Shown here: in pieces, positions 1 to 64,000 of the stretch
How the letters are laid out: each line of letters opens with the position of its first letter
Position numbering within the stretch: the first letter of the stretch is position 1
DNA from: Pirellulaceae bacterium
Lineage (GTDB): Bacteria; Planctomycetota; Planctomycetia; Pirellulales; Pirellulaceae
NCBI GenBank assembly: GCA_026004795.1
Contig: BPJV01000004.1
Location: forward strand, 186,001-250,000
Length of the DNA: 64,000 bases
Reading direction: 5' to 3'
Position numbers and translations under genes: made by a program
The notes under the pieces: model-generated
What the model was told of the DNA's origin: nothing
The model's input: the letters and a program-made list of their open reading frames with translations, nothing else
The model's database searches: none

Positions 1-1339
1 GTGGGTATTGGTACGCGGCGCAACCATTTGGACTTGTGGTCCTCAGGGCACGCTCGATGACGCCGATATGCTCATCCATTATGGCGTCGTCCAAGAAATC
101 GGCCATGGATTGCCAGCGCCGCGAGGTGCGGTGGTGGTCGACGGTGTGGGGAAACATGTCTCCCCCGGCATTATTGACTGCCATTCCCACATGGCGACCG
201 ACGGTGGTGTGAACGAATCGGGGCAGGCGATTACGGCGGAAGTGCGTATCGGGGACTTCATCGACCCGAACGACATCACGATTTACCGTCAACTGGCTGG
301 CGGGGTGACGACGGCGAATATTCTTCATGGGTCGGCCAACCCTATCGGTGGCCAGAATCAGGTCATCAAATTGCGTTGGGGGGCGGGCGATGAGGGGCTG
401 AAGATGCAGGAAGCTCCGCCGGGGATCAAGTTCGCCCTTGGGGAAAACGTCAAGCAGAGTAATTGGTCGCAACCCACAGGACGCTATCCGCAATCGCGAA
501 TGGGTGTGGAGCAGATAATACGCGATGCGTTCGAAGCCGCCCGGGAGTACCGTCAACATCAGCGGCGCTGGCAGCAAACTCATCAGGGACTGCCGCCGCG
601 GCGGGATTACGAGCTGGAGGCCATCGCGGAGATTCTTGAAGGCACGCGATGGATCCATTGCCATAGTTATCGTCAAGACGAGATTCTGATGTTCCTTCGT
701 TTGTTGGAAGAGTATGGCGTGACGATAGGGTCGCTGCAGCACATCTTGGAAGGTTATAAGGTGGCCGAGGTGATGGCTGCGCATGGGGCCACCGGCTCCA
801 CATTCTCCGACTGGTGGGCGTACAAATTCGAAGTCTATGACGCGATTCCGTACAACGGGGCATTGATGCACCGTGCCGGGGTCGTTGTCTCGTTCAACTC
901 CGATGACGACGAATTGGCGCGGCATCTCAACCACGAGGCGGCGAAGGCGATCAAGTACGGTGGCCTTTCTGCAGAAGAAGCGTTGCAATTCGTTACGCTC
1001 AACCCTGCCAAGCAGTTGCGCATCGATCGCTGGGTCGGCTCGCTCGAGCCCGGGAAACACGCCGATTTCGTGTTGTGGAGTGGTTCGCCCTTGTCGGTCA
1101 TGTCGGTCTGTTTGCAAACATGGATTGACGGCCGCAAGTACTTTGATCGCCGCGCCGATGCCCAACAACATGCGGCAGAGGAAGAATTGCGGCAACGGTT
1201 GATCCAATTGGTCATGAAGTCGGGGGAAAAGCCACGGGCAAAGCCTGCCGACAACGATCCTTCATATTGGTGGGCGCGGCATGATGAGTTCTGCTACCAC
1301 CATGATCACGCTGGAACGCACGACCATGACCAGCAATAG
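1..1339 (+). CDS. Amidohydrolase family protein (5' end lies outside the window)
   Basis: Open frame runs from the window edge; HSHMATDG, HCHSYRQDE, SFNSDDDELARHLNHEA and LNPAKQLRIDRWVGSLEPGKHADFVLW motifs typical of imidazolonepropionase-like amidohydrolases. Confidence 0.85.
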   Translation, partial: WVLVRGATIWTCGPQGTLDDADMLIHYGVVQEIGHGLPAPRGAVVVDGVGKHVSPGIIDCHSHMATDGGVNESGQAITAEVRIGDFIDPNDITIYRQLAGGVTTANILHGSANPIGGQNQVIKLRWGAGDEGLKMQEAPPGIKFALGENVKQSNWSQPTGRYPQSRMGVEQIIRDAFEAAREYRQHQRRWQQTHQGLPPRRDYELEAIAEILEGTRWIHCHSYRQDEILMFLRLLEEYGVTIGSLQHILEGYKVAEVMAAHGATGSTFSDWWAYKFEVYDAIPYNGALMHRAGVVVSFNSDDDELARHLNHEAAKAIKYGGLSAEEALQFVTLNPAKQLRIDRWVGSLEPGKHADFVLWSGSPLSVMSVCLQTWIDGRKYFDRRADAQQHAAEEELRQRLIQLVMKSGEKPRAKPADNDPSYWWARHDEFCYHHDHAGTHDHDQQ

Positions 1340-1424
1340 CGGACGGAGAGCGATCCGTTAGAGGCGGGCAACGGATAACGGATGGCAGGGGATGGGAATT
1401 ACTCGGCGCGGCAATGCGTAATTT

Positions 1425-1524
1425 GGGAAGGGACTTCTGGCGAAGTCGATTCCGGATTTTGGGGAAGGGACTTCTGGCGAAGTCTAAAGCGCGATGGCAA
1501 TGGACTTCTGGCGAAGGCCACTAC
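1425..1524. repeat. Three spaced copies of GACTTCTGGCGAAG(T/G)C; copies 1 and 2 share 23 nt (GGGAAGGGACTTCTGGCGAAGTC)
   Basis: Read directly: 1425-1447, 1462-1484, and a variant at 1503-1518; the core GACTTC-TGGC-GAAGTC is a perfect 6-bp hairpin in copies 1 and 2. Confidence 0.9.
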
Positions 1525-1537
1525 GGGGAGTGTTGAT

Positions 1538-2833
1538 ATGGGCAGCTTTTCGATGTCGTTTGGGTTGGTGTCAGTAAGCATCGGCTGGGCATTAGGACTT
1601 GTCTCTATCATTCGTCTACACGCATCGGATCAAATCCCTGGTGCGCCTCAAGATCGGCCGATCGCTATCATCCATGCTACGGTTCATCCGGTTAGCGGGC
1701 CAACATTGACGAATGCCACCGTCCTGTTCGAGGAAGGAAAGATCGTGGCGGTGGGGCGGCGAGTCGTTCTGCCAGAAGGTTGTCGCGTGATCGAGGGGGC
1801 CGGGCGGCATGTATACCCAAGTCTGATTGAGCCGTATTCCGATATCGGGTTGGTGGAGATCAATTCGGTGCGCGGAACCCTGGATCAACGTGAGACGGGA
1901 GAGATCAACGCGGCGGTGCGGGCCGTGGTAGCGTTCAATCCGGACAGCGAATTGATACCGGTGTGCCGGGCCAACGGCATCCTGCTGGCTGTCACTGCGC
2001 CGCGTGGCGGAGTGCTCGCCGGACGATCGGCACTGATGATGCTCGATGGTTGGACATGGGAGGAGATGATGTTGCAACCGGATGTGGGAATGCATGGACA
2101 ATGGTCCTCGCGTCCCGAGCGCATCGCCGCATTGCAGAAAACAGTCGATGCAGCGCGTCGTTACGGTGACTTGCAGCAGTCAGCCAGCCCCACGCCGCGC
2201 GATCTGAATCTGGATGCCATGCAGGCGGTGTTGACGGGCCAGGTCCCACTGGTCCTTGCGGCAACCGACTACGAAGAGATCACCGGTGCCGTCGCATTTG
2301 CGGTAAACAATGGTTTGCGACTGATCATTCTCGGCGGTTATGATGCGCCGATGTGCGCGGACTTGTTGAAAAAGCATGAAGTGCCGGTAATCGTCACTGG
2401 CGTGTATCGATTACCGCAGCGACGGCATGCTTCCTACGATGAAGCCTATGCGTTGCCCGCGCGATTGCACCAGGCAGGCATTCACTTCTGTATTGCGTCC
2501 AGTGGCAGATTTGGGGCGAGCATGATGCGGAACCTTCCGTATCACGCTGGTACGGCGGTCGGCTTTGGGCTACCGCCGGAGCTGGCGTTGCGGTCGATCA
2601 CCTTGAGCACTGCAGAAATCCTCGGCGTTGCCGATCGCGTCGGTTCTTTGGAACCGGGCAAGGATGCCACCTTGTTCGTGGCCAGTGGCGACATCCTGGA
2701 AACCCCCAGCAACGTCGAACTGGCGTTCGTCCAAGGTAGGCAGGTCGACCTGACTAGCAAGCATACCGACTTATATCACAAGTACGAGGTGAAGTACAAG
2801 CAGTTGCGGCAGCAGCCGTCGGGGGCTCGATAA
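1538..2833 (+). CDS. Secreted amidohydrolase-like protein
   Basis: ATG at 1538 with GGGGAG Shine-Dalgarno and hydrophobic N-terminus (MGSFSMSFGLVSVSIGWALGLVSII); C-terminal LSTAEILGVADRVGSLEPGKDATLFV amidohydrolase motif; ORF track start at 1382 is probably too early. Confidence 0.8.
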   Translation: MGSFSMSFGLVSVSIGWALGLVSIIRLHASDQIPGAPQDRPIAIIHATVHPVSGPTLTNATVLFEEGKIVAVGRRVVLPEGCRVIEGAGRHVYPSLIEPYSDIGLVEINSVRGTLDQRETGEINAAVRAVVAFNPDSELIPVCRANGILLAVTAPRGGVLAGRSALMMLDGWTWEEMMLQPDVGMHGQWSSRPERIAALQKTVDAARRYGDLQQSASPTPRDLNLDAMQAVLTGQVPLVLAATDYEEITGAVAFAVNNGLRLIILGGYDAPMCADLLKKHEVPVIVTGVYRLPQRRHASYDEAYALPARLHQAGIHFCIASSGRFGASMMRNLPYHAGTAVGFGLPPELALRSITLSTAEILGVADRVGSLEPGKDATLFVASGDILETPSNVELAFVQGRQVDLTSKHTDLYHKYEVKYKQLRQQPSGAR

Positions 2834-2881
2834 CCGACGTCCGGCCGAGCGATGAATCGCCAGGAACACTCGCCTCGTGAG

Positions 2882-3961
2882 TTACGTATCGATGCTACGA
2901 ATGGCGCCAGGCTTGACCGGTTGTCCCGTGTCGGCGCTGTGGACGGCAGCGAAGCAGAGCGCTAAGCTCTGGAGGTTGTCGCGAGCATTGATGCTGGTCG
3001 GTCGCCCTTCCTCGATAGCGCACAGCAGCTCGCCCATAGCGCCCTGAAAACCATCGGGAAACCATCGCCCCTCCAACCGTGGACTCCATGTCCCTGCGGC
3101 GAGTCGGACTTCCAGGCGTTGGTGATGGTAGTCTTCGCCATGGCTGAGAAGGCTGCCGTGCGTGGCCGAGAGAAACGTTCGGTCGTGGGGGCCGGCCTGC
3201 AGCGCCGCATCGAAGGCCAGGGTGGCGTGCGAGGTGGGAAAGTGGATCAATGTCGCTGCCAACAAGTGTGGTTTCAAACGCTGGCCGTGCGCAGGGGCGG
3301 TACGAGCGAAAACCTCGACGGGTTCGTCAGCGATGAAGCAACGAACGATGTCGAACCAGTGAATGCCATAGTCGTAAAGAATCAAGTGGCGAATGCGCTC
3401 GAAGGGAGTCCCCTCGACCCAGGTGTGGTCCCAGTGGCAGGATAGGTGCGCCGCAAAGACTTTCCCGAGAACGCCCCGCGCTACGGCTTGGCGAGCGAAG
3501 CTGAAATGGGGAGCCCAGCGACCATTCTGGTTCACCGCCAGATAGAGCCCCCGTGCATCGGCCAGGTCTGCCAACCGCTCTCCGACATCCAAGTCGAGGA
3601 CGAACGGTTTTTGGCTGAGGACGTGTTTGCCGGCGCGCAAAGCTGCCTCCACGATCGGCGGCCGTTCCATCGGATGGGTAGCCACATCGACCACCTCAAT
3701 ATCAGGTTGCCGTAGCAGGTCGCGAAAGTCCGTGTAAACCTTCGCCGCGGGATAAAACTGCTGTGCCCGTTGCTCGGCTGCTTTTCTCCGCACATCGCAC
3801 AGTGCCCGTACTTCCCAGCCGGCATGGCGATACGCCGTCAGATGTTCGACGGCGATTCCGCCGCAACCGATCAGCCCGATGCCTGGGCGAAACGTGCGCG
3901 GAACTGGTGGCCGATAGTCGATACTGGCTAGTGTTTCTAAGTTGCTCGCCATGGGGGGCAC
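2882..3961 (-). CDS. Gfo/Idh/MocA family oxidoreductase
   Basis: GIGLIGCGGIAVEHLTAYRHAGWEVRALCDV Rossmann start and AGKHVLSQKPFVLD motif. Confidence 0.9.
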   Translation of the reverse strand: MPPMASNLETLASIDYRPPVPRTFRPGIGLIGCGGIAVEHLTAYRHAGWEVRALCDVRRKAAEQRAQQFYPAAKVYTDFRDLLRQPDIEVVDVATHPMERPPIVEAALRAGKHVLSQKPFVLDLDVGERLADLADARGLYLAVNQNGRWAPHFSFARQAVARGVLGKVFAAHLSCHWDHTWVEGTPFERIRHLILYDYGIHWFDIVRCFIADEPVEVFARTAPAHGQRLKPHLLAATLIHFPTSHATLAFDAALQAGPHDRTFLSATHGSLLSHGEDYHHQRLEVRLAAGTWSPRLEGRWFPDGFQGAMGELLCAIEEGRPTSINARDNLQSLALCFAAVHSADTGQPVKPGAIRSIDT

Positions 3962-4003
3962 CTGTTGCTGGTGGAAGGGAGGAAAATCGCAGCGCTGTGC
4001 TTC

Positions 4004-4867
4004 TCACTGGTCAGTAAATCGACGCCAAGGTCCAGGATGCTGCGCAGTCTCCGCTGGCAGTAGAAAACGATAGGGGCGGCATGGCGTGCCGCCGCCGTGC
4101 TGGCGGTCGTCGACAGCCCTGTCGCAGCTCTGCCGACGTAATCGTGTGTTCGTGGCGCGGTAGCAGCGGAGTGGGCCCAACGGTGTGGACCACGAGCGCG
4201 TCTCGCGGATATCGACGAAACCAGCCCTCCGCAACAGGACCGCGGGATGGCCATAGAGGGCAAAGCGGGTACGTCGCCAGCCATCCAGGCATCGCACGAC
4301 AAGAAACCGCAGTTTTGCTAGCGACGAATCGATGCCCAGGTAGTCGGCCAATAACAAGCGTCCCTGCGGCGCAAGCACGCGATGGATTTCCGCCAGGGTG
4401 GCTTCCTTCTCGACATCATCCAAGTGGTGCAGCAGCAAGGAGCAAAAGGCCACGTCGAAGGAATCGTCGGCAAAGGGAAGCCGATAACAGGAGGCCACGA
4501 CCAGGTTGACAACGTTTGGCGGTGGCATTTTGCGTCGCGCGCGATGCAGTGCCTGCCGGTCGGCGTCGACGCCGGTCGCCTTGATACCGGGGGATCGCGA
4601 CACGGCCCAGCTGAGCAGCGTACCTGTTCCACATCCGACGTCAATGATCCGATCACACGACCGCAGGTGGGCTTCCTCGAGCATATGAGACTTGAACTCT
4701 GCCTCCCGTGTCAACCACCGGACGGCACAGTCATACCAAGGTAGCAAACAGCGGAAACCGGCTGCTGGAACGATAGCAGGTGTAGGCAAAACAAAAGGTT
4801 TCCCGGACTGAGTGAGTTTCCTGACTGACGAATCGTAGGGGGCTGACGGCCGTACTCCTCCCGCCAC
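4004..4867 (-). CDS. Class I SAM-dependent methyltransferase
   Basis: IIDVGCGTGTLLSWAV motif I, FDVAFCSLLLHHLDD, EIHRVLAPQGRLLLADY; the last ~50 aa look low quality. Confidence 0.8.
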   Translation of the reverse strand: MAGGVRPSAPYDSSVRKLTQSGKPFVLPTPAIVPAAGFRCLLPWYDCAVRWLTREAEFKSHMLEEAHLRSCDRIIDVGCGTGTLLSWAVSRSPGIKATGVDADRQALHRARRKMPPPNVVNLVVASCYRLPFADDSFDVAFCSLLLHHLDDVEKEATLAEIHRVLAPQGRLLLADYLGIDSSLAKLRFLVVRCLDGWRRTRFALYGHPAVLLRRAGFVDIRETRSWSTPLGPLRCYRATNTRLRRQSCDRAVDDRQHGGGTPCRPYRFLLPAETAQHPGPWRRFTDQ

Positions 4868-5040
4868 CAGCGAGCGATGTTAAAATGATGTCCGCTATAC
4901 CGTTGTTTCGCTCATCGGCATGGGTGTCGGACCGAGAAACAAACTCGGTTCCGCTTACGCCGGTGCGCCAGTCTGGCGAACGGCAGCGACAGGATACGGT
5001 CATTCTAAGTTCAATCGGTCGATTTTGGGGAGGTGCTCTA

Positions 5041-5975
5041 TGAAACTTGCTGGTCGCGGATGGTGCGTGTGGCTTTGTGTCCTGGCAGTCGGCGCCATTG
5101 GGCGGGGGCAAACCCCGCTGAAGGGATTGGGTGAAGCGGGGCCTGTGGAACTGATCAAAGACGGATTCCAGTTTGTGGAGGGCCCCGCGAAGACCCCCGA
5201 TGGAACGGTGTACTTTACCGACATACCGGCCAATATCATCTACTCGTTGCGTCCCACTGACAACGGATGGGAAGTGGAAACGTTCGTCAATCCCTCTCGG
5301 CATGCCAATGGCCTGATGTATGGCGGAAACAATCGCTTGCTTGCCTGTCAGATGGATGGACGCGTGGCAGCCTATGATCTCAGCACGAAATCGGAGACCG
5401 TTTTGGCCGAAGGTTATCAGGGCAAGCGGTTCAACGCGTGCAATGACCTCGTGGTCGATCGATTCGGTGGAATCTATTTCACCGATCCCCGGTTTCGGGC
5501 TCCCGATCCTTGGCCGCAGGGAGTCGAGGCGTTTTACTACCTCAGTGCCGACGGAGAGGTCACACGCTTGGGGGACGACCTGGCGGCGCCCAACGGTATC
5601 ATCCTCTCGCCCGATGAAGGAACGCTGTATGTGGTTCCTTCCATGCAAGCAGAGGTAATGGCGTTTCCCGTTGAAGGGCCCGGCAAGCTGGGTGATGGCA
5701 AGGTTTTGGTGCGTTTAAAACAGCGGTCGGGGAGCAGCAACGGAGGTGGAGACGGGTTGTCGATCGACGTGAAAGGCAACCTGTATATCACCACGGCCAT
5801 CGGCATCCAAGTCGTCTCGCCCGATGGAGCCATTTTGGGGGTGATCGAAGTGCCTCAACAGCCGGCCAATTGCACGTTCTGCGGTGCAGACGATCGAACG
5901 TTAGTCATCACCGCACGCACGGGTGTCTATCAATGTCGTATGCCTGTTCCTGGCCATCAATTTCGACGGGAATAG
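5041..5975 (+). CDS. SMP-30/gluconolactonase/LRE family protein, secreted
   Basis: Signal peptide MKLAGRGWCVWLCVLAVGAIGRGQ; FVEGPAKTPDGTVYFTDIPANII, NACNDLVVDRFGGIYFTDPRF, LAAPNGIILSPDEGTLYV. Confidence 0.88.
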
Positions 5976-6467
5976 CCGTTGGTAACACCGCCCGCGTCGT
6001 TGGCCATGGCAACGTGGCGGACCGGGGCGCCCGTCCTAAGCGGCCGGGGGCGAAGCGTGGGACCTTGACTGCCATAGCCTCGCGATGGTCGCCTGAGCGC
6101 GTGACCATCGCGGGGCGAGGGGTGGTATACCTTCTTCCTAGGCGGCCCGCCTCGATGCACCAGCCGCTGGTGTGCGGCCGTCCCGATGGCGAATCTTCGT
6201 CCCCGGCAGTGGCCATTCCCGCGGCGGGAGGGGATGGGGCGACTGCGGAGAAGGCAGGAAAGGGCAAGCCGAACCGGCTCGATGGACGCTAGAACCGGAG
6301 TGTGGGCAGCGAGATTGCCGTTCCCGCGAAACTGCGGAGAAGCTGGCGAGCTCAGCACAGGCACCCTGGCAGGTGGCGAAGATTGGCTCTAGAATCTCGA
6401 CTCGGCCACCCCAAGGTCATTTACTCATAATTACCCCGGAGATTCTTGCCGTAGGAGGAAATCTACG

Positions 6468-6968
6468 ATGTTCAGTGATACCATTCGCCAGGCGCTGAAT
6501 GAGCAGATCAGCGTTGAATTCAATGCCGCCTATTCCTACCTGGGAATGGCCACATGGTGCGAACGGCAGGCCTTCAGCGGTGCAGCCAAGTGGTTGCGCA
6601 TGCAATACGAAGAGGAGATCGGTCATGGGATGAAGCTCTACAACTTTCTCCTCGCGCGTGACTGCGAGGTGGAGCTAGGGCAGATCGATAAACCGACGAT
6701 TCGCTTCGATTCGCTGCTCCATGTTTTTGCGACGGCGTTGGAGCAGGAGGTGGCGGTGAGCGAGCGGCTGGAGCGGTTGTATCAGCAAGCCTTTGAGGAG
6801 CGAGCCTATACCACGCTGGTGGAGCTCCAGTGGTTCCTGGCCGAACAGGTGGAGGAAGAGAAGACGATTCGAGAGATCGTCAAGAAATTGCAACTGGTCA
6901 AAGACGATCCTTCTGCCTTGCTGGAAATCGACCGTATGTTGGGTGAGCGTCCTAACGTCGCGCTGTAA
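6468..6968 (+). CDS. Ferritin
   Basis: ALNEQISVEFNAAYSYLGMATWCERQAFSGAAKWLRMQYEEEIGHGMKLYNFL ferroxidase-type helices; AGGAGG-like RBS upstream. Confidence 0.92.
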   Translation: MFSDTIRQALNEQISVEFNAAYSYLGMATWCERQAFSGAAKWLRMQYEEEIGHGMKLYNFLLARDCEVELGQIDKPTIRFDSLLHVFATALEQEVAVSERLERLYQQAFEERAYTTLVELQWFLAEQVEEEKTIREIVKKLQLVKDDPSALLEIDRMLGERPNVAL

Positions 6969-7008
6969 AGGGGCAACGGGGTGCCCGGGCTGCTTTGAGA
7001 GTACGGTT

Positions 7009-7024
7009 TGGCACGCTCGTTGCT
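7009..7024 (+). promoter_or_regulatory. Candidate sigma-54 (-24/-12) promoter TGGCACGCTCGTTGCT
   Basis: Exact match to TGGCACG-N4-TTGCW, intergenic, same orientation as the downstream ABC operon (first ATG at 7313). Confidence 0.6.
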
Positions 7025-7312
7025 TGAGAGCGACAAAGTTTCCGAACTCTGCGAAAATGGCAGTCGTAAAGGGGGTAAATCCCTGGCGGTTGTCAATTCG
7101 CCGTGGGCGCCCTTTTTCCCACCGTTGCTGCACCTGAAGATCGAGGGGGCTGCGTTCCACGTCGGCCCTGCCTGTCCTCGGCCACGACAATCTGAGCAGT
7201 CGTATACGGCCCCTCGCCGTTTTTTGGCACGTCAACGTGTGGATGAATTGTCGGTTCAGGGGCGGATTCCGAAGTGTCGTACCTGCATCATCGCAGACGT
7301 GAAGGAGTTGAA

Positions 7313-8047
7313 ATGACGGGAAATCACGACCGGCCGATGATCGAAGCCGAAGGATTGACGAAGTACTACGGCGAGTTCGTGGCGGTTGAAGACATTACCT
7401 TTTCGGTTCCTAAGGGGCAGGTGTGTGCTTTTTTGGGGCCCAATGGTGCTGGTAAGTCGACGACGATGAAGATGCTCTCCGGCTACTTGGCTCCTTCGGC
7501 CGGCGTAGCGCGGATTGGCGGCTTCGACATGCAGACGGAGCGTTTGGAGGGAGCCCGATTGTTGGGATACTTGCCGGAGAAGGGGCCCCTCTACACCGAC
7601 ATGACTCCCAAAGCGTTTCTCACCTACTGCGGACGAGTGCGGATGATGTCAGGCCGTCAGTTGCGCGATCGGCTGGATTATGTGTGCCGCATTTGTCATC
7701 TGGAGGATGTCTGGGGTAAAGCGATCGGGAAGTTGTCGCGGGGCTACCGCCAACGTGTCGGGATGGCTCAAGCGATCTTGCATGATCCCCAGGTGTTGAT
7801 CTTGGACGAGCCGACCAGTGGATTGGATCCCAATCAAGTTCAAGGTGTGCGTGAATTGATCCTGGAGTTGGGCAAGTCGAAAACCGTGCTGCTGAGCACG
7901 CACATCCTCCAGGAGGTGCATGCGGTGTGCAGTCGTGTTCTGCTGGTCAACCGAGGGCGGCTCATCTTCGATGGGCCTGTAACGGAACTGGGAGAGGACG
8001 GAGATACGATGGAGGTTCGGTTCCGCGAGCTGACCAATGCAGCCTAG
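7313..8047 (+). CDS. ABC transporter ATP-binding protein (GldA-like)
   Basis: Walker A GPNGAGKSTTMKML, signature LSRGYRQRVGMAQAI, Walker B VLILDEPTSGLDPNQ; RBS GAAGGAG before ATG 7313. Confidence 0.92.
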   Translation: MTGNHDRPMIEAEGLTKYYGEFVAVEDITFSVPKGQVCAFLGPNGAGKSTTMKMLSGYLAPSAGVARIGGFDMQTERLEGARLLGYLPEKGPLYTDMTPKAFLTYCGRVRMMSGRQLRDRLDYVCRICHLEDVWGKAIGKLSRGYRQRVGMAQAILHDPQVLILDEPTSGLDPNQVQGVRELILELGKSKTVLLSTHILQEVHAVCSRVLLVNRGRLIFDGPVTELGEDGDTMEVRFRELTNAA

Positions 8048-8176
8048 AATTGACGAAGGTTCGATCCCGCCGGTACTCCGCGGGTGAGCGATGGACGAAT
8101 TGCCTGTCGAGCCGCAAAGGCTCGGGAACGGGCGTTTGACGCGGAAGAAAACACACTTACGAGGTAGAGGGCAGTC

Positions 8177-10834
8177 ATGAAACTGCGATGGAGTGTCATC
8201 AAGGCCATTTTTCTTCGCAATCTGACGAGCTACTTTTCCGGGGTGCTCGGCTATCTGTTCATCATCTTGTTCGTCGTTGCCGCTGGCTTCTTCGCGTTCG
8301 ATGCTGATTTCTTCACGGCCAATGAACCGAACTTGGATCAGCTCTCGGAGTGGTATCCCGTGCTGCTGTTGTTCTTCATCCCGGCGATCACGATGAGCGT
8401 TTGGGCGGAAGAGAAGAAGATGGGGACCGACGAACTGTTGTTCACCTTGCCGGCGAGCGAGCTGGAAATCTTGATCGGGAAGTACCTGTCGGTGGTGGCC
8501 GTCTATACCGTCGCCCTGGTCTTCTCGATGACGCACATGTTTGTGTTGGCCTATTTGGGCAACCCCGATTGGGGGCTCATTCTGGCGACCTATTTCGGTT
8601 ACTGGTTGGCCGGTTGCGCGCTGCTCAGCGCCGGCATGTTGGCTTCGCAGTTTACCAGAAACATCACCGTCGCCTTCGTGGTGGGAGTGGTGATCTTGTT
8701 GATCCCGGTGAGCATTGGGCCCGTCAGCCAGTTGATCGGTTTGGGAGAGTTGCTGGAGCAGTTTAGCCTCGACGAGCAATTTCGCGATTTGAGTATGGGG
8801 GTGATACCCTTTGATGGGCTGCTCTACTTCGTATTCTTAACCGCGTTTATGCTCTATTTGAATTATGTGGTGATGACCCGCCGGCATTGGGCGGCCAAGC
8901 GGGAGGTTCATCCGGCTCTGCAGTTCACCGTTCGCGCGGTGGCGTTGGCAACGATCTTCGCGTGTGCCACGACCTGGGCCAGCTACAGTACCGTACGTAT
9001 CGACGCCACGCAGGAGAAGCAGTTCAGCCTTTCGACGACGACGCGAGAGGTACTGCGGAAGCTGGATCCGGAACGACCGATCGAGATCCAGGTGTTCATA
9101 AGCAAGGAAGTGCCGCCGGAGTATGTGGAGACGCGAAAGCGGTTGATCGGACTGTTGCGTCAGTATGACGAGCTGGCGGGTAAGAATCTGGAAGTGCGGT
9201 ACGTCGAGGTAGAGCCGTTCAGTCCTCAAGCCGAGGAAGCGGAGCATTTCGGCATTGAACCGGTTCAGGTGTTTTATATCGACCGAGACGGTCGCAGGGC
9301 CGAAGCCGAGATTTTTCTCGGGGCGGTGGTGATCAGCAGTTACGATAAGGTGGTCATCCCCTTTTTCGGTAAGGGCTTGCCGATCGAATACGAGCTGACA
9401 CGCTCAGTGCAGACGGTTGCTAATGAGACACGTCATCGCGTGGGAGTACTGCAAACCGATGCAGCGCTGGCCACTTCCGGCCGGCAATGGCAGATCGTCC
9501 GCGAGCTGAAAAAGCAGTACATCGTGGAAGAAGTCTCGCCGGCGACTGAAATCGACGGCTCGAAGTTCGATGTGCTCTTGGTAGGCATGCCGTCCAGTTT
9601 GACCGAGCCGGAGATGGATAATCTGGTTCAGTATGTCAAATCGGGCCGGCCGGTGGTTCTATTCGACGATCCATTCCCGCTGACTTTGGGTGGTCAATTC
9701 GGCGTCAGCAGTGCACCGCGACAACCGAAAACCAATCCGCATGCTGGTATGTTCGGGGGTAGTCCGCCGCCGGAGCCAAAGGCCGATGGGGGCCGGGCCA
9801 CCCGTTTGCTGGAGGCACTGGGCATTGAATGGCCCTACGACCAGGTGGTGTTCGACTTCAACAATCCGCACCCCGAATATGGAAACCTGCCTGCGGAGTA
9901 TGTCTTCATCACCAGCAGCACGAAACCGGAGGAAGATGGGTTCAATCGCCAATCGCCGATTACCCGCGGGCTGGAAGAGCTCATCGCTCTCTATCCTGGT
10001 TTCGTGCAGCAGCGCAGTTCCAGCGGCATCGAGTTTACTCCGCTGCTGCTGACCAGCTACCAATCGGGGGTGTTGAAGTGGGAAGAATTCGTCGATGAAA
10101 GCGGCTTCAACTTTTTTGCCATGTCCGCGGCGGCCAACCCCAAACGCAACCCACCACGACGGATCGATGCCAACCGCTACTGCTTGGCGGCCTATCTGCA
10201 TGGAGAGGAGGCGGATGCCAAGATCAACGCTGTATTCGTTACCGATATCGACATGATCTCCGATTTCTTCTTCGAAGAACGCACGATGGGCAATCTGAGC
10301 ATGAAATTCGATAACGTTACCTTCGTGCTCAATGCCATCGACTTCCTCGTGGGAGACGAAAGCTTCATCGAACTGCGAAGCCGCCGTGAGAAGCACCGTA
10401 CGCTCGATCGCGTCGAGCGAATGAAGAAGGTGTTTCTCGAGCAGGCTAACAAGGCGGAGCGGGAAGCCGATCGACAGGCAGAAGAGGAATTGGAGAAGCG
10501 ACGCGAGCAACTGCAGGCCCGCGTGAAAGAAATCCAGGAGAACCAACAGCTCGATCCGATCGCCAAGGCACAGTTGGTCGAACAAGCCCAGCAAGCCGAA
10601 CAACAAAGGCTGAGTCTGGCCGAAGCGCAGATCGAGCAGGAAAAGAACAATGAGATTCAGAAAATTCGGGCGACTACCAATCGTCAGGTCAAGCTGCTTG
10701 AGTGGCGTATCCGCCTGCTGTCGATCCTGTTGCCCGCCATTCCTGCGGTATTGGTGGGAGTGATTATGCTGGCCATCCGTTTGGCCGACGAACGACGAAG
10801 TGTGTCCCCTGATCGGCGACGTAAGGACTCATAG
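8177..10834 (+). CDS. ABC-2 permease fused to GldG-type auxiliary domain (GldFG)
   Basis: N-terminal multi-TM permease with SVWAEEKKMGTDELLFTLPASELEILIGKYLS; central GldG/ABC_transp_aux region (IQVFISKEVPPEY, VGMPSSLTEPEMDNLVQYVKSGRPVVLFDDPFP); C-terminal coiled coil and TM. Confidence 0.9.
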   Translation: MKLRWSVIKAIFLRNLTSYFSGVLGYLFIILFVVAAGFFAFDADFFTANEPNLDQLSEWYPVLLLFFIPAITMSVWAEEKKMGTDELLFTLPASELEILIGKYLSVVAVYTVALVFSMTHMFVLAYLGNPDWGLILATYFGYWLAGCALLSAGMLASQFTRNITVAFVVGVVILLIPVSIGPVSQLIGLGELLEQFSLDEQFRDLSMGVIPFDGLLYFVFLTAFMLYLNYVVMTRRHWAAKREVHPALQFTVRAVALATIFACATTWASYSTVRIDATQEKQFSLSTTTREVLRKLDPERPIEIQVFISKEVPPEYVETRKRLIGLLRQYDELAGKNLEVRYVEVEPFSPQAEEAEHFGIEPVQVFYIDRDGRRAEAEIFLGAVVISSYDKVVIPFFGKGLPIEYELTRSVQTVANETRHRVGVLQTDAALATSGRQWQIVRELKKQYIVEEVSPATEIDGSKFDVLLVGMPSSLTEPEMDNLVQYVKSGRPVVLFDDPFPLTLGGQFGVSSAPRQPKTNPHAGMFGGSPPPEPKADGGRATRLLEALGIEWPYDQVVFDFNNPHPEYGNLPAEYVFITSSTKPEEDGFNRQSPITRGLEELIALYPGFVQQRSSSGIEFTPLLLTSYQSGVLKWEEFVDESGFNFFAMSAAANPKRNPPRRIDANRYCLAAYLHGEEADAKINAVFVTDIDMISDFFFEERTMGNLSMKFDNVTFVLNAIDFLVGDESFIELRSRREKHRTLDRVERMKKVFLEQANKAEREADRQAEEELEKRREQLQARVKEIQENQQLDPIAKAQLVEQAQQAEQQRLSLAEAQIEQEKNNEIQKIRATTNRQVKLLEWRIRLLSILLPAIPAVLVGVIMLAIRLADERRSVSPDRRRKDS

Positions 10835-10958
10835 CACCGGGGCCACGGGACAGAAGGTCTGGCCCGAAGAGTCCTTGCGGTCGGCAGCATCCCAGCGACG
10901 GGGGAAGGTCCGATGCCTTAGTTCGAATCGCAGAGACGCAGACAACAATCAACATAGG

Positions 10959-13256
10959 ATGTCGGTGATGAGCGATACAACCCAAGCGACTGAAGCGATG
11001 AAAGAACAAACGACTTCGCCGGAACGATCAACCAACGGGGAGGCCACGCGCCATGACCGGCAACTGCCGCCGGAAACCTTTCGGACGATCATCTACGCAG
11101 TGGTAGCGGTAGCCTGCATCGGAATCACTATCGCGGTCGAACTAATGACCCGCCCAGCAGAGATTGCCGAATACGGGAAGGTAGGGCAGGAATTCTATCC
11201 CGACTTTGTCGATCCGACCGAGGCGACCAGCCTCACTGTACGGACGATCGACAAAGATGCGGCGCGACCGGTTGAATTCAGCGTGCGCCGCAACGAGGAA
11301 GGGCAATGGGTGATCCCCAGCCACCACAATTATCCCGCTGATGCCGAAGAACGTCTGGCCAGGACGGCGGCCAGTGTAATCGGCATCAAACGTGGCGCCC
11401 TGGTCACTCGTTGGGCCAGCGATCATGCTCGCTTCGGCGTCGTCGATCCGGCACGCGATACCCTCAACGTCGATGAGCTGGAGGGAGTGGGCACACGCTT
11501 GGTTCTGCGAGGCAAAGACGATTCGGTATTGTTCGATCTGATTATCGGAAAAAAGGTCGAGGGGGAAGAAGGCGACGAGAATCAGTTCTATGTGCGTCAT
11601 CCAGATGAGGATGAAGTTTATATCGCGGCGCTGGATATCGATCTGTCGACACGGTTCCGTGATTGGATCGATACCGACTTGCTGGCGATCGACGCATTCG
11701 ATACGCGATTGCTCGAGATCCGTGATTATCAATTCGATGAATTGCGCGGCACCGTGACGCAAACGGAGATCTCGCGGCTGACTCGTACTTCATCGACGGA
11801 TCCGTGGAAGCTCGAAGGATTGGATGAAACCAAGTACGAGGTAGATCAGCAAAAGGTCCGCGAGACGGTCAATACGCTGGCCAATCTGGAAATCGTTGGA
11901 GTACGTCCAAAGTTGCCTGGGCTTACCGCTGATTTGCGGTTGGATCGCTCGGCGATCAAGTCGCAAGGCGACGTGGACCGCCTTCAATCCGACTTGCTGG
12001 CCCGTGGATTTCTGCTGCAACCTGGCAATGACGGTGACCCCAACTCGCTAAAGCTGTTGGCTCGTGAGGGGGAGATGACCGTCGCGACCGAGGATGCGGT
12101 GGCCTACGATTTGTATTTTGGTCGAGCATTCACCGGAACCGAGGAAGAGCTTGAGTTGGGATTCACGACAACCAAGGCTTCCTCCACGAAGGCAACAGCG
12201 GGCCAGCAAAGCGGGGCATCGGCGGCCGACCAAAAGGCCGACGCTGCCGACTCACAGGATAGAGATAGTGCTGGTGAATCTGGCTCGAATGAAGAGGACG
12301 ATCGCGAAAACGACGATGCTGGCCCACAGCCAGGTCAGTCCGACGAAGCCACCGATGAATCGGATGAACAATCCGAAGCTGAAAAGAAACCTGGTCGCTA
12401 TGTGTTCATTCGGGCTCGCATCGATACGTCCGTACTTGGGGCTGCCCCCGAGGAGCCGGTAGAACCTCAGATGCCGGAGGCATTAAAGAAGGCTGAGGAG
12501 GAAGCCAAGCAACAAGAGGCGGGGGCGGAGCAGGAATCGGACGATACGGCTGATGCCAACAGCGGCGACAGCGAAGTTGGCAATCCGTCGGCAGATGACT
12601 CCGATAGCAGTGACAGTGACAACGCTTCCGATGAGCAAAACGAGGAGCTGGAGAAACTGCGGCAGGAATACGAACAGGCCAAGTCGGCGTATGAAGAGGC
12701 CAAGCGCAAGTATGACGAGTACCATGACAAATTGAAGAAGGCCCAAGAAAAGGTCGATGAGCTCAATCGCAGGTTTGCCAAGTGGTACTATGTCATTCCT
12801 GGCGAAGACTACGAGAAGTTAACACTGCACCGCAGCGACTTGATCAAGGAGAAGTCGGCCGAGGAGGACAGCAGCAATGAGCAGAGCGGGGACAGCCTTT
12901 CGCTTCCTGAACTTCCCAGTGGGACCGGCTCGATGCCGGCCGATGCCGAGGCGGAATCCGCCGCTGCTGATTCTTCTCCCGCATCTGGAAGCAGCGGAGA
13001 AACCGCCGGTGGCGATGCTCCCGTAGAGGAGCCACCGGCACCTGAACCGCCACGACCAGCGGAAGTGTCCGACGAGCCGCCGGCTCCGACCACAGCGCCT
13101 GACGGTCCGTCGCCGTCCAAGGATCCCACCAACGATGGCCTTCCCGCCACGGAGGAACAGCCTCCGGCGCCGCAGGAGGCTGCTAGCGGGAGCGAATCAG
13201 CTGCGGCGGTCAACGAGAATGGCGGACGATCGGCGGGGCAGGCTGAGCCCGAATAA
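10959..13256 (+). CDS. DUF4340 domain-containing protein with long acidic disordered/coiled-coil C-terminal region
   Basis: TM RTIIYAVVAVACIGITIAVELM followed by DUF4340-like repeats, directly after gldFG; acidic E/D/S-rich tail with coiled coil EELEKLRQEYEQAKSAYEEAKRKYDEYHDKLKKAQEKVDELN. Confidence 0.8.
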   Translation: MSVMSDTTQATEAMKEQTTSPERSTNGEATRHDRQLPPETFRTIIYAVVAVACIGITIAVELMTRPAEIAEYGKVGQEFYPDFVDPTEATSLTVRTIDKDAARPVEFSVRRNEEGQWVIPSHHNYPADAEERLARTAASVIGIKRGALVTRWASDHARFGVVDPARDTLNVDELEGVGTRLVLRGKDDSVLFDLIIGKKVEGEEGDENQFYVRHPDEDEVYIAALDIDLSTRFRDWIDTDLLAIDAFDTRLLEIRDYQFDELRGTVTQTEISRLTRTSSTDPWKLEGLDETKYEVDQQKVRETVNTLANLEIVGVRPKLPGLTADLRLDRSAIKSQGDVDRLQSDLLARGFLLQPGNDGDPNSLKLLAREGEMTVATEDAVAYDLYFGRAFTGTEEELELGFTTTKASSTKATAGQQSGASAADQKADAADSQDRDSAGESGSNEEDDRENDDAGPQPGQSDEATDESDEQSEAEKKPGRYVFIRARIDTSVLGAAPEEPVEPQMPEALKKAEEEAKQQEAGAEQESDDTADANSGDSEVGNPSADDSDSSDSDNASDEQNEELEKLRQEYEQAKSAYEEAKRKYDEYHDKLKKAQEKVDELNRRFAKWYYVIPGEDYEKLTLHRSDLIKEKSAEEDSSNEQSGDSLSLPELPSGTGSMPADAEAESAAADSSPASGSSGETAGGDAPVEEPPAPEPPRPAEVSDEPPAPTTAPDGPSPSKDPTNDGLPATEEQPPAPQEAASGSESAAAVNENGGRSAGQAEPE

Positions 13257-13721
13257 TCCGCGGAGGCGAGGACAAACACGGGATTGAGCGTCTTTCTCGC
13301 CAGCTTCGCGGCCGGCCGTCCTGCCGCTTCCCACGGAAGGGACGGGTTGCCGGAGGTTTGGAAACGGAGAGCGGTGCCGCGATGAAGGGTGCACTGGCAT
13401 GCTCCCCCCACCTGTTCTAGCCGCCACCGAGCGTTAGCGGCCGACCCTCGACTAGGACTGAATCGCCACAACGGCGGCGATGCCAGCCTTCCACAGCACC
13501 GTCCAAAGATTCCACGCTACCCCATTCGCCGTCCTCGGCCGTCTTGCCGTCCTGCCGACCCACCGCCCTGACAAGGGAGCAAATGGTGTGGACATCATGA
13601 AGGGGCATTGAGTAAAAGCGTCGAAGAAGTTCTGCCGCGGCCGGGAAGAACAATGACGTAAAGACGGTGGTGGCTATTGCTGCACACCACCCGAAGATCC
13701 GATTGGGGAGAAAAGCTCGCC

Positions 13722-14249
13722 ATGCGATCGATCCTTCTGAGTATCGCCATCACGATTACCGTAGCAACGAACGCCCATTGTCAATCGCGCTCGCATGCCT
13801 GGTGGAATCCACTGGGATTGGGTAGCGGAGGCGAGGAACGGGCGACGTCAACAACGGAGAAGACGAGTTCCTTCTTCGGGAACTCCCGCAGCAAGTCTTG
13901 GTTTAACCTGCCACGTTTACTTCCTTCTCGGGATTCTGCTACGGCCTCCATCAGCGATGATCGACAATCTGTAGAGGGGAGGCCATCGGCAGCGCCCAGC
14001 TTCCTGGAACGTGTTGGTGGGACGGCGAAAAACATGTGGACTTCAACGGTCGATCTGTTGAACCCCTTCGACGACTCCGCGAAAAAGCCGCCGGCGAAGT
14101 CCTCCCTGTTTGGCAATCAGGGTTACCAACCGCAGAAAGAGCGAGAAGAAGCCAAGTCGCGACCTTGGTTCGGTTGGTGGAGTCGCAGTGAAAAAGAAGA
14201 ACCGCGCGACATCAATGAGTTCCTCAGCCTGCCCCGCCCCGAATTTTGA
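13722..14249 (+). CDS. Hypothetical secreted protein
   Basis: Signal peptide MRSILLSIAITITVATNAHCQS; Trp/Ser/Lys-rich remainder; no recognised domain. Confidence 0.6.
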   Translation: MRSILLSIAITITVATNAHCQSRSHAWWNPLGLGSGGEERATSTTEKTSSFFGNSRSKSWFNLPRLLPSRDSATASISDDRQSVEGRPSAAPSFLERVGGTAKNMWTSTVDLLNPFDDSAKKPPAKSSLFGNQGYQPQKEREEAKSRPWFGWWSRSEKEEPRDINEFLSLPRPEF

Positions 14250-14534
14250 CCTCAGGGAGGGGAGCGTCGGTCAACAGGGGCACTTCGATTTGGGGTAGAG
14301 TTCTTCATGTGGTAGGCAGGAGAAACGTTCGGTCTTTGCTTGCCCATGCGGCGGTGGCCGCAAAGCGGTGTCGGTTTTCAGCCGCGTAGCGGTGGCAGGA
14401 GGTAGCTCCAGTTGTAAGCGGGCGCGCAATTCGACGGCTGTCCGAAGCACCATATCGGCGATGGACTCCGAGGGAGTAAGGTACGGCCAATGGCTTCCTG
14501 GGCACCGTCTGAATAAGGTAGCGGCAAGTAGCCT

Positions 14535-16841
14535 TCAGGGGAGAACTTCTATCCAATAGGGGCGACCAGAGACGACGCGGCCGTCATCGAGTTCGGCTTT
14601 GGGAAATAATCGCACTGGACCCAGTCCCAATTCGTTCACCTCGACCGCAAACTGGCCGGAATCCGATTCGCTGACTGCCAATTGTTCGGCATCGCGCCAC
14701 AGGCTCACGCGTTTCGCTTCCGAGGGCCCGACCACCTGAATCACCAGGGATTCCGTGGCGCGTAGCGACATCTGCAGATCAAAGCGACCGTCTTCACTCT
14801 GCAGGTCAACGGAATCGTTGCCGACGAACTCCAGGGTGCATCGCTTCGGGTCGCCGACCCAGAATCCAAGCCCCACGGAATCGCGTTGGCTCAGTGGATC
14901 ATCGGCGATGGCGATAACATCCACACGGTGATAGCCAGCGGTCAAACCGTCGGCGGTGACCGAGATATTCTTAATAGGAGCACCATCATGGATCAGCTTG
15001 CCATCGCGCAGCAATCGCATTCTGGTGGGAGCCAAATGTTGCTTGCGCGATGCCAGAGGTCCCGGTTCAACCTCTTCCCAATTGGCGTACGTCGGCCCGG
15101 AAACATTCAACTCCACGCGAACCGAAGAATCAGGGGTGACGAAGTGCAATCGACGCATCGCCTCTTCATCCTGCACAGGGCGTGGGGCATGAGAAAAAGG
15201 GCGGCACAGCGGGTCACCGACGATGAGAAGCTGGTAGGGGCCGGTTACGCTGAGATAGAAGGCCTCTGCCAGGCTGGCGCCGCGCGCATAGTAGACATAC
15301 AGGAATGGTGAGGGGAATTTATTGGCGATGGCATACGGCTCGACGACCGTACCACTACTGCCTGCGGCCCCGGCGCGGATCAGTTCGGATAGATTGGTTT
15401 GTCCAACGCGTGGGCCCATGACGCCGCCGACGCTGGTGAGGTTGTCGGCAATGGCGCCCGGCATCAACTGGGACTGGCAGCTATCCCAACTGAAACTGGG
15501 GGTGCCGAATTGAACGCCCAGCACACGAGGCCGCGCAACCGGAAGCTGCCGCGGAATCAGACGCGCTTGGTAGCCAAGCTGGCGTAACTGGTCGATCGCG
15601 TCCGGCGTGAGGCTGGCGCGCGTCAGCGTGCGGATATCGTCGGTCACACAGAAGTAGAACTCCCCGTCAGGATGCGTGAAGTCGGCTTTGGCCGAGCGCT
15701 CGAGCGCAGCGACGGCCTCCGGCAAGCGGAGGCCGTTTCCACGGGTGACTGCCAACACGGTGCACAGAAGGAATCGTACGCCGTACTTGGTTCCATGCGT
15801 TTGCGGGTCCTCCTCCACCAATTCCATGGCGATAGGTACCCCATTGGTGCACCACCATCGCTGTGCCTCGAATCCGGAGGGCCATTGTCGGCTCTTGATT
15901 TCTGGATCCAACAAACTGCGCAGCACCTCGAACTCAGGGTTGCCGCGCAGGGCAGCGAATCGGTCGTCAGCTTCAAGATAGCCGCCGGCGATCCAACCAC
16001 GTTCCACTGCCGTCGAAAACCACCGCAGCGCCTGCTCCGTATCACCCACCGCGGCCGCATGGGCCGCCAACAAATAGGCCAACGGGAACTGATAGGGCTG
16101 ATCGTCTAGCAATTCGATCAGGCCCGCGATCGCCTGTTGATGGTTTCCCTCCTCCTGCGCTCGCTCGACGGCCTCCCAACGCTCTTTGGTGGCCGATCCC
16201 CCCGGATTGGAAAAATAGGCGTCGAGTTCTCGCCGGGCATAGAAATTGATTACTGGCAGGACGTAAGCCGGATTGGCACTGTGAGCCAACATATAGAGGT
16301 AGGTCAAGCCGTTGATCGACGCCTTGCGAGTATAAATCTTGGGCAATTCTCCCAAGCCTTCCAGGTCCGCAGAGATATCGATGGCCGTCGGAAAATCGGC
16401 CGAGTAGGCGACGCATTGGATGATCGGTGCCAGCTGACGTCGGTCCAATTCTTGCAATAGTGGCTGGAGGATTCGTTGTCGAAACGTGGCTACGTCGATT
16501 TCTTCAGAGCTAGGGACGTTCCTCAATACAATGACATTATTCGGGGGGATATCGCGAAGGTGGATGAAGTGGTTGGCAACGGTCCAAGAATTGAAGGATT
16601 CGCCGTTGACTACCACCACCGTCTCGGCGGGACTGATCCCGGCCTCCAAGTGTCGATGCACCGATAACAAAACGAAGGCCAAGACCGCCACGAACACTGG
16701 TCGTCGCCTGGTGCCCCCCGGCGGCTGGTCCTGCCAGTAGCGACCGGTGGGGAAGCCGGCAAGGGCAAGGAACCTTGACCGAGCTTGGGGCGGTGTTTCT
16801 GTCGCTACTCCTCGTGGCGGTAATTCGCGGTCATCATCCAT
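14535..16841 (-). CDS. TIGR03790-like protein with TPR-like segment
   Basis: TVVVVNGESFNSWTVANHFIHLRDIPPNNVIVL near N-term and AGAAGSSGTVVEPYAIANKFPSPFLYVYYARGASLAEAFYLSVTGPYQLLIVGDPLCRPF resemble TIGR03790; AYLLAAHAAAVGDTEQALRWFSTAVERG is TPR-like. Confidence 0.65.
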   Translation of the reverse strand: MDDDRELPPRGVATETPPQARSRFLALAGFPTGRYWQDQPPGGTRRRPVFVAVLAFVLLSVHRHLEAGISPAETVVVVNGESFNSWTVANHFIHLRDIPPNNVIVLRNVPSSEEIDVATFRQRILQPLLQELDRRQLAPIIQCVAYSADFPTAIDISADLEGLGELPKIYTRKASINGLTYLYMLAHSANPAYVLPVINFYARRELDAYFSNPGGSATKERWEAVERAQEEGNHQQAIAGLIELLDDQPYQFPLAYLLAAHAAAVGDTEQALRWFSTAVERGWIAGGYLEADDRFAALRGNPEFEVLRSLLDPEIKSRQWPSGFEAQRWWCTNGVPIAMELVEEDPQTHGTKYGVRFLLCTVLAVTRGNGLRLPEAVAALERSAKADFTHPDGEFYFCVTDDIRTLTRASLTPDAIDQLRQLGYQARLIPRQLPVARPRVLGVQFGTPSFSWDSCQSQLMPGAIADNLTSVGGVMGPRVGQTNLSELIRAGAAGSSGTVVEPYAIANKFPSPFLYVYYARGASLAEAFYLSVTGPYQLLIVGDPLCRPFSHAPRPVQDEEAMRRLHFVTPDSSVRVELNVSGPTYANWEEVEPGPLASRKQHLAPTRMRLLRDGKLIHDGAPIKNISVTADGLTAGYHRVDVIAIADDPLSQRDSVGLGFWVGDPKRCTLEFVGNDSVDLQSEDGRFDLQMSLRATESLVIQVVGPSEAKRVSLWRDAEQLAVSESDSGQFAVEVNELGLGPVRLFPKAELDDGRVVSGRPYWIEVLP

Positions 16842-17385
16842 CGGAACACCTCCCTACTTAATTCACGCCTTAAGGCTTTCCGGACCAGGAGCCGGACATG
16901 TAACCGGCAGCCGAGACAGGGCGTTGCCAACTTGAGCAGACTCCCCATGGTTCATCAATCTACCTCATCAGGAAATGGTGGGGATGGTGAACATCTTACC
17001 GGATGCCACCAGTCGCGTAGCTCCTAGGTTCATCGGCCGCAGGGGATCGAGACGATAGCTTCTCTCGCCAGAAGGGAGCCTTGACGCATGATGATGCTGT
17101 TGTGGTCGCGTTGATCAGGTTCTCCGCCTTGTAGGGCAACCACCAGTCGGGGCGGGCGGTGAGGCCACACGATCTGGCCCCCTGGGAAGCCTCGCAATCG
17201 TCGCCCAAAAAATGTGGAAGGTGGGTTAGGAGAGCGAGAGGAGCCGTCCAAACTTTTCCCGCCCCTTTTGACACGCCGCAAGTTTTTGAGGTAAGATGCC
17301 GATAATCGATGTCACGAGCAAACGCAGGTCGATACGCGTGGAAAAAACGTGTCTTTCGTGCTATTGCATGGTGGCTCGGGCTCTT

Positions 17386-17391
17386 TATAAT
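17386..17391 (+). promoter_or_regulatory. Possible -10 box (TATAAT) of tRNA-Gly promoter
   Basis: Exact TATAAT 115 nt upstream of the tRNA; -35 is weak (TTGCAT, 16-nt spacer). Confidence 0.35.
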
Positions 17392-17505
17392 TCTCGCACG
17401 TACGTCGGACGATTTGCACGATTCGGTAGCGAGTGCAAATCGCCGGCTCGGGCTGGTGGTTGAGCCAAAACATCCAATCGCTTGACGATTGGCGCCTCCA
17501 CAAAC

Positions 17506-17578
17506 GCGGGCGTAGCTCAGTTGGTAGAGCACAACGTTGCCAACGTTGTTGTCGTGGGTTCGAATCCCATCGCCCGCT
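17506..17578 (+). tRNA. tRNA-Gly (anticodon GCC)
   Basis: GCGGGCG...CGCCCGC acceptor stem, TAGCTCAGTTGGTAGAGCA D arm, CAACG-TTGCCAA-CGTTG anticodon arm, GTGGGTTCGAATCCCAT T arm; no encoded CCA. Confidence 0.97.
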
Positions 17579-17612
17579 CTTTAGCTTCCTGGCGTTGGTG
17601 AGGGAGGCCAAG

Positions 17613-17645
17613 GGCGGAGGTCAACCACCTGCCTTTTCTTGTTTT
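17613..17645 (+). terminator. Possible intrinsic terminator after tRNA-Gly
   Basis: GGC(G)GAGGT-CAACC-ACCT-GCC bulged stem followed by TTTTCTTGTTTTT. Confidence 0.4.
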
Positions 17646-17809
17646 TAAAATAGTGAATCTTGGCGAGAACACTCCCTGGCACACGAGAGGTTTGTGGTGC
17701 CGGTCGGAGATGCTGATCGGCTTGAGGTCGTGGGACGACGCTGGCTGATTAGTAATTAAGTGTTCTTAGCATTTTTTTCTCGCACTCTAGGCTGCAGCGG
17801 AGCACATTC

Positions 17810-19339
17810 ATGACTGCCACGGAGACCGGCTCTGAACAACCCACGGCAACCGGCGCTGACGCCGCGGAAAAGAAGTTGACGATTGACGTAAAGGTGGAGG
17901 AGAAGTCTCCATGCGAGCGTCACGTGGTGGTCACAATTCCGGAAGCCGAGGTTGCGCGAGCTCGAAGAAAAATCTTCGATGAAATTGCCCCCAAAGCAGA
18001 ACTGCCCGGGTTTCGTGCCGGAAAGGCTCCGCGAAAATTGGTCGAGTCTCGCTTTCGAGATCAGGTCGATGAGCGGGTAAAGACGGAGTTGGTGATGGAG
18101 AGTCTGGAGCAGATCACCGAGGGCGATTACTTTACCGCCATCGGTGAACCAGAGTTCGACTTCGTCGCCATTGAGGTTCCTGACGAGGGGGATTTTGTCT
18201 ACGAATTCGATATCGAAGTTCGTCCTGATTTCGATACTCCCGAATGGAAGGGGCTGGAGCTTCGCCGCCCCGTGGCCACGGTTGACGACAAAGCGGTCAA
18301 CGAGCATCTCAAGCGCGTGTTGGTTCGGTTGATCGCCGGAGACGTCGTCGAGGATGGTTGTCAGCCCTACGATACGGTGACGGTCGATGTGCGGATTCGC
18401 CATGAAGGCAAGCTGGTCGACGAACTGGAGGACCAAGAGATCTCCGTTCGTGATAAGCTCGCTTTCGCGGATGTGGAATTCACCGGCTTTGCAGACGCAA
18501 TGGGCGGAAAAAAGGCGGGTGAGACCGTTACCCTGCGGGCCACGGTTTCGGAAGAGGCTAAAGCTGAGGAGCTGCGGGGTAAGGAGATCGAGGCTGAGTT
18601 CACGATCAAGGAAGTACGGCGCATCGACATCGATTCGCTCACCCGACAGCAGCTGGATTCGTTAGGGTTCGACAACGTCGACGAGCTGCGTGATTTTGTC
18701 AGGCAAGAGCTTGAACGCCAAGTTGAATACCAGCAGCGATCGAAATTGCGTCGGGAGATCGTCGATCAATTGTTGCAAAATGCCGATTGGGAGCTTCCGC
18801 CGACGTTGGTCGAGCGGCAGACGCATCGTGAGTTGAGGCGAATGATTTTGGAGTGCCAGCGTGCCGGACTGCCTGAGGAAGTCATTAAGACTTATGTCGC
18901 TCGGCAACGCTTGAACGCCAAGGCGTCTACCGAGCGAGCATTGCGAGAGCATTTCGTTCTGGAACGGATCGGCGAAGATTTGCAAATCGAGCCGACCGAG
19001 CAAGACTACGAAGAAGAAATTCTCACCATCGCCGAACGTACCGATTCAACGCCACGAGCGGTACGTGCCCAGCTGCAACGGGGCGGAGAAATGGATGCCC
19101 TGAGAAACGAGATCATCGAACGCAAAGTGCTGGATGCCATCTTGGAGGCGGCCAAGATCACGGACGTCGAAGCGCCGGAACTGCTTGGTGAAAACACCGA
19201 CACCTATGCTCTCGATCATGCAGTGGCTGGTAAGAAGTCCGCGATTCCGGAGGCGAAGCATGCCGATGATGCTCCACAACGGCCGGGTGCCCCCAAGCTG
19301 CCCGAAAAGAGTGAGAACAAGGAGGCGTGGGAGAATTAG
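17810..19339 (+). CDS. tig: Trigger factor
   Basis: VVVTIPEAEVARARRKIFDEIAPKAELPGFRAGKAPRKLVESRF ribosome-binding signature, PPIase-like middle, helical C-terminal domain. Confidence 0.95.
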   Translation: MTATETGSEQPTATGADAAEKKLTIDVKVEEKSPCERHVVVTIPEAEVARARRKIFDEIAPKAELPGFRAGKAPRKLVESRFRDQVDERVKTELVMESLEQITEGDYFTAIGEPEFDFVAIEVPDEGDFVYEFDIEVRPDFDTPEWKGLELRRPVATVDDKAVNEHLKRVLVRLIAGDVVEDGCQPYDTVTVDVRIRHEGKLVDELEDQEISVRDKLAFADVEFTGFADAMGGKKAGETVTLRATVSEEAKAEELRGKEIEAEFTIKEVRRIDIDSLTRQQLDSLGFDNVDELRDFVRQELERQVEYQQRSKLRREIVDQLLQNADWELPPTLVERQTHRELRRMILECQRAGLPEEVIKTYVARQRLNAKASTERALREHFVLERIGEDLQIEPTEQDYEEEILTIAERTDSTPRAVRAQLQRGGEMDALRNEIIERKVLDAILEAAKITDVEAPELLGENTDTYALDHAVAGKKSAIPEAKHADDAPQRPGAPKLPEKSENKEAWEN

Positions 19340-19615
19340 GTAATTGGTGGCAATGGGCGCACCACTGAGGAAAGGCTCTCCCGGGCTTGGCGAAAGCGAC
19401 CATCGGCGTGGACGTGCCTGATCGGGACGTTTCCCTTCCCATTTCTGCTTCAGTCGCAGCACCTGCAGTCGGTAACGGCCCGCCGGTTGATGAGAAGGAG
19501 GGCGCCAGAGCGGTTGGGTCGAAGCAATCCGTCGCCATGGGGTGGCGCGTGCTGCGGTAGGCTGCTGGGAGTTCAATCCACCGTGTCCCCCAAGGCGATC
19601 ATCTCCGGTCGGTGA

Positions 19616-21336
19616 TTATAAGTTTGTCGACCGCTTACCGTGCATGGAATTGTCGTGCATGCACCAAGAGCGAAAGTTGACGCACCGCACTTGCGGTATC
19701 CGGCTGGCAACGATTGGGAAAGTCGGATCGACCAATCCAGCGGCAGCCCACGACTGTAGCATTTCGGCTCGATCGATGGGAGCTGCCGCGGGCACGCCGG
19801 TTGATTTGAGCAACACCAGCTCGGTGGCATGAATTTGTAATGCCAGGTATGCCGCAATCGAATCGCTTGTCGTCTCCCACCCATTTGGCAATTCAGAGAT
19901 CTTGTTGTCAGGTAGATAAAACGCGGCTGGACGGACGATTGCGGCGCTGGGTAGGGAGCAGCGGGACTGGAGGTGATGGGCCAGCGCAGTTGGAGAGCCG
20001 ATGACTGGCAAATCGGGCAACATCCAGGTCAGAACGTCGCTGGTAGCCTCAAGCAGTCGCACACAGGTCCAATGGACATCGGTGGGAGGGAAATCATGTT
20101 GGGCGTCGAGTTGCCGCATCGCCTCGACGATTTCGCCGCCACCGACGATGAGCAGGTGGTGGGCGGGCGTTTCGTTCGTTAGCCAACGTCGTAAATGGGT
20201 GCCCAGATTAGGGAGATCTAATAGGCTGCCACCAATCTTGACAACGCGAATGGTTGGTGTGGATTGGGCCTGCTGAAGTGCCCAAAGCTGCGCACAAGCG
20301 TAGGCAGGTGCACATCGCGCTACCCCTTCGTCTACAAGTTCCGCTAGCCAATAAAACGTCTCCGCTCGTCCGCTACCCCGAAGTCGCTCCGCCAGTTCGC
20401 GACTAAGCCCCGCCGCATGACCAGAGAATAGGATCCGGGGCCGCCGCTGTCCCAGGTGTGGGCGAAGGACGCGGAACTGTTGATCGACCGCCTGCAGCAA
20501 GGTTTCGATTTGCCGGTCGAGAAACTGGCGAGCCATGGCTTCGACGACCGAATCGGGCAGCGTTTCTTGATCTTCACCGACCATCCGTGCGATCCGCGCC
20601 GCTGCGTATTCCCTCGTCCTGGGGCGACCGTCCGCACTGTCGCGACATTGCGGCTGCGCAGTTGCCAGGCCGAGCACTAAGAGTACATCCCAGGTATCGG
20701 CAAAACGTTCCGCCATCAGCGGACATGGCCTTCCTTCCCAATCGATCTCCGCAGCAATCGCCATCAACGGAGTCCGTTGGCAACCGCTGTAGACGAGCTG
20801 ACCAGCCAGCAGACGCTGTCGGTCGGTGCGCGCCTCGGTAGCAATTCCACCATCCGCCAAAGGAATGAGGTCGGTGGTTGTAGAACCGATATCGATGAGC
20901 AAGTCGACGGCCGGCAACCTTGCGCCCGACTCGGTCACCACCCACTGCGCCAGGGCTCTCCAGTTGGAGGCCGCTACTTCCCATGGGTTCGTGACAGCCT
21001 GCTCGATGTTCCACCAATGTCCGTCCACCGTGTAGACCGCCACCTGCTCCGGCCGGGAAACGATGTCGGCAGCCTGCGCGAGTATATGGCGAACACCAGC
21101 GCGACGGGTGGGAAAGCAATCGGCTAATTCGCCAGTCATGGTTACCGCCAGCTGGACTTCCGAGGGCTCTATCTCGAGCGCATGTAGACCACGCAACAGC
21201 CACTGCGAAAGCTCGTCGGCCTGTTGCCACATGGCGAAGGGAACTGACCAGGTACGCCCATCGCAGGTAGCCAGTTTCAAATTGGCCCCTCCAATATCGG
21301 CGCCCACAATGTTCGGCGAGGGTGTCCAATACGAAC

Positions 21337-21340
<4 letters not shown>
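19616..21340 (-). CDS. Fusion of hydantoinase/oxoprolinase-type H4MPT-linked C1 protein (MfnF-like) with amino-acid-kinase domain (MfnE-like)
   Basis: N-term VGADIGGANLKLA...LLIDIGSTTTDLIPL...VYSGCQRTPL (ASKHA/hydantoinase A); C-term IRVVKIGGSLLDL...LIVGGGEIVEAMR...TSDSIAAYLALQIHATELVLLKSTGV (amino acid kinase). Confidence 0.82.
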
Positions 21341-23340
<2,000 letters not shown>

Positions 23341-24010
23341 TAGCTAGCGATCCCTTAAGTCGACGAAGCACTTCTCTGGTTAGAGAATACTTTATGGTCG
23401 GCTAGCGTTACCAGGGCGAGAGGCATTTCTGCTGCCGTAATGTGCATTGGACGTTTCTACCAATACAGAAAGGGAACGCCGTCGATTCTCCCCTGAAAAC
23501 GCATCTGGAGGAACATCAAGCGCAAGCGCCCTCGAAGGTTGCGGACGGTGGTGATCACCCCTCGGGCCCTCCTGATCTCGACATCGCACCTTCTCGTTCA
23601 TCCTCCACAAGGAGGCTGTTTCGGTGTGCTGGAATTGGTCGCTCGCTCGTGTAGAAGGCATCCTAATGACCGGCCTGTCGTCGAACAGCCTCCCCATCGT
23701 CTGGATACCCCGGCCGACCGGGAACAGCCACCATCGCAACGGCACTCGTCCTGTATTCTTAACGCTGCGATGCCACTCGGCCAGCGATGGGACGTCGCCT
23801 CGCTATTCTCCTACGCTTGGCCTACCTGGCCGATCGTCTGGCCGGACGACGACAAGTGCCTCCGTCTCACGAAGCTTGCTGATGAGCTGCTTTGGGCTGT
23901 GGCGCTTACTGCTCATGAGAGTCCTCCTGATCGAATTCAGGCAGTTGGACCCTCATAATTCATGGACTATTTTGGGGAGGCACCCGAGTGCAATGGCGGA
24001 GGAAGGAGGG

Positions 24011-24883
24011 TTACGTCGAGGCGCGTGCCGGGGGATGCGCCGGGATGACGCGATGAAAATGCAGCTTAACCTCCAGATCTACCACGCGACGGACCCCCTC
24101 GACGAGACATTGCGGCTCGTTCTCCTCTTGCCCGATGCGGATGATCTCATCCAGTGGGGTGCCCGGCGCGACTGAGAACGTCCGCTGGTTGATAATCTGG
24201 TTTCCTGCGTCCAGCTCCGGAATGATGAAGTGGCATGTGGCTCCGAAGGTCAGCATTCTGGAGGCGTAGGCGTCATGATAGGGGCGAAAACCGGGAAATC
24301 CGGGCAACAATCCGTGGTGGAGGTTGATGATGCGACCTCCTGCAAATTTCCAACAAGTGTCCGGAGGCAGCACGCGCATGTAGCGGGCAAGGATGATGTA
24401 ATCGACGTCATACGCATCGACCAACCGGACAAACGCTTCGTTGTCTGCGGTCCCATCGGGCAAGCCAATATGATGGAAGGGGATGCCGAATTCTTGGGCC
24501 AACGACTCGCACTTGCGACGATTGCCCAACATTACTCGCACATCGGCATTGATGATGCCATCGCGACAAGCCTCCAGCACAGCGCGCGGCGTGCTTTCTT
24601 GAAACGTGGTGCAAATGGCCAATCGCGCGCGGCGTTTGGGAGTGGGAGTCCACACGCGGACGGAAAGCCCTTTTCGTTCGCCGATCTCCAACATCGAACG
24701 GCGAATCGGGTCCCAACGTTGAGGATCGATGTTGAAGCGGCACATCATCGCAAAGACGCACGCTTCGTCGTGGTCGTACATCTGAATCTCGGCAATGCTT
24801 CCCCCTTGGGTGGTTGCCTCGTGGATGATCGGATCGGCCAGGCCTACGTTATCGGGGCCGATCGCAGTGACTACGATTTCCAT
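24011..24883 (-). CDS. purU: Formyltetrahydrofolate deformylase
   Basis: N-term ACT-like MEIVVTAIGPDNVGLADPIIHEA; formyltransferase core INLHHGLLPGFPGFRPYHDAYASRMLTFGATCHFIIPELDAGNQI. Confidence 0.85.
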   Translation of the reverse strand: MEIVVTAIGPDNVGLADPIIHEATTQGGSIAEIQMYDHDEACVFAMMCRFNIDPQRWDPIRRSMLEIGERKGLSVRVWTPTPKRRARLAICTTFQESTPRAVLEACRDGIINADVRVMLGNRRKCESLAQEFGIPFHHIGLPDGTADNEAFVRLVDAYDVDYIILARYMRVLPPDTCWKFAGGRIINLHHGLLPGFPGFRPYHDAYASRMLTFGATCHFIIPELDAGNQIINQRTFSVAPGTPLDEIIRIGQEENEPQCLVEGVRRVVDLEVKLHFHRVIPAHPPARAST

Positions 24884-25191
24884 GGAATCTCCGCTGCGTT
24901 TTCGAAGGTATCGAATCTCACCATTCGGTCCTGTGGGTGATCGTTCTCGTGGAACAAACTTTCCGCGACTCGTGTTGGAAAGCCAGCGGCGGTTGTTTTT
25001 TGCCGAACAGGTCGTGTCAGGACGGTAGGTCGAGTGTGGCACAGTTTACCGTTCTTCTCCCCACGATGTTAGGTTGGCTTGAACAAAACTTCTGGTACCA
25101 TCAACGCCTGAGAACGGACTGTCGAATTGTGAGAGGCCCAACGAGCAGAAACACCATGGGGTAGACCTACCGGGCCCTTCTCAGGCAGACG

Positions 25192-25671
25192 GTGCTGGGA
25201 CGGTTGATGGGGAGTATTTCGGGGGTGGGATTGACTATGCGACCAGTGACCATCACTCGGGAACAGGTTCCCGAAGGCAAATCGCTGTGTGATTACTGTA
25301 CGGCCAAGTGCTGTCGGTATTTTGCCCTGCCTATCGACGCGCCAGAGACGGTGAGGGATTGGGACTTCATCCGCTGGTTCTTGCTCCATGACCGCGCGAC
25401 GGTTTTCGTGGAGGACGAGAGTTGGTACCTGTTGGTACATACGGAGTGCAAACATTTGCGGCCGGACCATCGTTGCGGAATCTACGACACGCGTCCGGAG
25501 ATTTGCCGTGAGTATTCGACCGACAATTGCGAATTCGATGAGGATGCGACGTACGATGCGTACTTCGAGACTCCCGAACAGGTTGCTGAGTTCATGGAGG
25601 CGACCGTGTTGCAGGCCGATCTGGGATGCGTGCGTACCCCAGAACCGCCCGAATTGCCAGTGCTCCGTTAG
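25192..25671 (+). CDS. YkgJ family cysteine cluster protein
   Basis: CDYCTAKCCRYFALPID and CKHLRPDHRCGIYDTRPEICREYSTDNCEF cysteine cluster; exact start uncertain. Confidence 0.85.
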   Translation: MLGRLMGSISGVGLTMRPVTITREQVPEGKSLCDYCTAKCCRYFALPIDAPETVRDWDFIRWFLLHDRATVFVEDESWYLLVHTECKHLRPDHRCGIYDTRPEICREYSTDNCEFDEDATYDAYFETPEQVAEFMEATVLQADLGCVRTPEPPELPVLR

Positions 25672-25753
25672 CTGTCGTCCTTAGCTTGTTCCCCCTTTCT
25701 TGTTGACCTTTTGACTTACTTTTGACTTGTTGCAAACCAGGAGTCGATACCAC

Positions 25754-27109
25754 GTGGCGCAGGGACTGATCCAACCTCGAACCCTTAAGGGCTTTCGCGA
25801 CTATCCTCCCTCGGTCATGATGCCCCGAGAGCAGATCATGGACATCGCGCGCCGCGTCTACCGGCGCTACGGCTTCAGTCCCATCGATACGCCGGCGCTG
25901 GAGTATCTGGAAATACTGACCGGTAAGGGTAGTGAAGAGACCGACCGGCAGTTGTACCGATTCGAAGACCACGGTGGCCGCAAGGTTGGTTTGCGATTCG
26001 ATTTGACCGTACCCTTGGCTCGGTTTGCCGCGCAACACATTCAGCAGTTGGGAACGCCCTTCAAACGCTACCATATCGCCCCCGTGTGGCGTGGCGAGAG
26101 CCCTCAGGCAGGGCGTTTTCGTGAGTTCTTGCAATGTGACTTTGACACGATCGGTACGGAATCGGTGGCTGCCGATATCGAAACGGCGCTTGTCATCCAC
26201 GACTTGTTGACGGAGATTGGCATCACGAACTTCGTCCTTCGGATCAATACCCGGCAACTTCTCAACGGATTGCTCGAAAAACATGGTTTGCAAGAGCGAG
26301 CCACGCCCGTTTTGCGCGCGTTGGATAAGCTGGACAAGATCGGCGCCGCAGGGGTTCTTCAAGAATTGTCGGAAACGGCGCAGGTGTCCGTGGAGCAGAG
26401 TGAGGCCATCCTCGGCCTGGCGTCGATTCACGGCTCGGTCGACCAGGTGCTGAGTCAGGTGGCTGATCTGGTGCAGGGAAGTGAAAAGGGGGAGGCCGGC
26501 GTGGAGCGGTTGTACCAGATCACCGGGGCGCTCAAGCAATTGGGGATCGCCCCCGAACGCTACCGCATCGACGTGGCCATCGCGCGTGGTTTGGACTACT
26601 ACACCGGCGTGATCTACGAAACGACGCTGACTGACTTGCCAGCGATGGGGAGCGTGTGTTCCGGGGGAAGGTATGATAATCTGGCGGAGCTGTACACCAA
26701 GCAGCATCTGCCGGGCATCGGCGCATCGCTGGGCATCGACCGCTTGTTAGCCGCCATGGAGCAGCTTGGTATGCTTCCGGCGGTCCACACGCCGGCTGCC
26801 GTATTCATTCCGTATTTCGACGCCGATCGGCTCGCTTCCTACCTGCAGCTGGCGCGCGTTTTGCGAAACGAGGGGTTGGGGGTCGAAGTCTACCCGGATC
26901 CAAAGAAACTAGGGGCGCAGCTGAAGTATGCCGTTCAGCGGGGATTTCCGGTGGCCGTGATCGCCGGTTCGCGCGAACTGGAAGCGGGCCTTGTGCAAGT
27001 CAAGGACTTGCGCACCAAGCAAGCGTCGGAAGTGCCCTGGAGTGTCGATGCTCCCCAACCCTTGGTCGATCTCTTGAAGAATCTACTGGGGAGGGCAGAA
27101 TCAGCTTAG
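25754..27109 (+). CDS. hisS: Histidyl-tRNA synthetase
   Basis: TLKGFRDYPPSVMMPREQI, FDLTVPLARFAAQH, HIAPVWRGESPQAGRFREFLQCDFDTIG, ARGLDYYTGVIYE, GGRYDNL; probable GTG start at 25754. Confidence 0.96.
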   Translation: MAQGLIQPRTLKGFRDYPPSVMMPREQIMDIARRVYRRYGFSPIDTPALEYLEILTGKGSEETDRQLYRFEDHGGRKVGLRFDLTVPLARFAAQHIQQLGTPFKRYHIAPVWRGESPQAGRFREFLQCDFDTIGTESVAADIETALVIHDLLTEIGITNFVLRINTRQLLNGLLEKHGLQERATPVLRALDKLDKIGAAGVLQELSETAQVSVEQSEAILGLASIHGSVDQVLSQVADLVQGSEKGEAGVERLYQITGALKQLGIAPERYRIDVAIARGLDYYTGVIYETTLTDLPAMGSVCSGGRYDNLAELYTKQHLPGIGASLGIDRLLAAMEQLGMLPAVHTPAAVFIPYFDADRLASYLQLARVLRNEGLGVEVYPDPKKLGAQLKYAVQRGFPVAVIAGSRELEAGLVQVKDLRTKQASEVPWSVDAPQPLVDLLKNLLGRAESA

Positions 27110-27216
27110 TGTCAGGCGGCGACCGCCGGGGGATGGAACCGTCTAGTCGATGGGTCCGACTGGCTGGTCACCCAGGTTCCGCCCTGGCACCGCACGGCAT
27201 CATGGGCCGAGAGAAA

Positions 27217-30200
27217 TTACGCGGTGTCGGGGCTTCCCCGATCCGGATGTTGAAGATACTGAGCGACATCGGGGCGAAGCATATAAGGGCGACGCGGTTG
27301 GGCGGTCAGATCGTCTTCCTGCAACCGATACTCTTCGTCGGCACTGCCGTACCGAGAATGTGAGGCGGTAGCGACCTCCGTAGTGCTATTCTCCGTCCTG
27401 GCAGCGCCATTGCCACCGTGGGCATCTGGCCGACGGGAGGGGGGGGGAGCATGGCAACGGAAAATTCGCCCCAAGGGGCTTGCCAACAGGGCGGGAAGAA
27501 AGATCAAATCGCCCACCAAGGCCGCCGATAGGAGGGTCAACATCAAGGTGCCGAATCGTTGGGTAGGAGTGAACGTGCTCAATGCGAATACACTCAAGCC
27601 GAGGCCACCGATGATCGTCGTTTGGGTCATCGCCGGAGCCACATGGGTGTACGCTTTGAAGATGGCGGCCCGGCGATCCAAACCTTCTCGCAAGCCATTG
27701 CGGAACCAGGTGAGGAAGTGGATCGTGTCGTCCACGGCGACTCCCATGGCCACGCTGGCGGTCATCATCGTTCCGATATCGATCAGCGTGCCGAGATGCC
27801 CCATGAATCCGAAAATGACGACCACCGGGAAAACGTTGGGGATCATCGAGATCGCACCGGCCGCGACCGCTTGCATCAAGTTGTCTGGGCGGAATGTCTG
27901 CCAGAACGTTCTGGCCGGAGACAGCAAACACGTCATCACCACAGCGATCAGCGCGAAGGCCCAAGCCACGCTCTCGATCAGACTGATGAGCAACGTTCGT
28001 TGTGCTTTGTACACCACGGGAACCACTCCCGTGTACACGACGTCCAAAGAACCGGGGTAGGCAACTTGTTCCACCGGCCGGTCGATCTTCTGCGGCGGCG
28101 AACTGACAAGCGAATCAACGGCCTGTAGCATCTGATGGGCATCAACGATATGCGGGTTGGCCTGTCGAATGAACTCGAGATCGTATTGAGGATGTGGGTC
28201 CAACAACACGATGCATTCGAACTGTTTCAGGTACGCCGCCCACTTATCGCTGGTCGCTTTTCCATTATCAAGTGGAAAACGCTCCGGATCATGCCACATG
28301 GTTTGCGAGATCGTCTCGTTGACGAGACTGTGCGCCAACGTTTCAGCGAACAGGCGTTTGCGCTCCGAGGTGTCAACAAGCGAGCGATCCTCCGCGGGCG
28401 ACTGAGGCCGAGAACCGCTATCCAGCGGTGCATCGGCGGCGGTATCCGCTGGTTTATCGAAGCCGAGCACCAGCACTTCGCCGCGCACACGCCCGTCTCC
28501 TTCATCACTTTGGGCAAGGATTTCTCGCAGTACTTGTTCACGGCAACGGTAACCCGCCAATACTGGCTCGACGACCGACCGCAACGACGAGACGAACTGG
28601 CCATAATCGACGTCGTTGAGCGCTCCCAAGCGCAAGCTGATGCGCCACAATTCCGTGCCGGCCGCCTCGGGGGAGTCTTCGATCGCCAAATAGTCTGTTT
28701 TCAAGAGTTTGGGTAACGCTTCCGACAGCAGGCGATTGGCGGCGCTACGCTTCAAGCGGGCGCGAAATCCGGGCTCCGCCACTGGCATGTCACCCAACAG
28801 GGTGACGGCCGACATGCCCCGACCGACGATATCCTCGCCTTCGTAGCCGAACTGGTCTTGCAGAACCTGCTGGATTCGAGCCACCGCTTCCGCCCGCTCG
28901 AGCACCGACATCTGTATTCGCGAGTTCTTGAGCTCGTCAACACTGTCGACCTCGTCGGACTCCAAGGGACGCTGCAATTCTTTGGGAAAACGCACGACGA
29001 GCTCCATGGGAACCAGCCGACCGAAATTGCTTTCCAGCCATGCGTAATCACGAATGATCTGCGAATCGCTGTCGAACAGTTTGAGCAACTGCACACTGGT
29101 GCGAATCTTTGTCAGCCCATATCCCAGCCCGATCATGGTGGTCAAGCATAGGGCATTGACCAGCCAATGACGGCGCAAGATGAAATTGCCCATGCCCTCC
29201 CAGAAGCGCAGGATCCGGTCTGCCGAGCCATGTTGAGACTGTCGCAACTTCTTCGCCGGAGGCGGAAAGACCGTCAGGGCGCTGGGCAAGTAAATGTACA
29301 GCAGGACCAGCGTCGCCATCACTCCCATGGCCGAGAAAATGCCAAATTTTCGGATCGGCAAAATGTTGCTCGAGCATAGGGACAGCAGCCCAATGGCGGT
29401 GGTCAGAGCGGCCAGGGTGCACGGGACCACGGCGTGAGAAATGGCTCGCTCCGGTGCAAGGCGTTGTCCCTCCTCGACCACTGCGTCGCGATAGTAATTG
29501 ATAATGTGGATCGCCCCGGCCATCCCCAATACGTAGACCAACGAGGGCATGGTGAGCAAGATGGCGTCGACCGAGGCGTGGCACCACCAGACCATGCTCA
29601 GACTGGCCATGGCACTGACGCCACCGACAAAAAACACCATGGTCATCAGCCGTGTCGACCGCAGCAGCAGCCAACTCAAGCCGAGTCCCAATGCCAAGGA
29701 ATAACCGATCAACCGCACCAGCGTGATGGAACCTTCTTCGTCGATGGCCACGTTGTCCACCGGTGGACCGCCGATATGTAGCACCGGTTCGGCTAGTTCA
29801 GGGCCCTGGGCCAGCAATGAGAATGGTGGTGGGGCGGTCGTCGGGGGAGGAGGCGGAGTTACTCCACACTCTTCAGCCACATCGAAGACTCGCCCGCGAG
29901 GCGACCCCAGGATGCCCCGGCCGATGACCCACTTGAGATTGCGCCGGGCAGGTTCGGTCAAGGTGATCAAGACACAGGTCTGTCGAGGAGGTTCCTCCAC
30001 GGCGATGGCGTCGAAGAAGGCGTACCAGACCTCCGATTGCTCTACCGGGTCGGTCCGTAACAACCTCTCGCGTTGGCCACCGAATCGCGAGTCTACCTGT
30101 TGTTGGACGATCAACTCCCACACCGACTCCCAGCCCTCCGGCAGCTCTGCCAGCTTTTCGGCCGGCAGTATCTCTTTCAATTCGTCCGCCGTCCAACTGA

Positions 30201-30987
30201 AGCCATGCGGCACGGGAGGGCCGAACATCGTTCCAGTCAACCTGGCGATGGCGTTGCGACGGCCCGCGGCGGGATTGGTTGGGGTTGCCAAGGATCCCTC
30301 CGGACCGGTCAATTGCTCTACCAGATCCGGACCGGTTTCGATGCTTTTGAAGAGCGGTGCGGTCAAGCGCCGCGGTTCTTGCCAAAAAGGATTCGGACGC
30401 TCCTCGGTCCCGGGCTCTCCCACCGCAGCCACGAATTGACCTTCGAGTTGAAAACTGCCGGTGGCTCGCTGCAACGCCCGCCACAGCGCTCCCACAACAT
30501 TCGATTTTCCCTCCCAACGATACAATCTGCCGTTGGGCGTGATGTAGTAATGGCGACCGTGCTCGTCGACCAGCCATTTTTCGTTCTTGCCACCCCAATT
30601 CTCATGCAATTCCTTGTCTACGAACAAGGCATAGTCGAAGCCCAATCGTCGGGCGGCGTAGGCATCCGTCCCCGCTTCGTCTTCGGCGGGCATCACATCC
30701 TGACGCAGCTTGGAGACGAACATTTTCAGCCGTTGGTCATCGGCCGTACAGCCTTGCCAGGTGGCCAATACGAATTGCTCGCTAACGAAACGCTTGGCGA
30801 ACCAAGCGAGTTCTTCCGTTTCGCGAAAATCGCTCGGTAACCAATCCTTGACATTGTTTTCCGTCCGCTGCATGGCCATCCGCGCTCCCCGTCCCGCAAA
30901 GGGAACGAAGAAGAAGACGACCATCAGCATCAACAAGGCGTTGGAAATGCCGAAGATCGATTTTTTCGAGTAGAAGGGGTCGCTCAT
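27217..30987 (-). CDS. RND/MMPL-family transporter, 1256 aa
   Basis: Two sets of multi-TM blocks, SMAVGVAVDDTIHFLTWFRNGLREGLDRRAAIFKAYTHVAPAMTQTTIIGGLGL typical of MMPL/RND. Confidence 0.88.
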   Translation of the reverse strand: MSDPFYSKKSIFGISNALLMLMVVFFFVPFAGRGARMAMQRTENNVKDWLPSDFRETEELAWFAKRFVSEQFVLATWQGCTADDQRLKMFVSKLRQDVMPAEDEAGTDAYAARRLGFDYALFVDKELHENWGGKNEKWLVDEHGRHYYITPNGRLYRWEGKSNVVGALWRALQRATGSFQLEGQFVAAVGEPGTEERPNPFWQEPRRLTAPLFKSIETGPDLVEQLTGPEGSLATPTNPAAGRRNAIARLTGTMFGPPVPHGFSWTADELKEILPAEKLAELPEGWESVWELIVQQQVDSRFGGQRERLLRTDPVEQSEVWYAFFDAIAVEEPPRQTCVLITLTEPARRNLKWVIGRGILGSPRGRVFDVAEECGVTPPPPPTTAPPPFSLLAQGPELAEPVLHIGGPPVDNVAIDEEGSITLVRLIGYSLALGLGLSWLLLRSTRLMTMVFFVGGVSAMASLSMVWWCHASVDAILLTMPSLVYVLGMAGAIHIINYYRDAVVEEGQRLAPERAISHAVVPCTLAALTTAIGLLSLCSSNILPIRKFGIFSAMGVMATLVLLYIYLPSALTVFPPPAKKLRQSQHGSADRILRFWEGMGNFILRRHWLVNALCLTTMIGLGYGLTKIRTSVQLLKLFDSDSQIIRDYAWLESNFGRLVPMELVVRFPKELQRPLESDEVDSVDELKNSRIQMSVLERAEAVARIQQVLQDQFGYEGEDIVGRGMSAVTLLGDMPVAEPGFRARLKRSAANRLLSEALPKLLKTDYLAIEDSPEAAGTELWRISLRLGALNDVDYGQFVSSLRSVVEPVLAGYRCREQVLREILAQSDEGDGRVRGEVLVLGFDKPADTAADAPLDSGSRPQSPAEDRSLVDTSERKRLFAETLAHSLVNETISQTMWHDPERFPLDNGKATSDKWAAYLKQFECIVLLDPHPQYDLEFIRQANPHIVDAHQMLQAVDSLVSSPPQKIDRPVEQVAYPGSLDVVYTGVVPVVYKAQRTLLISLIESVAWAFALIAVVMTCLLSPARTFWQTFRPDNLMQAVAAGAISMIPNVFPVVVIFGFMGHLGTLIDIGTMMTASVAMGVAVDDTIHFLTWFRNGLREGLDRRAAIFKAYTHVAPAMTQTTIIGGLGLSVFALSTFTPTQRFGTLMLTLLSAALVGDLIFLPALLASPLGRIFRCHAPPPSRRPDAHGGNGAARTENSTTEVATASHSRYGSADEEYRLQEDDLTAQPRRPYMLRPDVAQYLQHPDRGSPDTA

Positions 30988-31418
30988 ACCTAATCCATCA
31001 TCCTCACCCAGTGGTCACCGAGCATCGTCACTTCTCTAGTTGATTGAATAACAGCCCGACGGCTGCGTCTACAGCAATTCCCGAGGGTCACCTCAAGATA
31101 GAATCGACCAAGGGAGGGAGGCGCGATAAGTAAAGATAAGACGATTGTAGCAACGGACCGGGCGAGAAAAAGCTAGCAAATCGGCATCGGGGGTCAGCTT
31201 CGCATGGGCGTCGATGCGCGGCTGCGGTGTCATGCCGACTAGGCCCCCTACCGTCGCTACATTGCTCTGGAGCAACGTCTGGCTCGGTCTCGCTGGGCAT
31301 CCAGGCCACCCGCGAAGGGACCCTTTCCGTACGCGGGGGACTTGTTGGTGCATTCTCGCGCTCCGCTGTCCTTTCGCGACACCACCTCACGGCAGCGTTC
31401 GGCGGTGGAGCGCGCGGC

Positions 31419-32723
31419 CTAGTCGAGCACTTTAGCGGCAGAAATCAACTTGATGAAATCTTTGTTGGTTTCGAATCGCGCCAACTGTTTCGTCAACTGC
31501 TCCATGGCCTCGACCGGATGCATCGTGTTGAGCGTTCGGCGCAGCATTGTCACGGCATGAAGCGTCTCCTCGTCATGCAACAATTCTTCGCGCCGCGTAC
31601 CCGACTGCGTGATATCGATGGCTGGCCAAACCCGGCGGTCGGCCAAGCGGCGGTCGAGGACCAGTTCCATGTTGCCGGTCCCCTTGAATTCTTGGAATAT
31701 CAAGTCGTCCATGCGGGAACCAGTATCCACTAGCGCCGTTCCCACGATCGTCAACGAGCCACCTTCGGCGAAGGCACGCGCTGAAGCGAAAAGTTTCTTG
31801 GGGATGTCCATCGCCTTGATATTCACGCCCCCGGTCATCGTGGGACCGCTGCTGCCGACCCATTTGTTGAACGCGCGGGCCAAGCGTGTGATGGAATCCA
31901 TGAGCAAGAAGACGTCCTTACCCATCTCCGCCAAACGCTTGCAGCGATCAATGATCAGCTGGCTCAATCGGACGTGGCTGTCCACATCCATGTCCAAGCT
32001 GCTGGCGATCACCTCGCCATTGATCACATTGCGGCGCATGTCGGTCACCTCTTCCGGCCGTTCGTCGATCAGCAGGACCATCAAATGAACGTCGGGATGA
32101 TTGATGGCGATTCCCTTGCTGATGTGTTGCAGCATGATCGTCTTACCACTGCGTGGCGGAGCAACGATCAACGCCCGCTGCCCTTTGCCTAACGGTGCCA
32201 GCAAGTCGATGACGCGATTGGTCAACGGCTCCCTGCCGATCTCGAGCTTCAACCATTGCTCGGGATTGATCGGCGTCAGGGAACGTTCATCGTCGAAGTT
32301 TTTGACGTCGCGGTATTCTTCTGGATTCAATCCTTCGATGTCGATGATTTCCCGCACGCGAGGACCTTGCTGTTTCTGTGCCTGCTGGATCATGGCGTTG
32401 ACCATGACTCCTTGCCGCAGGCCATACTTTTCAATCATGGTGCCAGGAACGAACGGGTCGGTGCGTTCCCGCGAGTAATTGCTTTCCGGACTACGCAAAA
32501 AGCCGTAGCCGTTGGGGTGCATTTCCAGAATCCCTTGGAAATTCAACAGAGGGATATTGCCGTCCTCGTCGACGATGGGGGCAGGAAACGATTCTTTCGG
32601 GGCTGTTGAGCCGGTGCCACGACGGCGACGCGAGCCGCGACGAGACCGAGAACCCGAGGAACCATTGTTTTGAGGGCGAGCGCTGCTGCTCGCACGAGAT
32701 CGATACCGTTTCTTTTTAGGCAT
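31419..32723 (-). CDS. rho: Transcription termination factor Rho
   Basis: LLAPLGKGQRALIVAPPRSGKTIMLQHI, VLLIDERPEEVTDMRR, DSITRLARAFN, SGTRREELL; basic N-terminal extension; ATG at 32723. Confidence 0.97.
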   Translation of the reverse strand: MPKKKRYRSRASSSARPQNNGSSGSRSRRGSRRRRGTGSTAPKESFPAPIVDEDGNIPLLNFQGILEMHPNGYGFLRSPESNYSRERTDPFVPGTMIEKYGLRQGVMVNAMIQQAQKQQGPRVREIIDIEGLNPEEYRDVKNFDDERSLTPINPEQWLKLEIGREPLTNRVIDLLAPLGKGQRALIVAPPRSGKTIMLQHISKGIAINHPDVHLMVLLIDERPEEVTDMRRNVINGEVIASSLDMDVDSHVRLSQLIIDRCKRLAEMGKDVFLLMDSITRLARAFNKWVGSSGPTMTGGVNIKAMDIPKKLFASARAFAEGGSLTIVGTALVDTGSRMDDLIFQEFKGTGNMELVLDRRLADRRVWPAIDITQSGTRREELLHDEETLHAVTMLRRTLNTMHPVEAMEQLTKQLARFETNKDFIKLISAAKVLD

Positions 32724-33500
32724 GGAAGAGAAACCTAACTGTGAGAAAGATGGGGTTGTGCCCACGCCCCGCGAAGGACCGCAGGAATCCCCCTGCGCTG
32801 CGCGGTCGTTGCCAACCAAGGAAACATGGATAGATGAACAAAAGGCCTGCAGTAGAGGCTCCAGCCACCAACTACCAGGCTGCACCCTTTCCTCGAGTGC
32901 CTTTGCTCCTGTCAAGAAAGTCAGAAACGTATTCGTGTGTGTTAGATCAACCTAGAAAAACTTCTCCATTGCCGTCAGCAGATGGCCCCTTCCTGGAGGC
33001 ACGCTTCAACCCGCCAACGCTTGTTTGCTGATGCTTGTTCGACTTGAATCGGCGCACGGCCATTCTTTCGATCTGGAACATCTCACGCACGACGCGTGAT
33101 TTCCACGGATTCTTCAAAGAGGCAAGTGAACTGTCGCGGTGCCCCGCCCCACGTCGAAACGGTGGGAACCCAGAAACGCCCTCGGATTGCGGCCCGACTG
33201 GCGAGCAATCGCCCTGCAATGCGCAGCACGTCAATCGTACGATGGACAGTTCGGCAACCGGATGGACGGGCGTTCATCCCGGTCAACCTTGGAAGGTTCG
33301 CTGAAGAATCCTTGCCGAAGCTGTAATGGAATATTATCTCTCCGCTGGCATGTGTCAAGGCGAACCACCATCACGGACCGCGGAATTTGGAATTTTCCCC
33401 TATGTCCGCCGGATCGCTTCAACTGCTACCATCGCGGCGACCGATCTACTCATCAGACTCTGCGCACGACCGCATGCCATTCGCCTTGGTCTCGAGGATA

Positions 33501-34901
33501 ATGATGACGCATCGCCGACAATCGATTGCACTGTTGTGGCTTCTTCTCGCCTTTGCCTGCGGCACGGTTGTGGCCACTGAAGGCATTCGCTGGGCTCCCG
33601 ACCTCCCTGCGGCCCGCGCTGCGGCGGCGCGTTTTCAGGTACCGCTGCTGATTCATTTCTACGGCGATCATTGCTTGCCGTGCGAATTGGTCAACGCGCG
33701 TGTTTTTAGCGATAGGGAAGTGATCGAGACGCTGAACAAATTCTTTATCTGTGTTCAAGTCAATGCATCGGCGCCGGAAAACCGACAACTGGCAGCGGAG
33801 TACCAGGTGCATTCCTGGCCTACCGACGTCTTCTTGGCCGCCGATGGCAAGGTCCTCTATCAGGGCGTGAGCCCCACGGCGAAGGCTGGTTATTTGGCCA
33901 TCTTGAAAAACGTGGCGGTGATGAATCGCGATCGCAACGTGATGCTCGCCAGTCAACAGCCGCCCACGCAGTCGTCGGAAGACGATTATCCACGGTCGGC
34001 AGATCCCCGCACTCAGTCGCGGACACTCTATGGCCAGTCTACTACGCCTTCGCCGGGCGCGCCAAATCCAACACCACAGCCGAGCGGTTCCCTGGTCGAC
34101 CAGCGGCCTACGGTTGCCGGCGATGGCCGGCCGACTTCGCAGGCGTGGCCGCCTTCCCCTGCATCCAGTGCCTCTCTGCCAGGAGGTTTACATATGGTTG
34201 CAACGGATGCAAAAGCGGTCCCGGCTCGCTCTGCTGCCTTTGCTCAGGCTTCGGTGGCCGGGGATTCCAGCGGCCTTCCGACGACGAACCACCCGCGCGA
34301 GTCCTGGCAGACGAATGCTGCTTCTGCGTCGCCGGATGCCTCGTCCACCGCCGCAGCCCCGCGTTGGAAACCTGCGTCGTTCGCTGCGGCCCAGCCTGTG
34401 ACGGTGAAGAATCCGTACGCGCAACCGGAGGCGGATGATCCGCTGTCGGCTAGCGGGAGCGTCGCCGGCACTGCTGCCGACGCGGCGGCGGTGCCGGGCA
34501 ACGGAGCGTCTTCAGGTCCCCCAGGCACGGCTCTCGTTCCGGCCTTGAACGGTTACTGCCCAGTGGCGCTGGTGACTGCCGGTAAATGGGTTCCCGGCCG
34601 TCAGCAGTATGCCGTGCGTCACCGAGGCAAGCTCTACTTCATGCAATCGTCGACGGCCGTGGAACAGTTTCTAGCCGCTCCCGATCGGTTCGCGCCGGTT
34701 CTTTCCGGATATGATCCGCTCGTGTTTTTGCGTGAGGGCAAGCTCGTACCCGGCCAGCTCCAGTATGGATTGCAGGACCAAGGGTCCGGGCGATTCTTTT
34801 TGTTCTCCAGTGCAGGCAACAAGGAAGCCTTTTGGGATGATTTCGACCGGCTGCAGATGCAGTTGCAACAGATTCTGACGACCAGCGGCCTGACACCGTG
34901 A
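33501..34901 (+). CDS. Secreted thioredoxin-fold protein with Pro/Ser/Ala linker and two C-terminal YHS-like modules
   Basis: Signal peptide MMTHRRQSIALLWLLLAFACGTVVA; FYGDHCLPCELVNARVF CXXC motif; LNGYCPVALVTAGKWVPGRQQYAVRHRGKLYFMQSS and LSGYDPLVFLREGKLVPGQLQYGLQDQGSGRFFLFSS repeats. Confidence 0.78.
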   Translation: MMTHRRQSIALLWLLLAFACGTVVATEGIRWAPDLPAARAAAARFQVPLLIHFYGDHCLPCELVNARVFSDREVIETLNKFFICVQVNASAPENRQLAAEYQVHSWPTDVFLAADGKVLYQGVSPTAKAGYLAILKNVAVMNRDRNVMLASQQPPTQSSEDDYPRSADPRTQSRTLYGQSTTPSPGAPNPTPQPSGSLVDQRPTVAGDGRPTSQAWPPSPASSASLPGGLHMVATDAKAVPARSAAFAQASVAGDSSGLPTTNHPRESWQTNAASASPDASSTAAAPRWKPASFAAAQPVTVKNPYAQPEADDPLSASGSVAGTAADAAAVPGNGASSGPPGTALVPALNGYCPVALVTAGKWVPGRQQYAVRHRGKLYFMQSSTAVEQFLAAPDRFAPVLSGYDPLVFLREGKLVPGQLQYGLQDQGSGRFFLFSSAGNKEAFWDDFDRLQMQLQQILTTSGLTP

Positions 34902-35237
34902 GCCGAGCGGAGCGGAGGCTCACTCGGTGAATTCACGGGTACCCGGTGCCCATCACGATCAGGGCTTGTCGAGGGGAGTGGCAGCCCTGCCCGTGCGGCG
35001 CCGTGGGCACGATGGCGGTGCGCCTGGGGCTCCAAGATCGGCAGTCGCGGACGTCGCCAAGGCGCGGAGCGATCGGGGCAGCCGGTCGTTGGCTCCTCGC
35101 ATTAAAGACCAGTAGCGTCTCGGTGCTCGGCTGTGGCGGACACGTTGACCGGCTACAATCATACCGACTGGCCTTGAGGGCTATTTCGCGGTAATCGATG
35201 GGGGCGATTGGCGGTGCTCCGTGGAGGTACAGCGGCA

Positions 35238-36719
35238 ATGCAAGGGAAAAGCCTCGTTCGTGCGGCACTGGTGGCTATCGGTTGGGCAATCGTGGTGCCC
35301 ACTGCGGGAGCCGCTCCAGGCGATTCGGCACCTCGCGCAGGAAAGTACAATGTCTTGCTGATCCTCTCCGACGATTTGACGTCTACGGCATTATCTTGTT
35401 ACGGCAGCCGGTTCTGTTCCACGCCCCATATCGATGCGCTGGCGCAACAAAGTGTGCGTTTCACCCGTGCCTACTGTCAGGGCACCTACTGTGGGCCGTC
35501 ACGAGCATCCTTCCTCAGCGGATACTACCCTCATGCGCTGGGTATTTTGAATTACGTCAGTCCGCGCCCCGTGCTTGAAGACCGAGCGACCTGGCCCCAG
35601 CATTTCCGACTGGCCGGCTATACCACAGCCCGCGTGAGCAAGGTGTTTCACATGGGCGTGCCTGGAGGCATTGAAGAGGGAGACGATGGGGCGGACGATC
35701 CTCTCAGTTGGGATATGCGGTTCAACAGCCAGGGGCCTGAGTGGAAGGCGCCTGGAAAGGGAGAAACCCTGGAAGGAAACCCCGATGGTCGCTATCCGGG
35801 GCCGGTAGGGGGCAACACGTTTGTCGTCGTCGAGGCGGATGAGGCGGCGGAAAACCATGCCGATGGCAAGACAACGCGCAAAGCGTGTGCGCTTATCGAC
35901 GAGTTGCAGGACTCCAGATTCTTTCTTGCCGTCGGCTTCGTGCGCCCCCATGTTCCGTTCGTCGCGCCGAAGCAGTATTTCACTCCCTTCCCCTGGCGAT
36001 CGATGGAGTTGCCACCAAAAATCCCCGGCGATTGGGACGACATTCCTCCCACGGGCATCAACTACAAGACCACCCTGAACATGCAGATGAACCTTGATCA
36101 ACAGCGAAAGGCCAAGGCCGCATATTGTGCCGCGGTTGCTTTCGTCGACGCGCAGGTAGGACGAATCCTCGCGGCGTTGGACGATGCCGGCCTGTCCGAT
36201 GAGACGATCGTCATTTTCACCAGCGATCATGGTTATCATTTGGGAGAACACGATTTTTGGGCCAAGGTCAGTTTGCACGAGGAGTCGGCAGCCGTTCCCT
36301 TGCTCATTCGGGTTCCCGGCCAATCACCTGCAGTTAGTGATTCGTTGGTTGAGCTGCTCGACTTGTTTCCCACCACCGCATCGCTTTGCGGGTTGCCAGT
36401 CCCGGAGCGGTTGCAAGGAAAGGATATCACGGCCATCTTAGATGTCCCCACCGCGCAGGTGCGCGATGCCGCGTTTTGTGTCAACGGCAAAGGGTTCCTT
36501 TTGCGTACCGAGCGTTTTGCCTTCATGCAATATGGAGAGGATGGCCGCGGAGGGTGGGAGTTGTACGACATGTTGTCGGATCCCTTTCAGTTTCATAATC
36601 TGGCCCGATTGCCCGAGTTCGAACCGGTCGTGGCGCAGTTCAAGCAAAAACTGCAACAAAAGCTGGCGTCGATTCGAAGCAACGACTTGCGTCAGCAGCG
36701 GGAGCGGTCAATCCCCTAA
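35238..36719 (+). CDS. Sulfatase (iduronate-2-sulfatase-like)
   Basis: LLILSDDLTSTALSCYGS metal site, YCGPSRASFLSGYYPH Cys-type formylglycine motif, TSDHGYHLGEHDFWAK; signal peptide. Confidence 0.92.
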   Translation: MQGKSLVRAALVAIGWAIVVPTAGAAPGDSAPRAGKYNVLLILSDDLTSTALSCYGSRFCSTPHIDALAQQSVRFTRAYCQGTYCGPSRASFLSGYYPHALGILNYVSPRPVLEDRATWPQHFRLAGYTTARVSKVFHMGVPGGIEEGDDGADDPLSWDMRFNSQGPEWKAPGKGETLEGNPDGRYPGPVGGNTFVVVEADEAAENHADGKTTRKACALIDELQDSRFFLAVGFVRPHVPFVAPKQYFTPFPWRSMELPPKIPGDWDDIPPTGINYKTTLNMQMNLDQQRKAKAAYCAAVAFVDAQVGRILAALDDAGLSDETIVIFTSDHGYHLGEHDFWAKVSLHEESAAVPLLIRVPGQSPAVSDSLVELLDLFPTTASLCGLPVPERLQGKDITAILDVPTAQVRDAAFCVNGKGFLLRTERFAFMQYGEDGRGGWELYDMLSDPFQFHNLARLPEFEPVVAQFKQKLQQKLASIRSNDLRQQRERSIP

Positions 36720-36792
36720 GACCGGTGGCTCGGCATCGACTGTTGGTTGGTGAGTTCAGCTTGCATGGGGAAGGATGCGGGATTGCAAAACG

Positions 36793-37920
36793 ATGAGCCA
36801 GGAAGAGTCGATTGGATTGGGAGTAATCGGTTGCGGCGGTTTTGGGTTGTTTGCTCTGCAGCAGTTCGTGCAACACCCTGCGGTACGCTTGGTGGGAATA
36901 GCCGGAACGCACCGCGAGGCCGCCCGCGCCGCTGCTCGGCGCTTCGGTCTGGGCGATGTCGAGGAAGTCGACGTCATGCTGCAATGCGATGACGTAGATA
37001 TGGTGTACATCGCCACACCGCCTTTTCTACATGGTCCTCAGGCCCTGCAGGCGTTGCGTGCCGGCAAGCATGTGCTGGTGGAAAAACCGTTGGCAATTTC
37101 GGTGGAACAAGCAGAAACGCTGATTTTCGAAGCGCAGCGGCGAGACCTTCTTCTGGCGGTCAATATGATGCAGCGTTACAACCCGGTATTCGACCAGGTC
37201 AGGGCCCTCATCGACTCGCGGTTGTTGGGGGCATGCTTGTACGCGTCTTTCGAAAACTGCGCCTCCGATGAGAACTTGCCTGCCGATCATTGGTTCTGGA
37301 ACCGCCAACAGAGCGGCGGTATTTTTGTGGAACATGGTGTTCATTTCTTCGACCTCTTTGCTGGCTGGCTGGGGGCGGGCACGGTAACTGCCGGATCGCA
37401 GTTCGCGCGCCCCGGTACGCACCTTATTGACCAGGTTCAATGTGCGGGGGTATTCGGGACGACCTGCACCCACTTTTACCACGGTTTCCATCAAGCTGGT
37501 CGGATGGATCGCCAGGTTTGCCGACTGGTATTCGAGCAGGGAGATATCACCCTCCGAGAGTGGATTCCCCGTTCCGTGACCATGGATGCCGTGGTCGACG
37601 AAGCCCAGACCCGAGCGATTGTGGAGTATTTTCCCGGTTGCCGGCTGGACGTCTTGGAGAGCTATGCCGGTCCATCGCGGCAGGTTACCAATCGCGGTTG
37701 CCGGCGCGAGGTATGGCAGCGCGTACAGGTCACCTGGGAGCATCCGTTACCGAAGCTGCCGTTGTACTGCGAACTGCTCCGCCGATTGATTACCGATCAG
37801 ATTGCCTGGATACGCGATCGATCTCATCGACGCCGCGTGTCTCACGAGCATGGTCTCGAATCCCTGCGTTTGGCCTGCCAAGCGCAGCAATTGGCTGACC
37901 AGCTAACCCCTTCTGCATAA
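36793..37920 (+). CDS. Gfo/Idh/MocA family oxidoreductase
   Basis: GLGVIGCGGFGLFALQQF, IATPPFLHGPQALQALRAGKHVLVEKPLAIS. Confidence 0.9.
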   Translation: MSQEESIGLGVIGCGGFGLFALQQFVQHPAVRLVGIAGTHREAARAAARRFGLGDVEEVDVMLQCDDVDMVYIATPPFLHGPQALQALRAGKHVLVEKPLAISVEQAETLIFEAQRRDLLLAVNMMQRYNPVFDQVRALIDSRLLGACLYASFENCASDENLPADHWFWNRQQSGGIFVEHGVHFFDLFAGWLGAGTVTAGSQFARPGTHLIDQVQCAGVFGTTCTHFYHGFHQAGRMDRQVCRLVFEQGDITLREWIPRSVTMDAVVDEAQTRAIVEYFPGCRLDVLESYAGPSRQVTNRGCRREVWQRVQVTWEHPLPKLPLYCELLRRLITDQIAWIRDRSHRRRVSHEHGLESLRLACQAQQLADQLTPSA

Positions 37921-38256
37921 CTCGCTTGTGCCTCCTGGTGCCGGTGCTCTCCGGCGGCTCGTCCAGGATTGGCGGGACCTCGACGCCAGACGCGATCAGG
38001 CCACCAGGGGTGCTTGCCATCAGGGCGAGAACGAAGTAGAAAACCGATCGGAAATGCCAGTCCCGCGCCATGGCGACAGTCGTGACCGGGGGGCGGCAGG
38101 GGACGGGGCCGTCTTTTCGTCCTACGCGCCACGGTGCGTAACGTTGGCCAATGTTTTCGCGGTTTAATCATCGATCAGGACGTGTGCGGCCACGTCGAAG
38201 GGAGAGGTGAGCAACCTATCTTAGTATTTCCTGCGAGAACCGGGAGGTTGGTGAGC

Positions 38257-38733
38257 ATGGCAGCGACGGCGAATCTGCCCGACGAGCGATTGGAGAAACT
38301 TGGTTTGGAACTGCCTCCGGCTCCCAAGCCGATGGGGCTTTATAAACCAATGGTGGTGGTGGGGAATCTGGCGTTCCTTTCCGGTCACGGGCCGTTGCGC
38401 AGTGACGGTACCTTGATTACGGGGCGACTGGGCGACGACTTGTCCGTCGAGCAAGGGCAGGAGGCGGCCCGACAAACAGGCTTGGCGATGCTCGCCACCC
38501 TAAGGGGCTCGTTAGGGTCGCTGAATCGGGTGGTACGAGTCGTCAAGGTGCTCGGGCTCGTGCAATCGACCGACACGTTTCAGCAACAGCCGCAGGTCAT
38601 CAATGGCTGCAGCCAGCTGTTTGCCGATGTCTTCGGTCCTGACAATGGAGTTGCTGCCCGCAGTGCGATTGGGACCAATGCGTTGCCGGGGGGGATCGCT
38701 GTCGAGATAGAAGCGATCTTCGAGATTCGCTAG
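38257..38733 (+). CDS. RidA family protein
   Basis: VVVGNLAFLSGHGPL, RVVKVLGLVQSTDTFQQQPQVINGCSQLFADVFG, ARSAIGTNALPGGIAVEIEAIFEI. Confidence 0.9.
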   Translation: MAATANLPDERLEKLGLELPPAPKPMGLYKPMVVVGNLAFLSGHGPLRSDGTLITGRLGDDLSVEQGQEAARQTGLAMLATLRGSLGSLNRVVRVVKVLGLVQSTDTFQQQPQVINGCSQLFADVFGPDNGVAARSAIGTNALPGGIAVEIEAIFEIR

Positions 38734-38994
38734 CTGCCGGGGCATCTAATCGCATCACCTCGCTCCCAGACCGGTGGCCGAGGTGTGGCAGCAATGGACG
38801 CGCATGGGAGGTGGCTCCGCCGTTACCATCGAGTCGGCGCGGCACCGCGGGGACCGGTCGTCAAGCATCCAATTCTGCAGTAAAACAAGGTTCGCTTTCA
38901 TCTGTCCTGCGAACGTAGGCGGGGTAGAAAGCGTCTGTTGATAGAACGTGCCTATCCTTCGAAGTGCTTCCATAATTGCAGAGGAGACAAGACG

Positions 38995-39588
38995 ATGAGT
39001 GTTTTAGTGACGAAAGAAGCGCCGGATTTTCGAGCAACGGCGGTGATGGAGGACGGCTCCTTCAAGGAGATCAGCCTCAGTGATTATCGCGGCAAGTATG
39101 TGATTCTGTTCTTCTATCCCCTCGATTTCACCTTCGTATGCCCCACCGAAATCATCGCGTTTTCCGATCGCGCTGAGGAGTTCAAGCAGCTAGGGGTGCA
39201 ATTGTTGGGATGTAGTGTGGACAGTCATTTCTCGCACTTGGCCTGGCGCAACACCCCGCGAAGCGAGGGCGGTCTGGGACAGATCAACTATCCGTTGGTT
39301 GCTGATATCACCAAGCAGATCGCTCGCGATTATGACGTTTTGTTCAATGACTCGGTGGCACTTCGCGGCTTGTTCCTGATCGACAAGGAGGGAATCGTCC
39401 GTCATCAAGTCGTCAACGACCTGCCGTTGGGACGAAGCGTCGATGAAGCCTTGCGGATGGTTAAAGCATTGCAGTATTTCGAACAGCATGGTGAAGTTTG
39501 TCCGGCGAACTGGAAAGAAGGGACGCGTACCATCAAGCCGGACCCGAATGCCAGCAAGGACTTTTTCAAGGCGGAGTACGGTTCTTAA
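38995..39588 (+). CDS. Peroxiredoxin (AhpC/2-Cys type)
   Basis: [20 protein letters not shown] peroxidatic Cys, VCPANW resolving Cys. Confidence 0.95.
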
Positions 39589-39779
39589 TTAGGGCCGGGG
39601 ATCCCCAGTCAGCCGACGTTTCGATGCAGCATCCTCGACACCGGGTGATCGATAGGGGGCGTTTCTGGTGGTTGGATGTGCCGTCTGCCAGAGCATCGCT
39701 TCGTCGTGGGGACGTTCTCAGGGCCTGTTAGGAAAACCGTCCGATGCGATCGCTTGGTGACGGACAGAAGAAAGAAAAA

Positions 39780-39809
39780 GGCTGCGCGGCTAGTCCGAGC
39801 CGCGCAGCC
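39780..39809 (-). terminator. Intrinsic terminator downstream of htrA
   Basis: GGCTGCGCGGC-8 nt-GCCGCGCAGCC perfect 11-bp stem; on the minus strand followed by CTTTTTCTTTCTTC. Confidence 0.85.
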
Positions 39810-39880
39810 ATTTCTAATGGACTTCTTATTGCCCGATCTTGTTGACCAGGGGCAATAGATACGTTTTCGTCCCGCGGTGT

Positions 39881-41419
39881 CTACTCGCTGGTTTTGAGGA
39901 AGACAAAGCGGCGTACACCGTTGGTAACTACTTGCATCCGCACGCCTTTGCTGAGGTCTACCTCCTCCAAGGCTTTACGAAAGTCGGCCGCGTTGCCGAT
40001 CGGCTGACCATTGACATTGACCACCACATCTCCCTCGCGCAGGCCTGCACGGCTGGCTGGTGTGGCCGGTTCAACCTTGGTCACCACCGCCCCTTCCTGC
40101 TGGTCGATACCCAGTTCGTCTGCCATTTCTTCGGTCAGACTCTCCACCTCGATGCCCAGGTCGGGCGCTTCGACCTTGTTGGCACGGCCACGCGGGACGG
40201 TGATGCCGGCGGAGGCCAGCTTCTCGGGTTCCAGCAAGCCGATCTTGACCGTGGTGGTGCGGACTCGACCGTTGCGGAAGTATTCCACTTCTACCCGGCT
40301 ACCAGGTTTTGTTCCGGCGACTTTGCGACGCAACTCTTGGGAATCCCGCACCGGTTGGCCGTCATAGCGGACGATGATGTCTCCTGACTGGAGGCCAGCC
40401 TGATCGGCTGGACTGTCTTCTACGACATCGCTCAGCAGTACCCCTTCGGTGCTGTCGTAACCGAACGAGTCGGCCAAGTCTTGGTTGAGGTCTTGGATGA
40501 CAGCTCCCAACCAGCCTCGCTCTACCGAGCCATTCTCGATCAACGACTCGGCGATCCGGCGAACCATATTGCTGGGAATGGCGAATCCGATACCCATGAA
40601 CCCACCGGTACGTGACGCGATGGCCGTGTTCATACCGATCACTTCACCCTTGAGGTTGACCAGAGGGCCACCGCTGTTGCCCGGATTGATTGCCGCGTCG
40701 GTCTGTAGGAAGTCTTCGTAATCGGTGATTCCTACGTTGGCACGACCAATCGCGCTGACGATTCCGGTCGTGACCGTCTGCTCCAAACCAAGGGGACTGC
40801 CGATTGCTACTACCCAATCGCCAACTTCCATTTTCGATGAATCACCGAACGTTACCGGTACTAGATTGTCGGCATCGATTTTCAATACGGCCACGTCGGT
40901 GGCTGGGTCGGTGCCAATGACCTTCGCGCGGAATTCTCGACCATCGGACAGCCGCACGGTTACACGATCGGCATCAGCGACGACGTGATTATTGGTGACG
41001 ATATAGCCGTCTTCGCTGATGATGAAACCCGATCCCGTCCCGTGCTGCTCGAACCCTCGTGGAGGCTGAGGAAGGTCAAAGTGGAAGCGGTCGAAGAAAT
41101 CGTCACCGAAGAAGCGACGAAATTCTTCTGGAATCTCCGGCTGCCCGCCAGGGAGCCGTGGGGACGAAGCGACCTTGATGGTCGAGTTGATGCTCACCAC
41201 GCTGGGGCGCAGTGCCTTGGCTACGTTTTTGAAAGCGGCCGACAGATCATTGGCGGTCTCCAGTTCTTCCTTGGCTACCGCACTTTGAGCGGATTCTACC
41301 GCGTAGGTCAGCTTATGAACGGTTGACGGCAAGGCGATCACCACCGAGCCGACCGCTGAAACGAGAAGCATGATTGCCAGGGAGCATACCACTGGCTTCC
41401 TTCGGAACATGTTCTTCAT
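39881..41419 (-). CDS. Do/DegP-like periplasmic serine protease with two PDZ domains
   Basis: NNHVVADADRVTV, DVAVLKIDADNLVPV, TDAAINPGNSGGPLVNLKGEVIGMNTAI; PDZ repeats; ATG at 41419. Confidence 0.95.
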   Translation of the reverse strand: MKNMFRRKPVVCSLAIMLLVSAVGSVVIALPSTVHKLTYAVESAQSAVAKEELETANDLSAAFKNVAKALRPSVVSINSTIKVASSPRLPGGQPEIPEEFRRFFGDDFFDRFHFDLPQPPRGFEQHGTGSGFIISEDGYIVTNNHVVADADRVTVRLSDGREFRAKVIGTDPATDVAVLKIDADNLVPVTFGDSSKMEVGDWVVAIGSPLGLEQTVTTGIVSAIGRANVGITDYEDFLQTDAAINPGNSGGPLVNLKGEVIGMNTAIASRTGGFMGIGFAIPSNMVRRIAESLIENGSVERGWLGAVIQDLNQDLADSFGYDSTEGVLLSDVVEDSPADQAGLQSGDIIVRYDGQPVRDSQELRRKVAGTKPGSRVEVEYFRNGRVRTTTVKIGLLEPEKLASAGITVPRGRANKVEAPDLGIEVESLTEEMADELGIDQQEGAVVTKVEPATPASRAGLREGDVVVNVNGQPIGNAADFRKALEEVDLSKGVRMQVVTNGVRRFVFLKTSE

Positions 41420-41756
41420 GGAATAACCTCCTTTGAGGAAACGCGGAAACTGAATCGTTTGTCCAGACAGTGGTTCGAAAATTCCTTTCCGAAAAGCACG
41501 GGGCCACATCGTGCCGGAAGGAGTGATTCCGAGTTCGTCCCAGCCGTTCTGCCTGCAAGCAGGCTGAGGTGGCTGCAGCTATCGGACTACGAGGATCGAC
41601 TGACCGTTCGGGAAGCAAAAACTGTGCCCGCCCGGCTTGGCTGTCGTGATCTCCTCGATGAGGAATAGCCACCTCGCTCCGGTTGCAGCAATCGTGGGCT
41701 GGATGTGTAGAGCGTTGCCGCACCGGAAGGATTGTTGCATTGACTGTCAAAAAAAC

Positions 41757-41772
41757 TGGCACATTTTTTGCA
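41757..41772 (+). promoter_or_regulatory. Candidate sigma-54 (-24/-12) promoter TGGCACATTTTTTGCA
   Basis: Matches TGGCAYR-N4-TTGCW with correct spacing; intergenic between divergent htrA and groES. Confidence 0.5.
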
Positions 41773-42015
41773 ATCTGGCTGAGCAAACTCATCCACCGTC
41801 TGTCAAAACGGCCCCCAATTGCTCGGGCTTCTGCTGGTCGGCCAACTGGCCCAGAAAACGGTTTCCCAAGCTGGTGATTAGAAGTTGAGCTGCCTGTGTG
41901 TGGGGGATTGAACAGGAGGTTAGGGATGGAGTTCACTGAGTAGTTTTTTGGTTTTCCTTGCTCACGAGGTGTGCGTAGTTCCCACAACAAGTTGTTGAGA
42001 CAGGAGGCAAAAGCA

Positions 42016-42336
42016 ATGGCAACTGCTACAGCAACGAAGAAGACCATCAAGCTCCGTCCGCTTTCCGATCGCGTGGTAATCGAGCGAGATGAAGCGGAAG
42101 AAAAGACGGCCGGAGGGATCGTGCTTCCCGATACGGCAAAGGAGAAGGTCAATCGGGGGCGAGTCGTGGCAGTAGGGCCGGGCAAGTTGACCGATGACGG
42201 CAAGCGCGTGGAGCCGTCGGTCAAGCCTGGAGATCACGTGCTGATCAATAAGTATGGCGGCGATGAGTTCGAATTCGATGGGGGCAAGTACGTCATCGTC
42301 CGCGAAAGCGACATTTTGGCAGTGATCGACGAATGA
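42016..42336 (+). CDS. groES: Co-chaperonin GroES
   Basis: IKLRPLSDRVVIERDEAEEKTAGGIVLPDTAKEKVNRGRVVAVGPG...VLINKYGGDEFEFDGGKYVIVRESDILAVI; AGGAGG RBS before ATG 42016. Confidence 0.97.
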   Translation: MATATATKKTIKLRPLSDRVVIERDEAEEKTAGGIVLPDTAKEKVNRGRVVAVGPGKLTDDGKRVEPSVKPGDHVLINKYGGDEFEFDGGKYVIVRESDILAVIDE

Positions 42337-42408
42337 CGTCCTGGCGGCGCCTGATGCCACGTGTTTTGTTGTGTCCATTGATGGTTGCGTTTGAGGAGGT
42401 TCAATTTT

Positions 42409-44034
42409 ATGTCAGCAAAGATTATCGCTTTTGAACAAGAAGCACGTGAAGCGATTAAGCGGGGAGTTGGAAAGCTGGCCAAGACCGTGCGCAGCACCTT
42501 GGGGCCCGGAGGGCACAACGTCATCCTGCAGAAAAGTTTTGGGGCACCCGTCGTAACTCGTGACGGAGTGACCGTTGCCAAGGAGATCGAGTTAGAGGAT
42601 CCTTACGAAAACATGGGCGCACGTATGGTGCGCGAGGTTGCTTCCAAGACCAATGACGTTGCCGGTGACGGGACAACCACGGCTACCGTGTTGGCGGAAG
42701 CGATTTTCAACGAGGGATTGCGTGCGGTGGTGGCAGGGACCAACCCGATCCATCTGAAACGGGGAATCGAGCAGGCGGTCGATGATGTGGTGGCCAACCT
42801 GAAGTCCCTTTCGACCAAGGTTAAGGGACGGGACGACATGGAGCATGTCGCCCGCATCTCCGGCAACCAAGATCCCCAAGTGGGCAAGATCGTCGCCGAT
42901 GCTGTGGAGCGAGTAGGTAAAGATGGGGTGGTGACGATCGAGGAAGGCAAAGGCCTGGAGACTGAGGTCGAGTGGGTCGAAGGGATGCAGTTTGACAAGG
43001 GGTATTTGTCTCCCTACTTCGTCACCGATCCGCAGACGATGGAGTGCGTGCTGGAAGAGCCGTACATCTTGATCCATGAAAAGAAGCTCTCCAACATTCG
43101 CGACCTGGTTCCCTTGCTGGAAAAAATCGCCAAGACCGGCAAACCGTTGTTGATCATCGCCGAGGATGTTGAAGGAGATGCCTTGGCGACGTTGGTGGTC
43201 AACCGACTGCGTGGCACGTTCACCGCGTGTGCCGTCAAAGCACCCGGCTTTGGTGATCGTCGCAAAGCGATGTTGGAGGACATCGCTATTCTCACCGGCG
43301 GTAAGGCGTTGTTTGAGAGCTTGGGGATCAAGCTGGAGAATGTTGAACTGACCGATCTGGGACGCGCTAAGAAGGTGGTGGTGACCAAGGACACGACAAC
43401 CATCATCGAGGGGGCTGGTAAGACCTCGGACATCAAAGCGCGCATCGCGCAGATCGAGCACGAGTACGAGAAGTCGACCAGCGACTACGATCGCGAGAAG
43501 CTGCAAGAGCGGAAAGCGAAGCTTGCCGGTGGCGTTGCCAAGATCAGCGTCGGAGGGGCCACCGAAGCGGAGGTGAAAGAGAAGAAGATGCGGTATGAAG
43601 ACGCGTTGAGCGCTACTCGGGCGGCCGTGGAAGAAGGCATTGTCCCCGGCGGTGGAGTCGCGCTGGTGCGGGCGGCTGCCAAGGCCAATCGCGAGGGACT
43701 GAGCGATGATGAACGCGCCGGGTACAACATTGTCTTGCGGGCGTGCCGCGCGCCTCTGACTTGGATCGCGGAAAATGCAGGACAAGATGGGTCGCTGGTG
43801 TGCGAAAAAGTGATGGAAGGGACCGGAAACTTCGGTTTCAATGCAGCAACTGGCGTGTTTGAAGATTTGGTCAAGGCCGGCGTTATTGACCCGACCAAGG
43901 TTGTTCGCACGGCTTTGGAAAATGCCGCCAGCGTGGCCACGCTGTTGCTGACCAGCGATGCATTGATCGCGGAAAAGCCGAAGAACGAGACGGCGAAGAA
44001 GTCCGCCGGTGGCGGTGACTACGACATGTATTGA
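42409..44034 (+). CDS. groEL: Chaperonin GroEL
   Basis: [79 protein letters not shown]. Confidence 0.97.
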
Positions 44035-44076
44035 GGTCGATCCGTCGCCTGAAGACGGCTGAAGGAACATTGGACC

Positions 44077-44119
44077 ACGCCAAGTTGTCGGCCTGCTCCA
44101 CAGTCGGACAACTTGGCGT
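44077..44119 (+). terminator. 13-bp inverted repeat after groEL, probable terminator/attenuator
   Basis: ACGCCAAGTTGTC ... GACAACTTGGCGT perfect inverted repeat followed by TTCCTTT (weak U-tract). Confidence 0.55.
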
Positions 44120-44391
44120 TTCCTTTGCGCCGAGTCGGACGATTGGCATGCGGCATGCTGTGCTCTGCCGTCGTCCCACCGCGAAGCGCCTCAACGAGCC
44201 AGCAGGCCGTTCCCGAGGCACCTTCAAGGCAGCACGGTTGCCGGTAGGCGCCGGTCTCCGGTGCTGCGGAGGTTCCAGGGGCTCGCGGCCGGCTCGCATG
44301 CGGCGGCTGATGCGTTGGTGGACATGATTGGGGATGATTTGGCAGAACAGGGTGGTGCTCACTGCGAGCACCCACGAAGACGGGGTTCCCT

Positions 44392-44724
44392 ATGTTTGAC
44401 GACGTGACCTTTCCCAAGCCCGCCCGGGGAAGCTGCTGGGTTCCTGCAGCCGACGTCTACCGCACGCCCAGTGGATGGCTGGTCAAGTTCGATTTGGCCG
44501 GTGTGAACCCGTCGGACTTGGAATTGCAGCGCCACGGCCATCGTCTGTGTATTCGGGGGACGCGGCGCGATGTCTTGGTGCAAACAGGGGTGCAATCCTA
44601 CTCGTTGGAAATCAGTTACAACCGATTCGAACGAACCGTGCACTTTCCCACGGAGATCGAGTCAGCGCATGTCTCCACGGAATATCGCGACGGCATGCTG
44701 CTGGTGAGGTTGGAACAGGTATAG
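44392..44724 (+). CDS. Hsp20/alpha-crystallin family small heat shock protein
   Basis: PAADVYRTPSGWLVKFDLAGVNPSDLELQRHGHRLCIRGTRR...FERTVHFPTEIESAHVSTEYRDGMLLVRLEQV. Confidence 0.9.
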   Translation: MFDDVTFPKPARGSCWVPAADVYRTPSGWLVKFDLAGVNPSDLELQRHGHRLCIRGTRRDVLVQTGVQSYSLEISYNRFERTVHFPTEIESAHVSTEYRDGMLLVRLEQV

Positions 44725-44766
44725 AGCCAGGTTCAACTCGGATGACGCGCAGCGAAGAGACTAAAA

Positions 44767-47250
44767 ATGATGGACAAGGAAAATACCCGCGGCAGCGACG
44801 AAACGGCTCCAGAACTGAAGCGTGCACGAGGAGACGCGACGACCGATCCTGAGCGATCGGACAGTGAAAGAGGTGGTAATCAGCATGGTGGTCCGGAAAA
44901 GACCCCGGTGGCTATCGGGGTGCTTCCCGTACTGCCGTTGCGCAATAGTGTGCTTTTCCCTTCGATGATGATGCCGTTGGCGGCAAGTCGTGAAGCCTCG
45001 GTGGCGGCCATCGAGGCGGCCATGGCGAGCGAAGATAAGACGTTGATTGTCGCCACGCAGCTGGATCCAGCCGTGGAGGAACCGCAGCAGGCGGACTTGT
45101 TCGAGTATGCCACGATCGGCGTGATCAAGAAAGCCGAACGGAGCAACGAAGGGATTTCGCTGATCGCCCAGGGCATTGAGCGGGTACGCATTCTCAAGGT
45201 AGAGATGCGCGATGGCTATCTGCAGGCGCACTTCGAAGTAGTTCCCGTATGCTGCGAGAAAACGGAAGCGGTAGAGGCACTCCGCCGCAATGTCGTCGAG
45301 TTGGCAACGAAGATCGCTGAGCATTTGAAGGGGAATGCGCCGGCGGCCGTCGGACAGATTTTGGCCCAGGTCACCGAGCCGCTGGAATTGGCCTATCTGT
45401 TGGCCTCGTTGATGGGATTGAGCATCGAGCGTGATCGCGCGCTGCTGGCAGCCAATACGTGTGAGGAAGTGCTCAAGCTGCTGGTGGAGTATCTCTCCTA
45501 CGAGCTCAAAGTGCGCGAGCTGCAAATGGAGATCGCCTCGACTGCTCAATCGGAAATGAACCGGGAGCAACGCGAGTATCTGCTGCGGCGCCAACTTGAG
45601 GCCATCCGCCGGGAACTGGGGGAAGAAGGGGCGGAGCAAGCGGATCTGGAAGAGCTGCGCCAGCGGTTCGAAGAGACGCAGTTGCCGGAGGAGGTGGCCG
45701 CTGAGGTGGAAAAGGAACTCCAGCGGCTCGAACGTATGTCACCCAATGCGGCCGAGTACCAACTGACGCGTACCTACGTCGACTTGTTATTGGAGCTGCC
45801 TTGGGACAAGACGACCGACGACAACCTCGATCTGCACCACGCGCGCGCCGTCCTCGACGAAGATCATTTCGATCTCGATTCGATCAAGGATCGAATCATC
45901 GAGCATTTGGCGGTGATGAAGCTCAATCCCAACGCCAAGGCGCCAATCCTGTGCTTCGTAGGGCCACCCGGTGTGGGCAAGACCTCCCTCGGAAAATCGA
46001 TTGCCAAGGCCTTGGGACGTAAGTTCGAGCGATTGGCGTTGGGGGGGCTTCACGACGAGGCCGAACTGCGCGGGCACCGACGAACCTATATCGGCGCCAT
46101 GCCCGGGCGCATCATCCAAGCGATTCGCCGTGCCGGAACGAAGAATCCAGTGATCATGCTCGATGAGATCGACAAACTGGGGCGCGATTATCGCGGCGAT
46201 CCCGCGGCCGCACTCATGGAGATCCTGGATCCGGAACAGAACCGAGAGTTTCACGATAACTACCTTGACCTTCCGTTCGATCTGTCCAAGGTCTTCTTCA
46301 TCACTACCGCCAACACGCTGGATACGATCCCCGCGCCGCTGTTGGATCGGATGGAGGTGCTGCAACTGTCCGGATACAGCAGCGAGGAAAAGGAGAAGAT
46401 TGCCCGCCGTTACTTGATTCCTCGTCAACTGGCGGAAGCCGGGGTTTCTCCTGAGCAGTTGGTGATCAGCGATGAAGCGCTGCGCTACGTTATCCGCGGT
46501 TATACGCGTGAAGCCGGTGTGCGCAATCTCGAACGCATGCTCGGACGCATCGTGCGCAAGGTGGCTAGACGCATCGTCGAGGGAGAAACTGGTCCCATTA
46601 CCATCACGCCCGACGATTTGACCGACATTTTGGGGCCGGAACGGTTCACTCCCGAAAAGGCTCGCCAGCACTTACGCCCCGGTGTGGCCGCAGGTTTGGC
46701 GTGGACTCCCACCGGTGGTGACGTGTTGTATGTGGAAGCCGTCGAGGTTGGGCGCGGCGGAAAACTGACCCTTACCGGGCATCTGGGAAAGGTGATGAAG
46801 GAATCGGCTCGTGCCGCGCTCAGTTATCTAATCTCCATGGCTCCGCAGCTCGGGTTAGAAAAAGAACATTTGATGCGGGCCAGTGTGCATATCCACGTGC
46901 CGGCTGGGGCCGTTCCCAAGGACGGTCCTTCCGCCGGAGTAACCATGGCGACAGCCTTGGCTTCCCTGTTCGCTCACGCACCGGCCCGCGCCGATACGGC
47001 GATGACCGGCGAAATCACTTTAAGCGGTTTAGTGTTGCCGGTCGGCGGCATCAAGGAAAAGGTGTTGGCCGCCCATCGCGCGGGAATCCGACGCGTGATT
47101 CTACCGCAAGCCAATGAAAAGGATTTGACGGAGTTGCCTGAGGAGGTGCGACAGGACATGGAGTTCCTGTTTGCTGAGCGGATTGAGGATGCCTTGGCGG
47201 CTGCGATTCCCGAAATGGCCGATCGGAAGCCGCCCATCTCGCTGGTGTGA
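44767..47250 (+). CDS. lon: ATP-dependent protease Lon
   Basis: [61 protein letters not shown] catalytic Ser, [15 protein letters not shown] catalytic Lys. Confidence 0.97.
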
Positions 47251-47297
47251 TCCGTCCTTGGCTGCGTCTCTGCTCCCCGCTAGGCACAGCCAATTAA

Positions 47298-47335
47298 AGG
47301 AACCATTATCCGTTTACAGGAACCATTATCCGTTT
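47298..47335. repeat. Two direct copies of AGGAACCATTATCCGTTT separated by 2 nt
   Basis: Read directly: 47298-47315 and 47318-47335, downstream of lon. Confidence 0.9.
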
Positions 47336-47419
47336 TTTGACCCCAACTCTTAGAATCCCCGATACCAGCAATGAGTAGCCAACAAACGGCTCACCCTGCC
47401 CTCGATGGGATGGTAGCCA

Positions 47420-48295
47420 TTACGCCGATGTTGGTACAACGGGGACTGGTGGCTGTTGCGGTAGCGCCGTTGCTGTGGCTGCTAATCGTTGCGGGTAGGT
47501 GATGGCTACATCGGAACCGTCGATCATCATGAAGTGCGCCTGGTTCAAATCCAGCGGCAATGACCACTGCGGTGCGAACAAAGCGGCAACGTCGGCTTGA
47601 TGTTCCACGGCTGTTAACGGACAGACGTGCCAGGGGCGATGGCATACAAGGTGTTCGGTGGAGCAACCGTTTTCGTGCCGCGTGTAGTGCCAACTGCGAT
47701 CCAACACGAAGGACTCCAGGGTTGTTGGTTGCGGTCGGTAACCGGCCTCGGCCATGCTTGCGCGCACCCATTGAGGACGGTTATCGTGTACCCATTCGAA
47801 CCTCAGTTCGCGCTCCCCGCTGTGCCCACGACCCGTGCGGCAGCCGATGGGGCGGTAAGTGCCCTTTTCGCCTCGGCTCCACCGGGCCACCGCCAGCAAT
47901 AGCCGTGAGGGGACCACTTGACCAATGGTGGATACGCCGGGCCGAAGCTCTATTCCATGGTCCGCGGTGGGATGCCACCGGCGTACATAGAATCGCAGGC
48001 TGATCGTCGCGAACCTCGGCCGCAAAGGAAAGGGAAGACCGGCCACCCGGAACCTACTGAAAATAAGAAACACAACCGAAAGGTACGCCCTTCCTCGGTA
48101 GAGGTCTAATTCCGTTCCGGCGGGCAGATGGGGGACGAGCACGGCCGGAGCGACCGGCCAACTGACGACCAGGACAGGGTGCCAACGTCCTTTGAATAAG
48201 AACCGCTGCCCGTAGGGCGGCCGCTCAATCAACTGTTGGGTGGCCGATTCTGCGTTTTTTATGGGTGAAGAATTCGGGGGTGGTCTTGATCCCAT
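47420..48295 (-). CDS. DUF2071 (YqjF-like) domain-containing protein
   Basis: PVLVVSWPVAPAVLVPHLPAGTELDLYRGRAYLSVVFL...GLPFPLRPRFATISLRFYVR. Confidence 0.75.
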   Translation of the reverse strand: MGSRPPPNSSPIKNAESATQQLIERPPYGQRFLFKGRWHPVLVVSWPVAPAVLVPHLPAGTELDLYRGRAYLSVVFLIFSRFRVAGLPFPLRPRFATISLRFYVRRWHPTADHGIELRPGVSTIGQVVPSRLLLAVARWSRGEKGTYRPIGCRTGRGHSGERELRFEWVHDNRPQWVRASMAEAGYRPQPTTLESFVLDRSWHYTRHENGCSTEHLVCHRPWHVCPLTAVEHQADVAALFAPQWSLPLDLNQAHFMMIDGSDVAITYPQRLAATATALPQQPPVPVVPTSA

Positions 48296-48317
48296 GGAAT
48301 TTGGTACTGCTGCCTGA

Positions 48318-49526
48318 TTATGGCAAGCGATGACCCAGCTTCTCTTTCTTGGTAGCCAAATAACGTTCGTTATGAGGGTTGGGAGGGCAAATGATTGGAA
48401 CCTGGTCGACTACCCGCAAATCGAATCCGCGTAAGTTGAATGCCTCCGTCTTCTTCGGATTGTTGGTCAACAAGCGGATTTCGCGGAGCCCCAAGTCTTT
48501 TAGAATCTGGATGCCGATACCGTAGTCACGCATATCGGCCTGGTATCCCAACGCGTAATTGGCTTCGACGGTGTCCATGCCCTCCTCTTGCAGAGCATAG
48601 GCTTTGATCTTTTCCGCCAGGCCGATGCCGCGACCTTCTTGCGGCAGATAGACCAGAACGCCGCGTCCCTCGGCGGCAATCATTTGCAACGCCATCGTCA
48701 GCTGATCACCACAATCGCATCGCAATGACTCGAGCAGATCTCCGGTAAAACAACTGCTGTGCATCCGTACCAGCGGGGGTTGAGCGTGTTCGGCAGTCAA
48801 GTCCCCCATGTAGAGAGCTATCGGTTGCTGGTTCTCGAACTGGACGTCGTACACGACGATTCGAAAATCACCGAACCGCGTAGGCAGTTGGGCTTCGGCC
48901 ACGCGCGAAACCAGTTTCTCGCTAACACGGCGGTGCGCGATCAGTTGTTCGATGGTGATGATCTTCAGCTGATGACGATCGGCAAGCTCCAACAGATCAT
49001 CACGTGTTGCCCGATCGCCAGTCTCGTTGAGAATCTCCGTCAGCACCCCTGCCGGTTGCAGGCCGGCCATTCTGGGCAGATCGACCGCCGCTTCAGTATG
49101 TCCGGCGCGTCGCAGGACTCCGCCCTCCTTCGCCAACAACGGATAAACATGACCCGGACGCACAAAATCTTCGGGTCGGGCCGTTGGATCGGCCAGGTGC
49201 CGAATGGTCAGCGCCCGTTCGGCCGCCGTGATGCCGGTCTTGCAACTGCGATGATCAACGGGAGTGAGGAAGGCAGTTTGCAGGGGAGCGTTGTTCTGGT
49301 CGACCACGGGACGGAGGTCCAACCGTCGACAGGTCGAGGGCAAGATGGGGCAGCACAATTGACCTCTACCTTGCAACATGAAGTTGATGGTTTCCGGCGT
49401 GACGAGCTCCGCGGCACAAATGAAATCCCCCTCGTTTTCCCGATCTTCCGCATCAAGGACGATAATGACTTCGCCGCGGCGAATCGCGTCGACGGCATCT
49501 TGGACGGTGCTAAACTCGTTTCCCAT
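48318..49526 (-). CDS. ribBA: Bifunctional 3,4-dihydroxy-2-butanone-4-phosphate synthase / GTP cyclohydrolase II
   Basis: [76 protein letters not shown]. Confidence 0.96.
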
Positions 49527-49805
49527 GGATCCTGGCTAGGTGTGTGAATTGTGGTGCTGCGATCGCTGAACCAGTGGCCGCCGGTCGCAGCGATAACTGG
49601 TCATCCTCCATTGGTTTGCTTTTATTATAGGAGGTCGCGTCCTTCTGTCTGCAGGCTTTTCTGCCAGGCTCTCGGTTGACCAACCAGCGGCGATTGAGGT
49701 GGGAAGATCGCGACAAACGGTAGGAAGGGATAGGCGTAGAGAGGCTGCCCCGCGTCCAAGACGGCTGATCAAATTATCGACAAGTGGCGACACCCTGTTT
49801 CACCA

Positions 49806-50129
49806 TCAGGCCGCGCGGGTGACAGCCTGGGCGGTAGAAAGTTCAGGAAAGCGATGGGCGCGGGTTAACCGTTCCCACCAACTGGCTTTTCTTAGCCGGC
49901 GATCATCGCTTGGAACATGGCGTTCTTTGCCGCGGCGCGTCGCCAGGACCAACGTGCCATCGGGTAAAACGTCCTTCACCACCCAATATTTCTCTACTTG
50001 ATAGACGTAGAGGTCCCCAGCAGGACAGGGATAAATATTCTTCGCTCGTGGTCCTGGAGAAGGTGTCGCCTTATCCTGGATATAAATGACCTTGTCGCCG
50101 ATACGATAACGCGTGCGCCAGTGAAACAT
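49806..50129 (-). CDS. Hypothetical protein, 107 aa
   Basis: ATG at 50129 with GGAGGAGAT upstream; MFHWRTRYRIGDKVIYIQDKATPSPGPRAKNIYPCPAGDLYVYQVEKYWVVKDVLPDGTLVLATRRGKERHV, composition protein-like. Confidence 0.65.
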   Translation of the reverse strand: MFHWRTRYRIGDKVIYIQDKATPSPGPRAKNIYPCPAGDLYVYQVEKYWVVKDVLPDGTLVLATRRGKERHVPSDDRRLRKASWWERLTRAHRFPELSTAQAVTRAA

Positions 50130-50290
50130 GGTCGGGCATCTCCTCCGTAAATGGCTGATTACGGATAGAATAGTTGACAACGCAGTTCAATCATACCTCG
50201 ATTTCCATGAAGATGGTGTGAACCTGTTGTAAATGAAATGCCTGAGCGGCAAAATTACTTGATTGAATTGCCATCATTAACGCGTCACGC

Positions 50291-50812
50291 ATGATCACGA
50301 GGAAGAGGATTCGAGTGCCGAAAGCCAACCAGTCGAGATGTAGGATTCTGTTCGTGTGCTTGGGGAATATCTGTCGTAGCCCGGCAGCGGAAGGAGTGAT
50401 GAAGCATTTGGTGGCTCAGCATGGACTCCAGGAGGTAGTGGAGATCGATTCGGCTGGTACCAGTTCTTACCATCTCGGAGAACCGGCGGATCGGCGCATG
50501 CGCGCTGCAGCAGCGGAACGCGGCATCGAGCTGACTAGCCGCTCGCGAATGATTTCGCCCCGCGATATCGATCAGTTCGATCTGATCGTAGCCATGGACC
50601 GGGACAATCTGCGTGAACTGTTGCGGATGGCCGAGCGAGGGCAGGAGTCGAAGATCAAGCTGCTGAGCGATTATCTTGACGAGACGTGGCCGATCGATGT
50701 GCCGGATCCCTATTATGGAGGAAAAGAGGGGTTCGAGCGGGTGTTGGATATGTTGGAGGCCGCGTGCCCACGCATTTTGGCGGCGATCCAGCGGATGCCT
50801 TGTTCCCACTGA
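50291..50812 (+). CDS. Low molecular weight protein-tyrosine-phosphatase
   Basis: ILFVCLGNICRSPAAEGVMKHL (CX5R) and DVPDPYYGG acid loop; alternative GTG start at 50315. Confidence 0.93.
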   Translation: MITRKRIRVPKANQSRCRILFVCLGNICRSPAAEGVMKHLVAQHGLQEVVEIDSAGTSSYHLGEPADRRMRAAAAERGIELTSRSRMISPRDIDQFDLIVAMDRDNLRELLRMAERGQESKIKLLSDYLDETWPIDVPDPYYGGKEGFERVLDMLEAACPRILAAIQRMPCSH

Positions 50813-51014
50813 CCTGCTGATACGCGGTGGCGTCCATCGCCTGAGAGGGGGACGGCCTCGTGTGTCGAGTCAGCGGCCGATTGCGGCTCAGCGACGGTTT
50901 TCCGAAAAACGGGCTCGCCGTGATCCGCCTCGTTTGCTATGAGGGGAATGATGCGGAGGAACGACGCCGCACTCGCCGACCCAAAGCGACTTCAACGATA
51001 TCAGGAGCCCTAGC

Positions 51015-52244
51015 ATGGATGCGGGATCTCGACCACCAAGGCGCCGCCATGATACCCAATGGAAGGTATCCCTTCGGCACGGGGTGTTCACCTTGTGCTT
51101 GTTGGCGATAGGAAATCCACTATTTTTTTCCCGCGTCTTCGCCGAACCACCTTCCATCCTGAGCGTCTTCCGTAAACGGACCACCCTCGATGCCGAGCAG
51201 TTGGCGCTGAAAGCCGAGCATGGCCCATGGTTGATCTTGGCTATCACGCTTACCGGAGATGATGCTCAAGAAAAAGCGGTCGCTTTGGCCAATGAGTTGC
51301 GACAGCAACTGCGTCAACCAGCATTTGTATGGGAACATGAACGGGACGATTCGCCAGTGCTTGGTTCGACGACAAGATTGATTCAGGAGTTGGACGGTTC
51401 GACGACCCAATATCGAGCTTGGCGGCAATACGCCAATCCCACCACGGGGACCGCTTATGCCGTTCTTGTCGGCGAGTTCACATCGACAGACGATCCACGG
51501 ATCAAGCCCACCCTGCAGCAAGTGCGTGCGCTCCAACCGCGTGCTTTACAATCCGGTGCGCTGGCTGCTGGAGCCGCCGATGAAGATTCGAGCTGGTTGG
51601 TGAAAAAATACCGCGCCATGATGTGGAATCGTGCGGCTGAGACGACGCAGCAGCAGCGAGGGCCGATGGGGGCTGCCTTCCTCACCCGCAACCCACTGTT
51701 GCCAGAGGACTATTTTCAAGGGCCCAAAGTGGACGATTTCGTCGAGGAACTGAACAAGCAGGTAGAGTATTCACTGCTGGAGTGCCCCGGAAGATTTACC
51801 GTGCGCGTGGCGTCGTTTCAAGGTTTTGCCAAAACATCGCTGCTGGGAACGATCAACAATAACGAACCCCAAGGGGTGAGCAATGCTTTGGACGTGGCGG
51901 CGGAACAAGCCAATCGTCTTACTCTCGCCCTGCGTGAAAAGGGGGTGGAGGCTTATCAATTCCATGATCGCTATGGCAGCTACGTGACGATCGGCAGCTT
52001 TGAGCAGCTTGGTCGCGACAAGGCGGACGGTTCCTTCGAGTACCTCCCCGAGATCGTGGCCATCATGAAGGAGTATTGTGGCTACGAAACGGTGAAGGCC
52101 AAGGACCCACGTACGGGAGCCGTCCGTACGGTGACAACGCTCAAATCACTGGAACGCGTGCCCTTTGACGTCCAGGCGAAACCGATGGCAGTGCCGCGGC
52201 GGATCACCGGCAAGCTCTATGGGGGCTCCCTGCTCGGCAGGTAA
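51015..52244 (+). CDS. Hypothetical secreted protein
   Basis: N-terminal signal HGVFTLCLLAIGNPLFFSRVFA; long open frame with protein-like composition; no domain recognised. Confidence 0.7.
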   Translation: MDAGSRPPRRRHDTQWKVSLRHGVFTLCLLAIGNPLFFSRVFAEPPSILSVFRKRTTLDAEQLALKAEHGPWLILAITLTGDDAQEKAVALANELRQQLRQPAFVWEHERDDSPVLGSTTRLIQELDGSTTQYRAWRQYANPTTGTAYAVLVGEFTSTDDPRIKPTLQQVRALQPRALQSGALAAGAADEDSSWLVKKYRAMMWNRAAETTQQQRGPMGAAFLTRNPLLPEDYFQGPKVDDFVEELNKQVEYSLLECPGRFTVRVASFQGFAKTSLLGTINNNEPQGVSNALDVAAEQANRLTLALREKGVEAYQFHDRYGSYVTIGSFEQLGRDKADGSFEYLPEIVAIMKEYCGYETVKAKDPRTGAVRTVTTLKSLERVPFDVQAKPMAVPRRITGKLYGGSLLGR

Positions 52245-52334
52245 CCCCCAGCTCGATCGGCAACGCCAACAAACAAGACGCTCTGAGGAAATCCCCGAGT
52301 TAACGCAGCGGCGGAGCCGATCCTGGGTCCGCAG

Positions 52335-53078
52335 CTATTTTAGGGCGATCGCTTTTTGCAACGGGCGAAGCACTTCGTCGACAAGGTACTCGTCGACCAA
52401 CCGCTCACACAAGCGAGCGAGCCGACGCAGTTCGGAGCCAAACTGCTCGTTGCTTCCCAAGCTGTCGACGCGGCGAACCGTAAGGTAAACACTGAGCGGA
52501 TCGTCGGTGTATTCGCCCGTGCGCAATTGATAAGCCGACGAGCGGGTTTCGAATGCGACGCGACACTGAGTGCGGCACTCAGCGTCCAGGCTCAACGCGA
52601 CCACCGGTTCATACCCGAGAATGGAGCTACCGGTCGACTCCGCAAATCGCTCCAAGGCCGCCGGCATCCCCAGCACTTCCGCCAGCAACTCGCTGTGGTT
52701 GCCTCGATAGGCGTAATCGAACCCCATGGTGATGTTCAGCGACTCGCAATCCAAGTGGCTGACGCTCAACTCATAGGGAATCAGATCCAAAATGGCGACA
52801 TGCTGCTCGATGGCCCCTTCCACCGATTCAGGATTGACGACCCCACTGGCTAACCGTCGAATCTCTGCCGAAACCCATCGATAGCTGCCACTATCCTTGT
52901 CCTCTTCGAGGAAATACTCGCCCCGATCACGCGTGTAGAAATTCGTCATACGGGGGAAGCGCTTTTGTACCTGCTCAAAAAAGTGCATCACCGCCTCGCG
53001 GTTTTGCGGCAGCTCCATTTCGGTGTTGAGGTACATGTTGATGTAGAATTCATCGCAAATTGCACCGTACTTGTTCAT
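52335..53078 (-). CDS. Hypothetical protein, 247 aa
   Basis: ATG at 53078 with GGAAA(C) RBS; MNKYGAICDEFYINMYLNTEMELPQNREAVMHFFEQVQKRFPRMTNFYTRDRGEYFLEEDKD; no domain recognised. Confidence 0.75.
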   Translation of the reverse strand: MNKYGAICDEFYINMYLNTEMELPQNREAVMHFFEQVQKRFPRMTNFYTRDRGEYFLEEDKDSGSYRWVSAEIRRLASGVVNPESVEGAIEQHVAILDLIPYELSVSHLDCESLNITMGFDYAYRGNHSELLAEVLGMPAALERFAESTGSSILGYEPVVALSLDAECRTQCRVAFETRSSAYQLRTGEYTDDPLSVYLTVRRVDSLGSNEQFGSELRRLARLCERLVDEYLVDEVLRPLQKAIALK

Positions 53079-53187
53079 GTGGGTTTCCTTTCGATGCAGC
53101 GTTTGCCATGGGAAGTATAAGCCCCACGTGGTAGATCGCCAATCCTGAGGCAGTAGTTCGACCTTTTTTCCCGTATGAGGTGCTGTC

Positions 53188-53631
53188 ATGAACCGTACTT
53201 CTCAGACGCCTCACATCAAGCATGTGTTCGTCTACGGTACCCTGAAGTCGACGCAATGTCGGGCAAAAAGCTGGCCATGCCGCCCCATCTCCATTGCTAG
53301 CGCTTGGACACTTGGGACCCTCTACGATCTCGGCTCCTATCCGGCGTTAGACGACGGTGACGGCATGGTGCTGGGAGAAGTCTGGGAGCTACACGAGACG
53401 GACATGGCGCGCACCCTACAGGTGCTCGACGCCATCGAAGGGACGAACCAACCCCATGAGCCGGATCTCTACGAACGCCGTATTCTGCCGGTTCATTTTC
53501 TCGATGCGAATCGGACGGTCGATGCCTATGCCTACTTCTATTGCCAAAAAGACGAACTGACCCCAGAGCGGCGTATCCTCCCCTACCTTGAGCGGGGGGG
53601 CAAACGCTTTGCCTGCTGGCCGTCGACCTAA
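53188..53631 (+). CDS. Gamma-glutamylcyclotransferase family protein (AIG2/YtfP-like)
   Basis: HVFVYGTLKST, GTLYDLGSYPALDDGDGMVLGEVWEL, LDAIEG. Confidence 0.85.
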   Translation: MNRTSQTPHIKHVFVYGTLKSTQCRAKSWPCRPISIASAWTLGTLYDLGSYPALDDGDGMVLGEVWELHETDMARTLQVLDAIEGTNQPHEPDLYERRILPVHFLDANRTVDAYAYFYCQKDELTPERRILPYLERGGKRFACWPST

Positions 53632-53797
53632 CCGGCACCAGAACCGTTGCCCTGCCCGCCTGGAAGAGGGGGAGTGTGGTTCGTTTTTGGGAGTTCGGCA
53701 AGCGCGTACCGGGTTTCACTCCACAACCGCGGCCCGACCGCTCTGAGGAACGTCCTCGCGTAGTTGAATGGGTTGCCGCTACGGACCGTACGAACCG

Positions 53798-54331
53798 TCA
53801 GTCGCCGGCTTTGTCAAAACCGAGTTCGTCCAAACGCTTGGCGACATTCATCCCATCGTCTTTTGCGGTGACATTTCGATCGATGAACGCGATCTTTCCG
53901 TCTTTGTCGATGTAGACAGTAACTCGGCTAGCCGTCCCTCGCGCGTTGAGCACTCCATAGGCACGAGCCACCTTCTTCTCCGGATCACTCAATATCGGAT
54001 AGTCGACTCCCAACGATTCCGCAAAGCGGCGATTGGTCTGTTCGTCGTCAACGCTGGCGGTGAAATACACCACATTGAACTTGCGAAGCACCTCTCCGTG
54101 GTCGCGAAACGATTTGCACTGTGCAGTACATCCGCCGGTGAATGCTTTGGGGAACCAAGCGATCACGACTCCTTTCTTGCCCTTAAAATCGGATAAGCGA
54201 TAGACCTTACCGTCGCTACCTTTCAGCTCGAAGTCCGGCGCCGGATCGCCGACTTTCAGCTCGCCGTCTTCCTGCGCGGCAACCATCAATGGGAAAAGTG
54301 CTACCACCAGTAGAGACCACAACATTGGCAT
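53798..54331 (-). CDS. Peroxiredoxin (BCP/thioredoxin-fold), exported
   Basis: Signal peptide MPMLWSLLVVALFPLMVAAQ; VGDPAPDFELKGSDGKVYRLSDFKGKKGVVIAWFPKAFTGGCTAQCKSFRD. Confidence 0.9.
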   Translation of the reverse strand: MPMLWSLLVVALFPLMVAAQEDGELKVGDPAPDFELKGSDGKVYRLSDFKGKKGVVIAWFPKAFTGGCTAQCKSFRDHGEVLRKFNVVYFTASVDDEQTNRRFAESLGVDYPILSDPEKKVARAYGVLNARGTASRVTVYIDKDGKIAFIDRNVTAKDDGMNVAKRLDELGFDKAGD

Positions 54332-54586
54332 ACGGTTTTCTCCTCACCAGGTCGAGGGTGACTCACTTCCACACGTCGCTTCTTCAGCGACAATCGATTA
54401 TTCTACCATCGTGGGCACAATCGGGTATGCCACAGTTTGCGCAATTGGAAACTCGAGGGGACGAGGGGTAAACTGGGGGGGCAGCCTGTGAACCAGAGCG
54501 TTGGCGCTTGATCATCTGTGTTCACTGGAGTTGGCTGATGGGGCATGAGCGCGCTGACCAGGGTGCAGTAACAAGAAAGAAGATTC

Positions 54587-55588
54587 ATGCCGTTGGGACA
54601 CGTTAGAATTCGCTGGTTGCTCGGGGGTGGGATGACGCGCGTGGGGGGAGGGCTGCTGGTGGCATTGGCGGTCCTGTTTGTCCACGTTAGTCGCGGGTAT
54701 GGACAAGCGGGCAGGGCCATGGCGTGGGACGAATGGATTCGACTTTCGCCTTGGGTTTTCTTGGGTGATTCCAATACCTTCGCGGGACATTACGTCGCGG
54801 AGATCGACGCTCGATTGCATCAGTCGCTGGGAGGTCGAGCCCCGCGAGTTCTGAATCTGGGCGTGGCCAGCGAAACAGCGTCTGGGGCGTCGGAACCGGA
54901 CCACCCTTTCCCCCGTCCGTGGGTGCACCAAAGATTGGAGAAAGTACTGCGCATGCTGCAGCCGCAAGTAGTGTTCCTCTGTTACGGCATGAACGATGGC
55001 GTCTATGCTCCACCGACCGACGAGAACTTCGCGGCCTATCGCGACGGCATGCTGAAGCTCGTCGCGCACCTGCGCGCGTCCGGTGCGGCGGTGGTCTGTC
55101 TGACTCCCCCGCCCTTTGAGCCGGAGCCGCTGGCCGCGCGAGGGCGGTTGGGCCCAACACCCGACGGGCGTTACGCCTATTTCGCCCCCTTCCCCGGGTA
55201 TCATCGCGTCGTTGAGCGACAGGCCGCTTGGTGCGTGAGCAATGAAATGCATGCAGATTTGGTAATCGATCTTTATCGCTTGTTGCATGAGTTCCGAGCA
55301 ACGCAGCGGGAGCAGGATCCCGGTTTCCATTTGACGAGCGATGGAATTCACTTCGGTCCTGTGGCGCATCGTGAAGTGGGGACGGCCGTACTCCGGCATC
55401 TGGGGGCACCTGCTGATGTCGTCGACGGTACCATCAACCAGGAGATGCTCGCTCGTTACGTTCGGCGCATGACTTTGTTACGCGACGCTTATTTGACGGC
55501 TACCGGAAAGAACCGTCCCGGTTTGCCGGCCGGTATACCACCATGGCAAGCCGAGCAGTTGGCTGAGCAGATGCGCTCTCTCTTCTGA
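54587..55588 (+). CDS. SGNH/GDSL hydrolase family protein, exported
   Basis: VFLGDSNTFAGHYVAEI block I, FLCYGMNDGVY block III, SDGIHFGPVAHREV block V; hydrophobic N-terminus. Confidence 0.85.
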   Translation: MPLGHVRIRWLLGGGMTRVGGGLLVALAVLFVHVSRGYGQAGRAMAWDEWIRLSPWVFLGDSNTFAGHYVAEIDARLHQSLGGRAPRVLNLGVASETASGASEPDHPFPRPWVHQRLEKVLRMLQPQVVFLCYGMNDGVYAPPTDENFAAYRDGMLKLVAHLRASGAAVVCLTPPPFEPEPLAARGRLGPTPDGRYAYFAPFPGYHRVVERQAAWCVSNEMHADLVIDLYRLLHEFRATQREQDPGFHLTSDGIHFGPVAHREVGTAVLRHLGAPADVVDGTINQEMLARYVRRMTLLRDAYLTATGKNRPGLPAGIPPWQAEQLAEQMRSLF

Positions 55589-55653
55589 TGGTGCTTTTGC
55601 CAATCGACCTCACGGTGGGCAACCTCAATTCGACTGGATCAGGAGGCAGCGCG

Positions 55654-56028
55654 ATGAACGCAGATGTACCTCACGATTCCCAGCGGCCTTCGCAAGACGA
55701 CGAGCAATGGTTGTTGTCGCAGATCAAGCAGCAGCCATCGCGATTACGCGCCAAACGGATGGGGCGGGTGATCAATCGACTGATGGCCCAGCGAGGGTAC
55801 GGCCAGATCGAAGCGGCCGGCGAACTAGAACACGCTTGGCGGGAGCTGGTTGGCGATTTGCTCGCCGACGCCACCCGTGTGGGGCGTATCTATCGCGGGA
55901 ACCTGATCGTCGAGGTAAGTGACCCCAGTGCGCGGCAACAGTTGCACTTTGAACAGAGTCGAATTCTCAAGCAATTGCGTGCGCGCTTTCCCCAACTCAA
56001 GATCCGTGGCTTGAGCATCCGGTCCTAA
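55654..56028 (+). CDS. DUF721 (DciA-like) domain-containing protein
   Basis: GRVINRLMAQRGYGQIEAAGELEHAWRELVGDLLADATRVGRIYRGNLIVEVSDPSARQQLHFEQSRILKQLRARFP. Confidence 0.82.
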   Translation: MNADVPHDSQRPSQDDEQWLLSQIKQQPSRLRAKRMGRVINRLMAQRGYGQIEAAGELEHAWRELVGDLLADATRVGRIYRGNLIVEVSDPSARQQLHFEQSRILKQLRARFPQLKIRGLSIRS

Positions 56029-56171
56029 CCCCATCCCTCGTAAATTCACCGTACGACAAATCGACGTCGGTAGGTGGGGGAGAGTTTTCGCGACGACACT
56101 CAGCAGCCAGCCTCCGCGTCCGCTCAGCGCTCGTCTGCAGCAGGAATCGTCGACCGCAGCCCGATCCGGCG

Positions 56172-57401
56172 TCAATCTGTTGCTTCGCCGGGCGCGTACG
56201 CGCCCACGAGGATGCTGATGAGTTCGTCTTCTGTGGGAGGATGGGTGTTGAGTTCCATGAGGCGTCGAATGCCGTGAGCCTTGCGGGCGACCTCCGGGAT
56301 GGCTTCACGCGGCAGGCCCAAGTCACGAAGCCATCGCCGCACGCCGATGGCGTCGAGTATCTCCTCGATGCGGAGGATAGCTTGCTCGGCCGCTTGACGC
56401 AGCGAGAGTCCTTGGACGTTGATACCCAGCCATCGGGCGATATCGGCAAACTGCTGGTAACAGTAGGGTAGGTTGAATCGCATGACGTGTGGGAGCAGAA
56501 GGCCATTGCCTTCACCATGACTGCAATGCGTCAGGGCACCGAGGGGATACTCCAAGGCATGGACGATTCCCACGCCACTATTGGAGAACGCCATACCGGC
56601 CAACAACGCGGCTTGAGCCATGGCATCGCGGCACGCTTCATCGTGCGGCTGCAGCACGGCATTCTCCAAGGAGCGGCCGATCAAGCGAATTGCTTCGGCA
56701 GCCATCATCCGCGTCAACGGATAGGATCCCTCGTAGGCGCGCGCCTGCGGATCGACATCGCGCATCGCTGTATAGTCGCGATTGGTGTAGGCTTCGATAG
56801 CGTGCACTAGCGCGTCGATGCCGCTGTGCGCCGTCACTCGGGCAGGACATCGGTCAGTGGCCCGCGGGTCGACAATGGCCACCGTCGGACGTAGCCAGCG
56901 GGATAGCGTGCTGACCTTCGTGTGCAACTGCTTGTCGGTGACGACGGCCGAATGAGAAACCTCGCTACCTGTGCCGGCAGTGGTGGGAACGGCAACCAAC
57001 GGCAGTACGGGGCCGGGGATGGTATCGAAGCCGTAATAGTTTGGGGGCGATCCGCCATGGGCCAACAGGGTGGCCACCAGTTTGGCGACGTCGATGTTGC
57101 TGCCGCCACCGATACCGATCACACAATCCACGCCGGTGTCGGCGCACTGAGCAACAGCCGCCTCCACGATACTGGACTCCGGCTCGGCGCGTACCTGATC
57201 GAAGAGGGGCATGCCGGGAAACGTTTGGTCTAGCTTTCCCAAAGCATCCGCCACCACTGGAATGGCAGCCACCGTGCTATCGGTGACTACCAGCGGTCGG
57301 TATACCTTCAGCGCCGACACTTCGTCGCCGAGCTGATCCAAGGCACCTCGCCCGAAAACAATGCGTTGCGCTGTCGAAAAATGCCAGATGGAATGTTGCA
57401 T
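56172..57401 (-). CDS. Iron-containing alcohol dehydrogenase
   Basis: TAQRIVFGRGALDQLGDEV, VIGIGGGSNIDVAKLVA, VAVPTTAGTGSEVSHSAVVTD, GIVHALEYPLGALTHCSHGEGNGLLLPHVMRFN. Confidence 0.93.
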   Translation of the reverse strand: MQHSIWHFSTAQRIVFGRGALDQLGDEVSALKVYRPLVVTDSTVAAIPVVADALGKLDQTFPGMPLFDQVRAEPESSIVEAAVAQCADTGVDCVIGIGGGSNIDVAKLVATLLAHGGSPPNYYGFDTIPGPVLPLVAVPTTAGTGSEVSHSAVVTDKQLHTKVSTLSRWLRPTVAIVDPRATDRCPARVTAHSGIDALVHAIEAYTNRDYTAMRDVDPQARAYEGSYPLTRMMAAEAIRLIGRSLENAVLQPHDEACRDAMAQAALLAGMAFSNSGVGIVHALEYPLGALTHCSHGEGNGLLLPHVMRFNLPYCYQQFADIARWLGINVQGLSLRQAAEQAILRIEEILDAIGVRRWLRDLGLPREAIPEVARKAHGIRRLMELNTHPPTEDELISILVGAYAPGEATD

Positions 57402-57409
57402 CGAAGGAC

Positions 57410-57871
57410 TCACGAGGGACGGCCAAGTTGGAAAAGTTCGAACATCGGATCGGCAATCTGAGCTGCCGAGTTCTTGCTCAGCTCCGCAGCCAGTGTTTGA
57501 TCTAGTTGCGAACGAAAAATACGCTCCGTCTGACCACCATCCAAATACTTCGCTCCATCCTCGGTGCTGCGCAGCGACTTGATCAGTTGGCCGAAAAAAG
57601 TCTGACCCACGAAGTCCTGAAATGCTTCGCGCAGGGGGTCGCTGTCTTCCGGCCCCTTGTCGCATCCTGCGGCGGCAATCGCCTGGCCCTGATGGTTCGT
57701 GGCAATCCGCTCAGCAGCCTCGCGTGTGTCGCCACTAGCCATGACCTCCGTCAGAGTAGCGGAGAAGGGAAGCCGACCTGCAGAGCCTGTCTCTCGGCTC
57801 AGTGCTTCAGGCAGATGAAAGCCATCTCGTAATTGCGATGCGATCATGGAAGGATCGACGTTCATTACCAC
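57410..57871 (-). CDS. Rod-binding protein, FlgJ N-terminal domain only
   Basis: REAFQDFVGQTFFGQLIKSLRSTEDGAKYLDGGQTERIFRSQLDQTLAAELSK; immediately downstream of flgI; lacks muramidase domain. Confidence 0.82.
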   Translation of the reverse strand: MVMNVDPSMIASQLRDGFHLPEALSRETGSAGRLPFSATLTEVMASGDTREAAERIATNHQGQAIAAAGCDKGPEDSDPLREAFQDFVGQTFFGQLIKSLRSTEDGAKYLDGGQTERIFRSQLDQTLAAELSKNSAAQIADPMFELFQLGRPS

Positions 57872-57890
57872 ATATCCTCGCGGGAGAAAG

Positions 57891-59069
57891 TCATTCGATG
57901 ATCAATTCGCCATACAGATCGCCATTGCGATGCAGACTGCGGATGATGGCAATGACATCTTCGGTAGGTACCTTCAGGGCGTTGAGCGCATCGACTAGGT
58001 TCTTCAGTTTGGGGCGTGGCGTGTTGGGAGAGTCGGTATCCACGCCGACGAATGTCCCCCCCGGTCGCGCCTCGATGGAGAAATTCTTGTGCGCGATGGC
58101 CACCGGATTGATCAGGACGTTTTCCCCGATGATGATGACGCCCTCCTTTTGATTGAGCACTACGCGTTTGGGCTTTTTCAGGTTGGTCAGCGGAAGCTGC
58201 TCGATCAAGGAGACGAACTTGACGGGGCTGGAGCGATAGTGCTTGGGGATGGTCACCACAACGTGGACCTGGTCCACGGCTTCGGCCATGATCAAGCTGT
58301 CGGAATCTCCAGAGCCGACGCCGGCCTGGTTGAGTTGGTTGATCGTGTCGGCGATGTCCACCGTGGTGGAGAAGCTAGCCAGGTCGGGATCGAGAACCAA
58401 GGTGATGCGGTCGTTGATCGCGAACTGATTTTGTACCGTCGTTTCCATTTTGCATCCGCCATAAATGACCCCCGTGGTGGGAGTATCTGGGTCAGGTAGG
58501 CTGACCGGGCCAGACGCCAGAGCGAGAATACGATCGACGTCCGCCCGCGGACCGAGCATGTAAGCGATCATCAGCGTGCCACCCTGCAGGCTTTTGGCAC
58601 CGACGGCACTGACGGTGCAATTGAGGCGATCGCCTTGCTGGGCACCGGCTGGAGGAATCTTCGCCGTGACCAAGACCAGCGCGGTATTCTTCGAGTCTTC
58701 GAAGTCCTCGATCTGAGGAACACCTTGTAAATCGGTCGTTACGCTGCCTCCCATCAGTTGGACCATGCGGGCCAAGGCGCGGAGAGTAGGTTTACTGCCA
58801 TCATCACCAGTCCCATCCAATCCGACGACAATCCCCAAGCCCTGCAACAAGTTTTCTTCTTGGCCTTTCAAGCGGCACACATCGCCAATACGCAGTTGAT
58901 CATCGGCGCAGGCGATCGGCACGACGGCTGTTGACAAAGCTGCGATACAGGCCACCGCCGCTGCCCGCCACCAGCTTTCACGGCACGGCCCACACCACGC
59001 TGTGGGCGTCAGGAAGGCACTTACGTACCTGAACGATTCCTTTATCAATCTTTTGCGCAAACGCCTCAT
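57891..59069 (-). CDS. flgI: Flagellar P-ring protein FlgI
   Basis: RIGDVCRLKGQEENLLQGLGIVVGLDGTGDDG, VRVNQ-type NLKKPKRVVLNQKEGVIIIGENVLINPVAIAHKNFSIEA, LVDALNALKVPTEDVIAIIRSLHRNGDLYGELIIE. Confidence 0.95.
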   Translation of the reverse strand: MRRLRKRLIKESFRYVSAFLTPTAWCGPCRESWWRAAAVACIAALSTAVVPIACADDQLRIGDVCRLKGQEENLLQGLGIVVGLDGTGDDGSKPTLRALARMVQLMGGSVTTDLQGVPQIEDFEDSKNTALVLVTAKIPPAGAQQGDRLNCTVSAVGAKSLQGGTLMIAYMLGPRADVDRILALASGPVSLPDPDTPTTGVIYGGCKMETTVQNQFAINDRITLVLDPDLASFSTTVDIADTINQLNQAGVGSGDSDSLIMAEAVDQVHVVVTIPKHYRSSPVKFVSLIEQLPLTNLKKPKRVVLNQKEGVIIIGENVLINPVAIAHKNFSIEARPGGTFVGVDTDSPNTPRPKLKNLVDALNALKVPTEDVIAIIRSLHRNGDLYGELIIE

Positions 59070-59098
59070 GGGTTGCTCTCGGCCGTAGCGATTAAGTT

Positions 59099-60178
59099 TC
59101 AGAAGGGTTGTAGCTTACTGAACCATTGAGAAAACCAGCCACGCCGATATCCGTCTCTGGCCTGGCCAGTCTCTCGTTTCTCGATCCGGAGATTGATGAT
59201 GTCCCGACTGAGCACCGTATTGTCGGGGCCGATGGCGCGGTCTTGGCATTCCCCAGTCAACGACAATTCCCATCGATTGTCATTGATGGTGATGGTCTTG
59301 TGGGCTTCCAGTACGATATTGCCGTTGGGACGGATATCCGCGATCTCGGCGGCGATATTGAAGACCAGGGATTCGCGCGTGGTTACTTGAGAGTTGGCGC
59401 GATACGTCTGGTTGGTTTGACCGCTGACCGTCTGGTCGCCATCGCTTTGTGGAGCCGGGATGATGCGATTGAGCCCATCCAAGGCGATCCAGTCCTCGAG
59501 CACGGCATCGTAAATAGCGTTTTTTCTGGTGGAGGCGACACCATCGGCGGACATCCGCGCCGATTCGTCCACACGAATCTGCACGACATCATGAATGCGT
59601 AGGACGCGTTTGCGAGGGGGCGGCTGGTAGTAAAAGGACGGATGACGCATGGGAGCCGACCAGGCGGGGTAACCGGTGGGCGCCGCTAGGGCTCCGTTGG
59701 AAGCAAAGGATTGTGATGCCGGAACGCTCGTGTCGGTCGCCGCCTGATGGGAGCCCTCCGCCGACATCCCGGTCGGGGGGGCAAGCTGCGGGGGCGGTGC
59801 CGCACTGGTCGTCGCTGGCGGGGAGCCGGCTTGGCCGCCATACGGATTATGGAACAGGCTGCTCTCCTGTCCCCAGACGCTCCCTGTTCCCATCCACAGG
59901 CAGAGTCCCAGCATGAGATATGGGCCGGTAGTGAGATAGCGGCCACTGGTGCGATGTTCAGCACCTGGAGGAACGCGTTGGTGCCGCGGCGCACCGGAGC
60001 ATGCTACGCTCCTGCCATGGCAAGTATTCGGCATGGCTTGGTGTGCCCGTTGTCTCTGGCCCAATGCGCTTGTCCGATGGGCCCGTGGTGAGACCACGGC
60101 ATGCCTGGTTGGCGTGACGGGGCGACGAGCCATCGAGGCGTGACGGTGTTCTCGGTTGGGTATCGATTCAGGTGTCAT
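59099..60178 (-). CDS. flgH: Flagellar L-ring protein FlgH (start uncertain)
   Basis: [107 protein letters not shown]. Confidence 0.88.
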
Positions 60179-60191
60179 CGGCGTGCATCAT

Positions 60192-61247
60192 TTAGCGAGG
60201 ACGTTGAGGTTGGGCCACAATGCGGACGGTCAGCGGATCGATCACCAAGGCGAAAACACGCTGACGAGTCGCCAGAATCTCGACTTCGATCAGCTCTCCT
60301 GCTGCACCATTGCCCAGGGCTCTGCCTTGCGTGCTTACCACAATCGCCCCGGCGACCGACTCGACCTGGACAAGGCTCCCTCGATCGATGAGGATCGGGT
60401 CGCCCACGTAATCGGTGAGAATGGGGAGTCCCGTGCTGACGCTGCGGCGCAGTTGCTTGCCCACCAGGGCATCGATGTCGGAGAAGTAGTCGGCTGCGCG
60501 GTCGGATTCATCAACCAAGGGTACGTAGACCAGATCGTCGGGGCTGATCGTCTCTCCTCGCCGCATCGCGCGATTGGCAGCGACAACCAACGGTGGCATG
60601 CTCACTTCGGCGGTAATGGTGACCGTCTGATGCTCCGTTCCCCGGCGAATCTTTAAGGTGAACTGTTGTTCTCCGGTCCATGGAGGCTGGCCGCCGCCAA
60701 TCGCGACGATGTGGCGTTTGGTTTGGCAGGCATCGACCAGCTGCTCGGGTAGCTGCACCTTGACGCGCCACGAAGTGTCGCTTCCCGACTGCAGTTTCAC
60801 GTACTCTTGGATCGCCAAGCCGACGACCTGTTCGGCTTGAGAGATCGCCCGGCTGTTGAGAAAGGCAGGAACCATGGGAGGAGAGGTGACCGGATCGGTG
60901 AACCGTACCTCCACCTGATCGGCACCGGACCAGCGAATCGTGGAAGGATGGATCCCACGTAACTCCAGGTGTTGCAATATATCGGAGGCAAACCATCGCT
61001 GTACTTGGCCTGGACGGGGCGCGGGGCCTAGCGGTGCCTGTAACAATTCTGCGGAGCGATCCAGTTGGCCGCTAACGATTTCAATCACGTCGCCCAGGCG
61101 AACCACATGGTGCTGCACTTGAGGTGAGGTGAGGAAGCGTATAACGACGGTATCCGTTGCGCCCACCTCGTAGCCCATCGCTGCCCAGAGGCAAGCGACG
61201 GCAACGCCCCGCGTTAGAGCTCGGAGTGTTCGCTGTTGGTGGTGCAT
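60192..61247 (-). CDS. flgA: Flagellar P-ring assembly chaperone FlgA
   Basis: VAANRAMRRGETISPDDLVYV, LVGKQLRRSVSTGLPILTDYVGDPILIDRGSLVQVESVAGAIVVSTQGRALGNGAAGELIEV SAF-like domain. Confidence 0.9.
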   Translation of the reverse strand: MHHQQRTLRALTRGVAVACLWAAMGYEVGATDTVVIRFLTSPQVQHHVVRLGDVIEIVSGQLDRSAELLQAPLGPAPRPGQVQRWFASDILQHLELRGIHPSTIRWSGADQVEVRFTDPVTSPPMVPAFLNSRAISQAEQVVGLAIQEYVKLQSGSDTSWRVKVQLPEQLVDACQTKRHIVAIGGGQPPWTGEQQFTLKIRRGTEHQTVTITAEVSMPPLVVAANRAMRRGETISPDDLVYVPLVDESDRAADYFSDIDALVGKQLRRSVSTGLPILTDYVGDPILIDRGSLVQVESVAGAIVVSTQGRALGNGAAGELIEVEILATRQRVFALVIDPLTVRIVAQPQRPR

Positions 61248-61340
61248 GCAAACATCTACTGCAAAAGATTACTGGATTCTACCAGCTCAGTCACCGAATC
61301 GTCGCCGCAGGAGCATTCCTCCTGGCCATCTACCGACCAA

Positions 61341-62147
61341 CTAGAATCGCCGCAGGTTAGCAATTAGTTGCATGAGCTGATCTCCAGCCTGCACGGCCTG
61401 GCTGTTCAGCTCGAAGCCGCGTTGCGTGGTGATCAGGTCGATCAGCTCCTGCACCGGCTCGACGTTGGAGGCCTCCAACGCGCGTTGCCGCAACACTCCA
61501 AAGCCGAGGGAACCGGGATCCCCTTGCACCGGGGTGTTGCTGGCATCGGTCTGCTGGTACAGATTCTCTCCGACCTTCAACAGACCGTCCGGGTTGACGA
61601 ACTTGGCCATTTGGATCTGCCCTACCTGCTGCAGCTCCGTCTGGCCTGCCTGACGTACCAAGACTTGGCCGCTGGGCGATATCTCGATGTCGGTCGCATC
61701 CTGAGGAATCTGTATGGGAGGTTCCAGCAGTCGTCCCGTGCTGGCAGAGCCGATCACCAGATTGCCATCGGCATTGATGTCCAGGTTGCCAGATCGGGTA
61801 TACATCACCGTTTGCGTCAGAGGATCGAGAACTTGAAGAAATCCCTCGCCTTCGATGGCGATGTCCAGTTCCCGACCTGTATCTTGAATTGCTCCTTGAC
61901 GATAGTCTTTCTGGACCGATTGCACGCGCGTTCCCATGCCAATCTGCGTGCCGGCGGGAGTGGGCAACTGATTGTTGTCGAGCGTCCCCGGCAGCACATC
62001 GTTGCGATACAGCAGATCTTCGAAGTTGGCACGATCCTTCTTGAAAGCCGTCGTGTTGATGTTGGCTAAATTGTTGGCGATGACATCCAATTTCGTCTGC
62101 ATGGCGTCCATGCCAGTAGCAGCCGTGTAGAGTGTTTGCACGCTCAT
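61341..62147 (-). CDS. flgG: Flagellar basal-body rod protein FlgG
   Basis: LYTAATGMDAMQTKLDVIANNLANINTTAFKKDRANFEDLLY; C-term EASNVEPVQELIDLITTQRGFELNSQAVQAGDQLMQLIANLRRF. Confidence 0.95.
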   Translation of the reverse strand: MSVQTLYTAATGMDAMQTKLDVIANNLANINTTAFKKDRANFEDLLYRNDVLPGTLDNNQLPTPAGTQIGMGTRVQSVQKDYRQGAIQDTGRELDIAIEGEGFLQVLDPLTQTVMYTRSGNLDINADGNLVIGSASTGRLLEPPIQIPQDATDIEISPSGQVLVRQAGQTELQQVGQIQMAKFVNPDGLLKVGENLYQQTDASNTPVQGDPGSLGFGVLRQRALEASNVEPVQELIDLITTQRGFELNSQAVQAGDQLMQLIANLRRF

Positions 62148-62343
62148 GGCTAGGTTTTTCCTTCTCCAGAACTGGTGACGAACATCGCCCGTGAATTGTC
62201 GTTGTAATTCGGTTTACTACGCTCGCGATTCTCTTGCTTGCCTGACCGTCCGTGCGGCAACAGGATCGACCACACCTGGATGCGACGGATCGTACCAGGT
62301 AGTTGGCAGTCAGGACTAGACAGATGTACACGGCCCCAGTTCG

Positions 62344-63096
62344 CTATTGACGAAGGACGCGGCCGAGCAACTGTCCGATCGCTTCATCCTGCGTTTGGAT
62401 CATACGGATGTTGGCTTCGTATACGCGCGATGCTTCGATCAATTCCATCATGGCCTCGGTGGGGTTGACCGCTGAGGCTTCCAAGGCATGACTGCGCAAG
62501 CGGCGTTGATCCGCAGGAACCTCCGATACACTAGTCAGGGATTCGAATAGGTTATCCCCCACCCGCGTCAAATCCCCCAACGCACGTGGGCGGACGACCG
62601 CCAGCACTTGTCTCACCCCTGCCTGTTCGATCGCTCCGTCATCGCTCACCTTGTACGGCTGGTTAGGATCGATCCGGATTGGGACGCCACCGGCACCGAG
62701 AACGGGGTCGCCATGCGGAGTCACTAGAGATCCTGCTGCATCTATTTGAAAATTTCCGGCCCGTGTCAGTAGTTGGCGATCGCCACGCAGGATGGCAAAG
62801 AACTGGTTGGGATCTTGAAGCGCAAAATCGGTCGGATTGCCCGTCTGGCGTATAGGCCCTAGTTTGAATTGCGTCAACGAGGGCTCGATTTGGATCCCGC
62901 CGCTGAGATCATCGACCGAGCCGGTTCCGGGCTCGGCAATGCCTTGTTCGATGGCCTCGGACGCACGACTGCGAAGCATGGCCAGGTGCGGCTTGAAAGC
63001 AGTGGTGTTCACGTTGGCCAGGTTATGGCTCAACACTTCCAGCCGATGGCTCTGTGCGTTCGCCCCAGCAGCAGACAGATACAATCCGTATGGCAT
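62344..63096 (-). CDS. Flagellar hook-basal body protein (FlgF-like)
   Basis: GLYLSAAGANAQSHRLEVLSHNLANVNTTAFKPHLAMLRSR; C-term EASAVNPTEAMMELIEASRVYEANIRMIQTQDEAIGQLLGRVLR. Confidence 0.88.
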   Translation of the reverse strand: MPYGLYLSAAGANAQSHRLEVLSHNLANVNTTAFKPHLAMLRSRASEAIEQGIAEPGTGSVDDLSGGIQIEPSLTQFKLGPIRQTGNPTDFALQDPNQFFAILRGDRQLLTRAGNFQIDAAGSLVTPHGDPVLGAGGVPIRIDPNQPYKVSDDGAIEQAGVRQVLAVVRPRALGDLTRVGDNLFESLTSVSEVPADQRRLRSHALEASAVNPTEAMMELIEASRVYEANIRMIQTQDEAIGQLLGRVLRQ

Positions 63097-63178
63097 GACA
63101 CTCCATGTTTCGAACCGCAGCGCCCCCCTGCGTCCATCGATCGATTTCCTGGTTCGTACCTGGGAAAGGGGTTAGAGG

Positions 63179-63703
63179 TCAAGTCGAAAACTGCCGGAAA
63201 TACAGCCAGGCGGCGATGGTCTTGGCGTCGACGATTCTCCCTTGCCGAATCGCCTCATCGACTTCATCGAATCGGAAGAGAAGGTTGTCGATCATTTCGC
63301 CCGGTTCCCGCGCTGGCCTGCCTGCCTGCAGATCGCGCGCCACGTATACCAGCATGCGTTCGTTGAGAATGCCCGGTGACATGAAGAATTCGCACAGCGG
63401 TTGCACCGTCTCCGTCAGATACCCGGTCTCTTCCGCCAGCTCGCGGCGCGCCGTCGCCTCCGGGGACTCGGAGCCCTCCAGCGTGCCAGCGGGCAATTCG
63501 ATCAACTGTCGGTCCAAGGCGACCCGATAGTTGCGGATCAGACATACCTGTGAATCGGAAACCACAGGGATGACCACCACTGCCCCAGGATGCTCGATCG
63601 TCTCCCGAGTACAGAGGTGTCCTTCGTCATCGCTGTAGTGCACTCGGCAGACGCGGAATCGGCGAGTGGTCAGCAACGTTTCCCTGCGGATGACCTTTCC
63701 CAC
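63179..63703 (-). CDS. NUDIX hydrolase (ADP-ribose pyrophosphatase-like)
   Basis: IELPAGTLEGSESPEATARRELAEETGYLTE Nudix box. Confidence 0.93.
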   Translation of the reverse strand: MGKVIRRETLLTTRRFRVCRVHYSDDEGHLCTRETIEHPGAVVVIPVVSDSQVCLIRNYRVALDRQLIELPAGTLEGSESPEATARRELAEETGYLTETVQPLCEFFMSPGILNERMLVYVARDLQAGRPAREPGEMIDNLLFRFDEVDEAIRQGRIVDAKTIAAWLYFRQFST

Positions 63704-63721
63704 GACCGCGGCTCCCTCCGG

Positions 63722-64000
63722 TCAACCGGCCAGGCGCTGCTGGAAATCGCCGTCCTCAGCCATCTCTTGCGGTCGTGGTGTGTAGCGATATTGCATTACG
63801 TAAGCATCTTCCGTCGTGTCTTCGTAGTAATCGCGGAGGACGGCGGTGGCCCGGAAGTTCATCGAGCGAAAAAAGAGCTGGGCCGGCAGATTCGTCTCAC
63901 GCACCTCCAGCAAGATACGATTGCGACGATCCAGCGACAGCTTGCTGATCAACTTCTCTACCATCGCGCTGCCTACGCCCTGGCGACGGAATTTGGGAGA
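63722..64000 (-). CDS. GNAT N-acetyltransferase (RimI-like), 5' end outside window
   Basis: Frame stays open to the window edge: SPKFRRQGVGSAMVEKLISKL...ILLEVRETNLPAQLFFRSMNFRATAVLRDYY. Confidence 0.85.
   Translation of the reverse strand, partial: SPKFRRQGVGSAMVEKLISKLSLDRRNRILLEVRETNLPAQLFFRSMNFRATAVLRDYYEDTTEDAYVMQYRYTPRPQEMAEDGDFQQRLAG

Follow-up and report, generated by a model that had tools for sequence, protein, structure and literature searches.

A conserved sigma-54 promoter element heads a Gld-type ABC operon in Pirellulaceae and suggests its membership of a chaperone-associated stress regulon

The 64-kb window analysed here (G000:C4:186001-250000, from a Pirellulaceae genome of 5.59 Mb) carries on its forward strand a three-gene operon encoding a GldA-like ABC ATPase (7313-8047; PF00005), a GldFG-like protein in which ABC-2 permease and ABC_transp_aux domains are fused (8177-10834; PF12679, PF09822 and PF23357) and a DUF4340 protein (10968-13256; PF14238). 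ABC ATPase, ABC-2 permease and GldG-like domain (PF00005, PF12679 and PF09822), the content of a Gld-type ABC system, are present together, and Pfam confirms the GldA-GldFG-DUF4340 composition proposed in a first-pass annotation of the sequence, with the GldFG-like permease as a fusion. A search by sequence found no relatives of this permease in the PDB, and its named relatives are from Pirellulaceae planctomycetes, for example Rhodopirellula. The operon is preceded by a ferritin gene on the same strand (6468-6968; PF00210, E 7.5e-35), a gene order also found in the sister species (L063). Between ferritin gene and operon lies TGGCACGCTCGTTGCT (7009-7024, forward strand), a sigma-54 -24/-12 promoter element of the form TGGCACG-CTCG-TTGCT, which matches TGGCACG-N4-TTGCW exactly and in which the GG-N10-GC core is present and exact in its TGGCAC/TTGCW context. 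The element begins 40 nt downstream of the ferritin stop codon (6966-6968), and the ATG of the ATPase at 7313 lies 288 nt beyond its last base, confirming the exact, correctly oriented consensus that the annotation had reported. Standard sigma-54 geometry would place the start of transcription about 12 nt past the GC of the -12 element, at 7035-7036 on the forward strand.

This is the sole exact match in the 64-kb window, for which we estimate an expectation of about 0.015, and matches with up to one mismatch to TGGCACGN4TTGCW number two in the window against 0.94 expected from shuffled windows. The element is also the top-scoring site of the window on a weight matrix, at 23.5 bits with a runner-up at 14.2, a score that is partly circular because the matrix was trained on related sites including this one, whereas the exact-consensus counts are not circular. 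Exact motifs occur at 10 sites in the genome against 2 for a reversed-pattern control, and at 145 against 71 sites in 30 related genomes (binomial p ~3e-7). Promoter-like placement was defined as an intergenic position no more than 500 nt before a correctly oriented gene, with approximate gene calls from our own simple codon-based caller, and was compared with a background of 9-12% taken from the fetched regions, which are a non-random sample of the genomes. By this definition 9 of the 10 exact sites in the genome are placed as promoters (background 0.088, p 3e-9), as are 8 of 9 in the sister species (p 2e-7) and 10 of 11 in g67, a third genus (p 2e-9); the remaining site in the genome itself lies inside guaA and is probably due to chance. 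Pfam confirms Hsp20, a GroEL and Memo among the targets, which further comprise ClpB, thioredoxin and a metallophosphatase, these three named from sequence alone; Hsp20, GroEL, Memo and the predicted metallophosphatase recur as targets across genera.

Conservation of the element was examined at the orthologous operons of 30 genomes of the family, defined by a permease match of E <= 1e-220. With up to one mismatch and in the same orientation it heads the operon in 13 genomes from 6 genera, in agreement with the conservation that the annotation had put forward as a check. In 11 of these genomes it lies 59-305 nt before the ATPase gene (two genomes of g1, the genus of the window, six of g36, two of g14 and one of g45), and in g64 and g67 it leads a longer unit, ahead of one or two small genes that precede the ATPase. 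The DNA flanking the element has diverged to the point that the intergenic region cannot be aligned between the window and the sister species. In the permease tree the window falls in a clade of 11 rows (support 82/87), every one of which has the site, and g64 and g67 pair apart from it with full support; these genomes share kinship, and as such are not independent observations. The orthologous operons of five genera (g46, g3, g31, g65 and g18) are without the element, two g46 loci that end at a contig edge having been left out of the scoring. Among the 30 searched genomes with an orthologous operon, rpoN was detected in 29, the exception being an assembly that is 74% complete, so that its loss is rejected as the cause of these absences. 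Orthologs in five genera thus lack the site although rpoN is present, which means that the system can do without sigma-54 control. No match at up to two mismatches was found at any of 30 paralogous Gld-type operons of the same family, and the Gld-type paralog in the genome itself has no sigma-54 site.

The genome encodes one intact RpoN of 507 aa (E 4.3e-62) with the RpoN box ARRTITKYRK, so that the presence of rpoN, on which the annotation had staked its proposal, is established, and it encodes 12 strong enhancer-binding proteins (EBPs; PF00158). Near the operon, g36, g64 and g67 encode a response regulator of NtrC type, about 450 aa long, with a receiver, a sigma-54 interaction domain and a Fis-type HTH. 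Palindromes close to CGACA-N3-TGTCG are found in relatives 47-131 nt upstream of the promoter, often paired 20-33 nt apart, and this putative enhancer stands out upstream of the orthologous operons of several genera and also before the Hsp20 and groEL sites of the genome itself. The DNA-binding domain of the regulator (E <= 1e-9) was detected in 12 of the 13 genomes with the site as against 1 of the 15 scored genomes without it, a co-occurrence that is suggestive but not independent, the genomes being related; the sister genome, an assembly that is 84% complete, gave no match to this domain. Its closest counterpart in the genome under study is a 611-aa EBP (L127:7543-9375) that is not linked to the operon; over 50 residues, its last HTH shares 74% identity with the HTH of the g36 regulator. 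This protein is longer than the regulators encoded beside the operon in relatives, and the matching HTH lies at its far C-terminus. Its gene is divergent to that of a hybrid histidine kinase with PAS, HisKA and two receiver domains (together L127:3876-9375), and a sigma-54-like site and enhancer-like palindromes precede the kinase gene.

At the window promoter itself, the enhancer is matched weakly at best, at 6929 and 7031, with no conservation in the sister species, and no significant enhancer element was found at either promoter. The first of the two, CGACCGTATGTTG (6929-6941), is a candidate with two mismatches to CGACA-N3-TGTCG in the 3' end of the ferritin gene (shuffle P 0.11, not significant); it lies 80 nt upstream of the promoter, a distance equal to that in Rhodopirellula-like relatives. 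The search for upstream EBP sites that the annotation had recommended was productive in several relatives, weak in the window and without result in the sister species. A scan of the genome for the palindrome alone gave 50 sites against 17 for the control, and the two of these places that were examined have no properly placed sigma-54 site nearby, which indicates that the palindrome alone is not diagnostic.

Two chaperone loci of the same window have sigma-54-like sites on the forward strand. The groES and groEL genes (42016-44034, groES from 42016 and groEL from 42409), identified from translated sequence and the gene caller, are preceded at 259 nt before groES by TGGCACATTTTTTGCA (41757-41772), which has one mismatch to the consensus. 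Beyond them an intergenic site, TGGCATGCGGCATGCT (44144-44159, matrix score 14.2), lies 248 nt before a gene for Hsp20 (44392-44724; PF00011), which is followed by one for Lon protease (44767-47250; PF05362 and PF02190). Upstream of this site is a paired putative enhancer (44078-44118) composed of CGCCAAGTTGTCG (44078-44090) and GGACAACTTGGCG (44106-44118), which is among the top enhancer-matrix scores in the window. Hsp20 or groESL also adjoins the ABC operon itself in most loci of g36, g64, g14 and g45. Promoter type and chaperone neighbours are held in common, and on these grounds the operon appears to be included in a planctomycete sigma-54 stress regulon.

Such a regulon has been predicted in part before. 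An in silico study of the sigma-54 regulon of Planctomycetia from 2025 (PMC12316311) reports that the predicted sigma-54 targets of Planctomycetota are enriched in GroEL, GroES, IbpA/Hsp20, DnaK/J, GrpE, ATP-dependent proteases and NtrC-type regulators (COG2204). The overlap with our targets is strong, and a search of its main text gave no mention of gliding, ferritin or the ABC/GldG COGs looked for. The annotation had called sigma-54 control unexpected for this type of system; the ABC operon appears to be a new member of the regulon, but its regulation is less isolated than that wording implies and fits a broad planctomycete sigma-54 chaperone and stress regulon (PMC12316311). According to the relevant passages of a stress transcriptome study of Rhodopirellula baltica (PMC2754498, 2009), which refers to sigma-54 promoters predicted earlier for this species, heat induces Hsp20, GroEL, Cpn10 and ClpB, and rpoN is not heat-regulated and is down-regulated by salt; these passages do not deal with the ABC operon. 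Conservation at the level of the operon, the adjacent regulator and the enhancer were not found described in the portions of this literature considered.

The motif, rpoN, the conservation, the gene context and the co-occurrence of the EBP domain can be read in the sequences; promoter activity, the identity of the EBP, the function of the enhancer and the nature of the signal as stress are what we infer. It is in our judgement very likely that the element at 7009-7024 functions as a sigma-54 promoter of the ABC operon, is activated by an NtrC-family protein and belongs to a stress regulon. RNA polymerase carrying RpoN would bind 7009-7024 and remain closed until an NtrC-family response regulator at an upstream element opened it, and transcription would then start near 7035 and continue through the genes for ABC ATPase, GldFG-like permease and DUF4340 protein. 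In relatives, the regulator with the distinctive Fis-type domain probably binds the paired CGACA-N3-TGTCG palindromes, and in this genome the likely activator is the 611-aa EBP at L127:7543-9375, acting with the divergent hybrid histidine kinase. The operon would thereby be part of a stress and protein-quality regulon with Hsp20, GroEL and others. This is in keeping with the activation by RpoN and an EBP that the annotation had proposed, in that EBPs are at hand and both activator and enhancer find support in relatives, although the enhancer at the window is weak.

That the motif is a chance occurrence, with the operon transcribed instead from a sigma-70 or ECF promoter that escaped detection or by transcription running on from the ferritin gene, seems to us very improbable. 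Large genomes do produce such matches, as the two genome-wide sites of the reversed control and the probable chance site in guaA illustrate, but neither the promoter-like placement of nine of the ten sites in the genome nor the recurrence of the element in 13 genomes of 6 genera, in contrast to none of the 30 paralogs, would be expected from chance. A scan of 6400-8300 for promoters of sigma-70 type found none. Scarcely more probable is a promoter that yields a small RNA or short leader transcript ending at 7206-7226, where a small hairpin, ACGGC-CCCTC-GCCGT, is followed by a T-run within the leader. This hairpin is terminator-like, but its stem is only 5 bp, the region contains 4 such sites where 1.8 are expected, close to the chance level, and the sister leader shows no apparent counterpart. 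At about 278 nt, the leader before the ATPase exceeds those of Rhodopirellula-like relatives in length, and the annotation had suggested that it might hold additional control. This suggestion is unsupported: the leader has no match in Rfam, folds no better than shuffled sequences (z-score 0.33) and is not conserved in the sister species. The Rfam result and the shuffle-level folding also count against a small RNA, and on them a riboswitch or otherwise structured leader was rejected.

A far stronger competitor, whose probability we place somewhat below even, keeps a genuine sigma-54 promoter driving the operon but assigns activation of this promoter to another EBP, bound in the 3' end of the ferritin gene or elsewhere. 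The genome encodes 11 further strong EBPs, the proposed enhancer is weak at the window and absent in the sister species, and the domain of the proposed EBP was not found in the sister assembly. Against this stand the co-occurrence of that DNA-binding domain with the site across genera and the clear enhancer at the orthologous operon in several genera and at the Hsp20 and groEL sites of the genome itself, which favour the regulator with the Fis-type domain as activator.

To our knowledge, Gld-type ABC/DUF4340 operons are common, and a function has been assigned to them only in gliding Bacteroidota. The GldA-GldFG system of those bacteria has domain types in common with the present operon (ABC ATPase, ABC-2 permease and GldG-like ABC_transp_aux), from which the latter differs in the fusion of the permease and GldG-like parts, the addition of DUF4340 and the predicted sigma-54 control. 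The candidate regulator resembles NtrC-family two-component sigma-54 systems in its receiver, sigma-54 interaction domain, Fis-type HTH and paired upstream palindromes. A conserved stress-type sigma-54 promoter with a linked activator offers a first concrete lead to when the operon is needed, and a testable pair of regulator and enhancer for the stress response of planctomycetes, about whose regulators little is known. We would tentatively suggest that the GldFG/DUF4340 ABC complex could be a dedicated effector of envelope or protein-quality stress in Pirellulaceae, deployed with Hsp20 and GroEL under its own two-component sigma-54 system, which would consist of the regulator with the distinctive Fis-type HTH and the paired CGACA-N3-TGTCG enhancer.

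Two minor observations concern the surroundings of the operon in relatives. In g67 (L135:3905-4723), the first genes of the operon unit behind the sigma-54 site are a small one to which Pfam gives no match and csrA. A sigma-54-like site, TGGTACGACGGTTGCA, is also present in g14 upstream of a glycosyltransferase-like gene in the vicinity of the operon (L042:7144 and L060:3703).
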